Source: Tupaia tana (lineage: Eukaryota; Chordata; Mammalia; Scandentia; Tupaiidae). From it: DNA of 64,000 bases. Shown one piece after another: positions 1 through 64,000 of this stretch (positions are counted from its first letter, which is position 1; the number at the start of each line of letters is the position of its first letter). The notes below the pieces were generated by a model, which ran no database searches, was not told where the DNA came from, and worked only from the letters and a program-made list of their open reading frames with translations. The position numbers and the translations under genes were made by a program. The stretch spans positions 29,264,452 through 29,328,451 of the forward strand of contig JAKSZU010000018.1 of assembly GCA_026018925.1 (NCBI GenBank), in the 5' to 3' direction.

Positions 1-852
1 ACAAGCCCTCGAGTGACGCTCTTAGGAAGCCGAGCCGCTGATAGGATCGGGGGCTGCTTTGTTCCATTTTAGAACTGTTTCCATTCTAGCTGTCCCGATG
101 AGTTTATGCAATGGAAGCAAAACGAAAACCGTGAGTACCTGCGTGGATATAAATAGAACCTGAAAACCAATGTCGGGCTGCGGTACTGCCACGGCTCGCC
201 TCAAAACACGCCACTCAGGGAGGCGCAGCTCTAGACCAGCTGATAGGAGAAGCAGCTGGTGCACCGCTGAGGTCATGCCAACTCATGCCGGCACTAAACC
301 CGGGCTCGCAGCTCCGGCTGCTGAGGAAACAGGAGGCAGTGGAAGTGGTTCGTAAGTCAGAGAGGGTGTCTGCGTTTCTGGGGCAGCCCAGCACAGTCCC
401 CCGCTTCACCCACCTCCCTGCTTCACCCACCTCCCTGGGGTTAACACCGATTTGCCCTTTAGCAACTTGAGCTGCTGAGCTGCCGAGCTGCCGAGGCCCT
501 AGGGGGAGGAAATCATGCCCCATTACTTAAAGGGGCAGCCACAGCCCTCCTTAGTCTGCCTGGGGATAAAACCCTCCATTTTTTTTTTTTTTAATAAGTT
601 TCATCTTTTATTTCAACAAAATAGTGTAGCCCTGCTGGAGCAAGGCCTAAAAACCCTCCAATTTTTCATTGGTCTCTAGATTCCTGTTCCATTAAGTAAT
701 AATCTTATGAAGGACGAAGCGAGTGAATATTTAGTGCAAAAATTAAGGAGGTACTTGCTGTCGTGGCCGGCGACCCTGCACCTCCCTCTAATCCTCCTGC
801 AACTCTATGAGGCAAGCTCTGTTGTTACCACATCTCATTGTCAAAAATAAAT
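1..852. other. Non-coding, largely unique sequence
   Basis: No gene seen. It contains a 17-bp perfect tandem duplication (CTTCACCCACCTCCCTG at 404-420 and 421-437) and a short T run near 579. Confidence 0.6.
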
Positions 853-975
853 TTTTTTTAAAACTCAGGCTCAGAGAGCTGATGTTACTTGCTCTGGAAA
901 GAGACAGAGCCAAGAGCTGAACTTGGGCTGGTCAGACTCCAGCACCCACCGGCTTAACCACTGCGCTATCCTTCC
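853..975 (-). mobile_element. MIR SINE
   Basis: GGCTCAGAGAGCTGATGTTA, then GAGCTGAACTTGGGCTGGTC and GGCTTAACCACTGCGCTAT, MIR in reverse orientation. Confidence 0.8.
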
Positions 976-1411
976 TCCGGAGCACAGGGGAACCTGCTTG
1001 ATCTGGCAGGCAGGGTGTATGCCAAGGCTGTTCACAGGCTGGAGCCGGGGTCCCAAGTCTGTCCAGGCTCATTGAGTGACATTAGGCAAGTTCCTTCTTT
1101 CCTCCATGCCTCAGTTTCCTTGTCTGCAGAAGCCGGTGGCTGTACTGAAGCAGGGGTTGCAAACTGCACTGCCCACAGGGGCCAGGGACAAAGCAATGGG
1201 AGCGGAAGGGAAGTGAGGGGAGGGTGGGAGGCAATAGGGAGTAGGGGGGCTTGGGGTAAATGACACACTGGCCACATTGGAAGGTACTATCCAGGTTCAG
1301 TGAATTGCCATTGGAGGGACTATGTACCCCATGTAGCAAGATATTTCAGTTTTTCAAGAGAAGCCAGAAATTTGATATTTATGTGAAATTATTGTTAAAA
1401 GTTGGGAATTA

Positions 1412-1724
1412 GGGACCAACAGATGGTGTAACAGTTACGTCACTGGACTCCCATGTAGTCAACCATGGTTCAAGTCCCAGACCTGGCACTTAAAACTCAC
1501 ACTGGGCACGTGTGCGTGATGTCCAAAATCCCAAGAGGAGAATGGAGGAGAAGGGATTATGGGGTGATTTCTGGGCACGTGTGCGTGCATGCCCAAAATC
1601 CCAATAGGAGAATGGAGGAGAAGGGATTGTGGAGTGATTTCTCACTTTCTGTTTTTCTGTCTCTCGCTCTGTCTCTCTGGCCATTGCACGCACCCTATAG
1701 CAAAAATCTCTCAAAAACAAAAAA
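1412..1724 (+). mobile_element. tRNA-derived SINE with internal 69-bp duplication
   Basis: GGGACCAACAGATGGTGTAA head. The segment starting GGGCACGTGTGCGTG at 1504 is repeated at 1573 in the same order, so the body is longer than the usual ~265 bp. Confidence 0.9.
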
Positions 1725-1727
1725 GTT

Positions 1728-2004
1728 GGGACCAGCAGTTAGCGTAATGGCTATGTTGCTGGACTCCCGTGTAGCCGACCACAGTTCGAGTCCGGGACCC
1801 AGTGGCTTAAACTCACACCGGGTGTGTGTGCGTGTGTGCCCAAGATCCTGAGAGGAGAATGGAGGAGAAGGGATTGCGGTGTGGCCATCCCCCCGAGGGA
1901 TAATTTCTCGCTTTCTGTCTCTCTGTCTCTCTCTGTCTTTCTGGCGAGCGCACGTGCCCTATAGCAAAAAAAAACTCTCAAAAAAAAAAAAAAAAGAAAA
2001 AAAA
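1728..2004 (+). mobile_element. tRNA-derived SINE, young subfamily
   Basis: Full-length: GGGACCAGCAGTTAGCGTAATGG head with A box, GTTCGAGTCC B box, body ending CCCTATAGC plus A tail. It shares target sequence with the copy on its left. Confidence 0.93.
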
Positions 2005-2009
2005 AGTTG

Positions 2010-3642
2010 GGAATTCATTTGAATGGATTTAAGCCTGTCAAAAGTCAAGCAAAGCCTCTCTGAGGCCAAATCCCACCAGTGGGACCCTCTGGACTGTGTC
2101 AAACGCTGTAGGTGTTCCCTAATATCCACATGTGATTCTATAGGACTAGAACCCCATGTTTTTATCTGGGTTCATGACCCACCCCCCAGGGTAAAGATAT
2201 CATTGGCTGGCTTCCCTTGCAGCTAGGTGTGGCCACGTGACCAAGTTCTGGACAACGGGATGTGATAGGAAGGAAAGTCACAGCCTTGGAAGAAGAGACA
2301 AGCCCTCCCTTGTTTCTGCCCTGCACCCTGATTGGAATAAGAACACCTAGCAGTGGCCATGGGCCAGGATGAGGGCCACATTCTGGCCGCAGAGGAGAGA
2401 AAAAGGAGCAGCACTGCCTGCCCTGCACGCACAGACCGTTATGGGGGAGGGAAGTTCACGTCTTGTTCATGCCACTGACTCTCGTGTCTCTGCTGTAAGA
2501 GGCCAACACAACGGCCTACCTAGCATGGGCTCCCTAAGGGAGCTTACATCATTTTAAAACCAGAAGGCTCTCACTGATTCTCAACCCCAGCCCAACTCTC
2601 ATGCACACCCATTTTACAGGTGGAGAGACCAAGGTCCACAGAGGTGAAGAGCCTGTCACTTAACGAGTTAAAGCCTCCCTCATGCAGACAGCACACATAG
2701 GCCCCTTCCTCTGCCCCAAACGAACATGCAAGGAGCACCCCATCTAATGGGGAGGGGCTCTGGGAATAGGCCCAATACCATCCACACCCTCTCAGGGTCG
2801 CTGTGTAATGGGTGAGGCCTCTCTTCACTGCCAGGTCCCCCAGCGGGCCCCAAGTTTGAACCTCAATCCTGTATTTCTTTTGTTGTCTACCTGCCCCCAC
2901 CCTCAGCCCAAGCCTACTTCTTGCCATGGTGAAGAGACCTTCAGGATACACCTACATCCTCATCCCACAGCTGCTGTGTGACCTTTAGTGAAACACTGCC
3001 CTCTCTGAGCTCCTGTTTATCGAAACCCAAAGCTTCTCACTGGGGTTTCCTACTTAGCTGGTGTGGGATGGTGCTCAGCACTGACAGTTTGTTGACACCC
3101 CCTCTCCACCTAGGTCACTCCAGGGTCAGGAGAGAGGAGTATGGTGCTTTCTTCCCAAGGGTCTTAGGTACCCACCAGCCACGGTCAGCAGCTCAGCCTT
3201 TGCCCAGGACATGTAGGGGCCATGGGGGCAGTGATCTGGAAAGCCAATTACACAGAGGCCTCATGGGCCAAAGTCTAGCCTGCTGGTAGTGGAGAATAAA
3301 CGCCTTTGCTGGCTGAGCACTGTAGACTGAACCTGTCACTCTGCAAACACACCTGGCTCTGCCTCTGAGCAGCCAGAGGCCCCGGCCCAGGCTCCAGTGG
3401 GCATTTGACTAAGCCACCTCCCCGCTGTGCTTAGCTTCTGCTAAGAGAGATCCTCCTGAGCCCAGGGTGCACCTGTGGGTGGGCTGCAGGGTGTCACAGA
3501 GACAGCCTGGCCCTGGAGCCATGAAGAACAGAGGCAGTTGCTCCCTCCATCACCAACTTTCAGTGATGTAAGATAAGTCCCAGTTCAACCTGGGGCCCTA
3601 GTAGGCCTAGCCTTGGCGATTATGTGGTAAAAACCCAGGCTG
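2010..3642. other. Non-coding sequence between SINEs
   Basis: Unique-looking GC-moderate DNA. Open frames up to 126 codons show no domain or splice context. I see no gene. Confidence 0.6.
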
Positions 3643-3830
3643 GAGGATGGCAGGTGGCACAGTGGTTAAGGGCGCTGGACTCCCACATGGCCGACTACAG
3701 TTTGAGTCCCAGATCTGGTTGGGACTTGGTTTCTCACTTTCCCTCTTTCTCTCTGTCTTTCTCTCTCACTCTATCCCTCTCTAGTCAAATTAAAATAAAT
3801 AAATTAATGAATTAAAATAAAATAATTCTT
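3643..3830 (+). mobile_element. tRNA-derived SINE, short form
   Basis: The head GGCAGGTGGCACAGTGGTTAAG is followed soon by CTTTCTCTCT and a TAGTCAAATTAAAATAAAT tail; it lacks the central body of the long form. Confidence 0.75.
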
Positions 3831-3835
3831 TTTTA

Positions 3836-4085
3836 TTTTATTTTACTTACATTCATTCACTATACATCAATACAGTATACAAAATAAGATCTTCCATCCA
3901 GAATATACTGTATATTGGCTCAATCAAGGATATTACCATACCTGCTATCGTCAACAAATAATTTCTTCCATTTCGTGTCCCCCCCCTTGATTCCCTACCT
4001 CTCACTCTCTGCATTTCCTCCCTCTCCTCCCATTGTCTCTGGCATCTACAGTTGTTTTCCATGCCTTTATTTTCACATTTTTTTA
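3836..4085 (-). mobile_element. L1 3' UTR fragment (probable)
   Basis: The reverse complement resembles the L1 3' UTRs at 11,420 and 23,765 (TGATTGAGCCAATATACAG, TATTGATGTATAGTGAATG). A SINE is inserted directly beside it. Confidence 0.45.
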
Positions 4086-4087
4086 AT

Positions 4088-4352
4088 TCTTTTTTTTTTT
4101 TTTAGAGGTTTTTGCTATAGGGCACGTGCGCTCGCCAGACAGAGAGAGAGAGACAGAGAGATAGAAAGCGAGAAATCAACCCCCGGGGGGGATGGCCACA
4201 CCGCAATCCCTTCTTCTCCATTCTCCTCTCGGGATCTTGGGCACACATGCACACGCGCCTGGTGTGAGTTTAAGCCACCGGGTCTGGGACGCGAACCGCG
4301 GTTGACTACGTGGGAGTCCAGCGACATAGCCATTACGCTAACTGCTGGTCCC
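4088..4352 (-). mobile_element. tRNA-derived SINE, young subfamily
   Basis: Complete antisense copy from T-run through GAGGTTTTTGCTATAGGGC to AACTGCTGGTCCC. Confidence 0.92.
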
Positions 4353-5284
4353 TTTTTTTCACATTTTATTGATTCACTAACGATCTTAATTAATTTAAAA
4401 ACTTTCAATAGCAAGCACAACTGATCTACATATCTATGAACACAAGTCTAACTTCAGGCATAAACTTCAGTGAGTAAAGACAGCATACTATAAAGTAGCA
4501 CCTAGCTGGGATAGCTTACTGCAGTCATTAAATAGGTCATTTTAAATGGATTTTTTAATTTCAAGAGAAACAGTTTTAGTTTTAATAGCTCGAAATAAAA
4601 AAATGTTAAGAGAAATTTGCTTAGGACTTAAAGCCAGGAAAAAGGTTAGGATTCAGTTCAAAGCGTAGATAGCTGAACCTATGAACAGTTCAAGAGACGG
4701 CAAAAATCCTTCAACCTGGAAATCAAAGCATAGAAGAAAATCAGTAGTGTTTTAGTCTAAAGTCAAAAAATTCTATTTCTTTAAATAAATAAATTTTTAA
4801 AAATTAATTTTTAAAAGAAAAAAATGAAACAAAGCAAAACAAAACAAAACAAAACAAAACAAAAAAAAATAGGCCCGGGGCCAGACCAGAGCCAGTGCAA
4901 CAAGCAACTCTGTTATCAGGACGCACCAAACAAGAAGAAAGGGGAAAAAAGATAAGCCGACTTTCGCTTTTATGAGCACTCGCAGAAGTCAGTAGATAAT
5001 GCCCACGGTTAATAAATTAAGAAACAGCAGTGTACGCACGTTATTTATTACTCTGGCTGTCACCCCCGCAGGAGCTAAAACTGTTAGAAGTGGTTGCCTG
5101 TGGAGGGGGTCCGCAGGAAACTGGGGCTTTTCATTCTAAGCCTTTTGTTGTTGTTACTAGTTTAACGTCTGTTAGTAGAAATAGTTATGAAAAAGTGGCT
5201 CAGGCTTTCCAGTGTTGGTTTGAAAGGTTACCACCATTAATGGAAATTGTTTTGGCCTATAAGGCCGTACATAAGGTTAAGTGC

Positions 5285-5475
5285 TGGAGTTGCAGAGCCA
5301 GGCTTCCAGCGTTCAAATCCCTATCTGTGACTTACTAGCCATGCCACCTCAGGCAAATTACTCAACCACTGTGCCTCAGTTTCTCGTCTATAGAATAATA
5401 ATAATAATAATCCCATGCTCCAGGTATGTACAGTAAACAATAAATGTGAAGCATTCTTATTATATATTCCAATAA
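5285..5475 (+). mobile_element. MIR SINE
   Basis: Core text TTCAAATCCCTATCTGTGAC, ACTCAACCACTGTGCCTCAG and an AATAATAATAATAAT stretch in MIR order. Confidence 0.7.
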
Positions 5476-5526
5476 CTCATATATGCAATTATTTTACAAA
5501 AATGGAATTAGTATGCTATGCATGGT

Positions 5527-5759
5527 TTTTTGTTTGTTTTTGTTTTTAAGGTTTTGCTATAAGGCACAGGCACTCACCAGAGAGACAGAGAGTGACACTG
5601 AGGTAGAAAGAAAGAAATCACCTTCCCCCCATGGGAAATAGCCACATTGCATTCCTTTCTCCTCCGTTCTCTTCTTACAATTTTGGGCATGCATGCACAC
5701 ATGCCCAACATGTTTCTCAAGCCACTGGGTCCAGGACTCAATGCCACCTACTGGTCCAG
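5527..5759 (-). mobile_element. tRNA-derived SINE, older, head shortened
   Basis: Antisense; the tail side (AAGGTTTTGCTATAAGGCAC) is intact, while the anticodon-arm part of the head is deleted before CCACCTACTGGTCC. Confidence 0.8.
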
Positions 5760-5766
5760 ACTATCC

Positions 5767-6034
5767 ATTTTTTTTTTTTTTTTTGAGAGGTTTTTGCTAT
5801 AGGGCGCGTGCGCTTGCCAGACAGACAGAGAGAGACATAGAGACAGAAAGCGAGAAATCACCCCCCAGAGGGGATGGTCACGCTGCAATCCCTTCTCCTC
5901 CATTCTCCTCTCGGGATCTTGGGCACGCACACACACGCACCCGGTGTGAGTTTTAAGCCACCGGGTCTGGACAAGAACCGCGGTCGACTACATGGGAGTC
6001 CAACGACATAGCCATTACGCTAACTGCTGGTTCC
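5767..6034 (-). mobile_element. tRNA-derived SINE, young subfamily
   Basis: Full-length antisense. The flanks ACTATCCATTTTT and GACCATCCATTTTT look like a target duplication. It lies directly beside the older copy at 5527. Confidence 0.92.
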
Positions 6035-7004
6035 CGAGACCATCCATTTTTAATACCTCTGGAATATTTGTGTATGTGTACATGGTTTGAGGTAGGGATC
6101 TAATTTTATTTCCTTATAAATGGAGAGCCAGTTGTCACAATATCATTGATTGATTCACCCACCATTTTATGCCTTATTCGTGATGTTCCTTTGCCAAACA
6201 TCTCTATCATCTTACACATCCTTGTCATGACTGGTGCATGACAGAACTTGGTAAATTCTGGCTGCAGGAGCAGCTGAAGTGACAGCTGTATGAGAACAAG
6301 CATATACCACAGTGCAACAGAGAACAGGAGTCAGAATTCAGAACTAGAAATGGGTATGAGTGGCCCCCAGCAGAAATGAGTAGTTGTGGTTTGGTTTTAG
6401 TTTTGTCTTCACATCAACTTTATTTACCTACAATAAAATGTCTACATTTCAAGTGCATGGGTTGATGCCTGAACAAATGTGTATACTTGTGTAATAAACA
6501 ACCCAATCAATATACAGAACATTTCTCTCTTTCCAGAAAGTTCCTTCCTGCCCCTTTACAGTCAATCTACCCTCCACTTCCACCCCAGGTGGAGTGATTA
6601 TTTTAAACCATGGGTATGGAGTACATAGATAACATTTTCTGAGAATAAATAACCCAGCCCCAGCATGAGCCCGTTGACTAAGGAGGAAGGCAGGCCAACT
6701 TCCTCTAAGAGAAAGGACTTCTCTTTTGGGACTGACAAACATCTCCCCAGGCCTGTTTGGTTAAGAAGAAATGGGGTAACCCAGACCAGGTTTCCCGAGC
6801 TTGAGGCAGTCAAGTTCTGTTCTTACAATGTTTTCCAAGTCTAGAAATCAAATCTGTCAAATATTTACTTAACATTTTCATTCATCAATTGATCTTAGTA
6901 CCTGGATTTCACAATCACAATGATGACTTTGACAAGAAAACACAATATCCCTATATTAAATGGCCAGGGGCACACGCCATATTGAATGAAGGGCTATTCA
7001 TGGA

Positions 7005-7160
7005 ATTACCTCTGGTGTCAGATAGACTGGGATCTGTTTCTACTTAGTTATGTGGTCTCGGGGAAGAGAACAACCTTTCTGAGCCTCAGTTTCCTCATCT
7101 GTAAAATGGGTGTAATAACGGTATTTGGTTGTAGGGATTAAGAGACAGGTCTGTAAAGCA
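7005..7160 (+). mobile_element. MIR SINE
   Basis: GAGCCTCAGTTTCCTCATCTGTAAAATGGG at 7080-7109 is the MIR core, followed by TAGGGATTAAGAGACAGG. Confidence 0.85.
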
Positions 7161-8394
7161 TACCACCTGGCCTACTGATGATGTTAGAAATGATAACCAG
7201 CTGCCTTTTATTCCCCCTAGGTCTCTGAGGTTGCAAAACCACAAATACCAGCCTTTGCCCAAATGACCAAGTGGTTAATCAGTCTCTGCTCAAAGAAGTG
7301 TCTCTAGCAGTCACCAATTTTATTCTTAATTGCTCGTTAAAGTCTTCATGTTTTGCTAATGAGAGCAATTAGCTGCCTGCAGGCTATCAGCCTACTAAAT
7401 GACAACTAATTTGGGCGCCAGGGCAGGATCTGAGTGTGTGGAAGCCCTGGCTGCAGAGGGGGCCTGCAGCACCAACTTCGGAACCCATTCAGCCAAAGTC
7501 TCTTAGGCTTTGGCTTCCTCTTGGGGTAGAGGTGGGGACAGGGGTTTGAGTGCTGACTCCAGCCCCTGAGGGCTGGCAGAGGCAGAGGGGAGAGTGGTGG
7601 GCTGGGACTCCTTTGTGCAGTACTGTGCCAGGCTCTGAGTGAATTATTCCCATCATACTCCAGTCCTGCTAAGTGGGTGCCATTGCTCTCTGCAGTGAGG
7701 AGTCTGAGGCCCAGAGAGTCAAGGCCCTCCCTTGGCAGGGTGGCCAGGCATGTCCCTGTGATCACACTCATCACAGCCTTCCCCCAGGGCAGGAGCAGGT
7801 GGAGACGAGGGCCCCACATATGGGAGGGATCGTCACGCCTTTGCCTGATGGGCAGGGCAGGAGGGACCCTGGAGAGGTATCTACCTGTAGTGGACCCATG
7901 TCACGAAGGGCATTGAGGCCAAGAGAGGAACAGGACTGACTTGAGGGTCAGAATTAGAGGCCAGAACCCAGGTGTCCTGCCTCAGCTCAGAGAAGGCAGG
8001 ACAGAGCAAGGCATAGAGGCTCAGACGTGGGAGTCCCCCTGCCTGAGTTCCCCTTGCCCCATGGAGGGAGCAGCAAACTCTCCCCTGTGCTTGCTGTCCT
8101 CCCTCCCCGTGAGAAGCTGCTAACCCAGCCAGAGGCTGGCTAACACCTTCTAAGTGCTATAGGTGTGGTTGCATCTGAGGTGGTACCGTCTCAGGCTGTG
8201 GGTTCCAAGAAGGCCTCCTTACCCAACTACATCCTCTTGCCTTTCTGGGTCCTTAAGTCCTCACAGCAGTCGTGACCCCAAAACCACCCTGTGCAGACCA
8301 TAGCATTTGGTTGTATCACCTCTCAGAGGTCAGACAGAGCTGGAGGCAGGCCAAGGGATAATCGGCCCTTCCTCTTGGTTCACTAACTGGTAAA

Positions 8395-8520
8395 CTGAGG
8401 TCCCCATAGAAGGACCCACTGGGCCACACTCATGCAGCCGCTGTAGCAGCAGAGATGGGACTAGAACTCCAGCGTGCTGCTTCCCAGTCAGGGAGCCAGT
8501 GGCCAGCTGGGCAGCCTTGG
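8395..8520 (-). mobile_element. MIR SINE fragment
   Basis: AAACTGAGGTCCCCATAGAA and GCAGAGATGGGACTAGAACT in reverse MIR order. A further reverse MIR piece follows at 8595-8715. Confidence 0.6.
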
Positions 8521-8594
8521 CTAAATCCTTGCCCTCTCTGGGTCTCAGTGTTTTGTCTATAAGATGAAGAGCTTGCGCTAGATTGAAATAGATC

Positions 8595-8715
8595 TGCACT
8601 CTGGAAACTAAGGCCTAGGAAGGTTAGAGAACTGTCCAGAGGTTAGGGGGGCAGCTGGGATTTCCAGCCACCAGGCTGGCTTGAGAGTAAAGGCTCTTAA
8701 CCAGATACCACGCTG
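8595..8715 (-). mobile_element. MIR SINE
   Basis: GAAACTAAGGCCTAGGAAGG, CAGCTGGGATTTCCAGCCAC and GGCTCTTAACCAGATACCAC in reverse MIR order. Confidence 0.7.
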
Positions 8716-9814
8716 CCCTTCACTTTGTAAAGTAGCCATGAGGGAGGAGGCAGGAGGTCCTTAAGCTAGCCACTGGAGGGCAGGTGGACACAGGAGAGGT
8801 CACTGAGGAATATGGGAATGGTTTGGGAATTTGAGCTCCAGCTTCGGCCTCTCCAGGAAGGGAAAGTATCTGATCACCCCTAGGTTCCCATCACCCTTAT
8901 CTGACCCACTTCTGCTCATGGCATCTCAGGGGACACGGACCTCTGGCCATGGTGCCTGGAAGAACTGATGAGTCAGAAGTTGGACATGGATAGATATCAG
9001 TGTTCTAGAGAGAATACTTGCTTTTATCAGACACAGCAAAGTGGCCATTTGATGACTGAGTCCCTCAGAGCCTCTCGCTCAGACAATCTGGGTAGGATCT
9101 AAATGTAACTATTGCCGTGATGCTGGGCCCACACAGGAAGGTCCCGGGTTCGCTTCCGAGGTCTCCCTGTACATGCTGGGTGCATATACACATGCCCGAG
9201 GTCCTGGCTGGATGAGGCTGGGAAGGACCATGGCATGAAGACCCTGTTGGGAGTGCCGTCTCTCTGCCCCTGTCGTATAAGAAATTACAAACCAATTTCC
9301 ATTTCCAATGATGGTGGACTTCCTTATCCAACTGAACATAGAAAAAAGTTCTGAGTGAAGTCTTTCATGTTAAAGAGCGAGAAACACCACGGGGAACCAG
9401 CAGGCTAAATTAGGGAAGAAAAATATGAACCGGAGAGGAAAGCCTATAACAAAACCCACCAAAACCACTTCTATACCAAGAATGTTTGCAGATTCACACA
9501 CTCGGACTTAGGTTTGGGGGTCTCCAGGTGAACAGGACAGAAGTCAAGGTCCAGGGCCAGCCGGAGAAGGAGCCTTAAAGCAGACCTACCCCATGTAGGC
9601 TGAGATTCCCACCCCTCAGAGAAAAGGTAAACTGGAACTATAATAAAACACACTCCATCCCCCCGGCCCCAGAGAGCTGTGTGGTACTGAGGAGAGCAGA
9701 GGCAGAGCAGAAGGAGAAGCCCATTCAGACAAGCAGGCCCAGGGCCGTAGACCTCCTCCGAACTTTCCACGCCTCCCTCCCTGCAAGAATGATAGACCAG
9801 GAGAGCTGAGGGCC

Positions 9815-9890
9815 TCAACACATCGCCTTTCTCTTTGTCTCTCTCCAGCAAGCATATATGCCCTATGGCAAAAATCTAAAAAAAAAAGAA
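9815..9890 (+). mobile_element. tRNA-derived SINE, 3' scrap
   Basis: Only the end remains: CTCTTTGTCTCTCTCCAGCA, then GCCCTATGGCAAAAATC and an A tail. Confidence 0.55.
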
Positions 9891-9962
9891 AGAAAATATA
9901 TATAATCTTTTAATAAGGAAGGCAAAATGAAAACTTTTTGACAAATAAAAACAGAGTTCATT

Positions 9963-10120
9963 GGGGCCAGCAGGTAGCATGGTGGCTGGGGCACTAGAGC
10001 TGGACTCCCACCTGGCAGACCACAGTTCAAGTCCTGGACCTGGTAGCTTGTTTTCTCACTTTCTCTCTTTCTCTGTCTGGTGAGCACCTGTATAAAATTT
10101 AAAAATAATAATAATGATAA
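9963..10120 (+). mobile_element. tRNA-derived SINE, short form
   Basis: GGGGCCAGCAGGTAGCATGG head and GGTAGCTTGTTTTCTCACTT, then an A/T-rich tail with AATAATAATAATG. Confidence 0.8.
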
Positions 10121-10199
10121 ATACAATCAAATAAATAATTATTTAAAAAAAGAATTTATCACCAGCAAACACTTGCTAGAAAAAAATTCTAAAACATGT

Positions 10200-10436
10200 G
10201 GGACTAGCAGACAGCATAATGGTTACATCGCTGGACTCCGACAGTTGATCACAGTTTGAGTCTCTGATCCGTCAGCGTGCGTGCCAAGATCCTGAAAGGA
10301 GAATAGAGGAGAAAGGATTGCAGCATGGACATCCCCACCCCCATCACCCCAGAGGGATGATTTCTCACTTTCTATTTCTGTCTCTCTACATGTGCCCTAT
10401 AGTAAAAATCTCTCTTAAAAATAAATAAATAAATAA
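10200..10436 (+). mobile_element. tRNA-derived SINE, older long form
   Basis: GGGACTAGCAGACAGCATAATGG head and the end GTGCCCTATAGTAAAAATC with an (AAAT)n tail. Confidence 0.85.
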
Positions 10437-11039
10437 GACATGTATTTGAGGCAGAAATAAAATGCTCTAGATGAAAGTCAGAGGTACAAGAAAAGAATAA
10501 ACAGAAAATGTGGTAAGTATGTGGGTAAATAGGCACAAGCATTAACTGCATAGAACAGTTATAATGATGTCTAGTGGGACTTAAGATGAAATGGGAATCC
10601 GTATGAATTACAAATGGGAAGTAAATAGAATCAAAATGTCCTGACATCAATGTGCTACCCAGAGGAAGGGTGAAGGCTTTCCTCGCCTTTAGGCATTGAT
10701 AAGCTAAACGTGCTGTGCTGATTTCTAGAGTAAACACAGAAGAGGTCCACATACCGTGGCCCAGAGACCAAAGCCAACCTCAGAGGGTGGCCTATTGTTG
10801 TATGGCTTGCAAGCTAAGAAGAGGTTCCATATTTTAAAAGGGTTATACAAATCCAAAAGTGAACGTGTGTTGAACTGACAGCAGCCCCCGAAAGCATAAA
10901 ATAATTATCTAGCCCTTTACAGAAAAAGACTGCTGACTTCTGCACTAAAGGAATAGGAACAGAGAATATCACTTCAACCAATTTAAGGGAATGAATGAAA
11001 TAATAAAATACATACAGTGTATTTTTTAAGAATTATTTA

Positions 11040-11059
11040 CTTTTTAAAATTTATTCATT

Positions 11060-11104
<45 letters not shown>

Positions 11105-11231
11105 AGAAAGAGACACACAAAAAGAGAGAGAGTCAGAAAGCAAGCTGCCTGGCTGCCTGGTCTGGGGTTCGAACTGTGGTCGGCCATGTGAGAGTGTCCG
11201 AGCCTTAACCACCACGCCACCTGCTGGTCCC
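11040..11231 (-). mobile_element. tRNA-derived SINE, short form, long T run
   Basis: Antisense; a 35-base T run at 11067-11101 marks the tail, and the head ends CACCACGCCACCTGCTGGTCC. Confidence 0.85.
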
Positions 11232-11419
11232 CAGGCAGTGTTTTAAAGGCCAGAAAGAAGGGAAAAAGAATAGGATGAGTAAGATAAGTAGCACAAAATA
11301 ATAGATTTCATTCCAAATATTTAGATTAAGTACACATTACATTTACAATTGTGTTTATATTAAATAAAAGTGGGCTAAATGTTCCAGTTAAAAGGCAAAG
11401 CATTTCAGATTTGATGGGG

Positions 11420-11975
11420 GGGGACTATACTATTTACAAAAGAAGAGATACAGTGAAGCAAACCAGACTATGAAAGAAAGATATTGTATGTATCCGCTTA
11501 ATATATACCGACTATCCGCACTTCATGGTAGAGATTGAAATATTGGAGGGTGTAAAAGCAGTGAGAATAGTTATGGATGCTGAAGACAGTGTGGAACAGG
11601 GGCAGGGAGGAGTGAAGAGTAAAGAGAAGGATAGCAGGAGAACAAATAGAGAGGCATGACGTTAGTGGGACACAGAAATGCTCTATTACCTGTTGATGAT
11701 GACATGTATAGTATTCTCAGCTGACTGGTCTGAGAAGTATTTCATGTTGGGTAAATTCTCTTTACAAGCCTGATGATGTATAGTGATTGAATGTTTAAAA
11801 AATATACAATGAGAATAAAAAAAATAATCTGAAAAAAATGAAAAGCTATTTGACAACGATGATGTGGATAGTAATGGCTTTATCTTGACTGATATGCATG
11901 GTAATCATGCTGGAAAAAGAAATGTTATACACTGTAAAGATATATATGATTAAAAGTAATGTAAAAAAAAAAGAG
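11420..11975 (+). mobile_element. L1 3' UTR fragment
   Basis: Shares with the 23,765 copy the motifs TACCTGTTGATGATGAC, CTTGACTGATATGCATGGTAAT and the end ACACTGTAAAGATATATATGAT before an A-run. No coding part remains. Confidence 0.6.
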
Positions 11976-12321
11976 CCATTAGCTTCATTGGACACTTGAG
12001 AACCTCGAACGTGATTAGCGTGATTAATTAGTCACGTTTTCAATTCCATTTCATTTAAACTTAGATAGTCACATGTGGCTAGTGGCTGCAGTACTCCTTT
12101 TCTTTCTTTTCTTTTTAGAAGTATGGAATGCTTAAAAATAATTCTTTAATAAAAAGAAAAAAGAAGAGATACATATAAAACATAAGAATAAAGAAAAGTC
12201 TGAAGCAATAAGATAAAAACACTAGTTAAAAAAAGGAAGCTGATATAGCTGTGTTTTTAAAGACAAAATAGATTATTTTAAATAAATTTTTATTTAATTT
12301 TATTCATCATCATCATCATCA

Positions 12322-12479
12322 TTTCTTTTTTTATTTGCTATAGGGCACATGCATTCCCCAGAGAGAGAGAGACATAGAGTGAGGGAAAGTGAAAAAGCAA
12401 GCTGCCACGTCCAGGACTTCAACCGTGGTTGGCCATATGGGAATACAACACCTTAACCATCATGCCACCTGCTGGCCCC
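12322..12479 (-). mobile_element. tRNA-derived SINE, short form
   Basis: ATTTGCTATAGGGCACATGC to CATGCCACCTGCTGGCCCC; the central body is missing. Confidence 0.8.
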
Positions 12480-12602
12480 AAAACAAAATAGATTTTAAAG
12501 CAAAAGCATGACCAAAAGTAAAGATAATAATACAAGTTAATTTTATTAGGAACACAACAATGTTGTTGACAGATGGCTTCTGGGTGATATCCAAATTCTT
12601 GA

Positions 12603-12716
12603 TGGTTAAGGGCACTGGATTCCCACATGGCTAACTGTGGTTCAAGTCCTGGACCTGGCAGCTTGCTTTCTTGCTTTCCGTTTCTCTATCTTTCTCTCTC
12701 TTTCTCTGGTCAAATT

Positions 12717-12717
<1 letters not shown>
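12603..12717 (+). mobile_element. tRNA-derived SINE, 5'-truncated, seeding a TA microsatellite
   Basis: GTTAAGGGCACTGGATTCCC to TGGTCAAATTTAAA; the tail passes straight into the (TA)n/(CA)n run. Confidence 0.75.
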
Positions 12718-12764
<47 letters not shown>

Positions 12765-12822
12765 TATACATATATATACATACATATATATATATATATA
12801 TGTATGTATGTATATATATATT
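12718..12822. repeat. (TA)n / (CA)n microsatellite
   Basis: About 105 bp of alternating TA with a CACACA island and ATAC/ATGT interruptions; it makes open frames of Tyr-Ile repeats that are not genes. Confidence 0.95.
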
Positions 12823-13077
12823 TCTGCAAGACCTAGCCTGTACAATAAGAAAAGGAAAAGAAATAAAACAAAATATGTAAGAATTGGAAAGATGAAAACA
12901 AACTTCATCATTCATTCACAGAAAACATGATAGTACATAAAAGGTTCAAAAGCCTCTATATAGATAAACTATTAGAATTAACAAAAGAGTTTAGCAAGCT
13001 TTCTTCATACAAAAATCAACATCAAAACATCATTATACAGTACTATAACTGCAACAATTAAACAAAATGAAAATGTT

Positions 13078-13346
13078 GGGGCCAGCAGGTGGTGTGGTGG
13101 CTAAGGCCCTAGACTCCCACATGGCCAGTCATAGTTTGAATCCTGGACCTGACAGCTTGAAAATCATGTTGGGTGCGTGTGTGTACATGCCCCAAATCCC
13201 AGGAGGAGAATGGAAGAGAAAGGATTGCAACATGACCATCCCTCCAGAAGGGGTGATTTATCATTTTCTCTCTCTCTCTTCTCTCTCTTTCTGGGTCTCT
13301 GGCAAGCACACGTGCCTTGTAGCAAACTAAAAAAGAAAAAAAAAGT
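13078..13346 (+). mobile_element. tRNA-derived SINE, older long form
   Basis: GGGGCCAGCAGGTGGTGTGG head, a GTGCGTGTGTGTACATGCCC centre and a TGTAGCAAACTAAAAAAG end. Confidence 0.9.
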
Positions 13347-13369
13347 CAAAAGTCACTGTGATGAATAGC

Positions 13370-13535
13370 CCTAAGTTGGCCCACATGAGCCCTGCCTCCT
13401 GATATTCAAGCTTTGCATAATCCCATCCCTTGTATGGACTGAATTTAGTGACTCACTTCTAATGAATGAAATACAACAGAAATCATGGATGTCACTTCCT
13501 ATATTAGGTTACAGAAAGACTGCAACTTCTGTCTT

Positions 13536-13581
<46 letters not shown>

Positions 13582-13812
13582 ATCACTTGCTCTGGCGGAA
13601 CCCTGTGGGTTGACTCCACAAGTCAAGCCTTCAGATGAGACCACAGCTCTGGCCATCGACCTGACTGAAACCTCATTAGAGACCTTGAACCAGAGGCACG
13701 CAGCTATGCCATGCCTAGATTCCTGACCCACAAAAGCTGGTAGACAATAAGTGCTTGCTGTTTTAGTCACCCAGTTTGGGGGTAATTACATTACTGGATA
13801 ACTAATGCAAAC
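13370..13812. mobile_element. Ancient interspersed repeat, class uncertain
   Basis: Text such as ATTAGGTTACAGAAAGACTG, GATTCCTGACCCACAAAAGC and CTTGCTGTTTTAGTCACCCA resembles ancient LTR-class repeats of placental mammals. It contains a (CT)n run at 13539-13579. No coding capacity; I am not sure of the family. Confidence 0.4.
13539..13579. repeat. (CT)n microsatellite
   Basis: About 20 uninterrupted CT units inside the old repeat at 13370-13812. Confidence 0.95.
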
Positions 13813-14260
13813 ACCATTTGTAATACCTCAAACTATGCCAAGTGCCGGGAAATAAACCTAACCAGTAATGGGCCAAATTCAGATAAAACTCTAAAACGTA
13901 GCTGAGACAGTGTGAGAGATGCAGAAATACACAAAGTAAAACACTCACCAGCAGTCCCATACATAGCGGCTGCCTGGTTGTGAGAGAGGTGGCACTTCTG
14001 AACATTAGGAAGAGAGTTGACTTTTCAGTAAATGGTGCTAGAACAGTTGGGTATCCCGGTGGAAAATGTAAAAGCAACCTTAGCACATACCAGTCACAAA
14101 AATCAATGAAGGACCTACGGGTTCTAGGCAATAACAAGGTCTTTGGAGCAGGGAAGGCTGTCTTAAAGAAACACGAAGAGTACTAATCATAAAGTAAAGA
14201 TTGAATCAACTAGGTTATATTAAACTGGAGAACTTCTGCTCCTTGAAAGATATGAGGTTA

Positions 14261-14494
14261 GGGGCCAGCAGGTGGTATGGTGGTTAAAGTGCTAGACTCC
14301 CACATAGGGGATCACAGTGTGAGTCCCAGAAACGGCAGCTTGGGAATCACTGGGCATGTGTGTGCTCATGCATGCCCTAAATCCCAAGAGGAGAATGGAG
14401 AAGGGATTATGATATGGCCATCCCTCTGTCTCTCTTCAGCACGTGCATGCATCCTATAGCAAAAACAAAACAAACAAACAAACAAACAAAAAAC
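14261..14494 (+). mobile_element. tRNA-derived SINE, older long form
   Basis: GGGGCCAGCAGGTGGTATGG head and a CATCCTATAGCAAAAACAAAAC end with an (AAAC)n tail. Confidence 0.88.
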
Positions 14495-14499
14495 ATCAG

Positions 14500-15700
14500 G
14501 GAAAAAAATGAAAGAGAGAATCCACAGCATGGAGGAATCTGTCTTCAAATATAGCTGACCAAGGAGCAGGACCCAGAGTATATAACTGTCTCCTACAAAT
14601 CAACGAGAAAGATGAAGAGCAATGCTGAGACAGTGGCTTGGGTGCAAGCAGTGTAGCCCTGTAGCTAGCAGGTGGTGCCAGGAGCAGGGGTGGGGACTGA
14701 GACAGGGAGGTACAAACCCCAATTCAAGGACATTGCCAAGGTCGCTGCTCCACGTGGCGGGGACTGGGTTCTTCCAGGACCTGGGAGACCTCTGAGAGCT
14801 CCAGAGTTGTTTCCGCTTCTCCAGCAGCTGCCACCCCCCACATCTCCCACCCCCTCACCCCCCCCCGCACCCCCTCCAGGCTTTTCCACATGAATGAAAA
14901 AGCCCTGAGGGTAGAAAGTGGGAGACCAGCTCTGACAGCGGACACTTTGCCCACCTCGCAGCACTGGGATCAAAGTGAGGTTTGTACCAGAGGCGTCTGC
15001 TACAAGCAACCTAGCAAAAGCAGATGAAGGCTTTGAAGAGACTTGAAAGGAGGGAGTTCGACTGGCCCATGGACATAGGCCATGGAAATACGACTTAAAA
15101 TGGCCAGGATAGGCTGGCTGCAGTGGGGAACTGCTTAGATGCTACACTCTGCAGGCTGGGACCACATTGAAGACCCAAGTTCGACTCTCAATTCCCAGTT
15201 CAATCTAAAGGCCAGACACAGCAGTGTGCACCTGCATTCCCAGTGATCTGGGGAGATGAGGCAGGGGTCTCAAGCTGGAGGCGGAGGAGAGGAAGTGGCT
15301 CGTGACAGTAATGCTTATAAAATAGCCTTGACCTTCAAACATCTCAGACGTCATCAGGAGACTACTGGACCCGCACAAAGCAGTGAACACGAATAAACTG
15401 CATCTATACATGACACGGGGGAATCTCACAGACGTGATCCTGTGTGAAGGACACGGGTTTTACTCATGTAAGCTCCCCAAACAGACAAAACCCAAACTGG
15501 ATAGTTCATGGCGATTTGGATACAGGTGGTAAACTATGAACAAAATGAGGAAGAGACTCCCCTCCCTGTCAGGGTGTTGTCTCCCTTTCCAGCACAGGGA
15601 GGTGTGCGTCGGTGGAAGAGGCCAGGGTCTTCCGGGCAGTGCAATGTTATCTTTCTTCACTGGGGTGTTGGAGGTTTGCATGGAGGACTTGTTTTGCATT
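14500..15700. other. Non-coding unique sequence
   Basis: No gene recognised. GC-rich around 14650-14950 with a C-rich run (CCCCCCCCGCACCCC near 14860). Confidence 0.5.
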
Positions 15701-15704
15701 TTAT

Positions 15705-15967
15705 TTAATTTAAAAAAATGTTTGTAATTGCCAAAGGGCATGTGTGCTCATCATAGAAAGAGAGAGAGAGAGAGAGAGAAGGTACCCTCCCAATAGGGGG
15801 TGATCATGCCATGATCCCTTCTGTATTTTTTCACCTTTTTGGGGGTTTGGGGCATGTACACACATGTGTCCAGAGTATTTTCGAAGCTGCCAGAGCCAGG
15901 ATTCGAACAACATGGTCTGTCATGTGGAACCCAACTTCCTTAACCACCAGGCCACAGTGCTGACTCC
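15705..15967 (-). mobile_element. tRNA-derived SINE, oldest subfamily
   Basis: Antisense; TTGCCAAAGGGCATGTGTGC at the tail side and CCACAGTGCTGACTCCAC at the head, matching the copies at 35493 and 40469. Confidence 0.75.
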
Positions 15968-16265
15968 ACAGTCTTTTCAACATTTACAAGTAAATAATGA
16001 AATAAAACTGACCCACACGGGCCATTAGTCCTCTTCTCCCTTTTGGATTCCCCACTTCAGTTACAGAAAGACCACTCCAACTACCGGAAACTCAAGGTAC
16101 CAGCCTCTGTGACTCGCTGCCCCCTCCTGAAGTTCGGCGTGGGTTCTGGCCCCTCTGTTTCTGCTGTCATCCTGACTCCGGGTGGGGCAGCTAGTATCTG
16201 CCAAGACCAACCAAGAATGGCTGGTCCTATTCAGTACTAAAGTCTCTGTTTAGAAGTCCCCTCTC

Positions 16266-16418
16266 AGGTGCCAGCAGGTGGTATGGTGGTTGGGGCACTG
16301 GACTCCCACATAGCTGATGGCAATTTGAGTCCTGGACCTGGTGTCTTGCTTTCTCACTTTCCCTCTCCCTCTGTGGCTCTCTGGTGAATTAAAAAAAATA
16401 ATAATCATAAATAAATAA
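16266..16418 (+). mobile_element. tRNA-derived SINE, short form
   Basis: GTGCCAGCAGGTGGTATGGTGG to CTGGTGAATTAAAAAAAATAAT. The next copy follows within about 10 bp. Confidence 0.8.
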
Positions 16419-16423
16419 AATTT

Positions 16424-16625
16424 GGACCAGCAGGTGGCATGGCGGTTAAGGATGCTAGACTCCCACATGGTCAACTGAGGTTCTAGTCCTGGACCTGGAG
16501 GCTTGCTTTTTCATTTTCCCTCTTGCTCTGTCCCTCTCTAGTCAAATTAAAATAGGTAAATAATAAATAAATATAGTTAAATAATTATTTTTAATAATAA
16601 AATTAAATAAATAATAACTTAAAAA
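16424..16625 (+). mobile_element. tRNA-derived SINE, short form
   Basis: GGACCAGCAGGTGGCATGGCGG to CTAGTCAAATTAAAATAGG, then about 60 bp of A/T-rich tail. Confidence 0.8.
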
Positions 16626-17335
16626 AGAAGAAAAAGTCCCCTCTCATAGGAAACCTCCTTGCCCACCCTACCACCACCACCCCACCCATGCTAGATCATG
16701 CTTCTCACCCCACCCTAACACCCCAACTAAGGAAGCCCGCAGGCCCTGGGCTCCAGGCTCAGGTCTGACGAGGCTTGTGTTCCTGAAGCCTGGGCTCTTG
16801 AGCTGAGGGCGTCCGAGATCAGAGGCTCCCACCCGTTGGCTGGAGCCTCCAGGAAGCAGGTTCTCGGTCTCAGCACAGCTTCCCCTGGACCAGGAAGCTA
16901 TAGAGGGCAGGGAAGGAGACGACATAAGAGATTCACAGCTCAGATCTGAAGACATCGGCAGTGAGAACGATGGGCTCAAGACCCTTCCCCATTCTCCTTC
17001 CAGGAGCAACAGAGCCTCCCAGACCTTTGTTTAACCCAAGGGCCTTCTCCACACATGACAGAGTAGACTTTGTGCCCACACACGGGAGGGGGTGCCTTGG
17101 AGTCCAATGTAGTGTAAAGTTCAATATTGCAATATGATGTTTTGCATACCCATGCTGTCCAGACACATTTCACTGTATTATCACTATCTGGTACTTTTCC
17201 AGTCCCTACTAGATGGTGAACCTGGGGAAGAAGTTGGGGAGGGGTGGGAGAAGGAAGTGTATTACCTTCCATCAAGGGGTACCCTGGGGCTGAGCAAGAT
17301 CTGGATCAAATGGGGTCTTACTACATGTGGGATAG

Positions 17336-17700
17336 ACAGAGGGCAGATGGACAGAAGATGGACAGATGTTAAGATAGATGGATGGATGAAGGGACAGATG
17401 GATGAGTAAAATCATGATAGAAGGGCAGACATTAAAATGAACAGTTGGACAAACAGATGAAGGGATGAAAATGGGTGGACAGATGGATGAATGTATGGAT
17501 GGATGGATGATAGTAGAAAACAACAGACAGATAGATGGGCAGATAGAGAGAGGTGAATGGGTATATGAACGAATGGAAAATAAAAGAACAATGGACAGAT
17601 GGACAGACAAAAGGATGAACGGATGAACAGATGGGTGATTGGGCAAATAGATGGATATTAAGACAATAGATATTTAACAGATGGATGGACAGACTTACAA
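17336..17700. repeat. (GATG/GACA)n-type degenerate tandem repeat
   Basis: About 360 bp of degenerate GATGGACAGATGGATGGATG-like units; on the minus strand it reads as CATCCATC with spurious Ile/His/Pro/Ser frames. Confidence 0.9.
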
Positions 17701-17717
17701 ATTTTCTTCTTTTTCCT

Positions 17718-17986
17718 TTTTTTTTTTTTTTTTTTTTTTGGAGAGGTTTTTGCTATAGGGTGCATGCACAGAAAGACAGAGAGAGACAGAGAGATAGAAA
17801 GCGAGAAATCACCCCCCAGGGGGGATGGCCACGCCGCAATCCCTTCTCCTCCATTCTCCTCTCGGGATCTTGGGCACACACGCACACGTGCCCGGCGTGA
17901 GTTTAAGCCACCAGGTCCAGGACTTGAACCACGGTTGGCTACATGGGAGTTCAGCAACATAGCCATTATGCTAACTGCTGGTCCCC
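17718..17986 (-). mobile_element. tRNA-derived SINE, young subfamily
   Basis: Full-length antisense. CAAATTTTCTTCTTT lies on both sides (about 17698 and 17987), a clear target duplication next to the GATG repeat. Confidence 0.93.
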
Positions 17987-18434
17987 AAATTTTCTTCTTT
18001 AAAAGGTGGAAAAGTCAAGCCAGAGCTTCAAACACCTGGGCTAGGGAGGAAGGCAGAAGCAGCCCACCCTGACCCCTGGTGGTCACCATGGCAATGACCA
18101 TGGGAGCCTAGCTGAGCTGCCCTGGCTGTGCCCACCAGCAGAGAAGCCAGGAAGGGCACCTTCAAGCAAGCTCTGATCTCAGGGCACCAAGGCTGAGGCT
18201 CCGATCAAAACCTTCAACACAATTCGCCACACCTGTAGTGCGTGAGGCATCGGACCAGGAATTTATTCACTATAAAGGGCTATTCTTGGCCAGGCCCTGG
18301 TAGAGATCACCTAGGCAGAGCTGCCGGGGACATCTGTGGACAGAGGACCAATCAAAGCCCATGTTTATACATTGCTTAGCATGCTGGGCAGAGAGCCAGG
18401 TCATTCATACCTCCTCTCCCTGACCCTCTCCACC

Positions 18435-18535
18435 AGCCCATCTCAGAGACCCAGAGACTTGCCAAGGTCCACAGCAAATGAATAGCAGAGCCAGGATTTG
18501 AACCCAGGCTGTCTTGGACTCTCTGCTACCCCATC
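18435..18535 (-). mobile_element. MIR SINE
   Basis: GACTTGCCAAGGTCCACAGC and GAGCCAGGATTTGAACCCAG, reverse MIR. Confidence 0.85.
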
Positions 18536-18699
18536 CTTCAGCAGCCATTTCTGCTTTTCTGATAGGCCTGTGGAGAAGGAATTGGGGTTGACATTCTGAG
18601 TATCTCAGGTTGGGAGCACAGTGTGGACACATACATGTAGCCCCTGCCACCACAGAAATCGCTATCCTGTGGGGCCACTCCTATCCTCCCATGATTCTG

Positions 18700-18880
18700 A
18701 TAGGGAAGCAGACCCAATCTGGTCTCAGTTCCAGCACTGAGGAGCTCTGTGGCCTTGGGCAAGTCACTTAACCTTCTTATGCTTTGACTTCCTTTCATGT
18801 GTTTCCCAGTACGATGCTATTTTACCTCCTAAGTTGTGAAAATGAAATGAGCTAATACATTCATAGAGAACCAGTGCATA
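18700..18880 (+). mobile_element. MIR SINE
   Basis: GGCCTTGGGCAAGTCACTTAACC and ATGAAATGAGCTAATACATT, forward MIR. Confidence 0.85.
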
Positions 18881-18984
18881 GAAAGTGTTTGCTCTGACCA
18901 TGGCGAGGCATTAAGAGAAGTTCAGAGAGAAAAGTCTGAGGGCTCAAGACGTTACAGTTACAGTTCTCTGACTATATTTTCATC

Positions 18985-19277
18985 TTTCTTTCTTTCTTTC
19001 TTTCTTTCTTTTTTTTTTTTTTTCTTTCTTTCTTTTGAGAGGTTTTTGCTATAAGGCGCATGCACTTGCCAGAAAGACAGAGAGATAGAAAGCGAGAAAT
19101 CACTCCCCAGGGGGGATAGCCACACCGCAATCCCTTCTCCTCCATTCTCCTCTCGGGATCTTGGGCACGCACGCACACGCGCCTGGCATGAGTTTAAGCC
19201 ACCGGGTCCGGGACTTGAACCGCGGTCAGCTACATGGGAGTTCAGCGACATAACCATTATGCTAACTGTTGGTCCTT
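18985..19277 (-). mobile_element. tRNA-derived SINE with TCTT-rich tail
   Basis: Antisense full-length; the tail side is (TTTC)n. The flanks ATATTTTCATCTTT and ATATTTTCATCATT are the target duplication. Confidence 0.9.
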
Positions 19278-19429
19278 ATATTTTCATCATTCTTCAAAAG
19301 CATGATAGGATCATCTAATTCTCCTTAAAGACAGAGCTCATGCCTCCCCCGACCTTTAGCAACAAATAAAATCTAAATGCCTGAACAGCCCTTTCCCTAA
19401 CCGTCTCGCCTCCTCTACCCCAGAGGTGT

Positions 19430-20340
19430 CTTGAGTTTTGTGTGTATCATTTACTTGCCCTGTCTGCATAGCTTAGTACTGTACATCTGCTTAGACATTG
19501 TTGATTTTTTTCTTGGTTTTAAATGTTGTAATAAAAAGACATCACACTGTATGTAGTCTCTGGGACTTGGTTTTGTCTCTCAGTATCATGGATCTTAGAT
19601 TCACCCATGTTGTGGCCAGTAGCTGTGGTCTGTTCGTTTTCACAGCTTTATGACACTTAGTTGTGTGAATATCACAGTTTTTCTGCCTATTCTCTCATTA
19701 GTGGTCAGTTGGGCAGTTGCAGTGTTTCTGTGGTCACAAACAGTGCTGTTAGGAGCAGCCTTAGGAGAGTCTCAAGGTGTCCCCTGAGATAAAATCCTAG
19801 GAGTAGAATTGCAGGGACTAGTTCATCTTAAAAAAAAAAAAAATGGCTATAGAGCATGTGCACTCACCAGAGACAGAGACAAAGAGAGAGGAAAAGTGAG
19901 AAAGCACCTCCCAGGGAGGATGGCAACACCACAATCCCTTCTCCTCCATTCTTCTCTCAGGGTTTTGGACACACACACATATGCACCTGGTGTATTTTTC
20001 AAGCTGGTTCTGGAACTTGAACCACATAGCTGGCCATGTGGGATCCAGCTGCCTTAACCACCATGCCACCTGCTGGCCTCATCCGCTGTTCATCTTCGCA
20101 AAGAAATGTCACACTTTTTCCAAAGTGCTTGAACCAATTTATACTCCTACCAACAATTTAGAGAGTTTCTGTTGCTCCACATCCTCACCAACATTTCATA
20201 GTGTCAGTGTTGTAATTCTTAATCAATCCAAAGTGTAGAAGACAATGTCTCATAGTGGCCTTGACTTCCATGTGCCTGGTCACCAGTGGCCCGAAGTGTC
20301 TCTTTGTACTCTGATCATAGTCATGCCATCTATTGTGAAA
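19430..20340 (-). mobile_element. Old L1 fragment interrupted by a SINE
   Basis: Antisense L1-type text (CACCCATGTTGTGGCCAGTA; CCAATTTATACTCCTACCAA) on both sides of the SINE at 19832-20082. Diverged, with no open frame. Confidence 0.65.
19832..20082 (-). mobile_element. tRNA-derived SINE, older long form
   Basis: ATGGCTATAGAGCATGTGCA to CCATGCCACCTGCTGGCCTC. It splits an old L1. Confidence 0.85.
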
Positions 20341-20424
20341 CACTGGTTCATGGTTTTTGCCCATTTTTTCTTGAATTGTTTATCCTTTTCTTCATGGGTT
20401 CTCAAAACCCATCCTGTGTCAGTT

Positions 20425-20545
20425 ATGCAGGGGAGTTTCGAAAAATTCATGGAAAATGTGTATCAAGAAAAAACATTCATGCATTTCAAAATAATTCCAT
20501 TTTTCTATGAACTTTCTGAAACATTCTTGTACGTCAAATGTATAA
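20425..20545. mobile_element. Mariner-like non-autonomous element remnant
   Basis: Imperfect terminal inverted ends: GTTTCGAAAAATTCATGGAA at the left and CTATGAACTTTCTGAAAC at the right. Similar ends occur at 46715-46830 and around 49816-50180, so it is a dispersed family. The mariner class is my recollection of the family with CTTCAAAAAGTTCATGGAAA ends. Confidence 0.5.
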
Positions 20546-20679
20546 CTTTAATACTCTTGGAAGAAAATACAGATTAGTATCTTTCTTATTTCAGGGTAAA
20601 AGAATTTTTAAATAAAACGCGCCAAAAAAATGTTAACCCATGATGAAAAGATTGATATAATTAAAGTAATAATTTCTGG

Positions 20680-21213
20680 GACCAGCAATTGGCATAATGG
20701 CTATGTTGCTGGATTCCCATGTAGTCAACCGTGGTTCAAGTCCCGGACCCAGTGGCTTAAACTCATGCTGGGTGCATGTGCATGTGTGCCCAAGATCCTG
20801 AGAGGAGGGACCAGCAGTTAGTGTAATGGCTATGTCGCTGGACTCCCACGTAGTCAACCGCGGTTCGCGTCCCGCACCTGGTGGCTTAAAACTCACGCCG
20901 GGCGCGTGTGCGTGCGTGCCCAAGATCCCGAGAGGAGAATGGAGGAGAAGGGATTGCGGCGTGACCATCCCTCCTGGGGGGTGATTTCTCGCTTTCTGTC
21001 TCTATGTCTCTCTCTGTCTGTCTGGCAAGCGCACGTGCCCTATAGCAAAAACTTCTCAAAAAAAAAAAAAAAAAAAGATCCTGAGAGGAGAATTGAGGAG
21101 AAGGGATTGCGGTGTGGCCAATCCCCCTGGGGGATGATTTCTTGCTTTCTGTCTCTCTGTCTTTCTGGTGAGCACATGCGCCCTATAGCAAAAACCTTTC
21201 AAAAAAAAAAAAA
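20680..21213 (+). mobile_element. tRNA-derived SINE split by a second SINE
   Basis: The outer copy begins GGGACCAGCAATTGGCATAATGG, breaks after AAGATCCTGAGAGGAG (20792-20807) and resumes with the same 16 bases at 21075-21090, ending TATAGCAAAAACCTTTC plus A tail. Confidence 0.93.
20808..21074 (+). mobile_element. tRNA-derived SINE, young, nested inside another
   Basis: Near-consensus head, CGCGGTTCGCGTCC B-box area, long A tail. The 16-bp duplicated target is within the outer SINE. Confidence 0.95.
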
Positions 21214-21654
21214 AGTATTAATGTCGATTCCCCAAAGACACCTTAAAGTAACTGAAAAGATAAGCTGAGTTTAGGAGAAGATGTATATGCATATGGAGAT
21301 TTTTTTAATTATATTTTTTATTACCTTTTAACTTCATTGCTTGGATGTGCTTTGTATAATATCTACTCTTGGAAATTTTTTAGCGCTTCCTTTCTAATCT
21401 ACTGTAAAGCCAATGGTTGCAAATGGCCTGAGAGTGCTTGAGAAGACTGATCGGATATACAGGACTCCATTATTGTCCATTAGAACAAGCTCATTACTGT
21501 GTTCAAGTCTTCTACACTTGGCTAATTTTTCAGTTTTGCTATCAATAATTAAGAAAAGAATTTAAAGTATCTCATGCTGATGGTGGATTTGTCATTATCT
21601 TCCTAGACTATTCATTTTTTAAAGCCAGATTTATTGAAGTAAATTGAAATATGA

Positions 21655-21901
21655 AAAAAATTCACTATTTGCTTTTAATTTCCAAAGGGCACATCATCTT
21701 GCCAGAGAGACAAAAGGAGAGGAAGAAACTTCCCTCTCCCATGGGGCATGGTCCCTTCTCCAACTCTCCATCCTATTGGAATTTAGAACATGCACGTACA
21801 TGTGCCTGGCACATTCTTTCAAGTTGCTGGGGCAGGGATTTGAACTGCAGTCAGCCATGTGGGATTTAGTTCCCTTAACCAAAGGGAATGAGGCTGGCCC
21901 C
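21655..21901 (-). mobile_element. tRNA-derived SINE, oldest subfamily
   Basis: TTTCCAAAGGGCACATCATC to AATGAGGCTGGCCCC, diverged. Confidence 0.7.
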
Positions 21902-22025
21902 CAAATTCACTTTTAAATGGACTTAAATGGATCCTGGTTGAGATCCTAAAACTGAAAAAAAAGGGCATTAGGGATAAACTGAAGAAATCTGAATAAAGAG
22001 ACTTTAACTTAAAAATAATGTTTCA

Positions 22026-22273
22026 GGGCCAGCAGGTACCATGGAAATTAAGGCATCTGGAGCCCACATGATCACTAGCATGGTTTGAATCCTGGACCTA
22101 GCAGCTTGAAAACCATGCCACATGTGTGTGTATGTCCCAAATTTCAAATGGCAACTGGAAGAGGAGAGATTACAGTGTGGCCATCCCCCCTGCAAAGTGA
22201 TTTCTCACTTTCCTTGTCTCTCTGTCTCCAGCAAGTGCATGCATCTTATAGCAAACAAATAATAATAATAATC
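22026..22273 (+). mobile_element. tRNA-derived SINE, older long form
   Basis: GGGCCAGCAGGTACCATGGA to TCTTATAGCAAACAAATAAT. Confidence 0.85.
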
Positions 22274-22310
22274 AGTATAGGCTCACTAAGTGTGACCAAT
22301 ATATCATCTT

Positions 22311-23394
22311 TTTTTTAAATTTTTTATTATCATCATATTCTTCTTTATATTACATTGAATTACATATAACTTTACAGTGTATTACATTGCTTTTTCAAAA
22401 GGGAATGCCATGCATGTCAGTCAGTACAGAGACATCAATCTCCCCACTTCAACATTCAATATCTTTTCTATGTTTTCCCCAATCATTATTATTATTATTC
22501 TAATTATTTCTTAAAACAGTCAATCACTATTTCTCATTTTGCTTGTACAAATACCTTGCCCATCATGAAATACTTCTCAGACAAATCCAGTTGAGAATAC
22601 TATACATGTCAACATCAACAGTTAATAAGCCATATCTGTTTCTCACTAACGTCCTGCCTCTCTATTGTTCACTTGTTATCTTTCTCTATCCTCTTCTCTT
22701 CACTTCCCCCATTCCACACTGTCCTATTCTCATTAAGTACCTTCACTGCTTTTATGTCCTCCAATTTTTTGCTCTCTATCATAGAATGCTGATAGTCGGT
22801 ATATATTGAGTGGATACATACAATATCTTTCTTTCATAGCCTGGCTTACTTCACTCAGCAATATATCCTCCGTATCTGACCACTTTCTATCAAATTCCAG
22901 GGTCTTGTTATTTTTTATGGCTGAGTAGTATTCCATAGAGTATATATACCACACTTTTCCAATCCATTCATCAGTTTGTGGACATTTAGGTTGGTTCCAT
23001 GTCTTGGCAATTGTGAATAATGCTGCAATAAACATTGATGTGCAAGCACTTTTCTGACTGAGTGTTCTCCTGTCTTTTGGGTAAATACCCAGAAGTGGGA
23101 TTGCTGGATCAAATGGTAGTTCTATTTGTAGATCTTTGAGGAACCTCCATATTGTTCTCTACAGTGGTTGAACTAGTTTACATTCCCACCAACAGTGTAG
23201 GAGGGTTCCCTTTTCACCACATCCCCGCCAACACTTATCACTTTTTATATTCTTAATCTTTGCCATTCTGACAGGGGTTAGGTGGTATCTCATTGTAGTT
23301 TTTATCTGCATCTCCCTTATGATGAGGGATGTTGAGCATTTCCTCATATGCTTTTTGGCTGTTCGTATGTCTTCCTTAGAGAGACTTTTGTTCC
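22311..23394 (-). mobile_element. 5'-truncated LINE-1 with perfect 15-bp target duplication
   Basis: A 1,084-bp insertion flanked by identical CCAATATATCATCTT at 22296-22310 and 23395-23409. On the minus strand it encodes the extreme C-terminal part of L1 ORF2: [20 protein letters not shown] (in the frame 23398-23159) and, in a second frame, MFIAALFTIAKTWNQPKC and MEYYSAIKNNKTLEF (23035-22733). The frame change marks it as inactive. It ends in a 3' UTR and an A-rich tail (T-rich at 22311-22330). Intact target duplications point to a fairly recent insertion. Confidence 0.95.
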
Positions 23395-23521
23395 CCAATA
23401 TATCATCTTGATGTGAGGAACTGGAGGAACGGGATGTGAGTATATGAGAACTCCTTGCACTAATTGTGCAATTTTTCTGTGACTCTAAAATATTCTAAAA
23501 CAAACAGGTTGCTTTTGTTTT

Positions 23522-23665
23522 AGAAAAGGAGATTTTTGCTATAGGGCATGTGCACTCACTGGAGAGCCAGAAAGAGAGAAAATGACAATTCATCTCCCAG
23601 AGGGGATGGCCATGCCACAATCCCTACTCCTCCATCCTCCTCTCGGGATTTTAGGCACACTTGAC
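23522..23665 (-). mobile_element. tRNA-derived SINE, 5'-truncated
   Basis: GATTTTTGCTATAGGGCATG to CTCGGGATTTTAGGCACACT; the tRNA head is missing. Confidence 0.75.
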
Positions 23666-23764
23666 TGACATATATGGTATTTGCACTAGAAAAAGTAATG
23701 TTGTATACTGTAAAGACATGTGGATTAAATGTAAATAAATTAATTAATTTTTTTAAAAAAAGAA

Positions 23765-24250
23765 AAACACTTGGCCATCCATGTTTATTGCAGCATTATT
23801 TATAATTGCTAGGAATGGACTCAACCCACATGTTCAAGAACAGATGAGTGGATTGAAAAAATGTGGCACATATACTTTATGGAATACTACTTAGCTATAT
23901 AAAAAAAATAAGACCCTGACATTTGATATAAAGTGGATGAATATAGAAGATTTAATGCTAAGCAAAACAGGCCAATCTGTGAAAGACAGGCATTGTATGT
24001 CCCTGCTTAATATATACCAAATGTCTGCACTCGATAGCAGAAACTAAAAGATTGAGTGTTGTAAGAGAAAGGAGGCCAACTGTAGATACTAGAGAGAGTA
24101 TGGGAGGGGGTGAGTAATAGAGGGTGGGAGGGTGGTGATCAGGGAAAAAAGCAAGCAAAACATATAATTTACACAAAAATAAGTTATCTGTTGATGATAA
24201 TGTAAATGGTAATGTCTTTGACTTGACTAATATGCACCATGACTTTTGAG
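23765..24250 (+). mobile_element. L1 3' end fragment
   Basis: Reads as the L1 ORF2 tail (GTYTLWNTT-like around 23858-23895), then a 3' UTR with GTTATCTGTTGATGATAATG. The same 3' UTR motif recurs at 11695, showing one L1 lineage. Confidence 0.75.
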
Positions 24251-25149
24251 TAAAACATTACGGTCTTTTTCTTTGCTATGCTTTGTTTTCCCAATTTAAG
24301 GATTTTGCTTTCTTTTGAGCTGTGGATAGGTTCAGCAATTTGTTAAAATGTTTTTTCTTCTTATTTGTTTGTTTCTTTAAATAGAAACATAAACTCTTCT
24401 CCCTTCCTGACCCCTCTGGAATTGGAAAATATTTGGGAGTATTCTTGTTTGTGGCAGAATGGTTATTTGCATAAATTCAATAACACCTGTTGCCTTGAAT
24501 CAGAAATTGGAAATACTTGTTATTGGACAGGGCTTTGACTGGAATATCATCACTGAAGATTAAACCAGAAAACCGTGGAACTAAGGTAGATCTCAAGTAA
24601 GCCAACAGAAGCCCTTGGAAAGATGGCCTAGCACCACAAACAGTTCTGCCCGGCAGAGAGAATTAGAGAAGTCATATGAAAGAATTTGTACCATAAAATA
24701 ACCTGGACTTTTCCAGCCCAGCATTGTAATCAGTAGAGACTGCAAAAGAGCAGCCACAACCAGAGGATTATCTGGAGAAAGACTTTAAATGAGGAATAAG
24801 AGACTGATCTTTGCTAGCAGGTGGTATATCACAGAATACTTGGTAAGCAGGGCTGAACTGAGAAGGTTTGTGTGTGAATTGTGTGTTGGGTGTTTGCTTT
24901 GCAGCAGTTTGAGTACTCAACATGTAAATATTTTCTCAAAAATATTTTTAAAACATACAGTAGGTGTTGTTATAAAGTCACACACAAAATTATAACAAAT
25001 ATTCCCAATATTATCTTTAAAATTCAGGTTTTTGAAATTTTGAAAGTTTTTTATTTACTGTCAAGAACTATGGAGTATGAGCAAAAATTTTTTGATATGT
25101 AAAGTAAATGTTTGTGGGAAAATGTAAAAATAAATAAATAAATGATTAA

Positions 25150-25960
25150 AAAAAGAAAAGAAACTAAACATAGATTTACCCTATGACATAAATCTTTGTT
25201 CAGATACCCATTCCTAGGTATATACCCAAGAACATAAAAAACAAAAGACTCCATTTAGGATATATATGATTCCATTTCAATGAATTCTGGACATCATGCC
25301 CAGGGCTGGCCCCACAGCTAGTGATTAAGGGAACCAGATCCCATATGGTGATCTATGGTTTGAGCCCTGGCCCTGGAAGCTCGAAAAATATGCCAGGCAT
25401 GTGTGTGTGCATGCCCCAAATCCCAACAGGATAGAGAAATGGAGAGGAGACAGCAGGGTGGTGTGCCTCATTGGAGGGGCGGGCGGTGCTTTCTCCCTCT
25501 TCCTCCCTCTCACTCTAGTGAGTTCACATGCCCTTTGGTAAATTAAAGAGAAAAAAATGTCCACACAAAAAGTTGTACATGAATATTTATAGCATATTGT
25601 TCACAATAGCCAGAGGACAAACAGTGCAAAGAGCCATCAACAGATGAATGGGTAAACAAAATGTGGTATTTTCACAATAGAATGTTATTCAGCCGTAGAA
25701 AGGAATGACGTTTTAATGAACGTTACAGCATTGTGCTAAGTGAAAGACGCCAGAAACAAAAGACTCCATTTATGATATGTATGATTCCATTTATATGTAA
25801 TGTCAAGGCAAATCCATAGAAAGATTCATAATTGTCAGGAGCTGGGGGAGAAAGGAATGGGAAATTAATGCCAATGATTATGATTCTTTTTGGAATGGTA
25901 AAAAATTGGGGAATTAGTGGTAATGGTCCACAACTTTGTAAATATACTAAAAACCACTGC
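25150..25960 (+). mobile_element. Old L1 fragment interrupted by a SINE
   Basis: Contains TATACCCAAGAACATAAA, ATGAATGGGTAAACAAAATG and AGAAACAAAAGACTCCATTT, typical of old L1 3' ends. The SINE at 25303-25558 splits it. Confidence 0.7.
25303..25558 (+). mobile_element. tRNA-derived SINE, oldest subfamily
   Basis: GGGCTGGCCCCACAGCTAGTGATTAAG head and CTTTGGTAAATTAAAGAG end; inserted in an old L1. Confidence 0.8.
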
Positions 25961-26180
25961 ATTAAGCCAAACTGCGATGGCACAGCAGTAGCACACGCTC
26001 TGCAATGCTGGAAGCCATATGGAAGACTGCGATTAGGTTCCTGGGTTGACCTGTACTCGTGAAGCATACATCCCCATAATCCTCAATGACTAGGAAAGCT
26101 TGGTAGAAGGGGATTGAGGTTTGAGACCCTGTTGAGGGTGTTTGTCTTTCTCTCCATGAAAGAAAGAGAGAGGTGTTTTT

Positions 26181-26183
<3 letters not shown>

Positions 26184-26219
<36 letters not shown>
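26184..26219. repeat. (CA)n microsatellite
   Basis: About 18 uninterrupted CA units. Confidence 0.95.
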
Positions 26220-26221
<2 letters not shown>

Positions 26222-26271
26222 AATTATACACTTTAGAAGGGTTAAGTCTATGGCATTTGAATTATGTCTTT

Positions 26272-26286
26272 TTTTGTTTTATGGAG

Positions 26287-26350
<64 letters not shown>

Positions 26351-26585
26351 ATAGGGAACGTGAGCTCACCAGAAAGACAAAGAGAGATAGAGAGACAGAA
26401 ATCACCACCCAGGAGGGATGGCCATATCACAGTCCCTTCTCCTCCATTCCCCTCTTGGGATCTTGGGCATGCACGCACGCATGCACATACACCCAGTGTG
26501 AGTTTAAGCCACTGAGTCCGGGACTCGAACTGCGGTCAACTACATGGGAGTCCAGGGACATAGCCATTACACCGACTGCTGGTCC
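26272..26585 (-). mobile_element. tRNA-derived SINE with 58-base internal A-tract expansion
   Basis: In sense, CCCTATAGC is followed by 58 A (plus-strand T at 26290-26347), then CCTCTCC and the normal tail. Other copies have about 5 A here. GAATTATGTCTTTT flanks both sides (26258 and 26586). Confidence 0.93.
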
Positions 26586-26599
26586 CGAATTATGTCTTT

Positions 26600-26853
26600 T
26601 ATTTTTAAGAGATATTTTTGCTATAGGGCACATACACTCACCAGAGAAACAGAGAGACAGAAAGTGAAAAATCACTTCCCGGAGGGATGGCCACACTACA
26701 ATCTCTTCTCCTCCATTCTCCTCTTGGGATTTTTTGGCACACACAGATGCGCACCTGGCATAAGTTTTAAGCTGCCAGGTCTAGGATTCAAACTATGGTT
26801 GAATACATGGGAGTCCAGTGACGTAATCATTACACCATCCATCCACTGGTTCC
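26600..26853 (-). mobile_element. tRNA-derived SINE, older long form
   Basis: TTTAAGAGATATTTTTGCTATAGGGC to CCATCCACTGGTTCC. It lies immediately beside the previous copy. Confidence 0.85.
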
Positions 26854-26865
26854 TTAAATTATATC

Positions 26866-27044
26866 TTTCTTTAAGAATTACTTATTTTATTTTATTTATT
26901 CATTCATTTTAATTTAACCAAAGAGAGACAGAGAGAGAGAGAGAAAGGGAAGCAAGAAAGCAAGCCACCAGGTACAGGACTCAAACCGTGGTTGGCCATG
27001 TGGGAGTGTCCAGCACCTTAACTACCATACCACCTGCTGGTCCC
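26866..27044 (-). mobile_element. tRNA-derived SINE, short form
   Basis: AATTTAACCAAAGAGAGACAG to ATACCACCTGCTGGTCCCC. Confidence 0.8.
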
Positions 27045-27059
27045 CTTGAATTATATCTT

Positions 27060-27900
27060 AATCGAGTTGTTATTTTTAAAAATATTTGCATACAGGTGCT
27101 AGTGTCAACCTATGTTTTCGTTTCTCTGAATGAAAGAAATACATATTTAGGAGTAAGATTGCTAGGTCATAAGGGAGTTGTGCATTTAACTTAGTAAGAA
27201 ACTGACAAACAGTTTTCCAGAGTGTTCCATTGTGCACACCCAACAACAATGTGTGACAGTTTCAGTTGCTCCACGTCTTTGTTAACACTTGGTATGCTTG
27301 ATTTGGAGATTTTTTTTGTTTCTTTTTTTTCTCTGCTTGTCTTTTAGGCAGTTTACTAGCGGATATTCTCATTGTAGCTTTCATTTGTATTTCTTTTAGA
27401 TTAAAGATGTTGAGCATATTTCTACCTATTATCCTTCTTTGGGAAGATGTTTATTCAAGGGACTAGTAGTTGACGTAATAGCTATGTTGCTGGACTCCCA
27501 TGTAGTCGACTGCAGTTTGAGTCCTGAACCCGGTGGCTCAAACTCACACATTGTGGCGTGGCCATCCCCCCGGGGGATGATTTCTCACTTTCTGTCTCAC
27601 TCTGTCTTTCTGGTGAGCACACACGCCCTATAGCAAAAACCTCTCCAAAAAAAAAAACAAAACAAGATATTTATTTATTCAAATCTTTTGTCCACTTTTC
27701 AAATGGGTCGTTTTCTTATTTTTGAGTTGTGAGAGTTTTCATAGATTATAAAAATAAGCCCTTTGTCAGATGCATATTCTGAAAACTTCTCCTTCTAGTT
27801 TGTGGCTTGTATTTTCATTTTAAGTGTCTTTTGAAGAGGAGTGGTATTTAACTCTAATGAGGTCGAATTTATCTAGTTTTGTAGGCTTCTGTCCTGAGAA
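27060..27900 (-). mobile_element. Old L1 fragment interrupted by a SINE
   Basis: Antisense text GGAGTAAGATTGCTAGGTCA and, past the SINE, CAAATCTTTTGTCCACTTTT and CCCTTTGTCAGATGCATATT, all classic of old L1 ORF2. Confidence 0.75.
27458..27666 (+). mobile_element. tRNA-derived SINE with central deletion
   Basis: GGGACTAGTAGTTGACGTAATAGC; about 60 bp of the centre is missing between CTCACACA and TTGTGGCGTGG. Inserted in an old L1. Confidence 0.88.
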
Positions 27901-28559
27901 ATCTTTGCCTAACCAAAATGTACTTATTACCCTGTAGAAACGTTCCTGGCACATAGTGCTGAGCCCTTCCCGTAGCCCAGGATGGCGCTCCTGCCCATGC
28001 AACCAGCCAGCTTGGATCGGCTCTGACGGACGCTCTCCCACATCTCCAACTCTGACACCCCTGAGTTCATTCTCCGGCAACCTTCTGCTGACACCTGGGC
28101 TCCTGGCCACTCTGTCCCCTCATCCTCCTTTTCCTTCAGAACACATGTCACCCCCTGGCATAGCCTACAGTTACGTGTCCAATTGCTCATTGTATGCCAC
28201 TCCATGCGCGTGCGAGGGTGAGGACTTGTTCGTTTACACACCCGGCGCCTAGTGCAGTGCCTGGGCTGTGGTAAGTGCTCAGCACCTGTGTACCGGGTAC
28301 ATCAATGAATGAGCCAAGGACACAGAGCACCTGTCTCCAATGCTGAGATGCACAGGGACAGTTGTGAGATGGAGAAATCACTTCTGGAATGGGGGAAGGG
28401 AGCCAGAGGAAGGCCCCACCCTAGATTTGGAGGTCAAAGCTTACTCCCTTGTCTAGACTGGAGGAGAATGGGATGTGCAAAACTGAGACAGTAAGGACGT
28501 GTGGTCGTCATTCCTATGAAAGGCACGAGGGAGCGTGTTCCACACAAAGAGAATAGCCC

Positions 28560-28823
28560 AGGGGACAGCAGATGGCATCATGGTTATGTCGCTGGATTCT
28601 CATGTAGTCCACTGCGGCTCAAGTTCCCAACCTGGCGGCTTAAAACGCACGCCAGGGGCATGTGCGTGCGTGCCCAAGATCCTGAGAAGAGAAAGGAGGA
28701 GAAGCGATTGCAGCGTGGCCAGCCTCTCTGGCAGGTAATTTCTCACTTCCTGTCTCTCTTTCTCCCTATCTCTCTGGCAAGTGCACGTGCCCTATAGCAA
28801 AAATCTCTCTTAAAAAAAAAAAA
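28560..28823 (+). mobile_element. tRNA-derived SINE, intermediate
   Basis: GGGGACAGCAGATGGCATCATGG to GTGCCCTATAGCAAAAATC plus A tail. Confidence 0.9.
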
Positions 28824-30840
28824 TAGAGAATTGTCCAGAAAGGGGAAAGTACCTGTTCAGGGACCTGGCATCAGTTCAGTGCAGTAGGATCAAACAGGCC
28901 AAGAGAGGAATGGCAGGAGGTGGGCTGGAGAGGGGCTCACAGGTCAGACCCCAGGGCCTTTAAGCTCCCATGGGGAGTCTGGCAGTGAGGAGGGGAGAGC
29001 GCTGGAGAGGACGTGGTCAGGCTACAGGCTGAAAAATCCTCTCTGGCTTCGGTCAAATTGGAATTGAGAGTAGGGAGGCAGGGAAGCCCGTGAGGAGGTT
29101 CTGCGGGGATGGAGGCCAGGTCTGTGCCGTGGCTGATAGTGTGGGGGCACCCCAAGGCAGCCATCTGGGGGGTCTCCCGTGGTGGTATAGAACTTGGGGA
29201 GAAGCGTCAAGTCTAGTTGGCTGTCAACGAGGGCCTCACCTGGTGGGCAGAGGGGCTGCCCAGGCAGCACCGTTTGAGTTGGTTTTGAGGGATAAAGAGT
29301 CCACGCCCCAGGCCCCTGAGCCAGGGCACTTTCCACTAGAGTTGAGACTCAGCAGATCTAGCAAAAGTAAAAATAGATTGGACACCCAGCTAAACTTGCT
29401 TTTCAGATAAACAATAGATAATGGTTTAGTACATCTCCAAAATCAGCATCCTGTATCTTATCTGGCTACACTCCTTCTTCTTTTTAAATTATTGCTAGAG
29501 GGGATGTGTGCTTGCCAGAGACAGAGAGACGAGAGAAAGGGTGAGGCTATGTCGGAGCCAGATCCCTGAAACGCTAGGCCGCTGGCCAGCCGAGCAGCCC
29601 ACTGTCGACACCCACCACACACACACGTACACACTGCCTTTCTGAAATACCGCAGCAGGACACACAGAGGACTCCTAATCGGTGGCACCTCTGGCACCTA
29701 CTGTTCTTACTCACGCATGGCCTCCTCTGGGTACCTGTCCCTGACAGCAAACACCAGACTCCGTGTGTTCCGTCTTCCTGCCCAGCCTGGAAGCCCCCAA
29801 GAGCTGGACCCAGCACCTGTTCTGGGCTTAGCCAGGACTCTGGGGGGGGGAGGGGAGGGGAAGGGAGGGATCAGCCTGGTGCCACAATGGCTCCTTCAGT
29901 CACTGCCCCCATGCCAAGGGGGACATTTCCAGGAAGTGGTCCCTGCCCAGACTCTACACCCATGGGGTTTAGGGCCACAAGCTTGGTACCATTTCCGGGA
30001 ACTGCCAGACTCATCCCATGTCACCGTAGCCACATCCTCCCTTGCTGGGCTTGGCAGCCTCTAAGCGCAGCCTCTGGGCCATGGGGTCCTTGCCAAGGTC
30101 CGGCTTCACCGGCCCACAGGCCCAGCCACAGGGGGAACCCGGGCCACCCAAGTTCCCATGATCCCTTGGCATCCTCATTAGCATGGGAGCACCCAAGGTC
30201 TAGTGAACCTGGTCCAACTCAGGGCTGCTCATGTCACCCGATGGAGAAGGGGGGACAAGGGCCTTCTCTGTGGGCAGATGCAGACAGTTCACAAAAGACA
30301 TAGATGACCACCTGGAATTAGACAGATCAGAAGTTTGGGCAGTTGAGGGGTGGGGCTATGAGGTGACGACCTGGAGACTGTGCCATGTGGGGGGCATTTC
30401 TAGAATGGCAAAGGCCAGCAAGGCTGGTGCAGAGGCCCCTCTGGGACAGGGGAGAGGGGGTGACAAAACTGAGGGATGGTAGGACATGCTAGGGAGGAAC
30501 GGGGCCTCTGAGCAGACCTGGCCCTGGGGCTCAGAGAGGTTCACCTCTGAGACTCGGTTGACAGCATAATAGCAGAAGTACTAGTAACAATAATTCCAAC
30601 CACTGTTGAGTGTTTACACCTTGGAAGCCTCTTTATAGGAATTCTTGTAGTTAATCTTCAAAATAAGTACTACCACTGCCCCTCTTTCACAGATAAGAAG
30701 ACAAAGGCTCAGAGAGGCTGAGTGACTCGTTCACAGTCACACAGCTGACAAATAGCAGAGCTGGCATTTGAGCCTAGACATTCTGGCTCCAGAGCTGGCA
30801 CCACTCACCAGCTGGTGAACGGCTAATTGCACCAACGTAG
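28824..30840. other. Non-coding, GC-moderate unique sequence
   Basis: No coding exon recognised. A SINE-like scrap at about 29480-29550 and a MIR at 30690-30790 are the only repeats I see. It sits on the ADGRG1 side, where human has many alternative untranslated ADGRG1 exons, so a noncoding exon here is possible but unsupported. Confidence 0.5.
30690..30800 (-). mobile_element. MIR SINE
   Basis: CTCAGAGAGGCTGAGTGACT, CACAGTCACACAGCTGACAA and CATTTGAGCCTAGACATTCT, reverse MIR. Confidence 0.88.
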
Positions 30841-31092
30841 GGGGGGCCAGCAGGTTGCATGGTCGTTAAGGTGGCTGAATCCCAGATGGCCGACTGTGTG
30901 GTTCAAATCCCAGACATGGCGGCTAGAAAAACATGCAGTGCATGTGTGTGTGCAGGCTCAAAATCCCAAGAGGACAATACAGGAGAAAGGATTGTGGTGT
31001 GCCATTCCCTGTGGGGTTATTTCTCACATTCCCTCTCTCTCTGTCTCTGGTGAGCACATGTACGCTATAGCAAACTAAAAAATAATAATATA
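30841..31092 (+). mobile_element. tRNA-derived SINE, older long form
   Basis: GGGGGGCCAGCAGGTTGCATGG to CGCTATAGCAAACTAAAAAATAAT. Confidence 0.87.
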
Positions 31093-32447
31093 AAAATATT
31101 TTTTAAATGTAGGGAAGGGCAGAGATGCTCCTGGGAGAAAAGGGATCCAGCCCCAGTTCCCTGAGACAGTCATAAAATCTGACTGATGGCTTGGGGCAGA
31201 GCCCTGGGAGTCAAGCCTGCCCGCCATTCTGCTATATGACAGGAGCAAGCCTCAGGAGCCGCGGCGGACAGCTGCACTGGGAAGGGACGAATGGCCATGG
31301 AAGCAGGGGTGGCATTTCCTCCTGCAGTCTCCTCAGCAGGCGCAGTCCTGGAGGTAGTAGCCCCTCCAGCCAGCCGGCCCATCAAGTCCCCACAACTGTG
31401 ACTGCCGCGTTTCCAGGCGTAGGGTTAGCACCAAAGGCCTGTGCGCGTAGATCATCAGCGCCCCCTGGTGTTCATCCTGGGAAAAGCACTGGCTCTGTGA
31501 GCGCGGTCTGACGCTAGGTCTAGGGCTAGGGTGCCCGCGACTGTGGCCAGAACTTGGGATTTCGAATCCGCACCCTCATCCTACCAGAGGAAATGCAATC
31601 CTGTCCAGTCTTTAAATAGCCAGCCACTGGCGTCCTGCTGGCTCAGCTGGGAGGCGTCCTGATCTTTGCTGGTGATGGAGGAGGAAGAGCAGGAGGAGGG
31701 AAGGCAGCGGTGATGGGGCATCAGATTTGCAGCCTCTGGGCAGGACTGGACTTCCCATCTTTGGGAAGGGTGGGCTTAGGGTCTGGGTCATCATATGTGG
31801 AGGGGTTAAAGGAAAAGAGGGCCCAGGCAAAGGCTGGTGAATCCTGACACCAAGTGGGTCTCTAAGCACTGGTGGGGACCCCAGGCTGAGATGTCACCTG
31901 GCCCTCTTCAGGAGAAAGGTATCAGGGACCAGCAGGTGCTTCCAGGGCAGGCTGCTCAAGACCCCACCCCCAGCAGGTCAGCGGCATTCATAAGAAATCC
32001 CACCCTACTCTGACATGTCTCCTCCCTGGTCTGATTCCGTTTTCATGGGTTAGGCAAGACCAGTGCCACTTGTCCCTATGTCACAGATGTGGAAACTGAG
32101 GTCCATGAGAAATGACAGGGTCAAAGTCGTACAGTGAGACTCAGAGCCAGGCCTCCTGGCTCCCTGGCCCGTGCTCCGTCCACAGGCCTGGCCAGCCCAG
32201 GCAGCAGGACAAAGCTCACGGCAGCCAGGTGGGGTGGGACACATCCTGGAGCAGAGCACCAGGGGAGACAGCGCAGTGGCCCGCCCTCTGTGCTTGGGAA
32301 GGCCACAGAGGTGGAAAGCTTCCCAGGGGCATGATGGCCTCTGGCGTCAGCAGCAGCAGGCCTGCTACCTTCTCTAGTAGGAGTCAGAGCTCAGGTTGCA
32401 GGCAGACGGAGAGGTGAGGCAGAGGGTTCCAGGTCTGGAGGCTCAAG
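31093..32447. other. ADGRG5: Region downstream of the ADGRG5 stop (3' UTR and flank)
   Basis: The 3' UTR of ADGRG5 must begin at 32447 and run leftwards. I found no convincing AATAAA (TTTATT on the plus strand) within this stretch, so the transcript end is not called. A MIR piece lies at 32070-32160. Confidence 0.5.
32075..32165 (-). mobile_element. MIR SINE fragment
   Basis: ACAGATGTGGAAACTGAGGT and CAGAGCCAGGCCTCCTGGCT, reverse MIR. Confidence 0.7.
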
Positions 32448-32554
32448 CTACCGTGTCGTCTGGGAGGAGCTGAAGGCCTCCATCTCTGCCTCGGCTTTGG
32501 CCTCGGCCTCTGCGCGGCACCTCTGGGAGCAGAACCACAGGAAGAGGAAGAAAC
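32448..32554 (-). CDS. ADGRG5: ADGRG5 last coding exon (end of TM7, cytoplasmic tail, stop)
   Basis: The acceptor is CTGCCTGCAG. It encodes FFLFLWFCSQRCRAEAEAK, then a short acidic/alanine tail ending SSSQTTR and TAG at 32450-32448. Human ends SSSQTTQ. If the exon 10 insertion is real, this exon is read in another frame that stops at TGA 32445-32443. Confidence 0.94.
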
Positions 32555-35500
32555 CTGCAGGCAGAAAGCTGGTTGGCGGGAGCGCCGTGGAGCAGCACGG
32601 GCTTCACGCCAGCACTAGGCAGCTCAACAGCTGCAGTGAGTTGGGCCTCCCTGGGCCCCAGGGAACTCCCAGAATCCCTCACTGTTGGAAGCCAGCACCC
32701 TTTCCCCTGGGTGGAGCATGGGAGCTACTGGAAACCCTCGGGCTGTGGGCTTCGTCCAGCTGCACACGACCCTGGAGCTCCCACCAGGGCGGCCCCAGGC
32801 CTTACCATAGAGCGAGTTGAAGATGGTGAAGAGGAAGAGCTGGGGCAGAAAGAAGACGCCGAAGGAGAAGAAGGCCAGGGCCCAGGTGGTGCCCAGCAGC
32901 ACAGTGAGACCCAGCACGGTGACAGTGTCCTGGCAGGCCCGGGCACCTGGCGCCTTCCCCCTGCACCCGCAGCCTGCGCAGGGCCTGCAGAGCCCAGGTC
33001 AGCACCACCAGGTTGAAGAGACACGTGAGGCCACCATAGCCCATGACTAAGACCGCGTGTGCTATGGAGCTGCGCAGCCAGCACCTGCCACGGAAGAGAC
33101 CAGGGTCAGTGTGGCTGCAAGGCCTCCCTCCTGAACCCGACCAGGGCCTCCCAGCTCAGGCTCATTCTGTCTTGTCCAACCACAAATAGCAAAGCCCCCC
33201 ACCCAGCTTTCTAGCTAGTCAGCACCACAGGACCCACCCGCCACCTCGGTCCCCTTTCTGAACCACCCCCCCCATGTCTGCCTTTCCAGCTGCAGCAAAC
33301 TCCGTACCTCAGTGCCTCTCTCCCAACTGAAAACTCTCCCCTCCACCTGCTCCCCTTTGACTCCTCCTCCTCTCACGGCCAGCCCTATGCATAGCCAACT
33401 CATGCGATGTTCTTTTTGAGAGATTTTTGCTATAGGGTGTGCATGCTCACCAGAAACACAGAGACAAAGAAACAGAGATAGAAAGCAAGAAATCACCTCC
33501 CTGGGGGAATGGCCATGCCACAATCCCTTCTCCTCCTGGGATTTTGGACACACACACACACACCCAGTGTTTGGAGCTACCGGGTCCAGGATTCGAACTA
33601 TGGTCAGCCACACGGGAGTCCAGTGCCTTAAGAACTATGGTCAGCCACCTGCTGGCCCTGTGCAATATTGTTATGAATCACTGGCCCAGGGTCCTCCTTC
33701 CTGGAAACTTCCCCTCTCACCTCACCACGTGGTTGTCTCTATCTCTGCAATAGGACACCTCATGCCAGGACCCCTTTCCCTCCTAGATTGGGCCAACATG
33801 CTCTCTCCTAAACAACTGCGTGTGGCTTGGTGGAGGGGTGCGTTCCACGTGAGGCCTGGGGGCAACAGGAATACCCCACCAGGTGCTGTGCCTGTCCTGG
33901 TCCTTGGCCCTGCAGGCCTTCAGCTCCCCAGAAACACCTTCCAGAGAGCTGCTGCCTTCTACCCAGTCAGACCCCGGGTCACAGGCATTACCCTGATAAC
34001 CCCATCAAGTCCTCACGACCCCATGAGGCAGGGACATAACCACCACCCCCGACCCCTGCCGCAGGTGAGAAAACTGAGGTGCTGGCTCAGGAACACACAC
34101 TAGTCAGAAGCAAAGTCATGCCCTGTCACAGTCACCTGCACTACAGTCACCAGTGTCCTCAGACATTATTTTGGGATTCTCCAAACCACCAAGTGCAGCT
34201 GCGGCTCATTTACTCTCCCTGCTACCGCACACCCATGGGGCTCTGCCGCCATGTCTCAGTCCAGGGCCTGTCAGCGGACACCTGAATGACTTCTGAGGGT
34301 GGGTTTGCTTTTTAGGATTGTTCGTGCTTAGGACTATATGTATATCTCGTAAGCAATTTTTAAAGTGCAAGAATAAAAGTCACAGGACCAGCAGATGGCA
34401 TAATGGTTATGTCGCTGGACTACCACATGGCCGACCATGGTTCAAGTCCTAGACCCAGAGGCTTGAAACTCACACCGGGTACGTGTGTGTGCATGCCCCA
34501 AATCCTGAGAGAGTGGAGAAGGGGTTGTGGCATAGCCATCCTGGGAAGTGATTTCTCTCTTTCTGTCTCTCTGTCTTTCTCTGTCTCTCCAAGAAGTGCA
34601 TACATCCTATAGCAAAAAAAAAATCTCTATTAAAAAAGAAAAGAATAAAAGTCACAAAATCCAGGGTAATCGTCTCCTGAGGGGAGAGGGAGAGCAAGGA
34701 GGACTTGGGGAGACACTCTCCTTGGGTGGGAACCCTTGAATGTCCACGCGTGAATGTGCTTCCTGTCCCAGGGGTGTGTCACTTCAGCCCTTCTGTCCAC
34801 ATCACATATCGTATGACAGCCTCCATCTCTGCAGGGACCAGAACCACATCCCCACTAAGACACCAGCTGGACCCTCGCAGCAAGAGGGTTTATCTCATCT
34901 CCCTCTTGGTGCCTGAGTGATGTGGGGTGCAGTGGTAAGGGGGTGGGCTCTAGAGCCAGCAGCCTGTAAGCAAGTCCCAGCTCCACCCTGACTGGCTGGC
35001 TGTCCTTGGGCGGGGTTCTCGAGCTGCCTGTGCCTCAGCTGCCCTCGCTGTAAAATGGGCTGACAACAGACCCTACCCGCGCTGTGAGGATTAGGGGTGC
35101 TAACACACAGGCCTGCAGGGGGTCTGTCCTCAATATAGCTTATGTCGGTCAAGGCAGGGAAAAGAAGACTTGGTGGCTGGGACCAGCAGATGGCGTAATG
35201 GTTACATTGTTGGACTTCCCTGTAGTTGACCACATGCATGCCCCAAATCCTGAGAGGAGAAAGGAGAAGGGATTGTAGTGTGACCATCCTTCCAGGGAGG
35301 GTGATTTCTCACTTTCTGTCTCTCTCTGTCTCTCCAGCAAGTATACACACCCTATAACAAATATCTCTCTCAATAAATAGATACATACATAAATAAATAA
35401 ATGAAACAAGAAGACTTGGTGACCAAGCTGGTGCTGGACTGCAGGAGTTTCTTAGGTCAGTCTACATTGGGCTGTTAGAGACATGTCACATAAGGGCTGA

Positions 35501-38500
35501 CCTTATAGCCTAGTGGTTAGGAAGCTGGATCTCACATGGCTGACCGCTGTTCAACTCCTGGCCTCAGTAGCTTGGAAAGCATGCTGGTATGTGTGCATTT
35601 AGGCCCTAAATCCTGACAGGATAGAGAAATGAAGGAGAAGCGATTGTGGCATGACCACACCCCATGGGGGGTGCTTTCTTCCTCTACCCCCTCTGTCTCT
35701 GTCTGTCTCTGGTAAGCATTTAATTGCCCTCTGGTAATTAAAAAGAAATGTGTCATGGTGTCGTGGTCATCAAGAATGCCGTGTCCTAGAACACAGGAGA
35801 CATAGCAGAGGTTGGAAGTGACAGTAGCAGTCTGTCCCCAGGTCCCGCGAGCCCCCCACTGTTACCTCTCCATGCATCCCTGCATATGCCAAGCCCATCC
35901 TGCAGTACTTCACTGCCCCCAGCCCCAGCCCAGGCCCTAACTCTCTCCTCTGAGGGAGAGAGGTGTCACATGCCTGGCAGGGTTCGGAAGAGCCAGGCCC
36001 TGAGCAGACAAGGCACGGCAGTGTAGAGAGGACAGGCCAGGTGCAGGCTGAGCTTGGCCCAGCACGGCCTGGAGGTTGGACACTATGTGGCCATGAGCTG
36101 GCACGGGGCACAGGCCTGGCTACATGAAGGTGCTGGTGTCTGGTCCATGGCTTTCAAGTGTTAGCACAGAACTCAAGACCAACCGGGCAGGACACCTCCC
36201 GGATCCAGCAGAGGGAGGCAGCAAAGCCCTGTGGAAACCTGGCCCTGTCAGAGCCACAGCTCTCCCTCTGACCCACGGGTAGCGCCTTGCCCGTCAGACA
36301 CCCCATGGGACCCACGGCCAGCGCCTTGCCCGTCGGACACCCCATGAGACGCACAGCCAGCGCCTTGCCTGTCAGATGCCTTATGGGACCCACGGCCAGC
36401 GCCTTGCCTGTCAGATGCCCCATGGGACCCACGGCCAGCGCCTTGCCTGTCGGACGCCCTATAGGATACCCTGTTCAGAGCCCCAAGGCCCACGTGGCCC
36501 TCAGCCAGAGCCAGGGAGCCGCCACGGCTCAGAGGGTACTCACATGGAAGTGTTCTGGAAGCCTGTGCCATTTTCCTGGGTGCCAGGGAGGGGGATCAAG
36601 TAGGGTCCGTACACTGAGCTCTTGGCAGCAAGGAGGGGCAGCACCACGAGGGCCGGGACCCCTGAGGTGGGAACAGAAGCTCAGGAGGGCTGTCCCTGGG
36701 TGCCCGGGCTGCTAAACCAGAACTCCACTGGGCCAGGGTGGGGCGGGCGCTGTTCTGAGGCTCCGGCTGTGTGATGGAGTGGTAGTGGCAGGAGTGGGGG
36801 TCCACAGGGGAGATGGCTGTGGAAGCCATGATAACAGGGAGAGTCAGGGAACACGTGAGGAAATAGAGATGTGAAGAATGTGGCTGAGAGGGGGATGGAG
36901 TGCCAGTGACAGTGGCGACAGACAGCGGTGACGATGAGGATAAAGACATGGTGGTGATGAAGGCGATGGTGGTATCGGAAGTAGAGGCAGAAACAATGGA
37001 GGTGGAGGTGGAGACGTGGTAGCAGTGGTGGTCAAGCTGGAAGAGGAGGTGGTGGTTCTGCCAGAGGAAAGATAGTGGAGGTAGTGGTGACAGTGAGGGT
37101 GGTGAGGAAGTGAGGGTGGTGGAGGTGGCAGGGGCAGTGTTAGAGGTGAGGGTAGCAGAGGTGGTGGTGCTGGTGGCGAGGATAGCATTGGAGGAGAGGG
37201 GAGTGGAGGTGGCAGTGTTGGAGGTGAGGGTGGTGAGGAAAGTGATGGTGGCGATGATAGTATTGGAGGTGAGGGGAGTGGAGGTGGTGGTGGTGGTGAT
37301 AATGCTGGAGGTGAGGGTAATAAAAGTGGCGGGGGTGGCGACGGTGTTTGAGGTGAGGGTAGTGGAGGTGGCAATGATAGTGTTGGAGGTGAGGGTAGTG
37401 GAAGTGATGATAGTGGTACTGGAGGCAAAGGTAGTGGATACAGTGGTGGTGATAGTGGTGTTGGAGGTGAGGGTAGTGGTGGTGGCAAGGGTGGTGATGG
37501 AGGTGAGGGTAGCAGTGGTGGTGGTGCTGTTAGAGGTGAGGGTAGTGGCGGTGGCAATGGTGGTGGTAGAGGTGAGGGTGGTGGTGGTGGTGGTGCTGTT
37601 GGAGGTGAAGGTAGTGATGGTGGTGTTGGAGGTAAGGGTAGTGGTATGGTGAAAATGGTGGTGTTGGAAGTGAGGGCAGTGCTGGAGGTAAGGACAGCAG
37701 TGGTGGTGGTATTGGAGGTGAGGGCAGTGGATGTGGTAGTGGTGGTGGTCACAGTGGCATTTGAGGTGAGAGCAGTGGTGGTGATGGTGGTGTTGAAGGT
37801 GAAAGCAGTGGATGTGGTGGTGGCAATGGTAGCGTTGGAGGTGAGGGTGGTGATTATAGTGCTGGAAGTGAGGGTAGTGGAGGTGGTGGTGGCAATGGTG
37901 GTATTGGGGGTGAAGGTAGTGGGTAGTGGTGGTGGCGATGGTAGTGTTGGAGATGAGGGTAGTGATGGCATTGTAGGTGAGTGTAGGGGAGGCACAGTGG
38001 CACTGGTAGTGGTGTTGGAAGTGAGGATAGTGGTAGAGGTGAGGGCAGTGGATGTGGTGGCGGTGATGGTGGTGTTGGAGGTGAGTGTAGTGGTGGAACG
38101 GTAACAATGGTGGTGTTGGAAGTGAGGATGGTGGTGTAGGAAGTGAGGATAGTGGTGGTGAGGGCAGTGGATGTGGTGGTGATGGTGATGTTAGAGGCGA
38201 GCGTAGTGGTGATGCTGGTGGAGCTATTGGAGGTGAAGGCAGTGGATGTGGAGGTGGTGGTGACGGTTGTGTTGGAGGTGAGGGCAGTGATGTGGTGGTG
38301 GTGGTAGTGGTGACAGTGACATTGGAGGGGAAGGCAGTGGTGGTGGTGGTGATGGTGGGGTTGGAGGTGGAATAGTGCTGAGAGTGGTAACACAGAAAGT
38401 AGTGGGGGTTGTTAAAGATGGCGGCTGTGGTCACATACGGTCTCTACGATGAGGAAGAGGATAGGAGGGGTCAACGGCTGGCTGGCTGGAGGCCTCAGGA

Positions 38501-41500
38501 GGGGCAGGGGACAGATGCTGCACTTACCCCAGCCCACCGCACAGAGCTTGAGCATGTATCTGCGGATGTAGATGTTGTAGACGCGCCCGAGGAGAAGGTA
38601 GAGGTGGAAGCCTTCAATGGCCATCCAGGTGAGACAGCTGAGCAGCATGTAGTGCAGGACGGCGGCCAGCACCGTGCATGCAGCCTGGGGCACGGGGGGC
38701 GTGGCCAGCTCGGGACTCAACAGGAAGGCGACGTTCAGGCCCAGCACGGAGGTGTGCAGGTTCATGTGGATGCGTGTTACAGAGTCACTCTGCTTCCTGC
38801 GGGTGGGAGCATGGCCCTCCAAGGCCCGGGGACTCATGCAGTGCACCCTCTGGGCTCGCAGAGACACCTCCACAATGGACAAACTGCGGCCAGGACGCAC
38901 AGCAGCCACTGGCACCCTGCCTCCCGCCCCACCTCTGAAGAGGCCCACCCCACTCGGGGACCATGAGGATCAGAAGGCTGTGCTGAGAGGGGTGGGGTGG
39001 GCAGGCTGGTCACGGCTGGGAAGTACCTGGTCTGGAAGTGCAGCAGGACGGTGAGCAGCGAGGCCACGATGGAGATGCTGCAGCCCACCAGAGAGATGTA
39101 CGTGAGAGGCGCCAGCAACTCTGCAGGGACCGGGGCCTGGGACAATTGCTGCGGGAGGGAGGGGGCGTTGCAGGCCAGAAGGGTGGAAACGCCCTCCCAG
39201 GGCTCATTCGGAGAGACCTTCCGAGACCCCAGCTTCCAGTCCCCTTCCCATGAGTGTGGCCCCAATCCTGGCTTGCCTGAGGCCAGGGAAGGCATGGCGA
39301 TCCCTTCTGGCTCCCACAGTGCCCACCTCTCCTTCCTCTTTGAGACCCTTCCGTTCCTCACTCCCAGCACACCAGTGGGCCCACCACTTCTCCGTCTGTG
39401 TGCAGACAGGTGCACCAGCCCCGACCTGCCAGAGCCCTCCCTCCTCCTAACCACAGTGGCCGGATCAGGGATGAGCACGTGACACACGTCACACAGATAG
39501 GACTCAATCCCACGACTGGCTGGCAGAACTGAGTAGGAGAAACTTCCATTCCTCTGGCCTAAACGTGAGATTATTATTATTACCCTACAGAAAGATTCTG
39601 TCTGAGGACTAAGCCAGCACAGAACAAGCACAGCTGAGAGACAGAGAATCCTGTCTGAGTGATATCGAGCTCCTGGATCAAACCATGCCTAGAACTTAAC
39701 CCCAGCCTTTTCAGAAATGCAAGCTCGTAAGTTTCTTTTTATTCCCCCTTTTTTAAAATTTGAATCAGACTGTCTGTCCCTTGCACAACTTTTGCCTTGC
39801 TCTGACACAGACATGGGCCCTCTGCGGCCCTGGCCCCCTCACCCAGGCTGGGTGCATGCATACCATGAGAACAGCAAAGTAGGTGAGGTGGTTACAGTGG
39901 CAGAGCACCTGGGAACGTGAGGGCTGCTCTGTGCGACAACCCTCGGGGCTCCAGGCCCCCCAGTAATGCTCGCTGGCTCTCTCGTTCCAGAAAACACAGG
40001 TCACTGTGTAGTCTTCCTGAGGGGAGATACTGGCATCAAAAGGGTGCAGAGCCATGGCCGCAGATCAGGATCTGGGAGTCATGGGGGCTAACGGTGACTC
40101 AGCACACTGGTCAGTACTCTCCAAGACACTAGCTGGGCTTTGACTTCAGACAGTCCCCGATTCCAGCCCCACCCACAGCACGGACTCGCAGAGTAATCCG
40201 AGCAAGTTGCCAAGTTTTTCAGAGCCTCAGTTTTTTGATGGACAAAATGGGATCGTCTGGGGTCGGTAGGTGGCGCAGCGGGTGAGGTGCTAGACTCCCA
40301 CGTGGCTGATTGAGATTCGATTCCAGACCTGGTGGCTCGCTGTCTCACTTTCCCTTTCTCTCTCTCTCTGGTCAAATTAAAAATAATAACAACAACAAAT
40401 ATTTTTTTTTTAAATTGGGATCATCTACACCCAAGCCACTTCGATGGTGGAAAATGAAAGGCAATGTGAGGTCAGCCCTACGGCCCTGTGGTTAAGGCAG
40501 CAAGATCCCACATGACCGGCTACGGTTCAACTCCTGGGCCCCAGTGGCTTGAAAGACATACCAGGCATGCATGCCCTAAACCCAACAGGATGGAGAAGTG
40601 GAGAAGGGACTGCAGCGTGACCATGCCCCATTGCGGGCTGCTTTCTTCCTCTCCACCTCTCTGTCTCTCTCTGATGAGTGCACAAGCCCTCTGGCAATTA
40701 AAAAAAAAAAAAAAAAAACAATGTGGAATCCTGAGTGCCCAGGTCTGGCCTTTTCACAGCAGGTAGTCACGGCCCAGCAGTTCCCCTGCAGGTCCTCCCT
40801 GTGGGGACAGCCATGGCGCAGACCCAAGGCTAGTAGAGGGTGGTGAAAGGGCACAAGCAGTGCCATAGCAAAGCACAACGAAGGGGCAGGGGTGTCCCCA
40901 GGAGGGCAAGGGGGTGGGGCAGTCACAGAAATGGAGCCAAGGGCAATCTGCTGTTTTTGTTTTTTTTTTTTTTAGCTTTTTGCCATAGGGCATGTTCATT
41001 CATCAGAGAAAGACAGAGGGAGGGAAAGTGAGAAATCACTCCCCACGTGGGATGGCCACACTGCAATCCCTTCTTCTCCACTCTCCTCTCAGGATTTGGG
41101 GCACGCAAGCACATACACCCAGTGTGATTTTCAAGCCATCAGGTCTGAGACTCAAACCGTGGTCGGCCATGTGGGAGACCAGCACCTTACCCACCACGCC
41201 ACCTGCTGGCCCTAGAGCAAGGGCATTCTCTTGCAGGGGAAGGGGTTGCCATGGGCACCATGAAGAGATGGGACACAATTAAGAATGCACAGTCATCCCA
41301 GCGAGCTTCCGCAGGGGGGAAGGATGGGAAGGGAAGGGGGTGCCCCCAACGGTACCAGGCTCCGGTTGTGCCAGAAACTGATGTTGACCGTCTCCCTGAG
41401 GTTGCTCACGTGTCCGTGGTCCAGCTGGGCCCCCAGGACATAGTTATTGAGCAGGGATGAGTTGTCGTCATCCTGGAAGGGCAGCAGAGGAAGGGCTGAG

Positions 41501-44167
41501 GGAAGGGACGCGGGAATACCCTGATGGAAGTCCGAGCCCTCCCTCCTCAGCCCGGCCTTCCTGCCTTTCACAGGCGGCAGGGCCGCCCCCACCTTTGCGT
41601 ATTTAGTACATTCCAGTCTCAGACCCCGCCCCCCCACCGGCCCACCCTACCCCCACTCCTCCTCTCCTCCATCCTAACTCACTTTCAAAGCCAGGGTGGA
41701 AAGGCACCTCCTCCAGAAGGCCTCCTGCACTGCACACTGGGGACACAGTGACCCCATCCCAACTTAGCTGTCACTTTTTTTCTCTACAGTCAGTCAACGA
41801 GGTATTAACCCCCCATCTCAGAGGTCCTGATCTACGTGTGGAGACACAGCGTTCTCCGAGGGCAGGGCCTTGTGCCTTTGGCCTGTCTCCTGCCCAGGCA
41901 CCTACTCGGTGTCTCAGGGCTCCTGAGCAGGTTGCGACTGCACCACTCAGTTACAGCTGGCCAGAGACGGGCAATGCCTGGCTCAGAGTGCACAGCGGGC
42001 TGGGCCCACCTGGTCCTGGTCCCCATCCAGAGGCCATGTGGTGGCATGGGTACCTGCAGCGCTCCTAGGGAGGAGTTAGTGCCTACCCTCCTCGGCCCAC
42101 CGCGCTGACCTGGAAGAAGAAGGTGCTGGAGAAGTAAATGCAGATGAGCCGCAGATCCCCGTGGCCGGTCGCGCAGGCGGCCTGAGTCATCTCCGCTGGG
42201 AGCTCCATGGCGTGCCGGTGCTGGGCCTGCAAGGGGCCTGGGCAGCTGAGTCTGGTGTCCAAGGCCGGCAGACCCAGCTCCTGCTCCTTCACCATCCCCA
42301 CTCCCCAGCCCACCCCTGGGCATCCTCTTCCTCAGAGCTTCCATGTGCAAGAAGGGGAGCCCTCTGGGAAGGAAGCCCAGGATGTGCTTCCTCCCAATCT
42401 TCCCGAGATCCTAGGCCTTCCCTCCATGCTGTGCCAGGCTTGGATCTGGGTCATCTGCCCCACTCACAGGGCCCTGGCATGGAGCCAGCGCAGCACCCAG
42501 CGCGTCACCACCAGTCATCTGGCAGGCGTAACAGCGGGGTCCTACAGGAAGCAGGACCACCTGGCCTCTCCCACTGCAGCCGTCCGGGGGAATGCCCTCC
42601 ACCCTGCTCTCCACCCAACTCCAGGCAAAAGCAGGAAGACACTGCCATGGAGGGGCCACAGAGCACCCCCCCTGCCCTAGTCCCACAGCGGTGCCACCCC
42701 ATCTTACAGGCAACTCCGGCTCTTTGGGTCAGAGCCTGTACTGGGCAGGGGTGGGGGTGGAGATGGATGGCAGAGCCTGGGGAAACCATACCTTAAACTT
42801 CTGAGAGACTTTTGGGGCAGAAGCATTTGGCCACCCCATGCCCTGGCCACCTCTGACTTTGGGGTTCTGCTCCAGGGTGTCGCTGCTCAGTGAGAGACCT
42901 GTGAAGTTGCAGTCCAGCTTGAAGACCAGAGACTGGATGATGTCCGTCAGCAAGGTCAGCCTGGGGCCCTGGAACTCAGCCTTCAGCAGTTTCTGCTCCA
43001 AGGTATGGACTTGCCTGAGGCCAGAGAAGGCAGAGCTCAGAGTGGGGGTGAGGGTGAGAGGGGCCTCTAGGCGGTCTGAAGGGCAGGGCCTCCCCATTCC
43101 ACACTTCTGTTACTCCCTCCTTCAGACTTTTGCACGGACACCATTCCTGGGATGCTTTTACCTCTCCACCCCACCCATCCCTTCTCCTGAGTAACTCTTG
43201 TTCAGGTCCCAATTTGTTATCGCCTCCTCCAGGAAGCCTTCCCTGACTGCTCCTAAGTGAAATGTCCCAGTCAGAACTCTTAGCCTTGGCCAATCATCAG
43301 CATCTCACTCAGAGCCCAATTACGATCTTAGAGTCTCCTTCCTAGGAAAATGAAGAGGCCTACAATTCTGCACCTGGTTTCACGGACCCACAATTAGAGA
43401 CCCCCCCATCCTAGACAATAAACTCCATGAAGGTAAGAACATCTCTGGGACCTAGTGCTAGGCACACAGTAGGTACTTAATAAAAGCACAATGAATAAAT
43501 GAATGGCTAGGAGCCTACGCTGGAACAACCCCGGGCCACAGTTGACTGAGCCATGAACGGACAAACCACTCACTTCCTGGGAAAAGCCAGTGTTCGGCTC
43601 CTGGGTTTCTCTATGTTCTCGATCCAGCGCTGGAGTTCTTCCAGTGTCTCTGTGGGGAGCGAGAGTCCCCAGCTTGAGTTCTCGGCTGACCCTACTCCAG
43701 CCCACGGCCCTAGGCCTTCCATCCTGAGACCTCTAGCTCACCATGCTGCCACCCCCAGGAAGTCCAAGTGGACCTTTCTCTCTCTCCTTTTTCTTTCTTT
43801 TCTTTTTTTGTTTTTATTTTCCCAGAGGGTGTGTGTGCTCACTAGAGAGAAACAGTGAGCCCGCAGACCTCCTTTCGGGATTTTGGGCATGCACACACAA
43901 GCACTTGACAAGTTTCACAAATCACCCCATCCAGGATTCAAACCATAGGGTCAGCCATGTGGTATCCGGCTGCCTTACCCACAAGGCCACAGAGCCAGCC
44001 CACAGGCAGACCTTTTCAATCTCCCTTGGTTAGAGGCCTCCACTCGCACGGCGCAGTCTGGGGCCTGGGCTAGGTCTGCCCCTGCTCAGCTGAGCTGTCT
44101 TACCTGCTGTCCCGCTCTGAACGGTCAGAAGGCACAGGCAGAGGAGAAGGGCCCCAGAGCAATCCAT
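32448..44167 (-). CDS. ADGRG5: ADGRG5 (GPR114) adhesion G-protein-coupled receptor, 11 coding exons, frameshift in exon 10
   Basis: Seen: coding exons (in transcript order) 44167-44104, 43649-43574, 43014-42858, 42226-42110, 41472-41356, 40016-39864, 39148-39027, 38796-38528, 36661-36544, 33084-32806 and 32554-32448, all with GT donors and AG acceptors. Phases join through exon 9. The total is 1,579 nt, one more than a multiple of three; dropping one base in exon 10 gives 525 residues, close to human ADGRG5 (about 528). Layout: signal peptide ~1-20; N-glycosylation sequons including N83, N142, N168 and N174; GPS with HLT at 220-222; seven membrane spans from ~244 to ~505; C309 (TM3) and the C399-W400 pair (second extracellular loop). 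Known of the family: GPS autoproteolysis exposes a tethered agonist, and the receptor signals through Gs in leukocytes. Neighbour order matches human. As written, the last ~87 residues are out of frame, so the call is a good gene with one suspect base. Confidence 0.95.
32806..33084 (-). CDS. ADGRG5: ADGRG5 coding exon 10 (TM5, TM6, most of TM7), +1 frameshift
   Basis: 279 nt; the phases of exons 9 and 11 demand 278. The frame opens with CWLRSSIAHAVLVMGYGG and TM5, ending at LRRLRVQ. Homology then jumps to another frame: APGARACQDTVTVLGLTVLL (TM6) and FLPQLFLFTIFNSLYG (TM7). The shift lies in GTGCAGGGGGAAGG, five C on the plus strand at 32957-32961. Four would give VQGKAP, aligned without gap to the human third-loop segment. 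Both splice sites are good (GTGGCAG acceptor, GTAAGG donor). Confidence 0.93.
33411..33659 (-). mobile_element. tRNA-derived SINE in ADGRG5 intron 9
   Basis: GAGAGATTTTTGCTATAGGG to CAGCCACCTGCTGGCCC. A short internal repeat of ACTATGGTCAGCCAC (near 33596 and 33631) lengthens the head. Confidence 0.87.
34386..34643 (+). mobile_element. tRNA-derived SINE in ADGRG5 intron 9
   Basis: GGACCAGCAGATGGCATAATGG head; AAGAATAAAAGTCACA lies on both sides, the target duplication. Confidence 0.92.
34930..35095 (+). mobile_element. MIR SINE
   Basis: GCTCTAGAGCCAGCAGCCTG, GCTGTAAAATGGGCTGACAA and GCGCTGTGAGGATTAGG in forward MIR order. Confidence 0.85.
35179..35390 (+). mobile_element. tRNA-derived SINE with internal deletion
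   Basis: GGGACCAGCAGATGGCGTAATGG; the B-box and centre are deleted. AAGAAGACTTGGTGG/AC flanks both sides. Confidence 0.88.
35493..35747 (+). mobile_element. tRNA-derived SINE, oldest subfamily
   Basis: AGGGCTGACCTTATAGCCTAGTGG to GCCCTCTGGTAATTAAAAAG. Confidence 0.8.
36271..36465. repeat. 39-bp x 5 minisatellite in ADGRG5 intron 9
   Basis: Five consecutive units start at 36271, 36310, 36349, 36388 and 36427, exactly 39 bp apart, with core CCACGGCCAGCGCCTTGCC. Divergence between units is small. It lies 79 bp from the exon 9 donor. Since 39 is 13 codons, the array keeps repeated-peptide ORFs open in other frames; these are by-products. Confidence 0.95.
36544..36661 (-). CDS. ADGRG5: ADGRG5 coding exon 9 (TM4 end, second extracellular loop)
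   Basis: 118 nt, translating as GVPALVVLPLLAAKSSVYGP and on to ENGTGFQNTS. The acceptor is CCCACCTCAG and the donor AT|GTGAGT. It is a little less conserved than exon 8: human GPC reads GPY here, but the disulfide-forming loop cysteine is C399 in exon 10. Confidence 0.92.
36895..38375. repeat. G-rich minisatellite in ADGRG5 intron 8
   Basis: About 1.5 kb of degenerate tandem repeats on the plus strand built from GGAGGTGAGGGTAGTGGTGG, with spacing between successive GGAGGTGAGGG motifs of about 33-37 bases and often a multiple of three. The plus strand is almost free of C, so the ADGRG5 pre-mRNA is C-rich here (ACC/CCTCACCTCC). The near-triplet structure leaves long frames open on both strands (for example 38434-36596, minus), which translate into Thr/Ser/Pro or Val low-complexity sequence and are not genes. 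It lies about 150 bp downstream of exon 8 in the transcript. Confidence 0.9.
38528..38796 (-). CDS. ADGRG5: ADGRG5 coding exon 8 (TM2, TM3, start of TM4)
   Basis: 269 nt. It encodes RIHMNLHTSVLGLNVAFLL (TM2), the TM3 cysteine C309, LSCLTWMAIEGFHLYLLL (TM3) and GRVYNIYIRRYMLKL leading into TM4. The acceptor is CGCAG|GAAGCA and the donor GTAAGT. It is the best conserved exon of the gene, with no disruption. Confidence 0.96.
39027..39148 (-). CDS. ADGRG5: ADGRG5 coding exon 7 (end of tethered agonist, TM1)
   Basis: 122 nt. QLSQAPVPAELLAPLTY leads into TM1 (about residues 244-266), which is almost identical to human. The acceptor is CTCCCGCAG|CAATTG. A second AG, 12 nt inside (TGTCCCAG), would give an in-frame form lacking QLSQ. 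The donor is AG|GTACTT, leaving phase 2. Confidence 0.94.
39864..40016 (-). CDS. ADGRG5: ADGRG5 coding exon 6 (GPS cleavage motif)
   Basis: 51 codons, from EDYTVTCVFW to CHCNHLTYFAVLM. The paired GPS cysteines (C-H-C), the upstream Cys and Trp, and the cleavage triad H220-L221/T222 are intact, so autoproteolysis is predicted. The tethered agonist starts at T222 and continues into exon 7. Confidence 0.95.
40150..40250 (+). mobile_element. MIR SINE fragment
   Basis: Reads in forward MIR order: CGAGCAAGTTGCCAAGTTTT, then GAGCCTCAGTTTTTTGATGG and ACAAAATGGGATC. Confidence 0.6.
40257..40412 (+). mobile_element. tRNA-derived SINE, short form, ADGRG5 intron 5
   Basis: GGGGTCGGTAGGTGGCGCAGCGG to TGGTCAAATTAAAAATAAT; TGGGATCGTCT and TGGGATCATCT flank it. 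It lies upstream of exon 6, in the region between exons 5 and 6. Confidence 0.8.
40469..40719 (+). mobile_element. tRNA-derived SINE, oldest subfamily
   Basis: GAGGTCAGCCCTACGGCCCTGTGG to GCCCTCTGGCAATT with a clean A18 tail. Confidence 0.82.
40965..41213 (-). mobile_element. tRNA-derived SINE, older long form
   Basis: AGCTTTTTGCCATAGGGCAT to CACGCCACCTGCTGGCCCT. Confidence 0.87.
41356..41472 (-). CDS. ADGRG5: ADGRG5 coding exon 5 (GAIN domain)
   Basis: Exactly 39 codons, DDDNSSLLNNYVLGAQLDHG and onward to NISFWHNRSL. It carries three sequons, NSS (142), NIS (168) and NRS (174), and is strongly conserved with human. The donor is CTG|GTACCG. Confidence 0.94.
42110..42226 (-). CDS. ADGRG5: ADGRG5 coding exon 4
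   Basis: Exactly 39 codons, from AQHRHAMELPAEMTQ to RLICIYFSSTFFFQ. The acceptor is CCCCTTGCAG and the donor GTCAGC. The segment LRLICIYFS is nearly identical to human and belongs to the GAIN-domain beta sandwich. Confidence 0.92.
42858..43014 (-). CDS. ADGRG5: ADGRG5 coding exon 3
   Basis: This exon has 157 nt and runs from HTLEQKLLKAEF to LSSDTLEQNPK, with sequon NFT at N83. The acceptor is GGCCTCAG. The donor is AAA|GTCAGA, weaker than the others but the only choice that keeps phase 0 into exon 4 and matches the human boundary. It is part of the extracellular domain before the GPS. Confidence 0.88.
43574..43649 (-). CDS. ADGRG5: ADGRG5 coding exon 2
   Basis: This exon has 76 nt. The acceptor is CTCCCCACAG and the donor GTGAGT. 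The phase-1 G of exon 1 completes a Glu codon, followed by TLEELQRWIENIEKPRSR. The start ETLEELQ aligns with ETWEELL in human. It encodes the start of the extracellular N-terminal region and ends in phase 2. Confidence 0.88.
43800..44000 (-). mobile_element. tRNA-derived SINE, oldest subfamily, ADGRG5 intron 1
   Basis: TTTTCCCAGAGGGTGTGTGT to ACAAGGCCACAGAGCCAGCCC; the central body is shortened. Confidence 0.75.
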
Positions 44168-44206
44168 GCCCTGCGCCCGGGTCTGCTCCACGAATGGGCT
44201 CCCGCC
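44104..44206 (-). CDS. ADGRG5: ADGRG5 first coding exon: 39 nt 5' UTR plus start codon and signal peptide
   Basis: The start codon is at 44167-44165, in the context GGGCATGG. It opens MDCSGALLLCLCLLTVQSG, a short charged/polar start followed by a leucine-rich hydrophobic core typical of a signal peptide, and closely matches the human N-terminus. An acceptor (TTTTCCAG) sits just before 44206, so this is probably an internal exon with untranslated exon(s) further right. The donor GTAAGA follows 44104. It contributes 64 coding nt and ends in phase 1. Confidence 0.92.
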
Positions 44207-44717
44207 CTGGAAAAGGTGACGCATCGTCACTGTGGGGAAGACACTGACTCCCCGCAGCACATCTCGGTAGCCAACGCAGCTCCCTCGCTGGCCCTCACTG
44301 CTCATTTCCCAGCCGGGGAAACCAAGGCTCAGGGGCCGAAAGGTCTCGCTTTGCTTGAAGCTGCTTGCAGCCCTGTCCCTGGGGCTCCAGAATCCTTGAG
44401 CACTGGGTCATGACAGCCAGGAGCAGGTCTGCCTGAGACACGGCCCCTCCCCAAACACTATTTTTGCGAGGGCTCTCCAAGGTCCCAGTCTCACCCAGTG
44501 GGGAGCTGCTTGGGGACAACCACCTGCCACCCTGCTCTGCCCTGTCATTAACTTGCTGTGTGGCTTTGGGTAAAGGTCTGTCACTCTCTGCCCTCACTTT
44601 CCTCAGTTTTTAAAACAAACTAATAAACTTCTGCTTAAATACAGCAAATGTATGTGTACTCCCTGACACTCCACTGAAAAGAGAGTGAAGGTGTAAAACA
44701 AGCAAAAGCCACAAAGA

Positions 44718-44983
44718 GGGACCAGCAGATGGTGTGACGGTTTTGTCGCTGGACTCCCATGTAGTCGACCGTGGTTCGAGTACTGAACCTGGCAGCTTAA
44801 AACCCACTGGGCACTTGTGAGTGCCTGCCCAAAATCCTGAGAGGAGAAGGGATTGCAGTATGGCCACCCCCGCCCCCCCGGGGTGTGTGTGTGATTTCTC
44901 ACTTTCTGTCTCTCTGGCAAGCACATGCACCCTATAGCAAAAAAAAAAAAAAAAAAAACCCGAAAACAAAAACCTCTCTAAAA
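44718..44983 (+). mobile_element. tRNA-derived SINE with internal A-tract expansion
   Basis: GGGACCAGCAGATGGTGTGACGG; after CACCCTATAGC comes a run of about 20 A before CCCGAAAACAAAAACCTCTC. Confidence 0.9.
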
Positions 44984-45754
44984 AGATGAAATTACATTTT
45001 TAAAAGCCACAAAGAACTGTGGGAAAGAAGACAGCAGCCGACAAAGGAGAGATGAGCAAAGCTTCGGAGGCTGAGGAGCAGTGGCCACCTGGTAATAGAC
45101 TTACCAGACCATAAAAGCCGAGGTCGGGCGCCTGCAGCCCCTGACTTCCCACAAAGATGCAAAGGTAATTCAGTGGAGAGTGTAGTCTGTAATAATGTCT
45201 GAAACAATTGGATGCCAAAAAAAAAAAAAAAATGAACTCAACATGGACCATAGATCCAAATATCAAAACTAAAGCTATAAACCTCCTAGGGGAAAAAAAA
45301 AAATGGAGAAAATCTTTCTGACTTTGGTTTAGACAAAGATTTCTTAGAAACAACACCAAAAACGCAATCCATTAAAAAAAAAAAAAGATAAATTAGATTT
45401 CATCAAAGTTTAAAACCTCTGCTATTTGAAGGTCGCCATTAAGACTATGAGAAGACAAGCCACAGAGTGGGAGGAAATATTTGCAAACCTATATCTGATT
45501 TTTTAAAAACTTACAAAGAACTCATACCTTAAAAAAAGAAAAAAGAAAGACAACTTCATGAAAAATGTAGGAAAGGATCGAACAGTCACTTTATGAAAAA
45601 AGTGATGCCGGTGGCAAAAGGCACAATGAGGTATCACGACAACCTTCTAGAATGGCTAAAATTAAAATGGCTGTTAATACTAAGTGTCGTTGAGGATATG
45701 GAACGGCTGGAACTCTCCTACATTTCTGGAGGGAGTGCAAAACAGGACAGCCAC

Positions 45755-46272
45755 TTTGTTTTAGGTTTTTGCCACAGGGCATGTGTGCAAGCTGGAGAGA
45801 GACAGAGAGAGACAGAGGGAGGGAGAATGGGAAATCGCCCTCCCAGGGGAGACAGTCACACTATCATCTCTTCTTCTCCTGCAATTTTTTTTTTTTTTAG
45901 AGGTTTTTGCTATAGGGCGCGTGTGCTTGCCAAAAAGACAGAGAGAGAGACAGAGAGATAGAAAGAGAGAAATCACCCCCCAGGGGGGGATGGTCACGCC
46001 GCAATCCCTTCTCCATTCTCCTCTCGGGATCTTGGGCATGCATGCACATGCACCCAGCATGAGTTTAAGCCACCAGGTCTGGGACTCGAACCACGGTCAA
46101 CTACATGGTAGTTCAGCGACATAGCCATTACGCTAACTGCTGGTCCTTCCTCCGCAATTTTAGGCATATGTACACATGCCTGGAGAGACTTTCAAGCCTC
46201 CAGGTCTGGGACTTGAACTGTGGTCAGCTGTATGGGAGTCCAGCACCTAACCACTATGCAACTTTCAGGCAC
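45755..46272 (-). mobile_element. tRNA-derived SINE split by a second SINE
   Basis: The outer part, AGGTTTTTGCCACAGGGCAT, runs to TCCTGCAATTTT (45888) and resumes at CTCCGCAATTTTAGGCATAT (46150), ending near the head at about 46270. Confidence 0.88.
45889..46146 (-). mobile_element. tRNA-derived SINE, young, nested
   Basis: Near-consensus antisense copy from the T-run to AACTGCTGGTCC, inside the older one. Confidence 0.93.
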
Positions 46273-46717
46273 TGGTACAGCAATTCCAATTCCAGGTATT
46301 TACCCAAGAAAAATGAAAACATTTGTTCACAAAAAGACTTCTATATACAAATGCTCATATACAGCTTTATTCACAATAGCCCAAAACTAGAAACAACACA
46401 AATATCCACCAAGTGGTGAAGTAAGCTGTGGTATATCCATACCACGGAATACTATTTAGCGATAAAAGGAGTGAACTGTTGAAATAAGCAATGCATGGAT
46501 GGATCTCAAAATCATCATGCTAAGTGAAAGAAGCCAGACACAAAAGATTCTCTGCTTTATGAGTCCATTTTATGATCATCTAGAAAAGTAAAAACTATAG
46601 GGTCAGAGAATAGATCAGTAGTTCCCAGGGAGTGAGGAAAAGATATTGACTATGAAAGGGCACGAGGCAAATTTTTAGGGCAATGGAAATGTTCTAAATC
46701 TTTATTTTGATATTACA

Positions 46718-46830
46718 GGGACTTCAAAGAGTTTGTGGAAAAATGGAATCAAACTATATTTGGTGCAAAATGATCTTAAAATCCGTTTTTTATCATATGC
46801 ATTTTCATATACTTTTTGAAGACCCTCTCA
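46718..46830. mobile_element. Mariner-like non-autonomous element remnant
   Basis: GACTTCAAAGAGTTTGTGGA at the left, TTTGGTGCAAAATGAT inside, and CATATACTTTTTGAAGACCC at the right as an inverted end. Confidence 0.5.
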
Positions 46831-46942
46831 TACATGCAAACATGACTGTACACATTTGTCAAAACTCATCCAACTACTTTCCAAAGAGTACATTTCATCG
46901 TATGTATACTTCCGTAAATCAGATTTAAGAAAATCAAAGAAC

Positions 46943-47180
46943 AGGCCAGCAGGTGACGTGGTAGTTAAAGCGTCGGACTCCCATATGGCTGACTGTAATT
47001 TGAGTCCCTGACCTGGCGGCTTGAAAATCACACCGGGTGCATGTGTGTATGTGCCCCAAATCCCAGAAGGACAGTGTAGGAGAAGGGATTACAACGTGGC
47101 CATCCCCCCTGGGGAGGTTATTTCTCACTTTCCCTCTCTCTGGAGAGCGCACGTGTCCTATAGCAAAAACCTAAAAAGAA
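46943..47180 (+). mobile_element. tRNA-derived SINE, older long form
   Basis: AGGCCAGCAGGTGACGTGGTAG to GTCCTATAGCAAAAACCTAAAAAG. Confidence 0.87.
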
Positions 47181-47189
47181 GAAAGGAAA

Positions 47190-47367
47190 CCACCCTGGGC
47201 GCGTGTGCAAGCATGCCCAAAATCCTAAGAGGACAATGGAGGAGCGACTGTGGCGTGGCCGTACCCCACCCCCCGGGGTGATTTCTCACTTTATCTCTCT
47301 CTGTCTCTCTTTAGCAAGCACACGTGCACTATGGCAAAAACCTAAAAAAAAATAAAAAAATAAAAAA
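47190..47367 (+). mobile_element. tRNA-derived SINE, lacking tRNA head
   Basis: It starts at CACCCTGGGCGCGTGTGC and ends CACTATGGCAAAAACC with an A-rich tail. Either 5'-truncated or the second half of a dimer with its left neighbour. Confidence 0.8.
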
Positions 47368-47427
47368 AAGAGGAGGAGGAGGAAGAGGAGGAGGGAGAGG
47401 AGGAAGAGGCGGAGGAGGGGGAGAAAT
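47368..47427. repeat. (GGA/AGG)n purine tract
   Basis: About 60 bp of GAGGAGGAGGAAG-type repeat growing out of the A-rich SINE tail. Confidence 0.9.
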
Positions 47428-48274
47428 AAAGACTTGGGAATCACAGAATGGTTTCATCTGCTCAGTTATTTGTCTGACTGTGTTACCTTGGATGACTCAC
47501 TTACCTTATGAGAACTGTAGAGAAAAGGCACGGAAAAAGGTCCGGGGGACGACAGAAGTTGCTGAATGAAATCACTTGACATTTGGTGTTTCAGATGAGC
47601 CCTCAGTAATGGAGAACGTGATAGCACAGGAAGGCCAGCTGGTCCACCCCTTCACTGTACTAATGGGGAAACTGAGCCCCGAACAGGTGGATGGATTTGA
47701 TCTCCAGGTGCCCAGGCCCTTAGTCACACTGCTCCCAGGCAGGCACTGAGGTAACAGAGCTTGACCCACCACACTACTGGGGAAACCGAGGCCAAAGCAG
47801 AAGTGACACCTCCCCCATCCTAAGCACCCCAGATAGAAGCTGTGGTTTCCACCCCTTTCCCCAGGAGCAAACCACAATCTTCACTTCTGCTTGCGACCTC
47901 CAGCATCCTCCATCCTACCCCTTCAGAGAGGCCACCATCACCCCACAGGCTGGGTGGGCCACCTTGTTCTCAGATCTGCACCTCGTTATTTGGGGTCCTT
48001 TGGGAAATAGGAATCCCATACCTGACTTCAGAGATGGTTCCAACTGACTGTGGGAAAACTGAATTCTGCACAAAGAAGGAGTTTGCTTGGGTTTCTACAG
48101 CAGACTAGTGGTCAAGCTGGGACTTGAACCCAGGGCTCCAGATCCCAAGTCCAGCGCTCCACCCCACCACATGCTGCAGCCTCCCAAGGATGGTTGGGTA
48201 GCTGAGTTGCTGTGTGGGCAAGTAAGACCAACAGAGAGATGAGCCGTGAAGCACAGCACAGAGCTTGGGGCAGA

Positions 48275-48370
48275 TGCCATGTGAGAACCAGCACTGGTGT
48301 TCAGTGCCTAGGCTGTGTGACACCGGGCAAGCACTTGACCTCTCTGTGCCTTAGGTTTCCTTGTCTGTGA
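48275..48370 (+). mobile_element. MIR SINE
   Basis: CTGTGTGACACCGGGCAAGCACTTGACC and GTGCCTTAGGTTTCCTTGTC, forward MIR. Confidence 0.8.
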
Positions 48371-48924
48371 AAACGAGACCAGAGAGACTCAAACTACCAT
48401 TTTCATCACCCATATTCCTGGAAATCAGGCCTTGACCCAGGTCTAGGGCTCTGACCAAAGTCACCAGCCAGGGAACACCTAAGCATGAGCTTGGGAACTG
48501 CTGCGTTCCTCCCCAGAAACGACCACACTCCCAATACCCACCCTCTCCCCGGTAGCCACTGGCCTTCACATGGCCCCACTTGCTTCCACCAAAGAGCTGC
48601 CACTGTCACCCAGAGCCTGGAGCCCCCGCCTCTGGCTTCCCCATGGCCTGGGCAACAAGTGAACCCACGGTCTCTGCAAAAAAGCCCTGAGAGATGTTCT
48701 CACTAACCCTATTTCTCAGGTGGACAAAGGGAGGTCTGTCCAAGCCCACAGGGAGTCTGACCAAGCTGGCACCAGGGCCATTTCCCTGAGACTCTGTTCT
48801 CAGGCTTCAATCCGGGTCATCGGAGAGGAGTCACCCCAGTCTGCCGAGCACAGGCTCTATGTCAGGCCCTGTACTGAGCCCCTGAGCCTCTCACCCGTCA
48901 CCCCAGGGGCAGGTTACCTGCCTA

Positions 48925-49035
48925 GCCCCATTTTACAGGTGAGGAAACTGAGGGAGGTCCAGCAAAGAAAGACCTAGTAACTTGCCCGAGGCCACATGGG
49001 ACAGATAAGATTTGAACCCAGTGCCTAACTGCCCC
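48925..49035 (-). mobile_element. MIR SINE
   Basis: CATTTTACAGGTGAGGAAACTGAGG and GATAAGATTTGAACCCAGTG, reverse MIR. Confidence 0.88.
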
Positions 49036-49805
49036 TTCATTTACATGATCTCTTCTTGCAGAAACACAGAGCTCTACATCCCCCCAGCCTTGGAGCTGAC
49101 ACCCAGAAAGGAAATGAAGGTGGGTCCCCACCTTGCTGCTCCAAGGATGTCACCAGGTCTGTGGTCACCTGGGCATGCCCCACTGGGGGCATGCGGATAA
49201 GGATCGAGTTGGGGGAAGCCCAGAGGGGCTGACCTCTGATGCTGCTGCCGTCTCCGCTCCGGTCTCAGCCGCTGTCCAGTTGCTTCTGCAGAAAGAAGGG
49301 GAAGTCCGGCGATATGAGCTGGGGGCTGCGACTGCTCACCCTGCAGCCCACGCGCACTTCACTTCTCCCTGTCCTCTCCACCCCATGCCGGCACACCACA
49401 CTCCCACTTCACTTCTTCTTTCACAGGCAGCAGCCTCTCACTTCCTCTGAGTGGAAGCCCTTGGTCTCACCTACCAGGGCCTGGAGCCGTTCCTGAGGGC
49501 ACCTGCACCTCTGTGCGGTGCTCAGGGACTAGGCAACATGGCACCGTGCAGAGTTCAAGACCACCTCTGCTCGGTACCCTGGGACAAGCGATGTTGCCTC
49601 TCCGCGCCTCAGCTTTCCCATCTGCAGAAAGGGAGGATGATCCTTACCTGACCTGACAACTGATGGGACTGGTGCTGGCAGGGGCCTCAGGCAAGGGCTG
49701 GGTGAGTCTTCCGGGGTTCATGAACCCAGCCCACCACTTGCTGTCTGAGTGACTTCCCGCCACAGAAACTCTCTGATCCTGTTTCCCTTCTGTAAAATGC
49801 AATTA

Positions 49806-50185
49806 TGAGTCGTCTTCAAAAAGTTCATAGAAAATGGGGACCAGCAGTTAGCATAATGGCTCTGTCGCTGGACTCCCACGTAGTCGACAGCGGTTCGAGT
49901 CCCGGACCAGGTGGCTTAAATTCACGCCGGGCGCATGTGCGTGCGTGCCCAGAATCCCAAGAGGAGAATGGAGGAGAAGGAATTGCAGCATGGCCATCCC
50001 CCCTGGGGGGTGATTTCTCACTTTCTGTCTTTCTGTCTCTCTCTGTCTGTCTGGTGAGCGCACGCGCCCTATAGCAAAAACCTCTCCAAAAAAAAAAAAA
50101 AAAGTTCATAGAAAATGCATATTATGGATTTCAATTTTTTTGCACCAAAATAAACTCATACCTTAATTCCATTTTCCAGAAAGTC
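49806..50185. mobile_element. Mariner-like remnant interrupted by a SINE
   Basis: The left part GTCGTCTTCAAAAAGTTCAT is cut by the SINE at 49836-50103. The right part resumes with GTTCATAGAAAATGCATATT and TTTGCACCAAAATAAACTC. Confidence 0.55.
49836..50103 (+). mobile_element. tRNA-derived SINE, young subfamily
   Basis: Full-length. AAAGTTCATAGAAAATG on both sides (49819-49835 and 50101-50117) is a perfect target duplication within a mariner-like remnant. Confidence 0.95.
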
Positions 50186-50525
50186 CCCAAGTAATGACAG
50201 TACTGCCTTACGGGGTCGTGTGGGGCTTATACAAGGTAAGGCTGGCAGTCACTGAGAACTCCCCCAAATGCCATCAGCTTTCACAGATGGCAAGCCCAAT
50301 GGTCAGAGGGGACAAGGGCCCGACCCTGAGTTACCCGGTGGCAGAGCCCTCTGGGAAGGGTCTCCCTGGCAGTGGCGCTCAGAAAACATGCCCAGAACAG
50401 CGGGGTTGGCAAGCTAGCCAGCTCCTCCTGGCCAGGGGTCTGGATAAACCACCCTACACCAGCCATAAACACGCCCCCTGCAGACCCTAAGGAAGAGGGG
50501 GAGATGACTTTTGCATGCGTGTATG

Positions 50526-50568
50526 CGCGCACACGTGTGTGTGTGTGTGTGCACACGCGTGTGTGTGC
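50526..50568. repeat. (GT)n / (CA)n mixed microsatellite
   Basis: Alternating GCACACGTGTGTGTGTGTGT blocks that would form left-handed-prone purine-pyrimidine alternation. Confidence 0.85.
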
Positions 50569-51718
50569 TGGGACAGGTGAGACAGGGTGTTCTCTCTTGA
50601 CAGGGCCCCTTTCCGATTCTCTGGGAAAACTGTGACTTTGGAATGTGTTCTTCTGCCCCCAGGGATAAGATGGAGACCAGCAAGAGGGAGAAACTGGACA
50701 GGTCCCAGCATGGTCTCCCTCCCCTCTCCCCCACCCAGGGTCCTCCCAGGTGCAGCCCAAGCACCGCACACACAGGGCCTGGGGCAGCGGGGGAGGATCC
50801 ATGGGCAGGGGGAGGGTGCCTGCTGCCTTTGCAGGCTTTGCACAGGCTTTGCACTGGTGACGTGTGTCATGGCTCCTTCACCACACTTCTGCTGGGTGAC
50901 TTGGGTAAGGACCTTGCTATGGTTTTACCAGGCTGTGACCTAGACCGTGACCTCCGAGCCCTTCCTGTCTGAGGTCTGGCCACCTTTAGGCTTGCAGCAC
51001 CATCCACCTCCTTCCTCATGCACTGTGAGCCCAGCCACTATTCTCGGGCACCAGGAGGAAGCCCTGCCCACCCTGCAGCCTCCCTCCTTTCCAGCCTAGA
51101 TCTGTACCAGCCTCACTGTGCCCTCGGTTGGGGATACGAGTTATCTAGCCCCGTATTCCAGATCCTGGATCTCACTGCCAGGACACTCCCCCACTCAAAA
51201 GGCAGCAGTGGCTCCCTGTCGCCTTCATGGCCTAACCTCCTCCAACTTCTTCCACCGGCTTTTGCTTCATACTCCCCTCCCTGCTCTGTGTCAGCTGTGA
51301 CATACATGCGCCTGGGCCAGCCCCGGCTCCTTTCCATCCATCTGGACTCAGCCTGAGTCCTGCCTCCTCTGGGAAGGCTTCTCTGCCTCCGACTTTCCCA
51401 CAGAACATTCCGGTTGCTCCAGCTTCAGGAGGCATGCCAGTCCCTTGCTCAGATCCTGAGGCAGGGCAGAGGGCCACACACCAGCCCCAGTGAGGTGTCT
51501 CCTCAAGTGGGATCTGCAACAGTGGGACCCCGACTGGACATAAGATAAAGTGAGTCACGTTGTGAAAAAGACATTTACGTCTCTCTGTCTTGTCGGTGTC
51601 CAGCGGGAGCCTTGGTTGAGGGCGACATTGTCTCTAATCCCTCTCTAATCCCTCTCTAACATTCCACTCGTTTCCATTCTTTACTCTTTTATTAGACATC
51701 AAAACAAGATATTTGGAA

Positions 51719-51957
51719 GCCAGTCAGTGGCGCTGTGGTTAAAATAGCTGGATCCCACATAGCTGACGGCACAGTTCAAGTCCTAGACCTGGCGACTTGA
51801 AGAACATACCAGGCACATGCGTGTCCAAAATCCTGAGAGGAGAATGGAGAAGGAATTGTGGCATGATCATCCCCCTGAGGGGTACTTTCTCTCTTTCTCT
51901 CTCTCCAGAAAGCACACACACCCCTACAGCAAATTTAAACAAAAAAGAGAAAGCAAT
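51719..51957 (+). mobile_element. tRNA-derived SINE, oldest subfamily
   Basis: GCCAGTCAGTGGCGCTGTGG to ACCCCTACAGCAAATTTAAAC. Confidence 0.78.
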
Positions 51958-52045
51958 CTGATTTAAAAAAAAAAACTGTATTGTGGTAAAATATATATAT
52001 AACAAAATTTACCATCTTAACCACATTTTACAAAGTTCCCATTTT

Positions 52046-52304
52046 GGGACCAGCAGATGATGTAATGGCTATGTTGCTGAACTCTCATGTAGTCGACCGC
52101 GGCTTGAGTCCTGGACCCAGTGGCTTAAACTCACGTCGGGTGTGTGTGTGTGTTTGCCCAAGATCCCGAGAGGAGAATGGAGAAAGGATTGCAGCGTGGC
52201 CATCCCCCCAGGGGGTGATTTCTCCCTTTCTATCTCTCTGTCTCTCTCTTTCTGGCAAGCGCACATGCCTTATAACAAAAACCTCTCCCCCCCCAAAAAA
52301 AAGT
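52046..52304 (+). mobile_element. tRNA-derived SINE, young subfamily
   Basis: Full-length GGGACCAGCAGATGATGTAATGG to ACCTCTCC. It lies between two copies of an AAAGTTCNNATTTT target. Confidence 0.93.
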
Positions 52305-52318
52305 TCTTATTTTCGGAG

Positions 52319-52576
52319 GGGCCAGCAGATGGCACAGTGGTTATGTTGCTGGACTCCCACATGGCCAACCATTGCTCGAGTTTCGGACCTGGTGGCTTCA
52401 AAATCACATCGGGCACATGTGTGTGTGCCCAAAATCCCAGGAGGAGAATGGAGAAGGAACTGCAGTGTGGCCATCTCCCCTGGAGAGTGATTTCTCACTT
52501 TCACTCTCTCTGTCTCTGTCTCTCTGGTGAACGCACTCACCCTATGGCAGAAACCTCTACAAAAAATAAAAACAAG
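52319..52576 (+). mobile_element. tRNA-derived SINE, intermediate
   Basis: GGGGCCAGCAGATGGCACAGTGG to CCCTATGGCAGAAACCTCTAC. It occupies the same target as its left neighbour. Confidence 0.92.
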
Positions 52577-52847
52577 AATGAAAAGTTCTCATTTTTTATT
52601 TATTTCTTCCACCTGAGAAACAGCCACTCACAGGGGAACCCTATTCCACTGTGTGCACACTACGTTTTTCCATTCCTCTGTTGAACACTTGGGTCACTTC
52701 CACATTTTGGCTTTCGTGACTAATCCTGCTCTGAACATTGGTATACAAATGATGTCCCTTTTAAACAAAGTTCAACAATGTGTTTTGTTTATGTGCTATT
52801 TGATTTTCTTCTTCTTTTTTTGAGAGAGAGATTTTATTTTTGGGGGG

Positions 52848-53092
52848 AGGGAGAGGTTTTTGCTATAGGGCGCATGTGCTCTCCAGGAAGACAGAGAGAC
52901 AAGAAAGCGAGAAATCACCCCCCAAGGGGGATGGCCACGCTGCAATCCCTTCTCCTCCATTCTCCTCTCAGGATCTTAGGCACGCACGCACACGCACCCA
53001 GCTTGAGTTTCAAGCCAGCAAGTCTGGGACTTGAACTGCAGTTGACTATGCAGGAGTCCAGTGATGTAACCATTACGCCATCTGCTGGTCCC
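52848..53092 (-). mobile_element. tRNA-derived SINE, intermediate
   Basis: GAGAGGTTTTTGCTATAGGGC to GCCATCTGCTGGTCCC. Confidence 0.9.
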
Positions 53093-53827
53093 AACTGTTT
53101 GATTTTTTTTCTATTTAGGGCAACAGATACAGATTTCCTATTTTAGTCTTAGTAATATAAAATAGTCCCTCAAAACACACACTAAACGGGAATGGTGTAC
53201 GAAAATGCTCATAACTGTGCAAGTGCTCTGTGTCGGTGACAGAGCACTGGTGCAGAGAGAACGGAGCTGCACCTAATTCTGACAAGGGCCTCTGTCAAAA
53301 ACCCACCAGCCTGAGCTGGGGAGAGACACTGGGCAGGCTGACCCCAGATCAGCATGAGTGACAGTCGTTGAGGTGCCTGGAGGTGTGGTTTTAGGAACAG
53401 GGATGACAATGGAAACCATCAGATCTACTCTGGGGCCTCCCACAGTGACTCTGGGCCCCTCACTTAACTTCTCGTCTTCACTTCCCTCCAGAGACATGGT
53501 GATAACACCCAGCTCATAGGGTGCTTGTGAAACTGAAATAACCCAGCCTCTGGCCAGCACCCACCCTTTCCCTCCAAGAGACACCCCCAAGACAGTACTT
53601 ATTGTTTCCTCCCCTGGAAAAGGGTGCAACTGTGACGAGGCAACAGAAGTTTAGAGGCACTGCCAGTTTACCTCTGCCACCTTCTCCAGGAAAGAGCTCT
53701 GGGCTCCCAGAGCTATGCTGCCCCTCACTGGCTGTGGGACTCTTGTCAAGGGACTCAGTCAAGAGCCTCTCTAAACTTTCATGTCCCCAGCTTTGAAATG
53801 TGCATGCCCTTGTCCTGAGAACGCAAA

Positions 53828-53868
53828 CCCACGGCTACCCACGGCTACCCACGGCTACCCACGGCTCT
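53828..53868. repeat. 10-bp tandem repeat x 4
   Basis: CCCACGGCTA repeated four times exactly, then CCCACGGCTC. Confidence 0.95.
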
Positions 53869-54341
53869 CCACCAAAATCACTCTCGAGGTGATTATCGAT
53901 GCTGTCAACATCCAACCACGCAGAGCCCATACAGAGCAAATGAACTGACAGCGAAACTGCACGTCTTGCAAGAAGTGTGGGATTTCACGAAGTTGAGGGA
54001 AGCGAAGCGGGAGAAATGGAGTCCCCGCTGACCACAGTCACCCAGACCTTCTCCACAGAACAGCTGGCCCATGACAGGATTCAGCGACTGCTGGCTTTGA
54101 GGAAGCACTCAAACTGCTTTGTGAAAACGAACCTCTTGCTGCAAAAAAAATGTCAGAAGGGAAGGATGCTACACAGACTCTATTGAGAAAAAAAAGAAGT
54201 CTTCAAATAGAAACAGGTGACTTTTTTTCATTCTAAGTGCAAGCTTGCAATTCCAATCTAAATATTGTTCATCGTGGGGCAAAACTGGCTTATTTTCATG
54301 TTTCAGTTTCTTTTTCTAGTTCAAACTTCAGTCCATATGGG

Positions 54342-54342
<1 letters not shown>

Positions 54343-54380
<38 letters not shown>
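54343..54380. repeat. (CA)n microsatellite
   Basis: About 19 CA units, uninterrupted, upstream of the CpG island. Confidence 0.95.
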
Positions 54381-54381
<1 letters not shown>

Positions 54382-54999
54382 CCAATCCCCAAGAGAGAAG
54401 CCTCTCAAGAGCTGGACATTATCCCTAATTACCCAAGGCCAGTCAAGCACCCGCCCATAGCCGAGTCTCAGCCAAGTGCCCCACCATACTTCTTACGGGC
54501 CCTCTGGTCAACTTTTTTTGTACAGAAAGGGAAACTGAGGCTCTGTGCAGGCACAGGCTTGTGGCCCAGGTCCACTCGGTGGCGGAGATGGCACTAAGAA
54601 AAAATGCAGATTACTCGGCGAAGACTTGGAAAGCTCATGCCAAGTGCTGAGTCCGCGAGCCGGTGGCCACTTCTGTTGCTGGGCGCCTAGTTCAGTGTTG
54701 GCGCTCGGGAAACCTGAGGCGGGAAAGTAGAGCCAGGCGAGACCCCACCCTGCCTTCGGTCCACCCCGCCCTTGGCCCTCACGCCGGGGTGGGGCCTCTG
54801 TTGGGGTCCAGCCGGCTCTCAGGCAGAGCCCACCGCTCGAGCCCTTCACCTGAAGTTAGACGGGTGTCCCCACCCCCGCCACTCGGCGGGCCAGGGTCAC
54901 AGCCGGGCCGCAGCTGGCGCTCGCACAGGGGGCCCCGTCGGCCCCGCCACTCGCCTCCGCCGTCTCCCCTCCTCTCCCTCCCCCCGGGAGGGAGGAGGA

Positions 55000-55110
55000 G
55001 ACTCCGCGGCCCTCCCTCGGCCCTCCCGGCGGCGGCCGCAGCCTGCACGGTGCCCGCTCCACCCAGCCGTGGCGGCTCGGACGTCCGGAGCCCGCCGGTC
55101 TCCGCCGGAG
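55000..55110 (+). other. CCDC102A: CCDC102A probable untranslated exon 1 (5' edge approximate)
   Basis: GC-rich sequence ends at CTCCGCCGGAG followed by GTGAGTGGGAG, a strong donor at the start of a 7.1-kb intron whose acceptor is before 62223. Noncoding exon 1 and a long intron 1 agree with the human gene layout as I know it. The transcription start is a guess; only the 3' edge is read from sequence. Confidence 0.5.
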
Positions 55111-55498
55111 GTGAGTGGGAGCTGCAGCCCTGGGGGCGGAAAGCCAGCGCGGCCCGGGAAGTCGCTCCAGGCCGCGAAACTCCCGCGGGAGAGAAGGGGT
55201 TAAGTTGGGGGCGTGCTGGAGGAGAGGGGAGCCCCGGGATCGCCCGCAGCAACTCCCGAACTCGGAGCAGAACTTTCAAGCCCCTTTCCCGGGATCCCCC
55301 ACCTCTTGGGCCTTGGGCCTGGGGTGAGGAGGGGCTGCAGGGCGATGGGAGACGTGGGGGTGGGGGGATACAGCCTTCGGAATGCAGCGGGCCCTGGCCG
55401 TTCGGGGAGGGGGCGGCGGGAGGGGGCGGAATTGGGAACTCTCCCCGGGGACCCAACGTGGTCACCATGGCGAGCGGGGAATGGACGGGCGATGCTGG

Positions 55499-55545
55499 CC
55501 AATCAGAGCACGGCACTGTCTCCCAGACCCGTGGCCGCTGCCAAT
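55499..55545 (+). promoter_or_regulatory. Two CCAAT boxes in the CpG island
   Basis: GGCCAATCAG (CCAAT at 55499) and TGCCAATGGGG (CCAAT at 55541) are 42 bp apart on the plus strand. Both resemble NF-Y sites. They lie about 400 bp downstream of the exon 1 donor, so they would serve a second start site near 55,600 rather than the exon ending at 55110. Confidence 0.5.
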
Positions 55546-55979
55546 GGGGGCAGCGCGGTGGGGTGGGCGGGCCGCGTCGCACTGGCCCCGAGCCCCCTTT
55601 GCCCGCCGCTTGCCTCCAGCCGCTAGGGGGAGCGGGCGGCCAGGGTGGCTGGAGAGGGGGCGACTAAGTGAGGACTGAGGGGACTCGGGGTGCGGGAAGC
55701 AGAAAGCTAAGTTTGGAAGGATCTGGGGCAGGTGGAGCAATGGCTCAGCGCGAGGGGAAGGGAATGGGCCTCCATTGCCCCACAGTGACAATGATACGAA
55801 TGGGCGATATCCTGAAAGTTCCTTCCCAACCGGTCTTTGCCCTAGGTGCCCCTCTCCACTCCCGCTCACTCCTGCTCTCACAGGGTTGTAGCGGGGTTGC
55901 CCTGGTTGAGGTGCGCACTAGGTCTGCCCACTTGCTGGACAGAGCTTTCAGTACTCTCGTTTGTGCATCTCTCCATCCC

Positions 55980-56062
55980 ATATTAGGGAAACAGGCCCAG
56001 AGAGGCCAAGGACTTGCCCATGTCACACAGCTGGCTGTGGCAGAGGTGGGATTAGTGGGATG
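55980..56062 (-). mobile_element. MIR SINE
   Basis: GGGAAACAGGCCCAGAGAGG and CATGTCACACAGCTGGCTGT, reverse MIR. Confidence 0.82.
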
Positions 56063-58885
56063 TTGTACAAGGGTAAGTCGTACAGGGAGCTGCTGAGAGG
56101 TCCAGGGTCGGGGGCTCCGACGTGAAGCCCCACGTCCTTGGCAGCTGTGCTTGCCCACCCCCACCTCCCCCACCCCCCACCCCCCACCCCCGGTGCTGGA
56201 CCACTCTTGCAGGTGCTCCCAGGGGCCTGGTGCTCTTCAGGTGGTCATGACCTGGGAGAAGACGCACTCACTGTCAGCCTCCAGGCCCCTGCCTGGCCTC
56301 ACTATGTGGGCGCAGACAGGTAGCTGCCCTCAGCCGGCGCATCCGGAGAGAAAGGTGTTCAATCATGATGCAGAGTGTCTTTGTGGCTCCTCCATGTGGG
56401 GTGGGGAACCTGGGAACAGGCCAGAGGTTCCTACCCCTGGGCTCCAGTCTGGCGTGGGGACCCAGCCTCCTTCCCAGTCCTCTCCTAGAGGTCCAGTGGC
56501 TGGAGCCTGGGCAGCAGGTCCAAGGGACAGGTGCCCACAGTCTGTGGGCTGACCAGGCCTGAGCCCTGCACTTATCTACTTAGGCTGTCCTCTGTGGTTT
56601 CCTGCCGGGCTCTGCGCCCTGCCGCAGCCAGGCCCATGGCCATGAGCTCGACCCGTCCCCTACCTGAGAGGTTCTGGGAGGACATCGGGGATTTCTGAGC
56701 CAGAGGGAGGAGTCGGGGCCTCTGGGCGCCCCCATCCCCTCAGCTGGCCCCCATCCAAACCTTAGTTTGCTCACTCCTCCCACTGGATGTTGAGAATCCC
56801 ATTCAGACATGCTAAGGCCAAAACACAAGTGTGTTCTCTTGTGGGAGCTAGGTTTCCTCAGGCAGGAGGCTGGACCCCTGAATGGCAGTGAGATGGCCTC
56901 TGACTCTGACCGGGGCCACAGACACCTGCCTGTCTCAGAGCGTGGCTGAAGACTGACTCATCCATAGAGTGGCTCGACCTTCCCAAATGTCTCTGGTCTC
57001 CTTGTGGACTTCACAGTGTGGCCACTCCTGAAGAACAGGGAGGTACCGGAGCATGCTCTACAGAAGTCGGGAAAGGCTTCAGGGAAGGGGACACTGGGGG
57101 TGGGCCTTGAAGGATGTGTAGGAGTTTGCTGATAAAGAAAACGGGAAAAACATTCCAGACTGGCCCACGAGCAACAGGAACTGCTGGTTTTTCTGTGGCG
57201 AAGCTGTTGAGGCCCTAGCCTGCAGCAAGTATTGGATGAAAACTTTCTTGTTTCTGCCCTGCAGCAGTAGGTGAGCAGAGCCGTGGGGACAGGTCAGGAA
57301 TTCTGGGTCCCACTCAGCAATGCTACTTAGCCGAGGGGAGGCCGGGTCATAGTTCACCCTTCTGCTCTCCGGGGCCAGAACAAGAAGTTCTGGGTGGCCC
57401 CAGTGTCCTGTCTGGTGGAGCTTAGGCCTTAAGAGGAGAGACGGCCTGCAGGTCCTACTGTGGGAGGTGGTAGGGCTGGGGACATAAGGCATTTCCTGGA
57501 GGTGGTGACAACTGAACTTGAAGGAGGAGGGGGCTTCAAAGTTAGGAATGGGGACATTCAAAAACAAGGAACAGCCTAAACAGAAAACCCAGAGGGTGAG
57601 AGCAGGAATAGACGTGTCTGGCTGGTGGGAAGCACACACAGGACGTGGGATGGGGAAGGCTCTCTGGGACCCGTGGGGGCTGGTCCTAGAACTAGGTCAT
57701 CCTAGGGAGTCAAGGCAGTTCTCTACCCCCTGGGTGAGTGCGTGACACCAGGGCTGGGTGTGAGTGCAAGTCCCCAGGCTGTACTTAGAGGGCAGGGTGG
57801 AGGAGGCGTCCTAGGCAGGATCTGGCTGCCCTTGGGTCTGTGTGGGTGTGCAGGAGTCCTGGTGTGCTGGGCGGGTGCTTTTCCAGAAAACGAACCTGAG
57901 GACCCCCACCCCAGCCCTTCCCGCTTGCACGTGCACACACACCCGACAGGGGCCCCTGGGCCTGCAGGAGGAAAGGCAGAAAGGCTGTTCCTTGGGCTTC
58001 CTTCTCCCCCAGCCCCCCAGAGGGGCCCAGCCAGACCCTGAGAAGACGAACAGAGACTGGAGCCCCCATCCCTGCTTTTAGCGTGGGTGCCTGGAAGCCA
58101 TTAGAGGCCTGGGTGGCGCCTGCCCTGCTCAGCGCGACAGGCTTGGGATTCCTGGAAGGAGCTGGGCCCCCTCCTGGCCAAGCCCCGTGCCAATCCTGGC
58201 AGCTCCCAGGGCAGAGAGGATGTGGCAGTGACACCCTCCCTGCCCAGCTCTTACTTTCAGGGCTACAGGGAGGGCCAGAACCGAGCCAGACCCTCTTCCC
58301 CAGCATAGCTCTGGCAGGGCTGCGGGCTGGCACTCAGGTTTCCTGCCCTCCCCTCCCCCTCCTCCTGTCCCTTCTCCTCCCCCCTCCTCCCCCGCGGGCT
58401 CTCACATTGTTTTTCTTTTCCAAGAGCTTCTCCATGTGGAGCTGGGCCAGGAAAGTGGGGAGAAGAGCAGTGTGTCAGTGTGAGCGTGTGCGTGTGCGTG
58501 TGCGTCTGCTGCTTTTAGGGTCATTTGCGCCTTTGCATGTCTTTGTCAGGGTGCTGGCAAGTGCGCGTCTTCAGGTGTGTCTGCGTCTGCAGGTGAGTGT
58601 CTCCGTGCACCCATGTACAGTAACTGTGCGCACATGGGCCATCTCTGAGTACACGTGTGTCTGCCTGTGTGCCTTTGCATCTGTGTTGATGCACATGGGA
58701 CTGTGTGTCTCTGTGCATAGGTATCTGGGAACGCTTATGAACCTCAAGGCCACCCACCTCAAGTGAGAGCACTTGGCTGCTCGGGTCCCTCAGGGTGTTG
58801 GGGGTGGACCCAGAACTGGAGCGTGAGTCTGCATCTCTGTATCTGGGTGCATGACAGTCTGTGCAGGCTTTACTGGGGTTGGGAC

Positions 58886-58888
<3 letters not shown>

Positions 58889-58924
<36 letters not shown>
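58889..58924. repeat. (GT)n microsatellite
   Basis: About 18 GT units in CCDC102A intron 1. Confidence 0.95.
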
Positions 58925-58926
<2 letters not shown>

Positions 58927-58964
58927 CTGTGGGTGGTAAGAAAGCAAGCATTACCTAGGACCCA

Positions 58965-59330
58965 AAGTTAAACTAATGTTTATTATGTATTTCTCATTGT
59001 TACTATGTGTAATTGATGAGTAATTGTACATATTTATGAGGTATGGTGTGATGTTTTAGATACATGTATACTTGTGTAATGATCAAGTCAGGGTAATTAG
59101 GATATCCACCACCGCCAGCACTCAGCATTCTTTGTGTTAGGAACATTCTAAATCCTCTCTGCTGGCTATCTTAAAATATACAGCAAATCGTTGTACATAT
59201 TAGTGGTATTCAACACTGGAACTTACCCCTTCTAGCCAGCTGTAATTGTATATCCATCAACCGATCTCTCCCTCTCCCCACCCCTGCCCCTTCCCAGCCT
59301 CTAGTGATCACTGTTCCACTCCGCATCCGT
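58965..59330. mobile_element. L1-like fragment in CCDC102A intron 1
   Basis: Contains GATACATGTATACTTGTGTA, CAGGGTAATTAGGATATCCA and GTGTTAGGAACATTCTAAAT, a well-known L1-associated stretch in mammals. Diverged, noncoding. Confidence 0.55.
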
Positions 59331-59464
59331 ACTTGGACTCTTAAGGTACAAATTCCCAGCCCTGTGCCTAGTCTCGGGGGGTTGGGGGAGTGAGGCCCAG
59401 GAACTGCGTTTTAAGCAAGTGTCCAGGTTAATCTGAAGGACCCTTCCCCTCTCCCCTGATTAAG

Positions 59465-59702
59465 AAGCACAACAGATGGTGTGGAGGTTAAGATGCTGGA
59501 TCCCACATGGCCAGCCACATGGTTCAAGTCCCGGGCCCAGTGGCTTGAGAATCATGCTGGGCACGTGTGCACACAGACCCAAAAATCCTGAAATAAGTCT
59601 GGAGGAGAAGGGATTATGGCATGGCCATCCCCCCTAGGGAGCAATTTCTCACTTTGCCCCTTTCTCTGGAGAGTTCATCTCTCCTATAGCAAAAACCAAA
59701 AA
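59465..59702 (+). mobile_element. tRNA-derived SINE, older long form
   Basis: GCACAACAGATGGTGTGGAGG to TCTCCTATAGCAAAAACC; the first bases of the head are diverged. Confidence 0.82.
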
Positions 59703-60341
59703 ATAGTACTGGTCTCCCTCACCCCACCCCCATTCTGAAGATGGGGAAACTGAGGCCGGAAAGGGTTGAGGTTGGTGACAGCACTGGCACTGGAGCTGCT
59801 GTCCTGTGAAGGCAGACAGACAGACAGCAAATGGACTACAGAAGCGTAGCGGATCGCGGAGCAGCACTGAGGCGCCGTGATGCCAAAGGCCAGGAATGTA
59901 AGACACTGCTCCACGTGCTGGTGTAGCCTGCCTGCCTGGCTATCCAGGTGACAGAGCAGGCAGGGCAGTGGCCGTCAGCAGGGGTGGCATCTGCCTGGAG
60001 AGAAGCCAGCAGGAGAGGGGGGCTGGGGCGCTGCGGGTGTTTGCAAGGGAGAGATGAGGACCCGGAGTATGAGCTGTGAGCTGTGAGCTGTGAGCTGGGG
60101 AAGGAGAGGGAGGCATGGGGGTGGGTGGTGTGGACAGCAAGCTGGTGGTTGGCTCAGTGGCTGTAGCCCCTTTTGAGACTGATGAGTAATGAATCGGCAT
60201 CCTAGAGGCACTGAGCTTGGGACCGACACTAGAGAAGAGTTACAGCTGTTGGTGAAGACAATGCGTGTGGCCACCTGCACCTTCAGGTTCACATTTTTCA
60301 AAACACACTGCTGCTGCTGAGAATGGATTTGGAGGAGGGCA

Positions 60342-60343
<2 letters not shown>

Positions 60344-60419
<76 letters not shown>
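60344..60419. repeat. Compound (GT)n(GA)n microsatellite
   Basis: About 17 GT units followed by about 20 GA units with no interruption. Confidence 0.95.
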
Positions 60420-60422
<3 letters not shown>

Positions 60423-62222
60423 GAGTGATGGGTGATGATGGTGGCCTTGACAGGTGACAGGCTACAGAGGCGGAGTGGATGGACCAAGTGATGCGTGGAA
60501 GACAGAGTGACAGGATTGGTGTGGGGGAGGGGAGAAGGGAGATTCCAGGGTGCCCCCTGAAATGTGAAGGAGTGCAGAAGTACCTTCTGAGGCGGGGATC
60601 AGCTGGACGTGGGGGGAGCGGAGACCGTGAGTCCCATTTTGACCACATGAGTCTGAGGTGTCAGTGGGATTTCCGGTGGAGCTGTGAAAACTCTGGAAGG
60701 CAGCCAGACTGGAGACTGAGGTCCAGGGTAGTCGAGGGCATGGCAGGATGGCACAGGCAGGGGTAGCGTGAAAGAAGAAGGGGGCCCAGAACGATGACAG
60801 TGGCACTCGAGGGATGAGCTGGGAACCCAGGGAGGTGGACGGAGTGGAGACAGCCAGTGTGGACCACTCTGGACAGGCCTTGGAAGGGAGGGGAGCCGGG
60901 AGCAGGTCAGGCCCTGGAGAAGGCTTCACTGACAGAGGTGGGGACTGGGCAGGAGAGGGGGCCTTGGACCCAGAGAGAGAGCCCCTCTGTCCTCAGGAGA
61001 GGAGAGGAGAGGCCCTGGGGCCTGCAGTTTCTCCTCCCACTGTGAACTGTAACATTAGGTCACCTGCTAAAGGTGAGGGGGTTGGAGCACTGGGGTGGGG
61101 TGGAGAAGGGACACAGCTTGCCAGCAGCGTTGGGGCCAGCCATGTTGAGGCACTCTTCTCAGTGTTCATGTCCCGCCAGCAGAAGGGACAGGCCTTAGGG
61201 GCAGGTGTGGTCAGTGTGGCTCAGGGATTGGCTGAACAGAGAAGGATGGGTATGATGTTCCAAAGGGCTGCTGGTAGCAGTCAGCGTGGGGCGGCACAGA
61301 GGGGGAGTGGGGCAGGGTGGGGAGAGACGTGTGTCTTTCATGTGTCTCATTTGTTTAAAGGGAATGTGGCCAATGAACTGCGGAGCCCCATGCTCGGTGG
61401 TGGGGGGCTAAAGTGAAATACAAGAGAGAGAGGGTGTCAGGAAGGGGCAGTTCTGGCTGAGAAGGGAGGACATCCTACTCCACCCCGGCATCTACGACTG
61501 GTTTATTTCCATCATTGTCACCAGTGTGTGCATGTATTCAAGTCCTCACGGGTGTGGGGGTTGGAACATGTGATCATTTCCCTCACCTAAAATCCAAAAG
61601 GAATAAAAGATCATTCACAATAGCCCTGAGTACCGGTGTCTGGCTTATAGGTGGCGCTCCACAAATATCATTGTCATCCTGTGCAGGAATTAAGACAGTG
61701 GCCAGGACCCAGTCACCACCTTCAGCAGATTCACATCCTGAGATGGAGTTGGGGAGCAGACACTGAAATATGGTACAGCGAGGTTGCTTAGTAAGTGATG
61801 GAGACATGGGCAGGGGCTGATGGGCCTGTCTTAGTTGGTCCAGGAGGGCTTCTAGGAGGAGGTGATATTTCAGATGCGTTTTAAGGATAGGAAGAATTAG
61901 CCGGTGACGGGAGGGGACTCAGGGCAGCCGGCTAGTGCTCTCGCGAGGTTTAGGTGTGGAGTGGCAGTACAAGTCATTCACTGTGTAGAGGGACAAGGAC
62001 AGCAAACCAGTTTCAGACCAGCCAACACCACAGGTGCAGGGAGCGGGGATTGGAGGAGAGAGTCCGGGGGCCAGGGAGGAGCAGTCTCAGGTCCTTGGTG
62101 GCACTGTCCTGCCTCTCTCCGAAACTGCCCGCTCTCCGCGATTGCCCCGGTTACCCCTGCCAGCCCCTTTGTACAGCTGATCTTCCGGACCTTTGCTTAA
62201 TAATAGTTGTGTTCTCCCACAG

Positions 62223-64000
<1,778 letters not shown>

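Follow-up and report, generated by a model that had tools for sequence, protein, structure and literature searches.

A one-base frame break in exon 10 of Tupaia tana ADGRG5: possible consensus error or young loss of function

Losses of adhesion receptor genes are on record for mammals: PMC8584163 names ADGRD2, ADGRE4, ADGRF2, and ADGRF4, reports a frameshifting deletion in human ADGRE4, and describes the presence of ADGRG1, ADGRG3, and ADGRG5 as unstable in amphibians and reptiles. Receptors truncated to five helices are known as well. GHS-R1b, a GnRH receptor form, and D3nf are of this kind and often dominant negative, and five-helix variants are mostly found inside the cell and do not signal (PMC3477067). 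One-base steps in homopolymers are, according to PMC8812927, the commonest residual error in bacterial assemblies built from long reads only. The ADGRG5 gene of Tupaia tana invites comparison with each of these. Like the mammalian adhesion GPCR pseudogenes (ADGRE4 in Hominidae; ADGRD2 in mouse, rat, and others), it is a receptor thrown out of frame by a small indel, but it carries one lesion and no sign of further decay. Its predicted product would keep TM1–TM5 and add a foreign tail, as do GHS-R1b, the 5TM GnRH receptor, and CCR5-delta32; those receptors are splice products or proven alleles (PMC3477067), whereas ours is predicted from genomic sequence. As in homopolymer indel errors, a run of G in a conserved gene is one base off its expected length, although such breaks are rare in this assembly.

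The window, by which we mean the whole 64-kb stretch that was analyzed, lies on a 70.9-Mb contig of a 2.95-Gb genome. ADGRG5 (GPR114) occupies its minus strand from 44167 to 32443 in 11 coding exons, and all of the introns are GT-AG. Exons 1 (44104..44167, start codon onward, signal peptide) and 2 (43574..43649, phase fitting) were placed by weak similarity and splice phase only. Exon 3 spans 42792..43014 (223 nt, donor AAG/gtatgg) or, in an alternative 157-nt form, ends at 42858 on the weak donor AAA/gtcaga. Exon 4 (42110..42226) was placed by tblastn and splice sites, exon 5 (41356..41472) ends on the weak-scoring donor CTG/gtaccg, and exon 6 (39864..40016) holds the GPS motif (Pfam, E 3.7e-16). 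The membrane region begins with the stalk and TM1 in exon 7 (39027..39148) and continues through exon 8 (38528..38796; TM2–TM4), exon 9 (36544..36661; TM4 and ECL2), and exon 10 (32806..33084; TM5, ICL3, TM6, and the start of TM7). Exon 11 (32451..32554) encodes the rest of TM7 and the C-terminal tail up to a TAG in the other, ancestral frame; the frame as written closes at a TGA (32443..32445). Several repeats were also seen in the window: a tract of ∼1 kb in intron 8 (37094–38185), strongly GC-skewed and made of degenerate repeats that are rich in GGT and GGA on the plus strand, a 39-bp minisatellite of about five copies in intron 9 (36270–36466), and copies of a tRNA-like SINE (CAGCAGGTGGC...) at 11197, 12445, 13083, 27010, and 41179.

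The gene is the orthologue of human ADGRG5. Searched against PDB, the part before the break matched the human receptor (7eq1) with an E-value of 3.4e-102 (next best 4.9e-52) and the part behind it with 4.1e-43 (next best 3.5e-12). Downstream on this contig, and on the strand of ADGRG5, come ADGRG1 and then ADGRG3, in the tandem order ADGRG5/ADGRG1/ADGRG3 of the human genes. The GPS motif is common to the human and the treeshrew gene, and the tethered-agonist stretch TYFAVLM is retained. Within the transmembrane region, 168 of 216 residues are identical to human before the break and 73 of 82 behind it. The difference is an extra base in exon 10, which leaves TM6, TM7, and the tail out of frame.

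The first-pass annotation had reported that exon 10 is 279 nt long where the phases of its neighbors call for 278, and both the phases and the lengths of the paralogous exons bear this out. The exon is bounded by tggcag/GTGCTG and TCTATG/gtaagg and is entered in phase 2; with 279 nt, exon 11 is entered in phase 2 also, yet it yields the conserved GFFLFLWFCSQRCR of the human protein only when entered in phase 1, as would follow from an exon 10 of 278 nt. Exons with the same borders measure 278 nt in ADGRG3 and 269 nt in ADGRG1, both 2 modulo 3. The homology itself changes frame where that annotation had placed the jump, continuing in one frame through LRRLRVQ and resuming in the next from APGARACQDT, with the junction at GGGGG on the minus strand (32961–32957, in the third intracellular loop). 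In tblastn, with a human ADGRG5 protein as the query, exon 10 was covered by residues 404–447 at 33083–32952 and by residues 444–496 at 32962–32804 in another frame. The 7eq1 sequence confirmed the break independently; the upstream frame matches it as far as LRRLR, and what follows the break, once read in the other frame, agrees with it through to the C terminus.

We attach practically no weight to the idea that exon 10 is intact and that its borders or the phases of its neighbors were misjudged. Its borders coincide with those of the ADGRG1 and ADGRG3 exons, and the frame jump sits within the exon and not at a border, which already refutes that idea; because the homology splits inside exon 10, the frame breaks there. 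Ten tblastn matches span ADGRG5 exons 3–11, and among these exons only exon 10 is divided between two frames. No such within-exon split was found among 12 matches to ADGRG1 (residues 22–693) or 11 to ADGRG3 (residues 17–549), and the stop contained in one ADGRG1 match lies where the match runs on into an intron.

When the TM6–TM7 part is read in the other frame, it still shares 73 of 82 residues with human, so the break is either young or technical, and the same identity indicates that this segment was under selection until very recently. We found no further stop, frame break, or non-GT-AG intron in ADGRG5. A gene of this size is expected to acquire a second inactivating change every 1–4 million years, which bounds the age of a fixed loss at roughly 3–11 million years (95%); these figures assume neutral rates of 1.2–4e-9 per site per year with indels at 10%–15% of substitutions, both rough. 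An old pseudogene was rejected, given the single lesion, the GT-AG introns, and the conservation on both sides of the break, and the earlier judgment that this is an error or a young polymorphism is upheld. Genome searches, one with DNA spanning the site and one with exon 8, returned only the locus itself among the best candidates, with no second copy, retrocopy, or alternative haplotype; the exon 8 search also matched the paralogue ADGRG3 (162 nt, 72%).

The same annotation had found no stop, gap, or bad splice site elsewhere in the gene. This stands for stops, frame breaks, and GT-AG dinucleotides, but two donors are weak: scored with a donor matrix, AAA/gtcaga of exon 3 reaches −0.5 bits and CTG/gtaccg of exon 5 −2.0, compared with 1.2 to 7.0 for the other eight. 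The weak exon 3 donor matches a donor of ADGRG1 (CAG/gtcagg) in place and phase, and it may be this ADGRG1-like site that has been weakened. The donor 66 nt further on (AAG/gtatgg, 4.3 bits; 42858–42792) is in frame, scores higher, and adds 22 residues to the extracellular region.

To gauge the assembly we used protocadherin-type exons, which must stay open for ∼2.4 kb. A genome search with Cadherin_2 (PF08266), in which all 73 of 73 candidates were scored, gave 60 rows, 54 of them unbroken frames of 777–1075 codons (136,320 nt in total) and two of them the two parts of a single exon that lacks one base. A decayed exon (199 codons; locus L047) and three shorter frames (241, 498, and 322 codons) were left out of the break rate, and 21 of the 30 protocadherin loci retrieved contain N letters, so that frames there are not visible letter by letter. 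The broken exon, a clustered protocadherin exon (locus L046, 1208–3714; G000 C253, about 28271700–28274200), is 28 nt long at a place where the five retrieved loci with the same motif measure 29, and this break is either an allele or an assembly error. One break translates into a chance of ∼1.2% of a break in a coding sequence of 1650 nt, with a 95% upper bound of 5.6%. None of the 72 G or C runs of five or six bases in 30 protocadherin frames (47,059 readable nt) closes the frame, from which a miscalled run is expected in at most about 4%; ADGRG5 itself has five further such runs, two of five bases and three of six, that leave the frame undisturbed. Other families were poorer yardsticks than the protocadherins. 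Class A receptors (PF00001) gave 145 of 147 rows without a stop, a figure that covers the best 147 of 4046 candidates and is likely biased to intact genes. Stops in 3 of 30 rows for PF02214 and 3 of 25 for PF00250, which may belong to pseudogenes, were left out of the rate. This is a good assembly in which errors are rare yet possible. Elsewhere in it, at least 17 rows of class A receptor genes without introns lie within ∼260 kb (G000 C420:74612135-74869614); judging from the layout, these are possibly trace amine-associated receptors.

Against this background, we put about even credence in ADGRG5 being intact in the animal, with the fifth G a residual one-base error of the consensus, and a technical origin of this kind is, by a small margin, the likeliest single cause. 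Such an error would have arisen in a run of G within a GC-rich exon. The one-base step does fall at a homopolymer, the rest of the gene showed no stop, frame break, or intron other than GT-AG, and the protocadherin break rate is low but not zero. The quality of the assembly argues the other way, since a gene of this size would be broken with a chance of ∼1.2% (upper bound 5.6%), the lone protocadherin break may itself be a real allele, and the G and C runs of the protocadherins and of ADGRG5 otherwise keep their frames open. Applied to ∼20,000 genes, however, we estimate that a rate of this order would give a large number of false breaks, similar to the number of true frameshift alleles that a single haplotype carries, and the odds are therefore divided between an error and a real change. 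Every mammal carries some frameshift alleles, and a genuine loss-of-function allele, captured in the haplotype that was assembled, is a possibility we take seriously while holding it less probable than an error. It could segregate in the species or be confined to the sequenced individual, and it would have come about by slippage from four to five G. The rest of the gene is in frame and conserved, breaks of this kind are rare in the assembly, and finding no other copy of the site is what would be expected if one haplotype had been kept. An allele of this kind should nonetheless stay rare, given that the observed/expected ratio of loss-of-function variants in human ADGRG5 lies below the adhesion receptor average (PMC8584163).

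A recently fixed loss, in which ADGRG5 would be a unitary pseudogene too young for further decay, seems unlikely to us. The break is present, no intact copy was found among the best candidates in the genome, and the weak donors of exons 3 and 5 could be early decay. The missing second lesion confines such a loss to the short age given above, the exon 3 donor need not be a lesion at all when a higher-scoring in-frame donor exists, and the available sections of PMC8584163 name no mammalian ADGRG5 pseudogene. We give very little credit to a useful five-helix ADGRG5 (dominant negative or for adhesion only) or to a cryptic splice that would restore TM6–TM7. Truncated five-helix receptors are known to act as dominant negatives, but Pfam gave no match for the shifted tail, and the lost frame is conserved, which speaks against a truncation of long standing. 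As to splicing, 18 GT-AG pairs of at least 20 nt within exon 10 restore the frame, of which 17 cut into TM5 or TM6. The one pair around the break that spares both would remove 37 nt, with a donor (CGG/GTGCAG) that scores −2.2 bits; to our knowledge this is shorter than any vertebrate intron, and we rejected the pair as too short to be credible. Skipping exon 10 was rejected too, as dropping 279 nt leaves exon 11 in the same wrong phase. A consensus error narrowly remains the reading we prefer.

If the break is real, it would be a young loss of function whose product retains TM1–TM5 followed by a foreign tail of about 88 residues. The translation as written ends at the TGA and loses TM6–TM7, just as the first-pass annotation had it. 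The length of about 527 residues given there is right for the 157-nt exon 3 and becomes 549 residues with the later, higher-scoring donor. The match of the product to Pfam 7tm_2 stops at profile position 184 of 250; the segment behind the break, read in its own frame, covers positions 201–249 with 16.5 bits, below the family cut-off of 20.6. The shifted tail has no match in Pfam, and in a PDB search with the shifted frame of exon 10 it gave only a match at E 0.9. A hydropathy scan (threshold 1.6) picked out TM1, TM3, TM4, and TM5 and missed TM2, and the tail holds one moderately hydrophobic stretch (best 19-residue mean 1.55), so that the five-helix description rests on homology more than on hydropathy. 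"A five-helix, non-signaling receptor" is then a fair prediction for the product as written, with the qualification that the tail stretch might contact the membrane. With its stop in the final coding exon, the transcript should not be subject to nonsense-mediated decay, provided that no noncoding exon comes after it. By analogy with other truncated receptors, the protein would be held in the cell and would probably be inactive, without signaling.

Events of this kind, in which a single base breaks the frame of one gene in one assembly, are common. Loss of ADGRG5 in a mammal is not reported in the available sections of PMC8584163, PMC13197933, PMC6667449, PMC11039983, PMC3477067, and PMC9569928, and among the literature matches listed none reports such a loss, which is a narrow statement. 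Should the fifth G be an error, automatic annotation would here record a truncated receptor or a gene loss that does not exist. It is rather doubtful, in our view, that Tupaia tana has lost ADGRG5 very recently, or has a five-helix form that keeps the tethered agonist without G protein coupling, with ADGRG1 and ADGRG3 in frame beside it. If the break were real and fixed, it would make this species, which retains the two tandem paralogues, a natural knockout of a receptor whose role is little understood.
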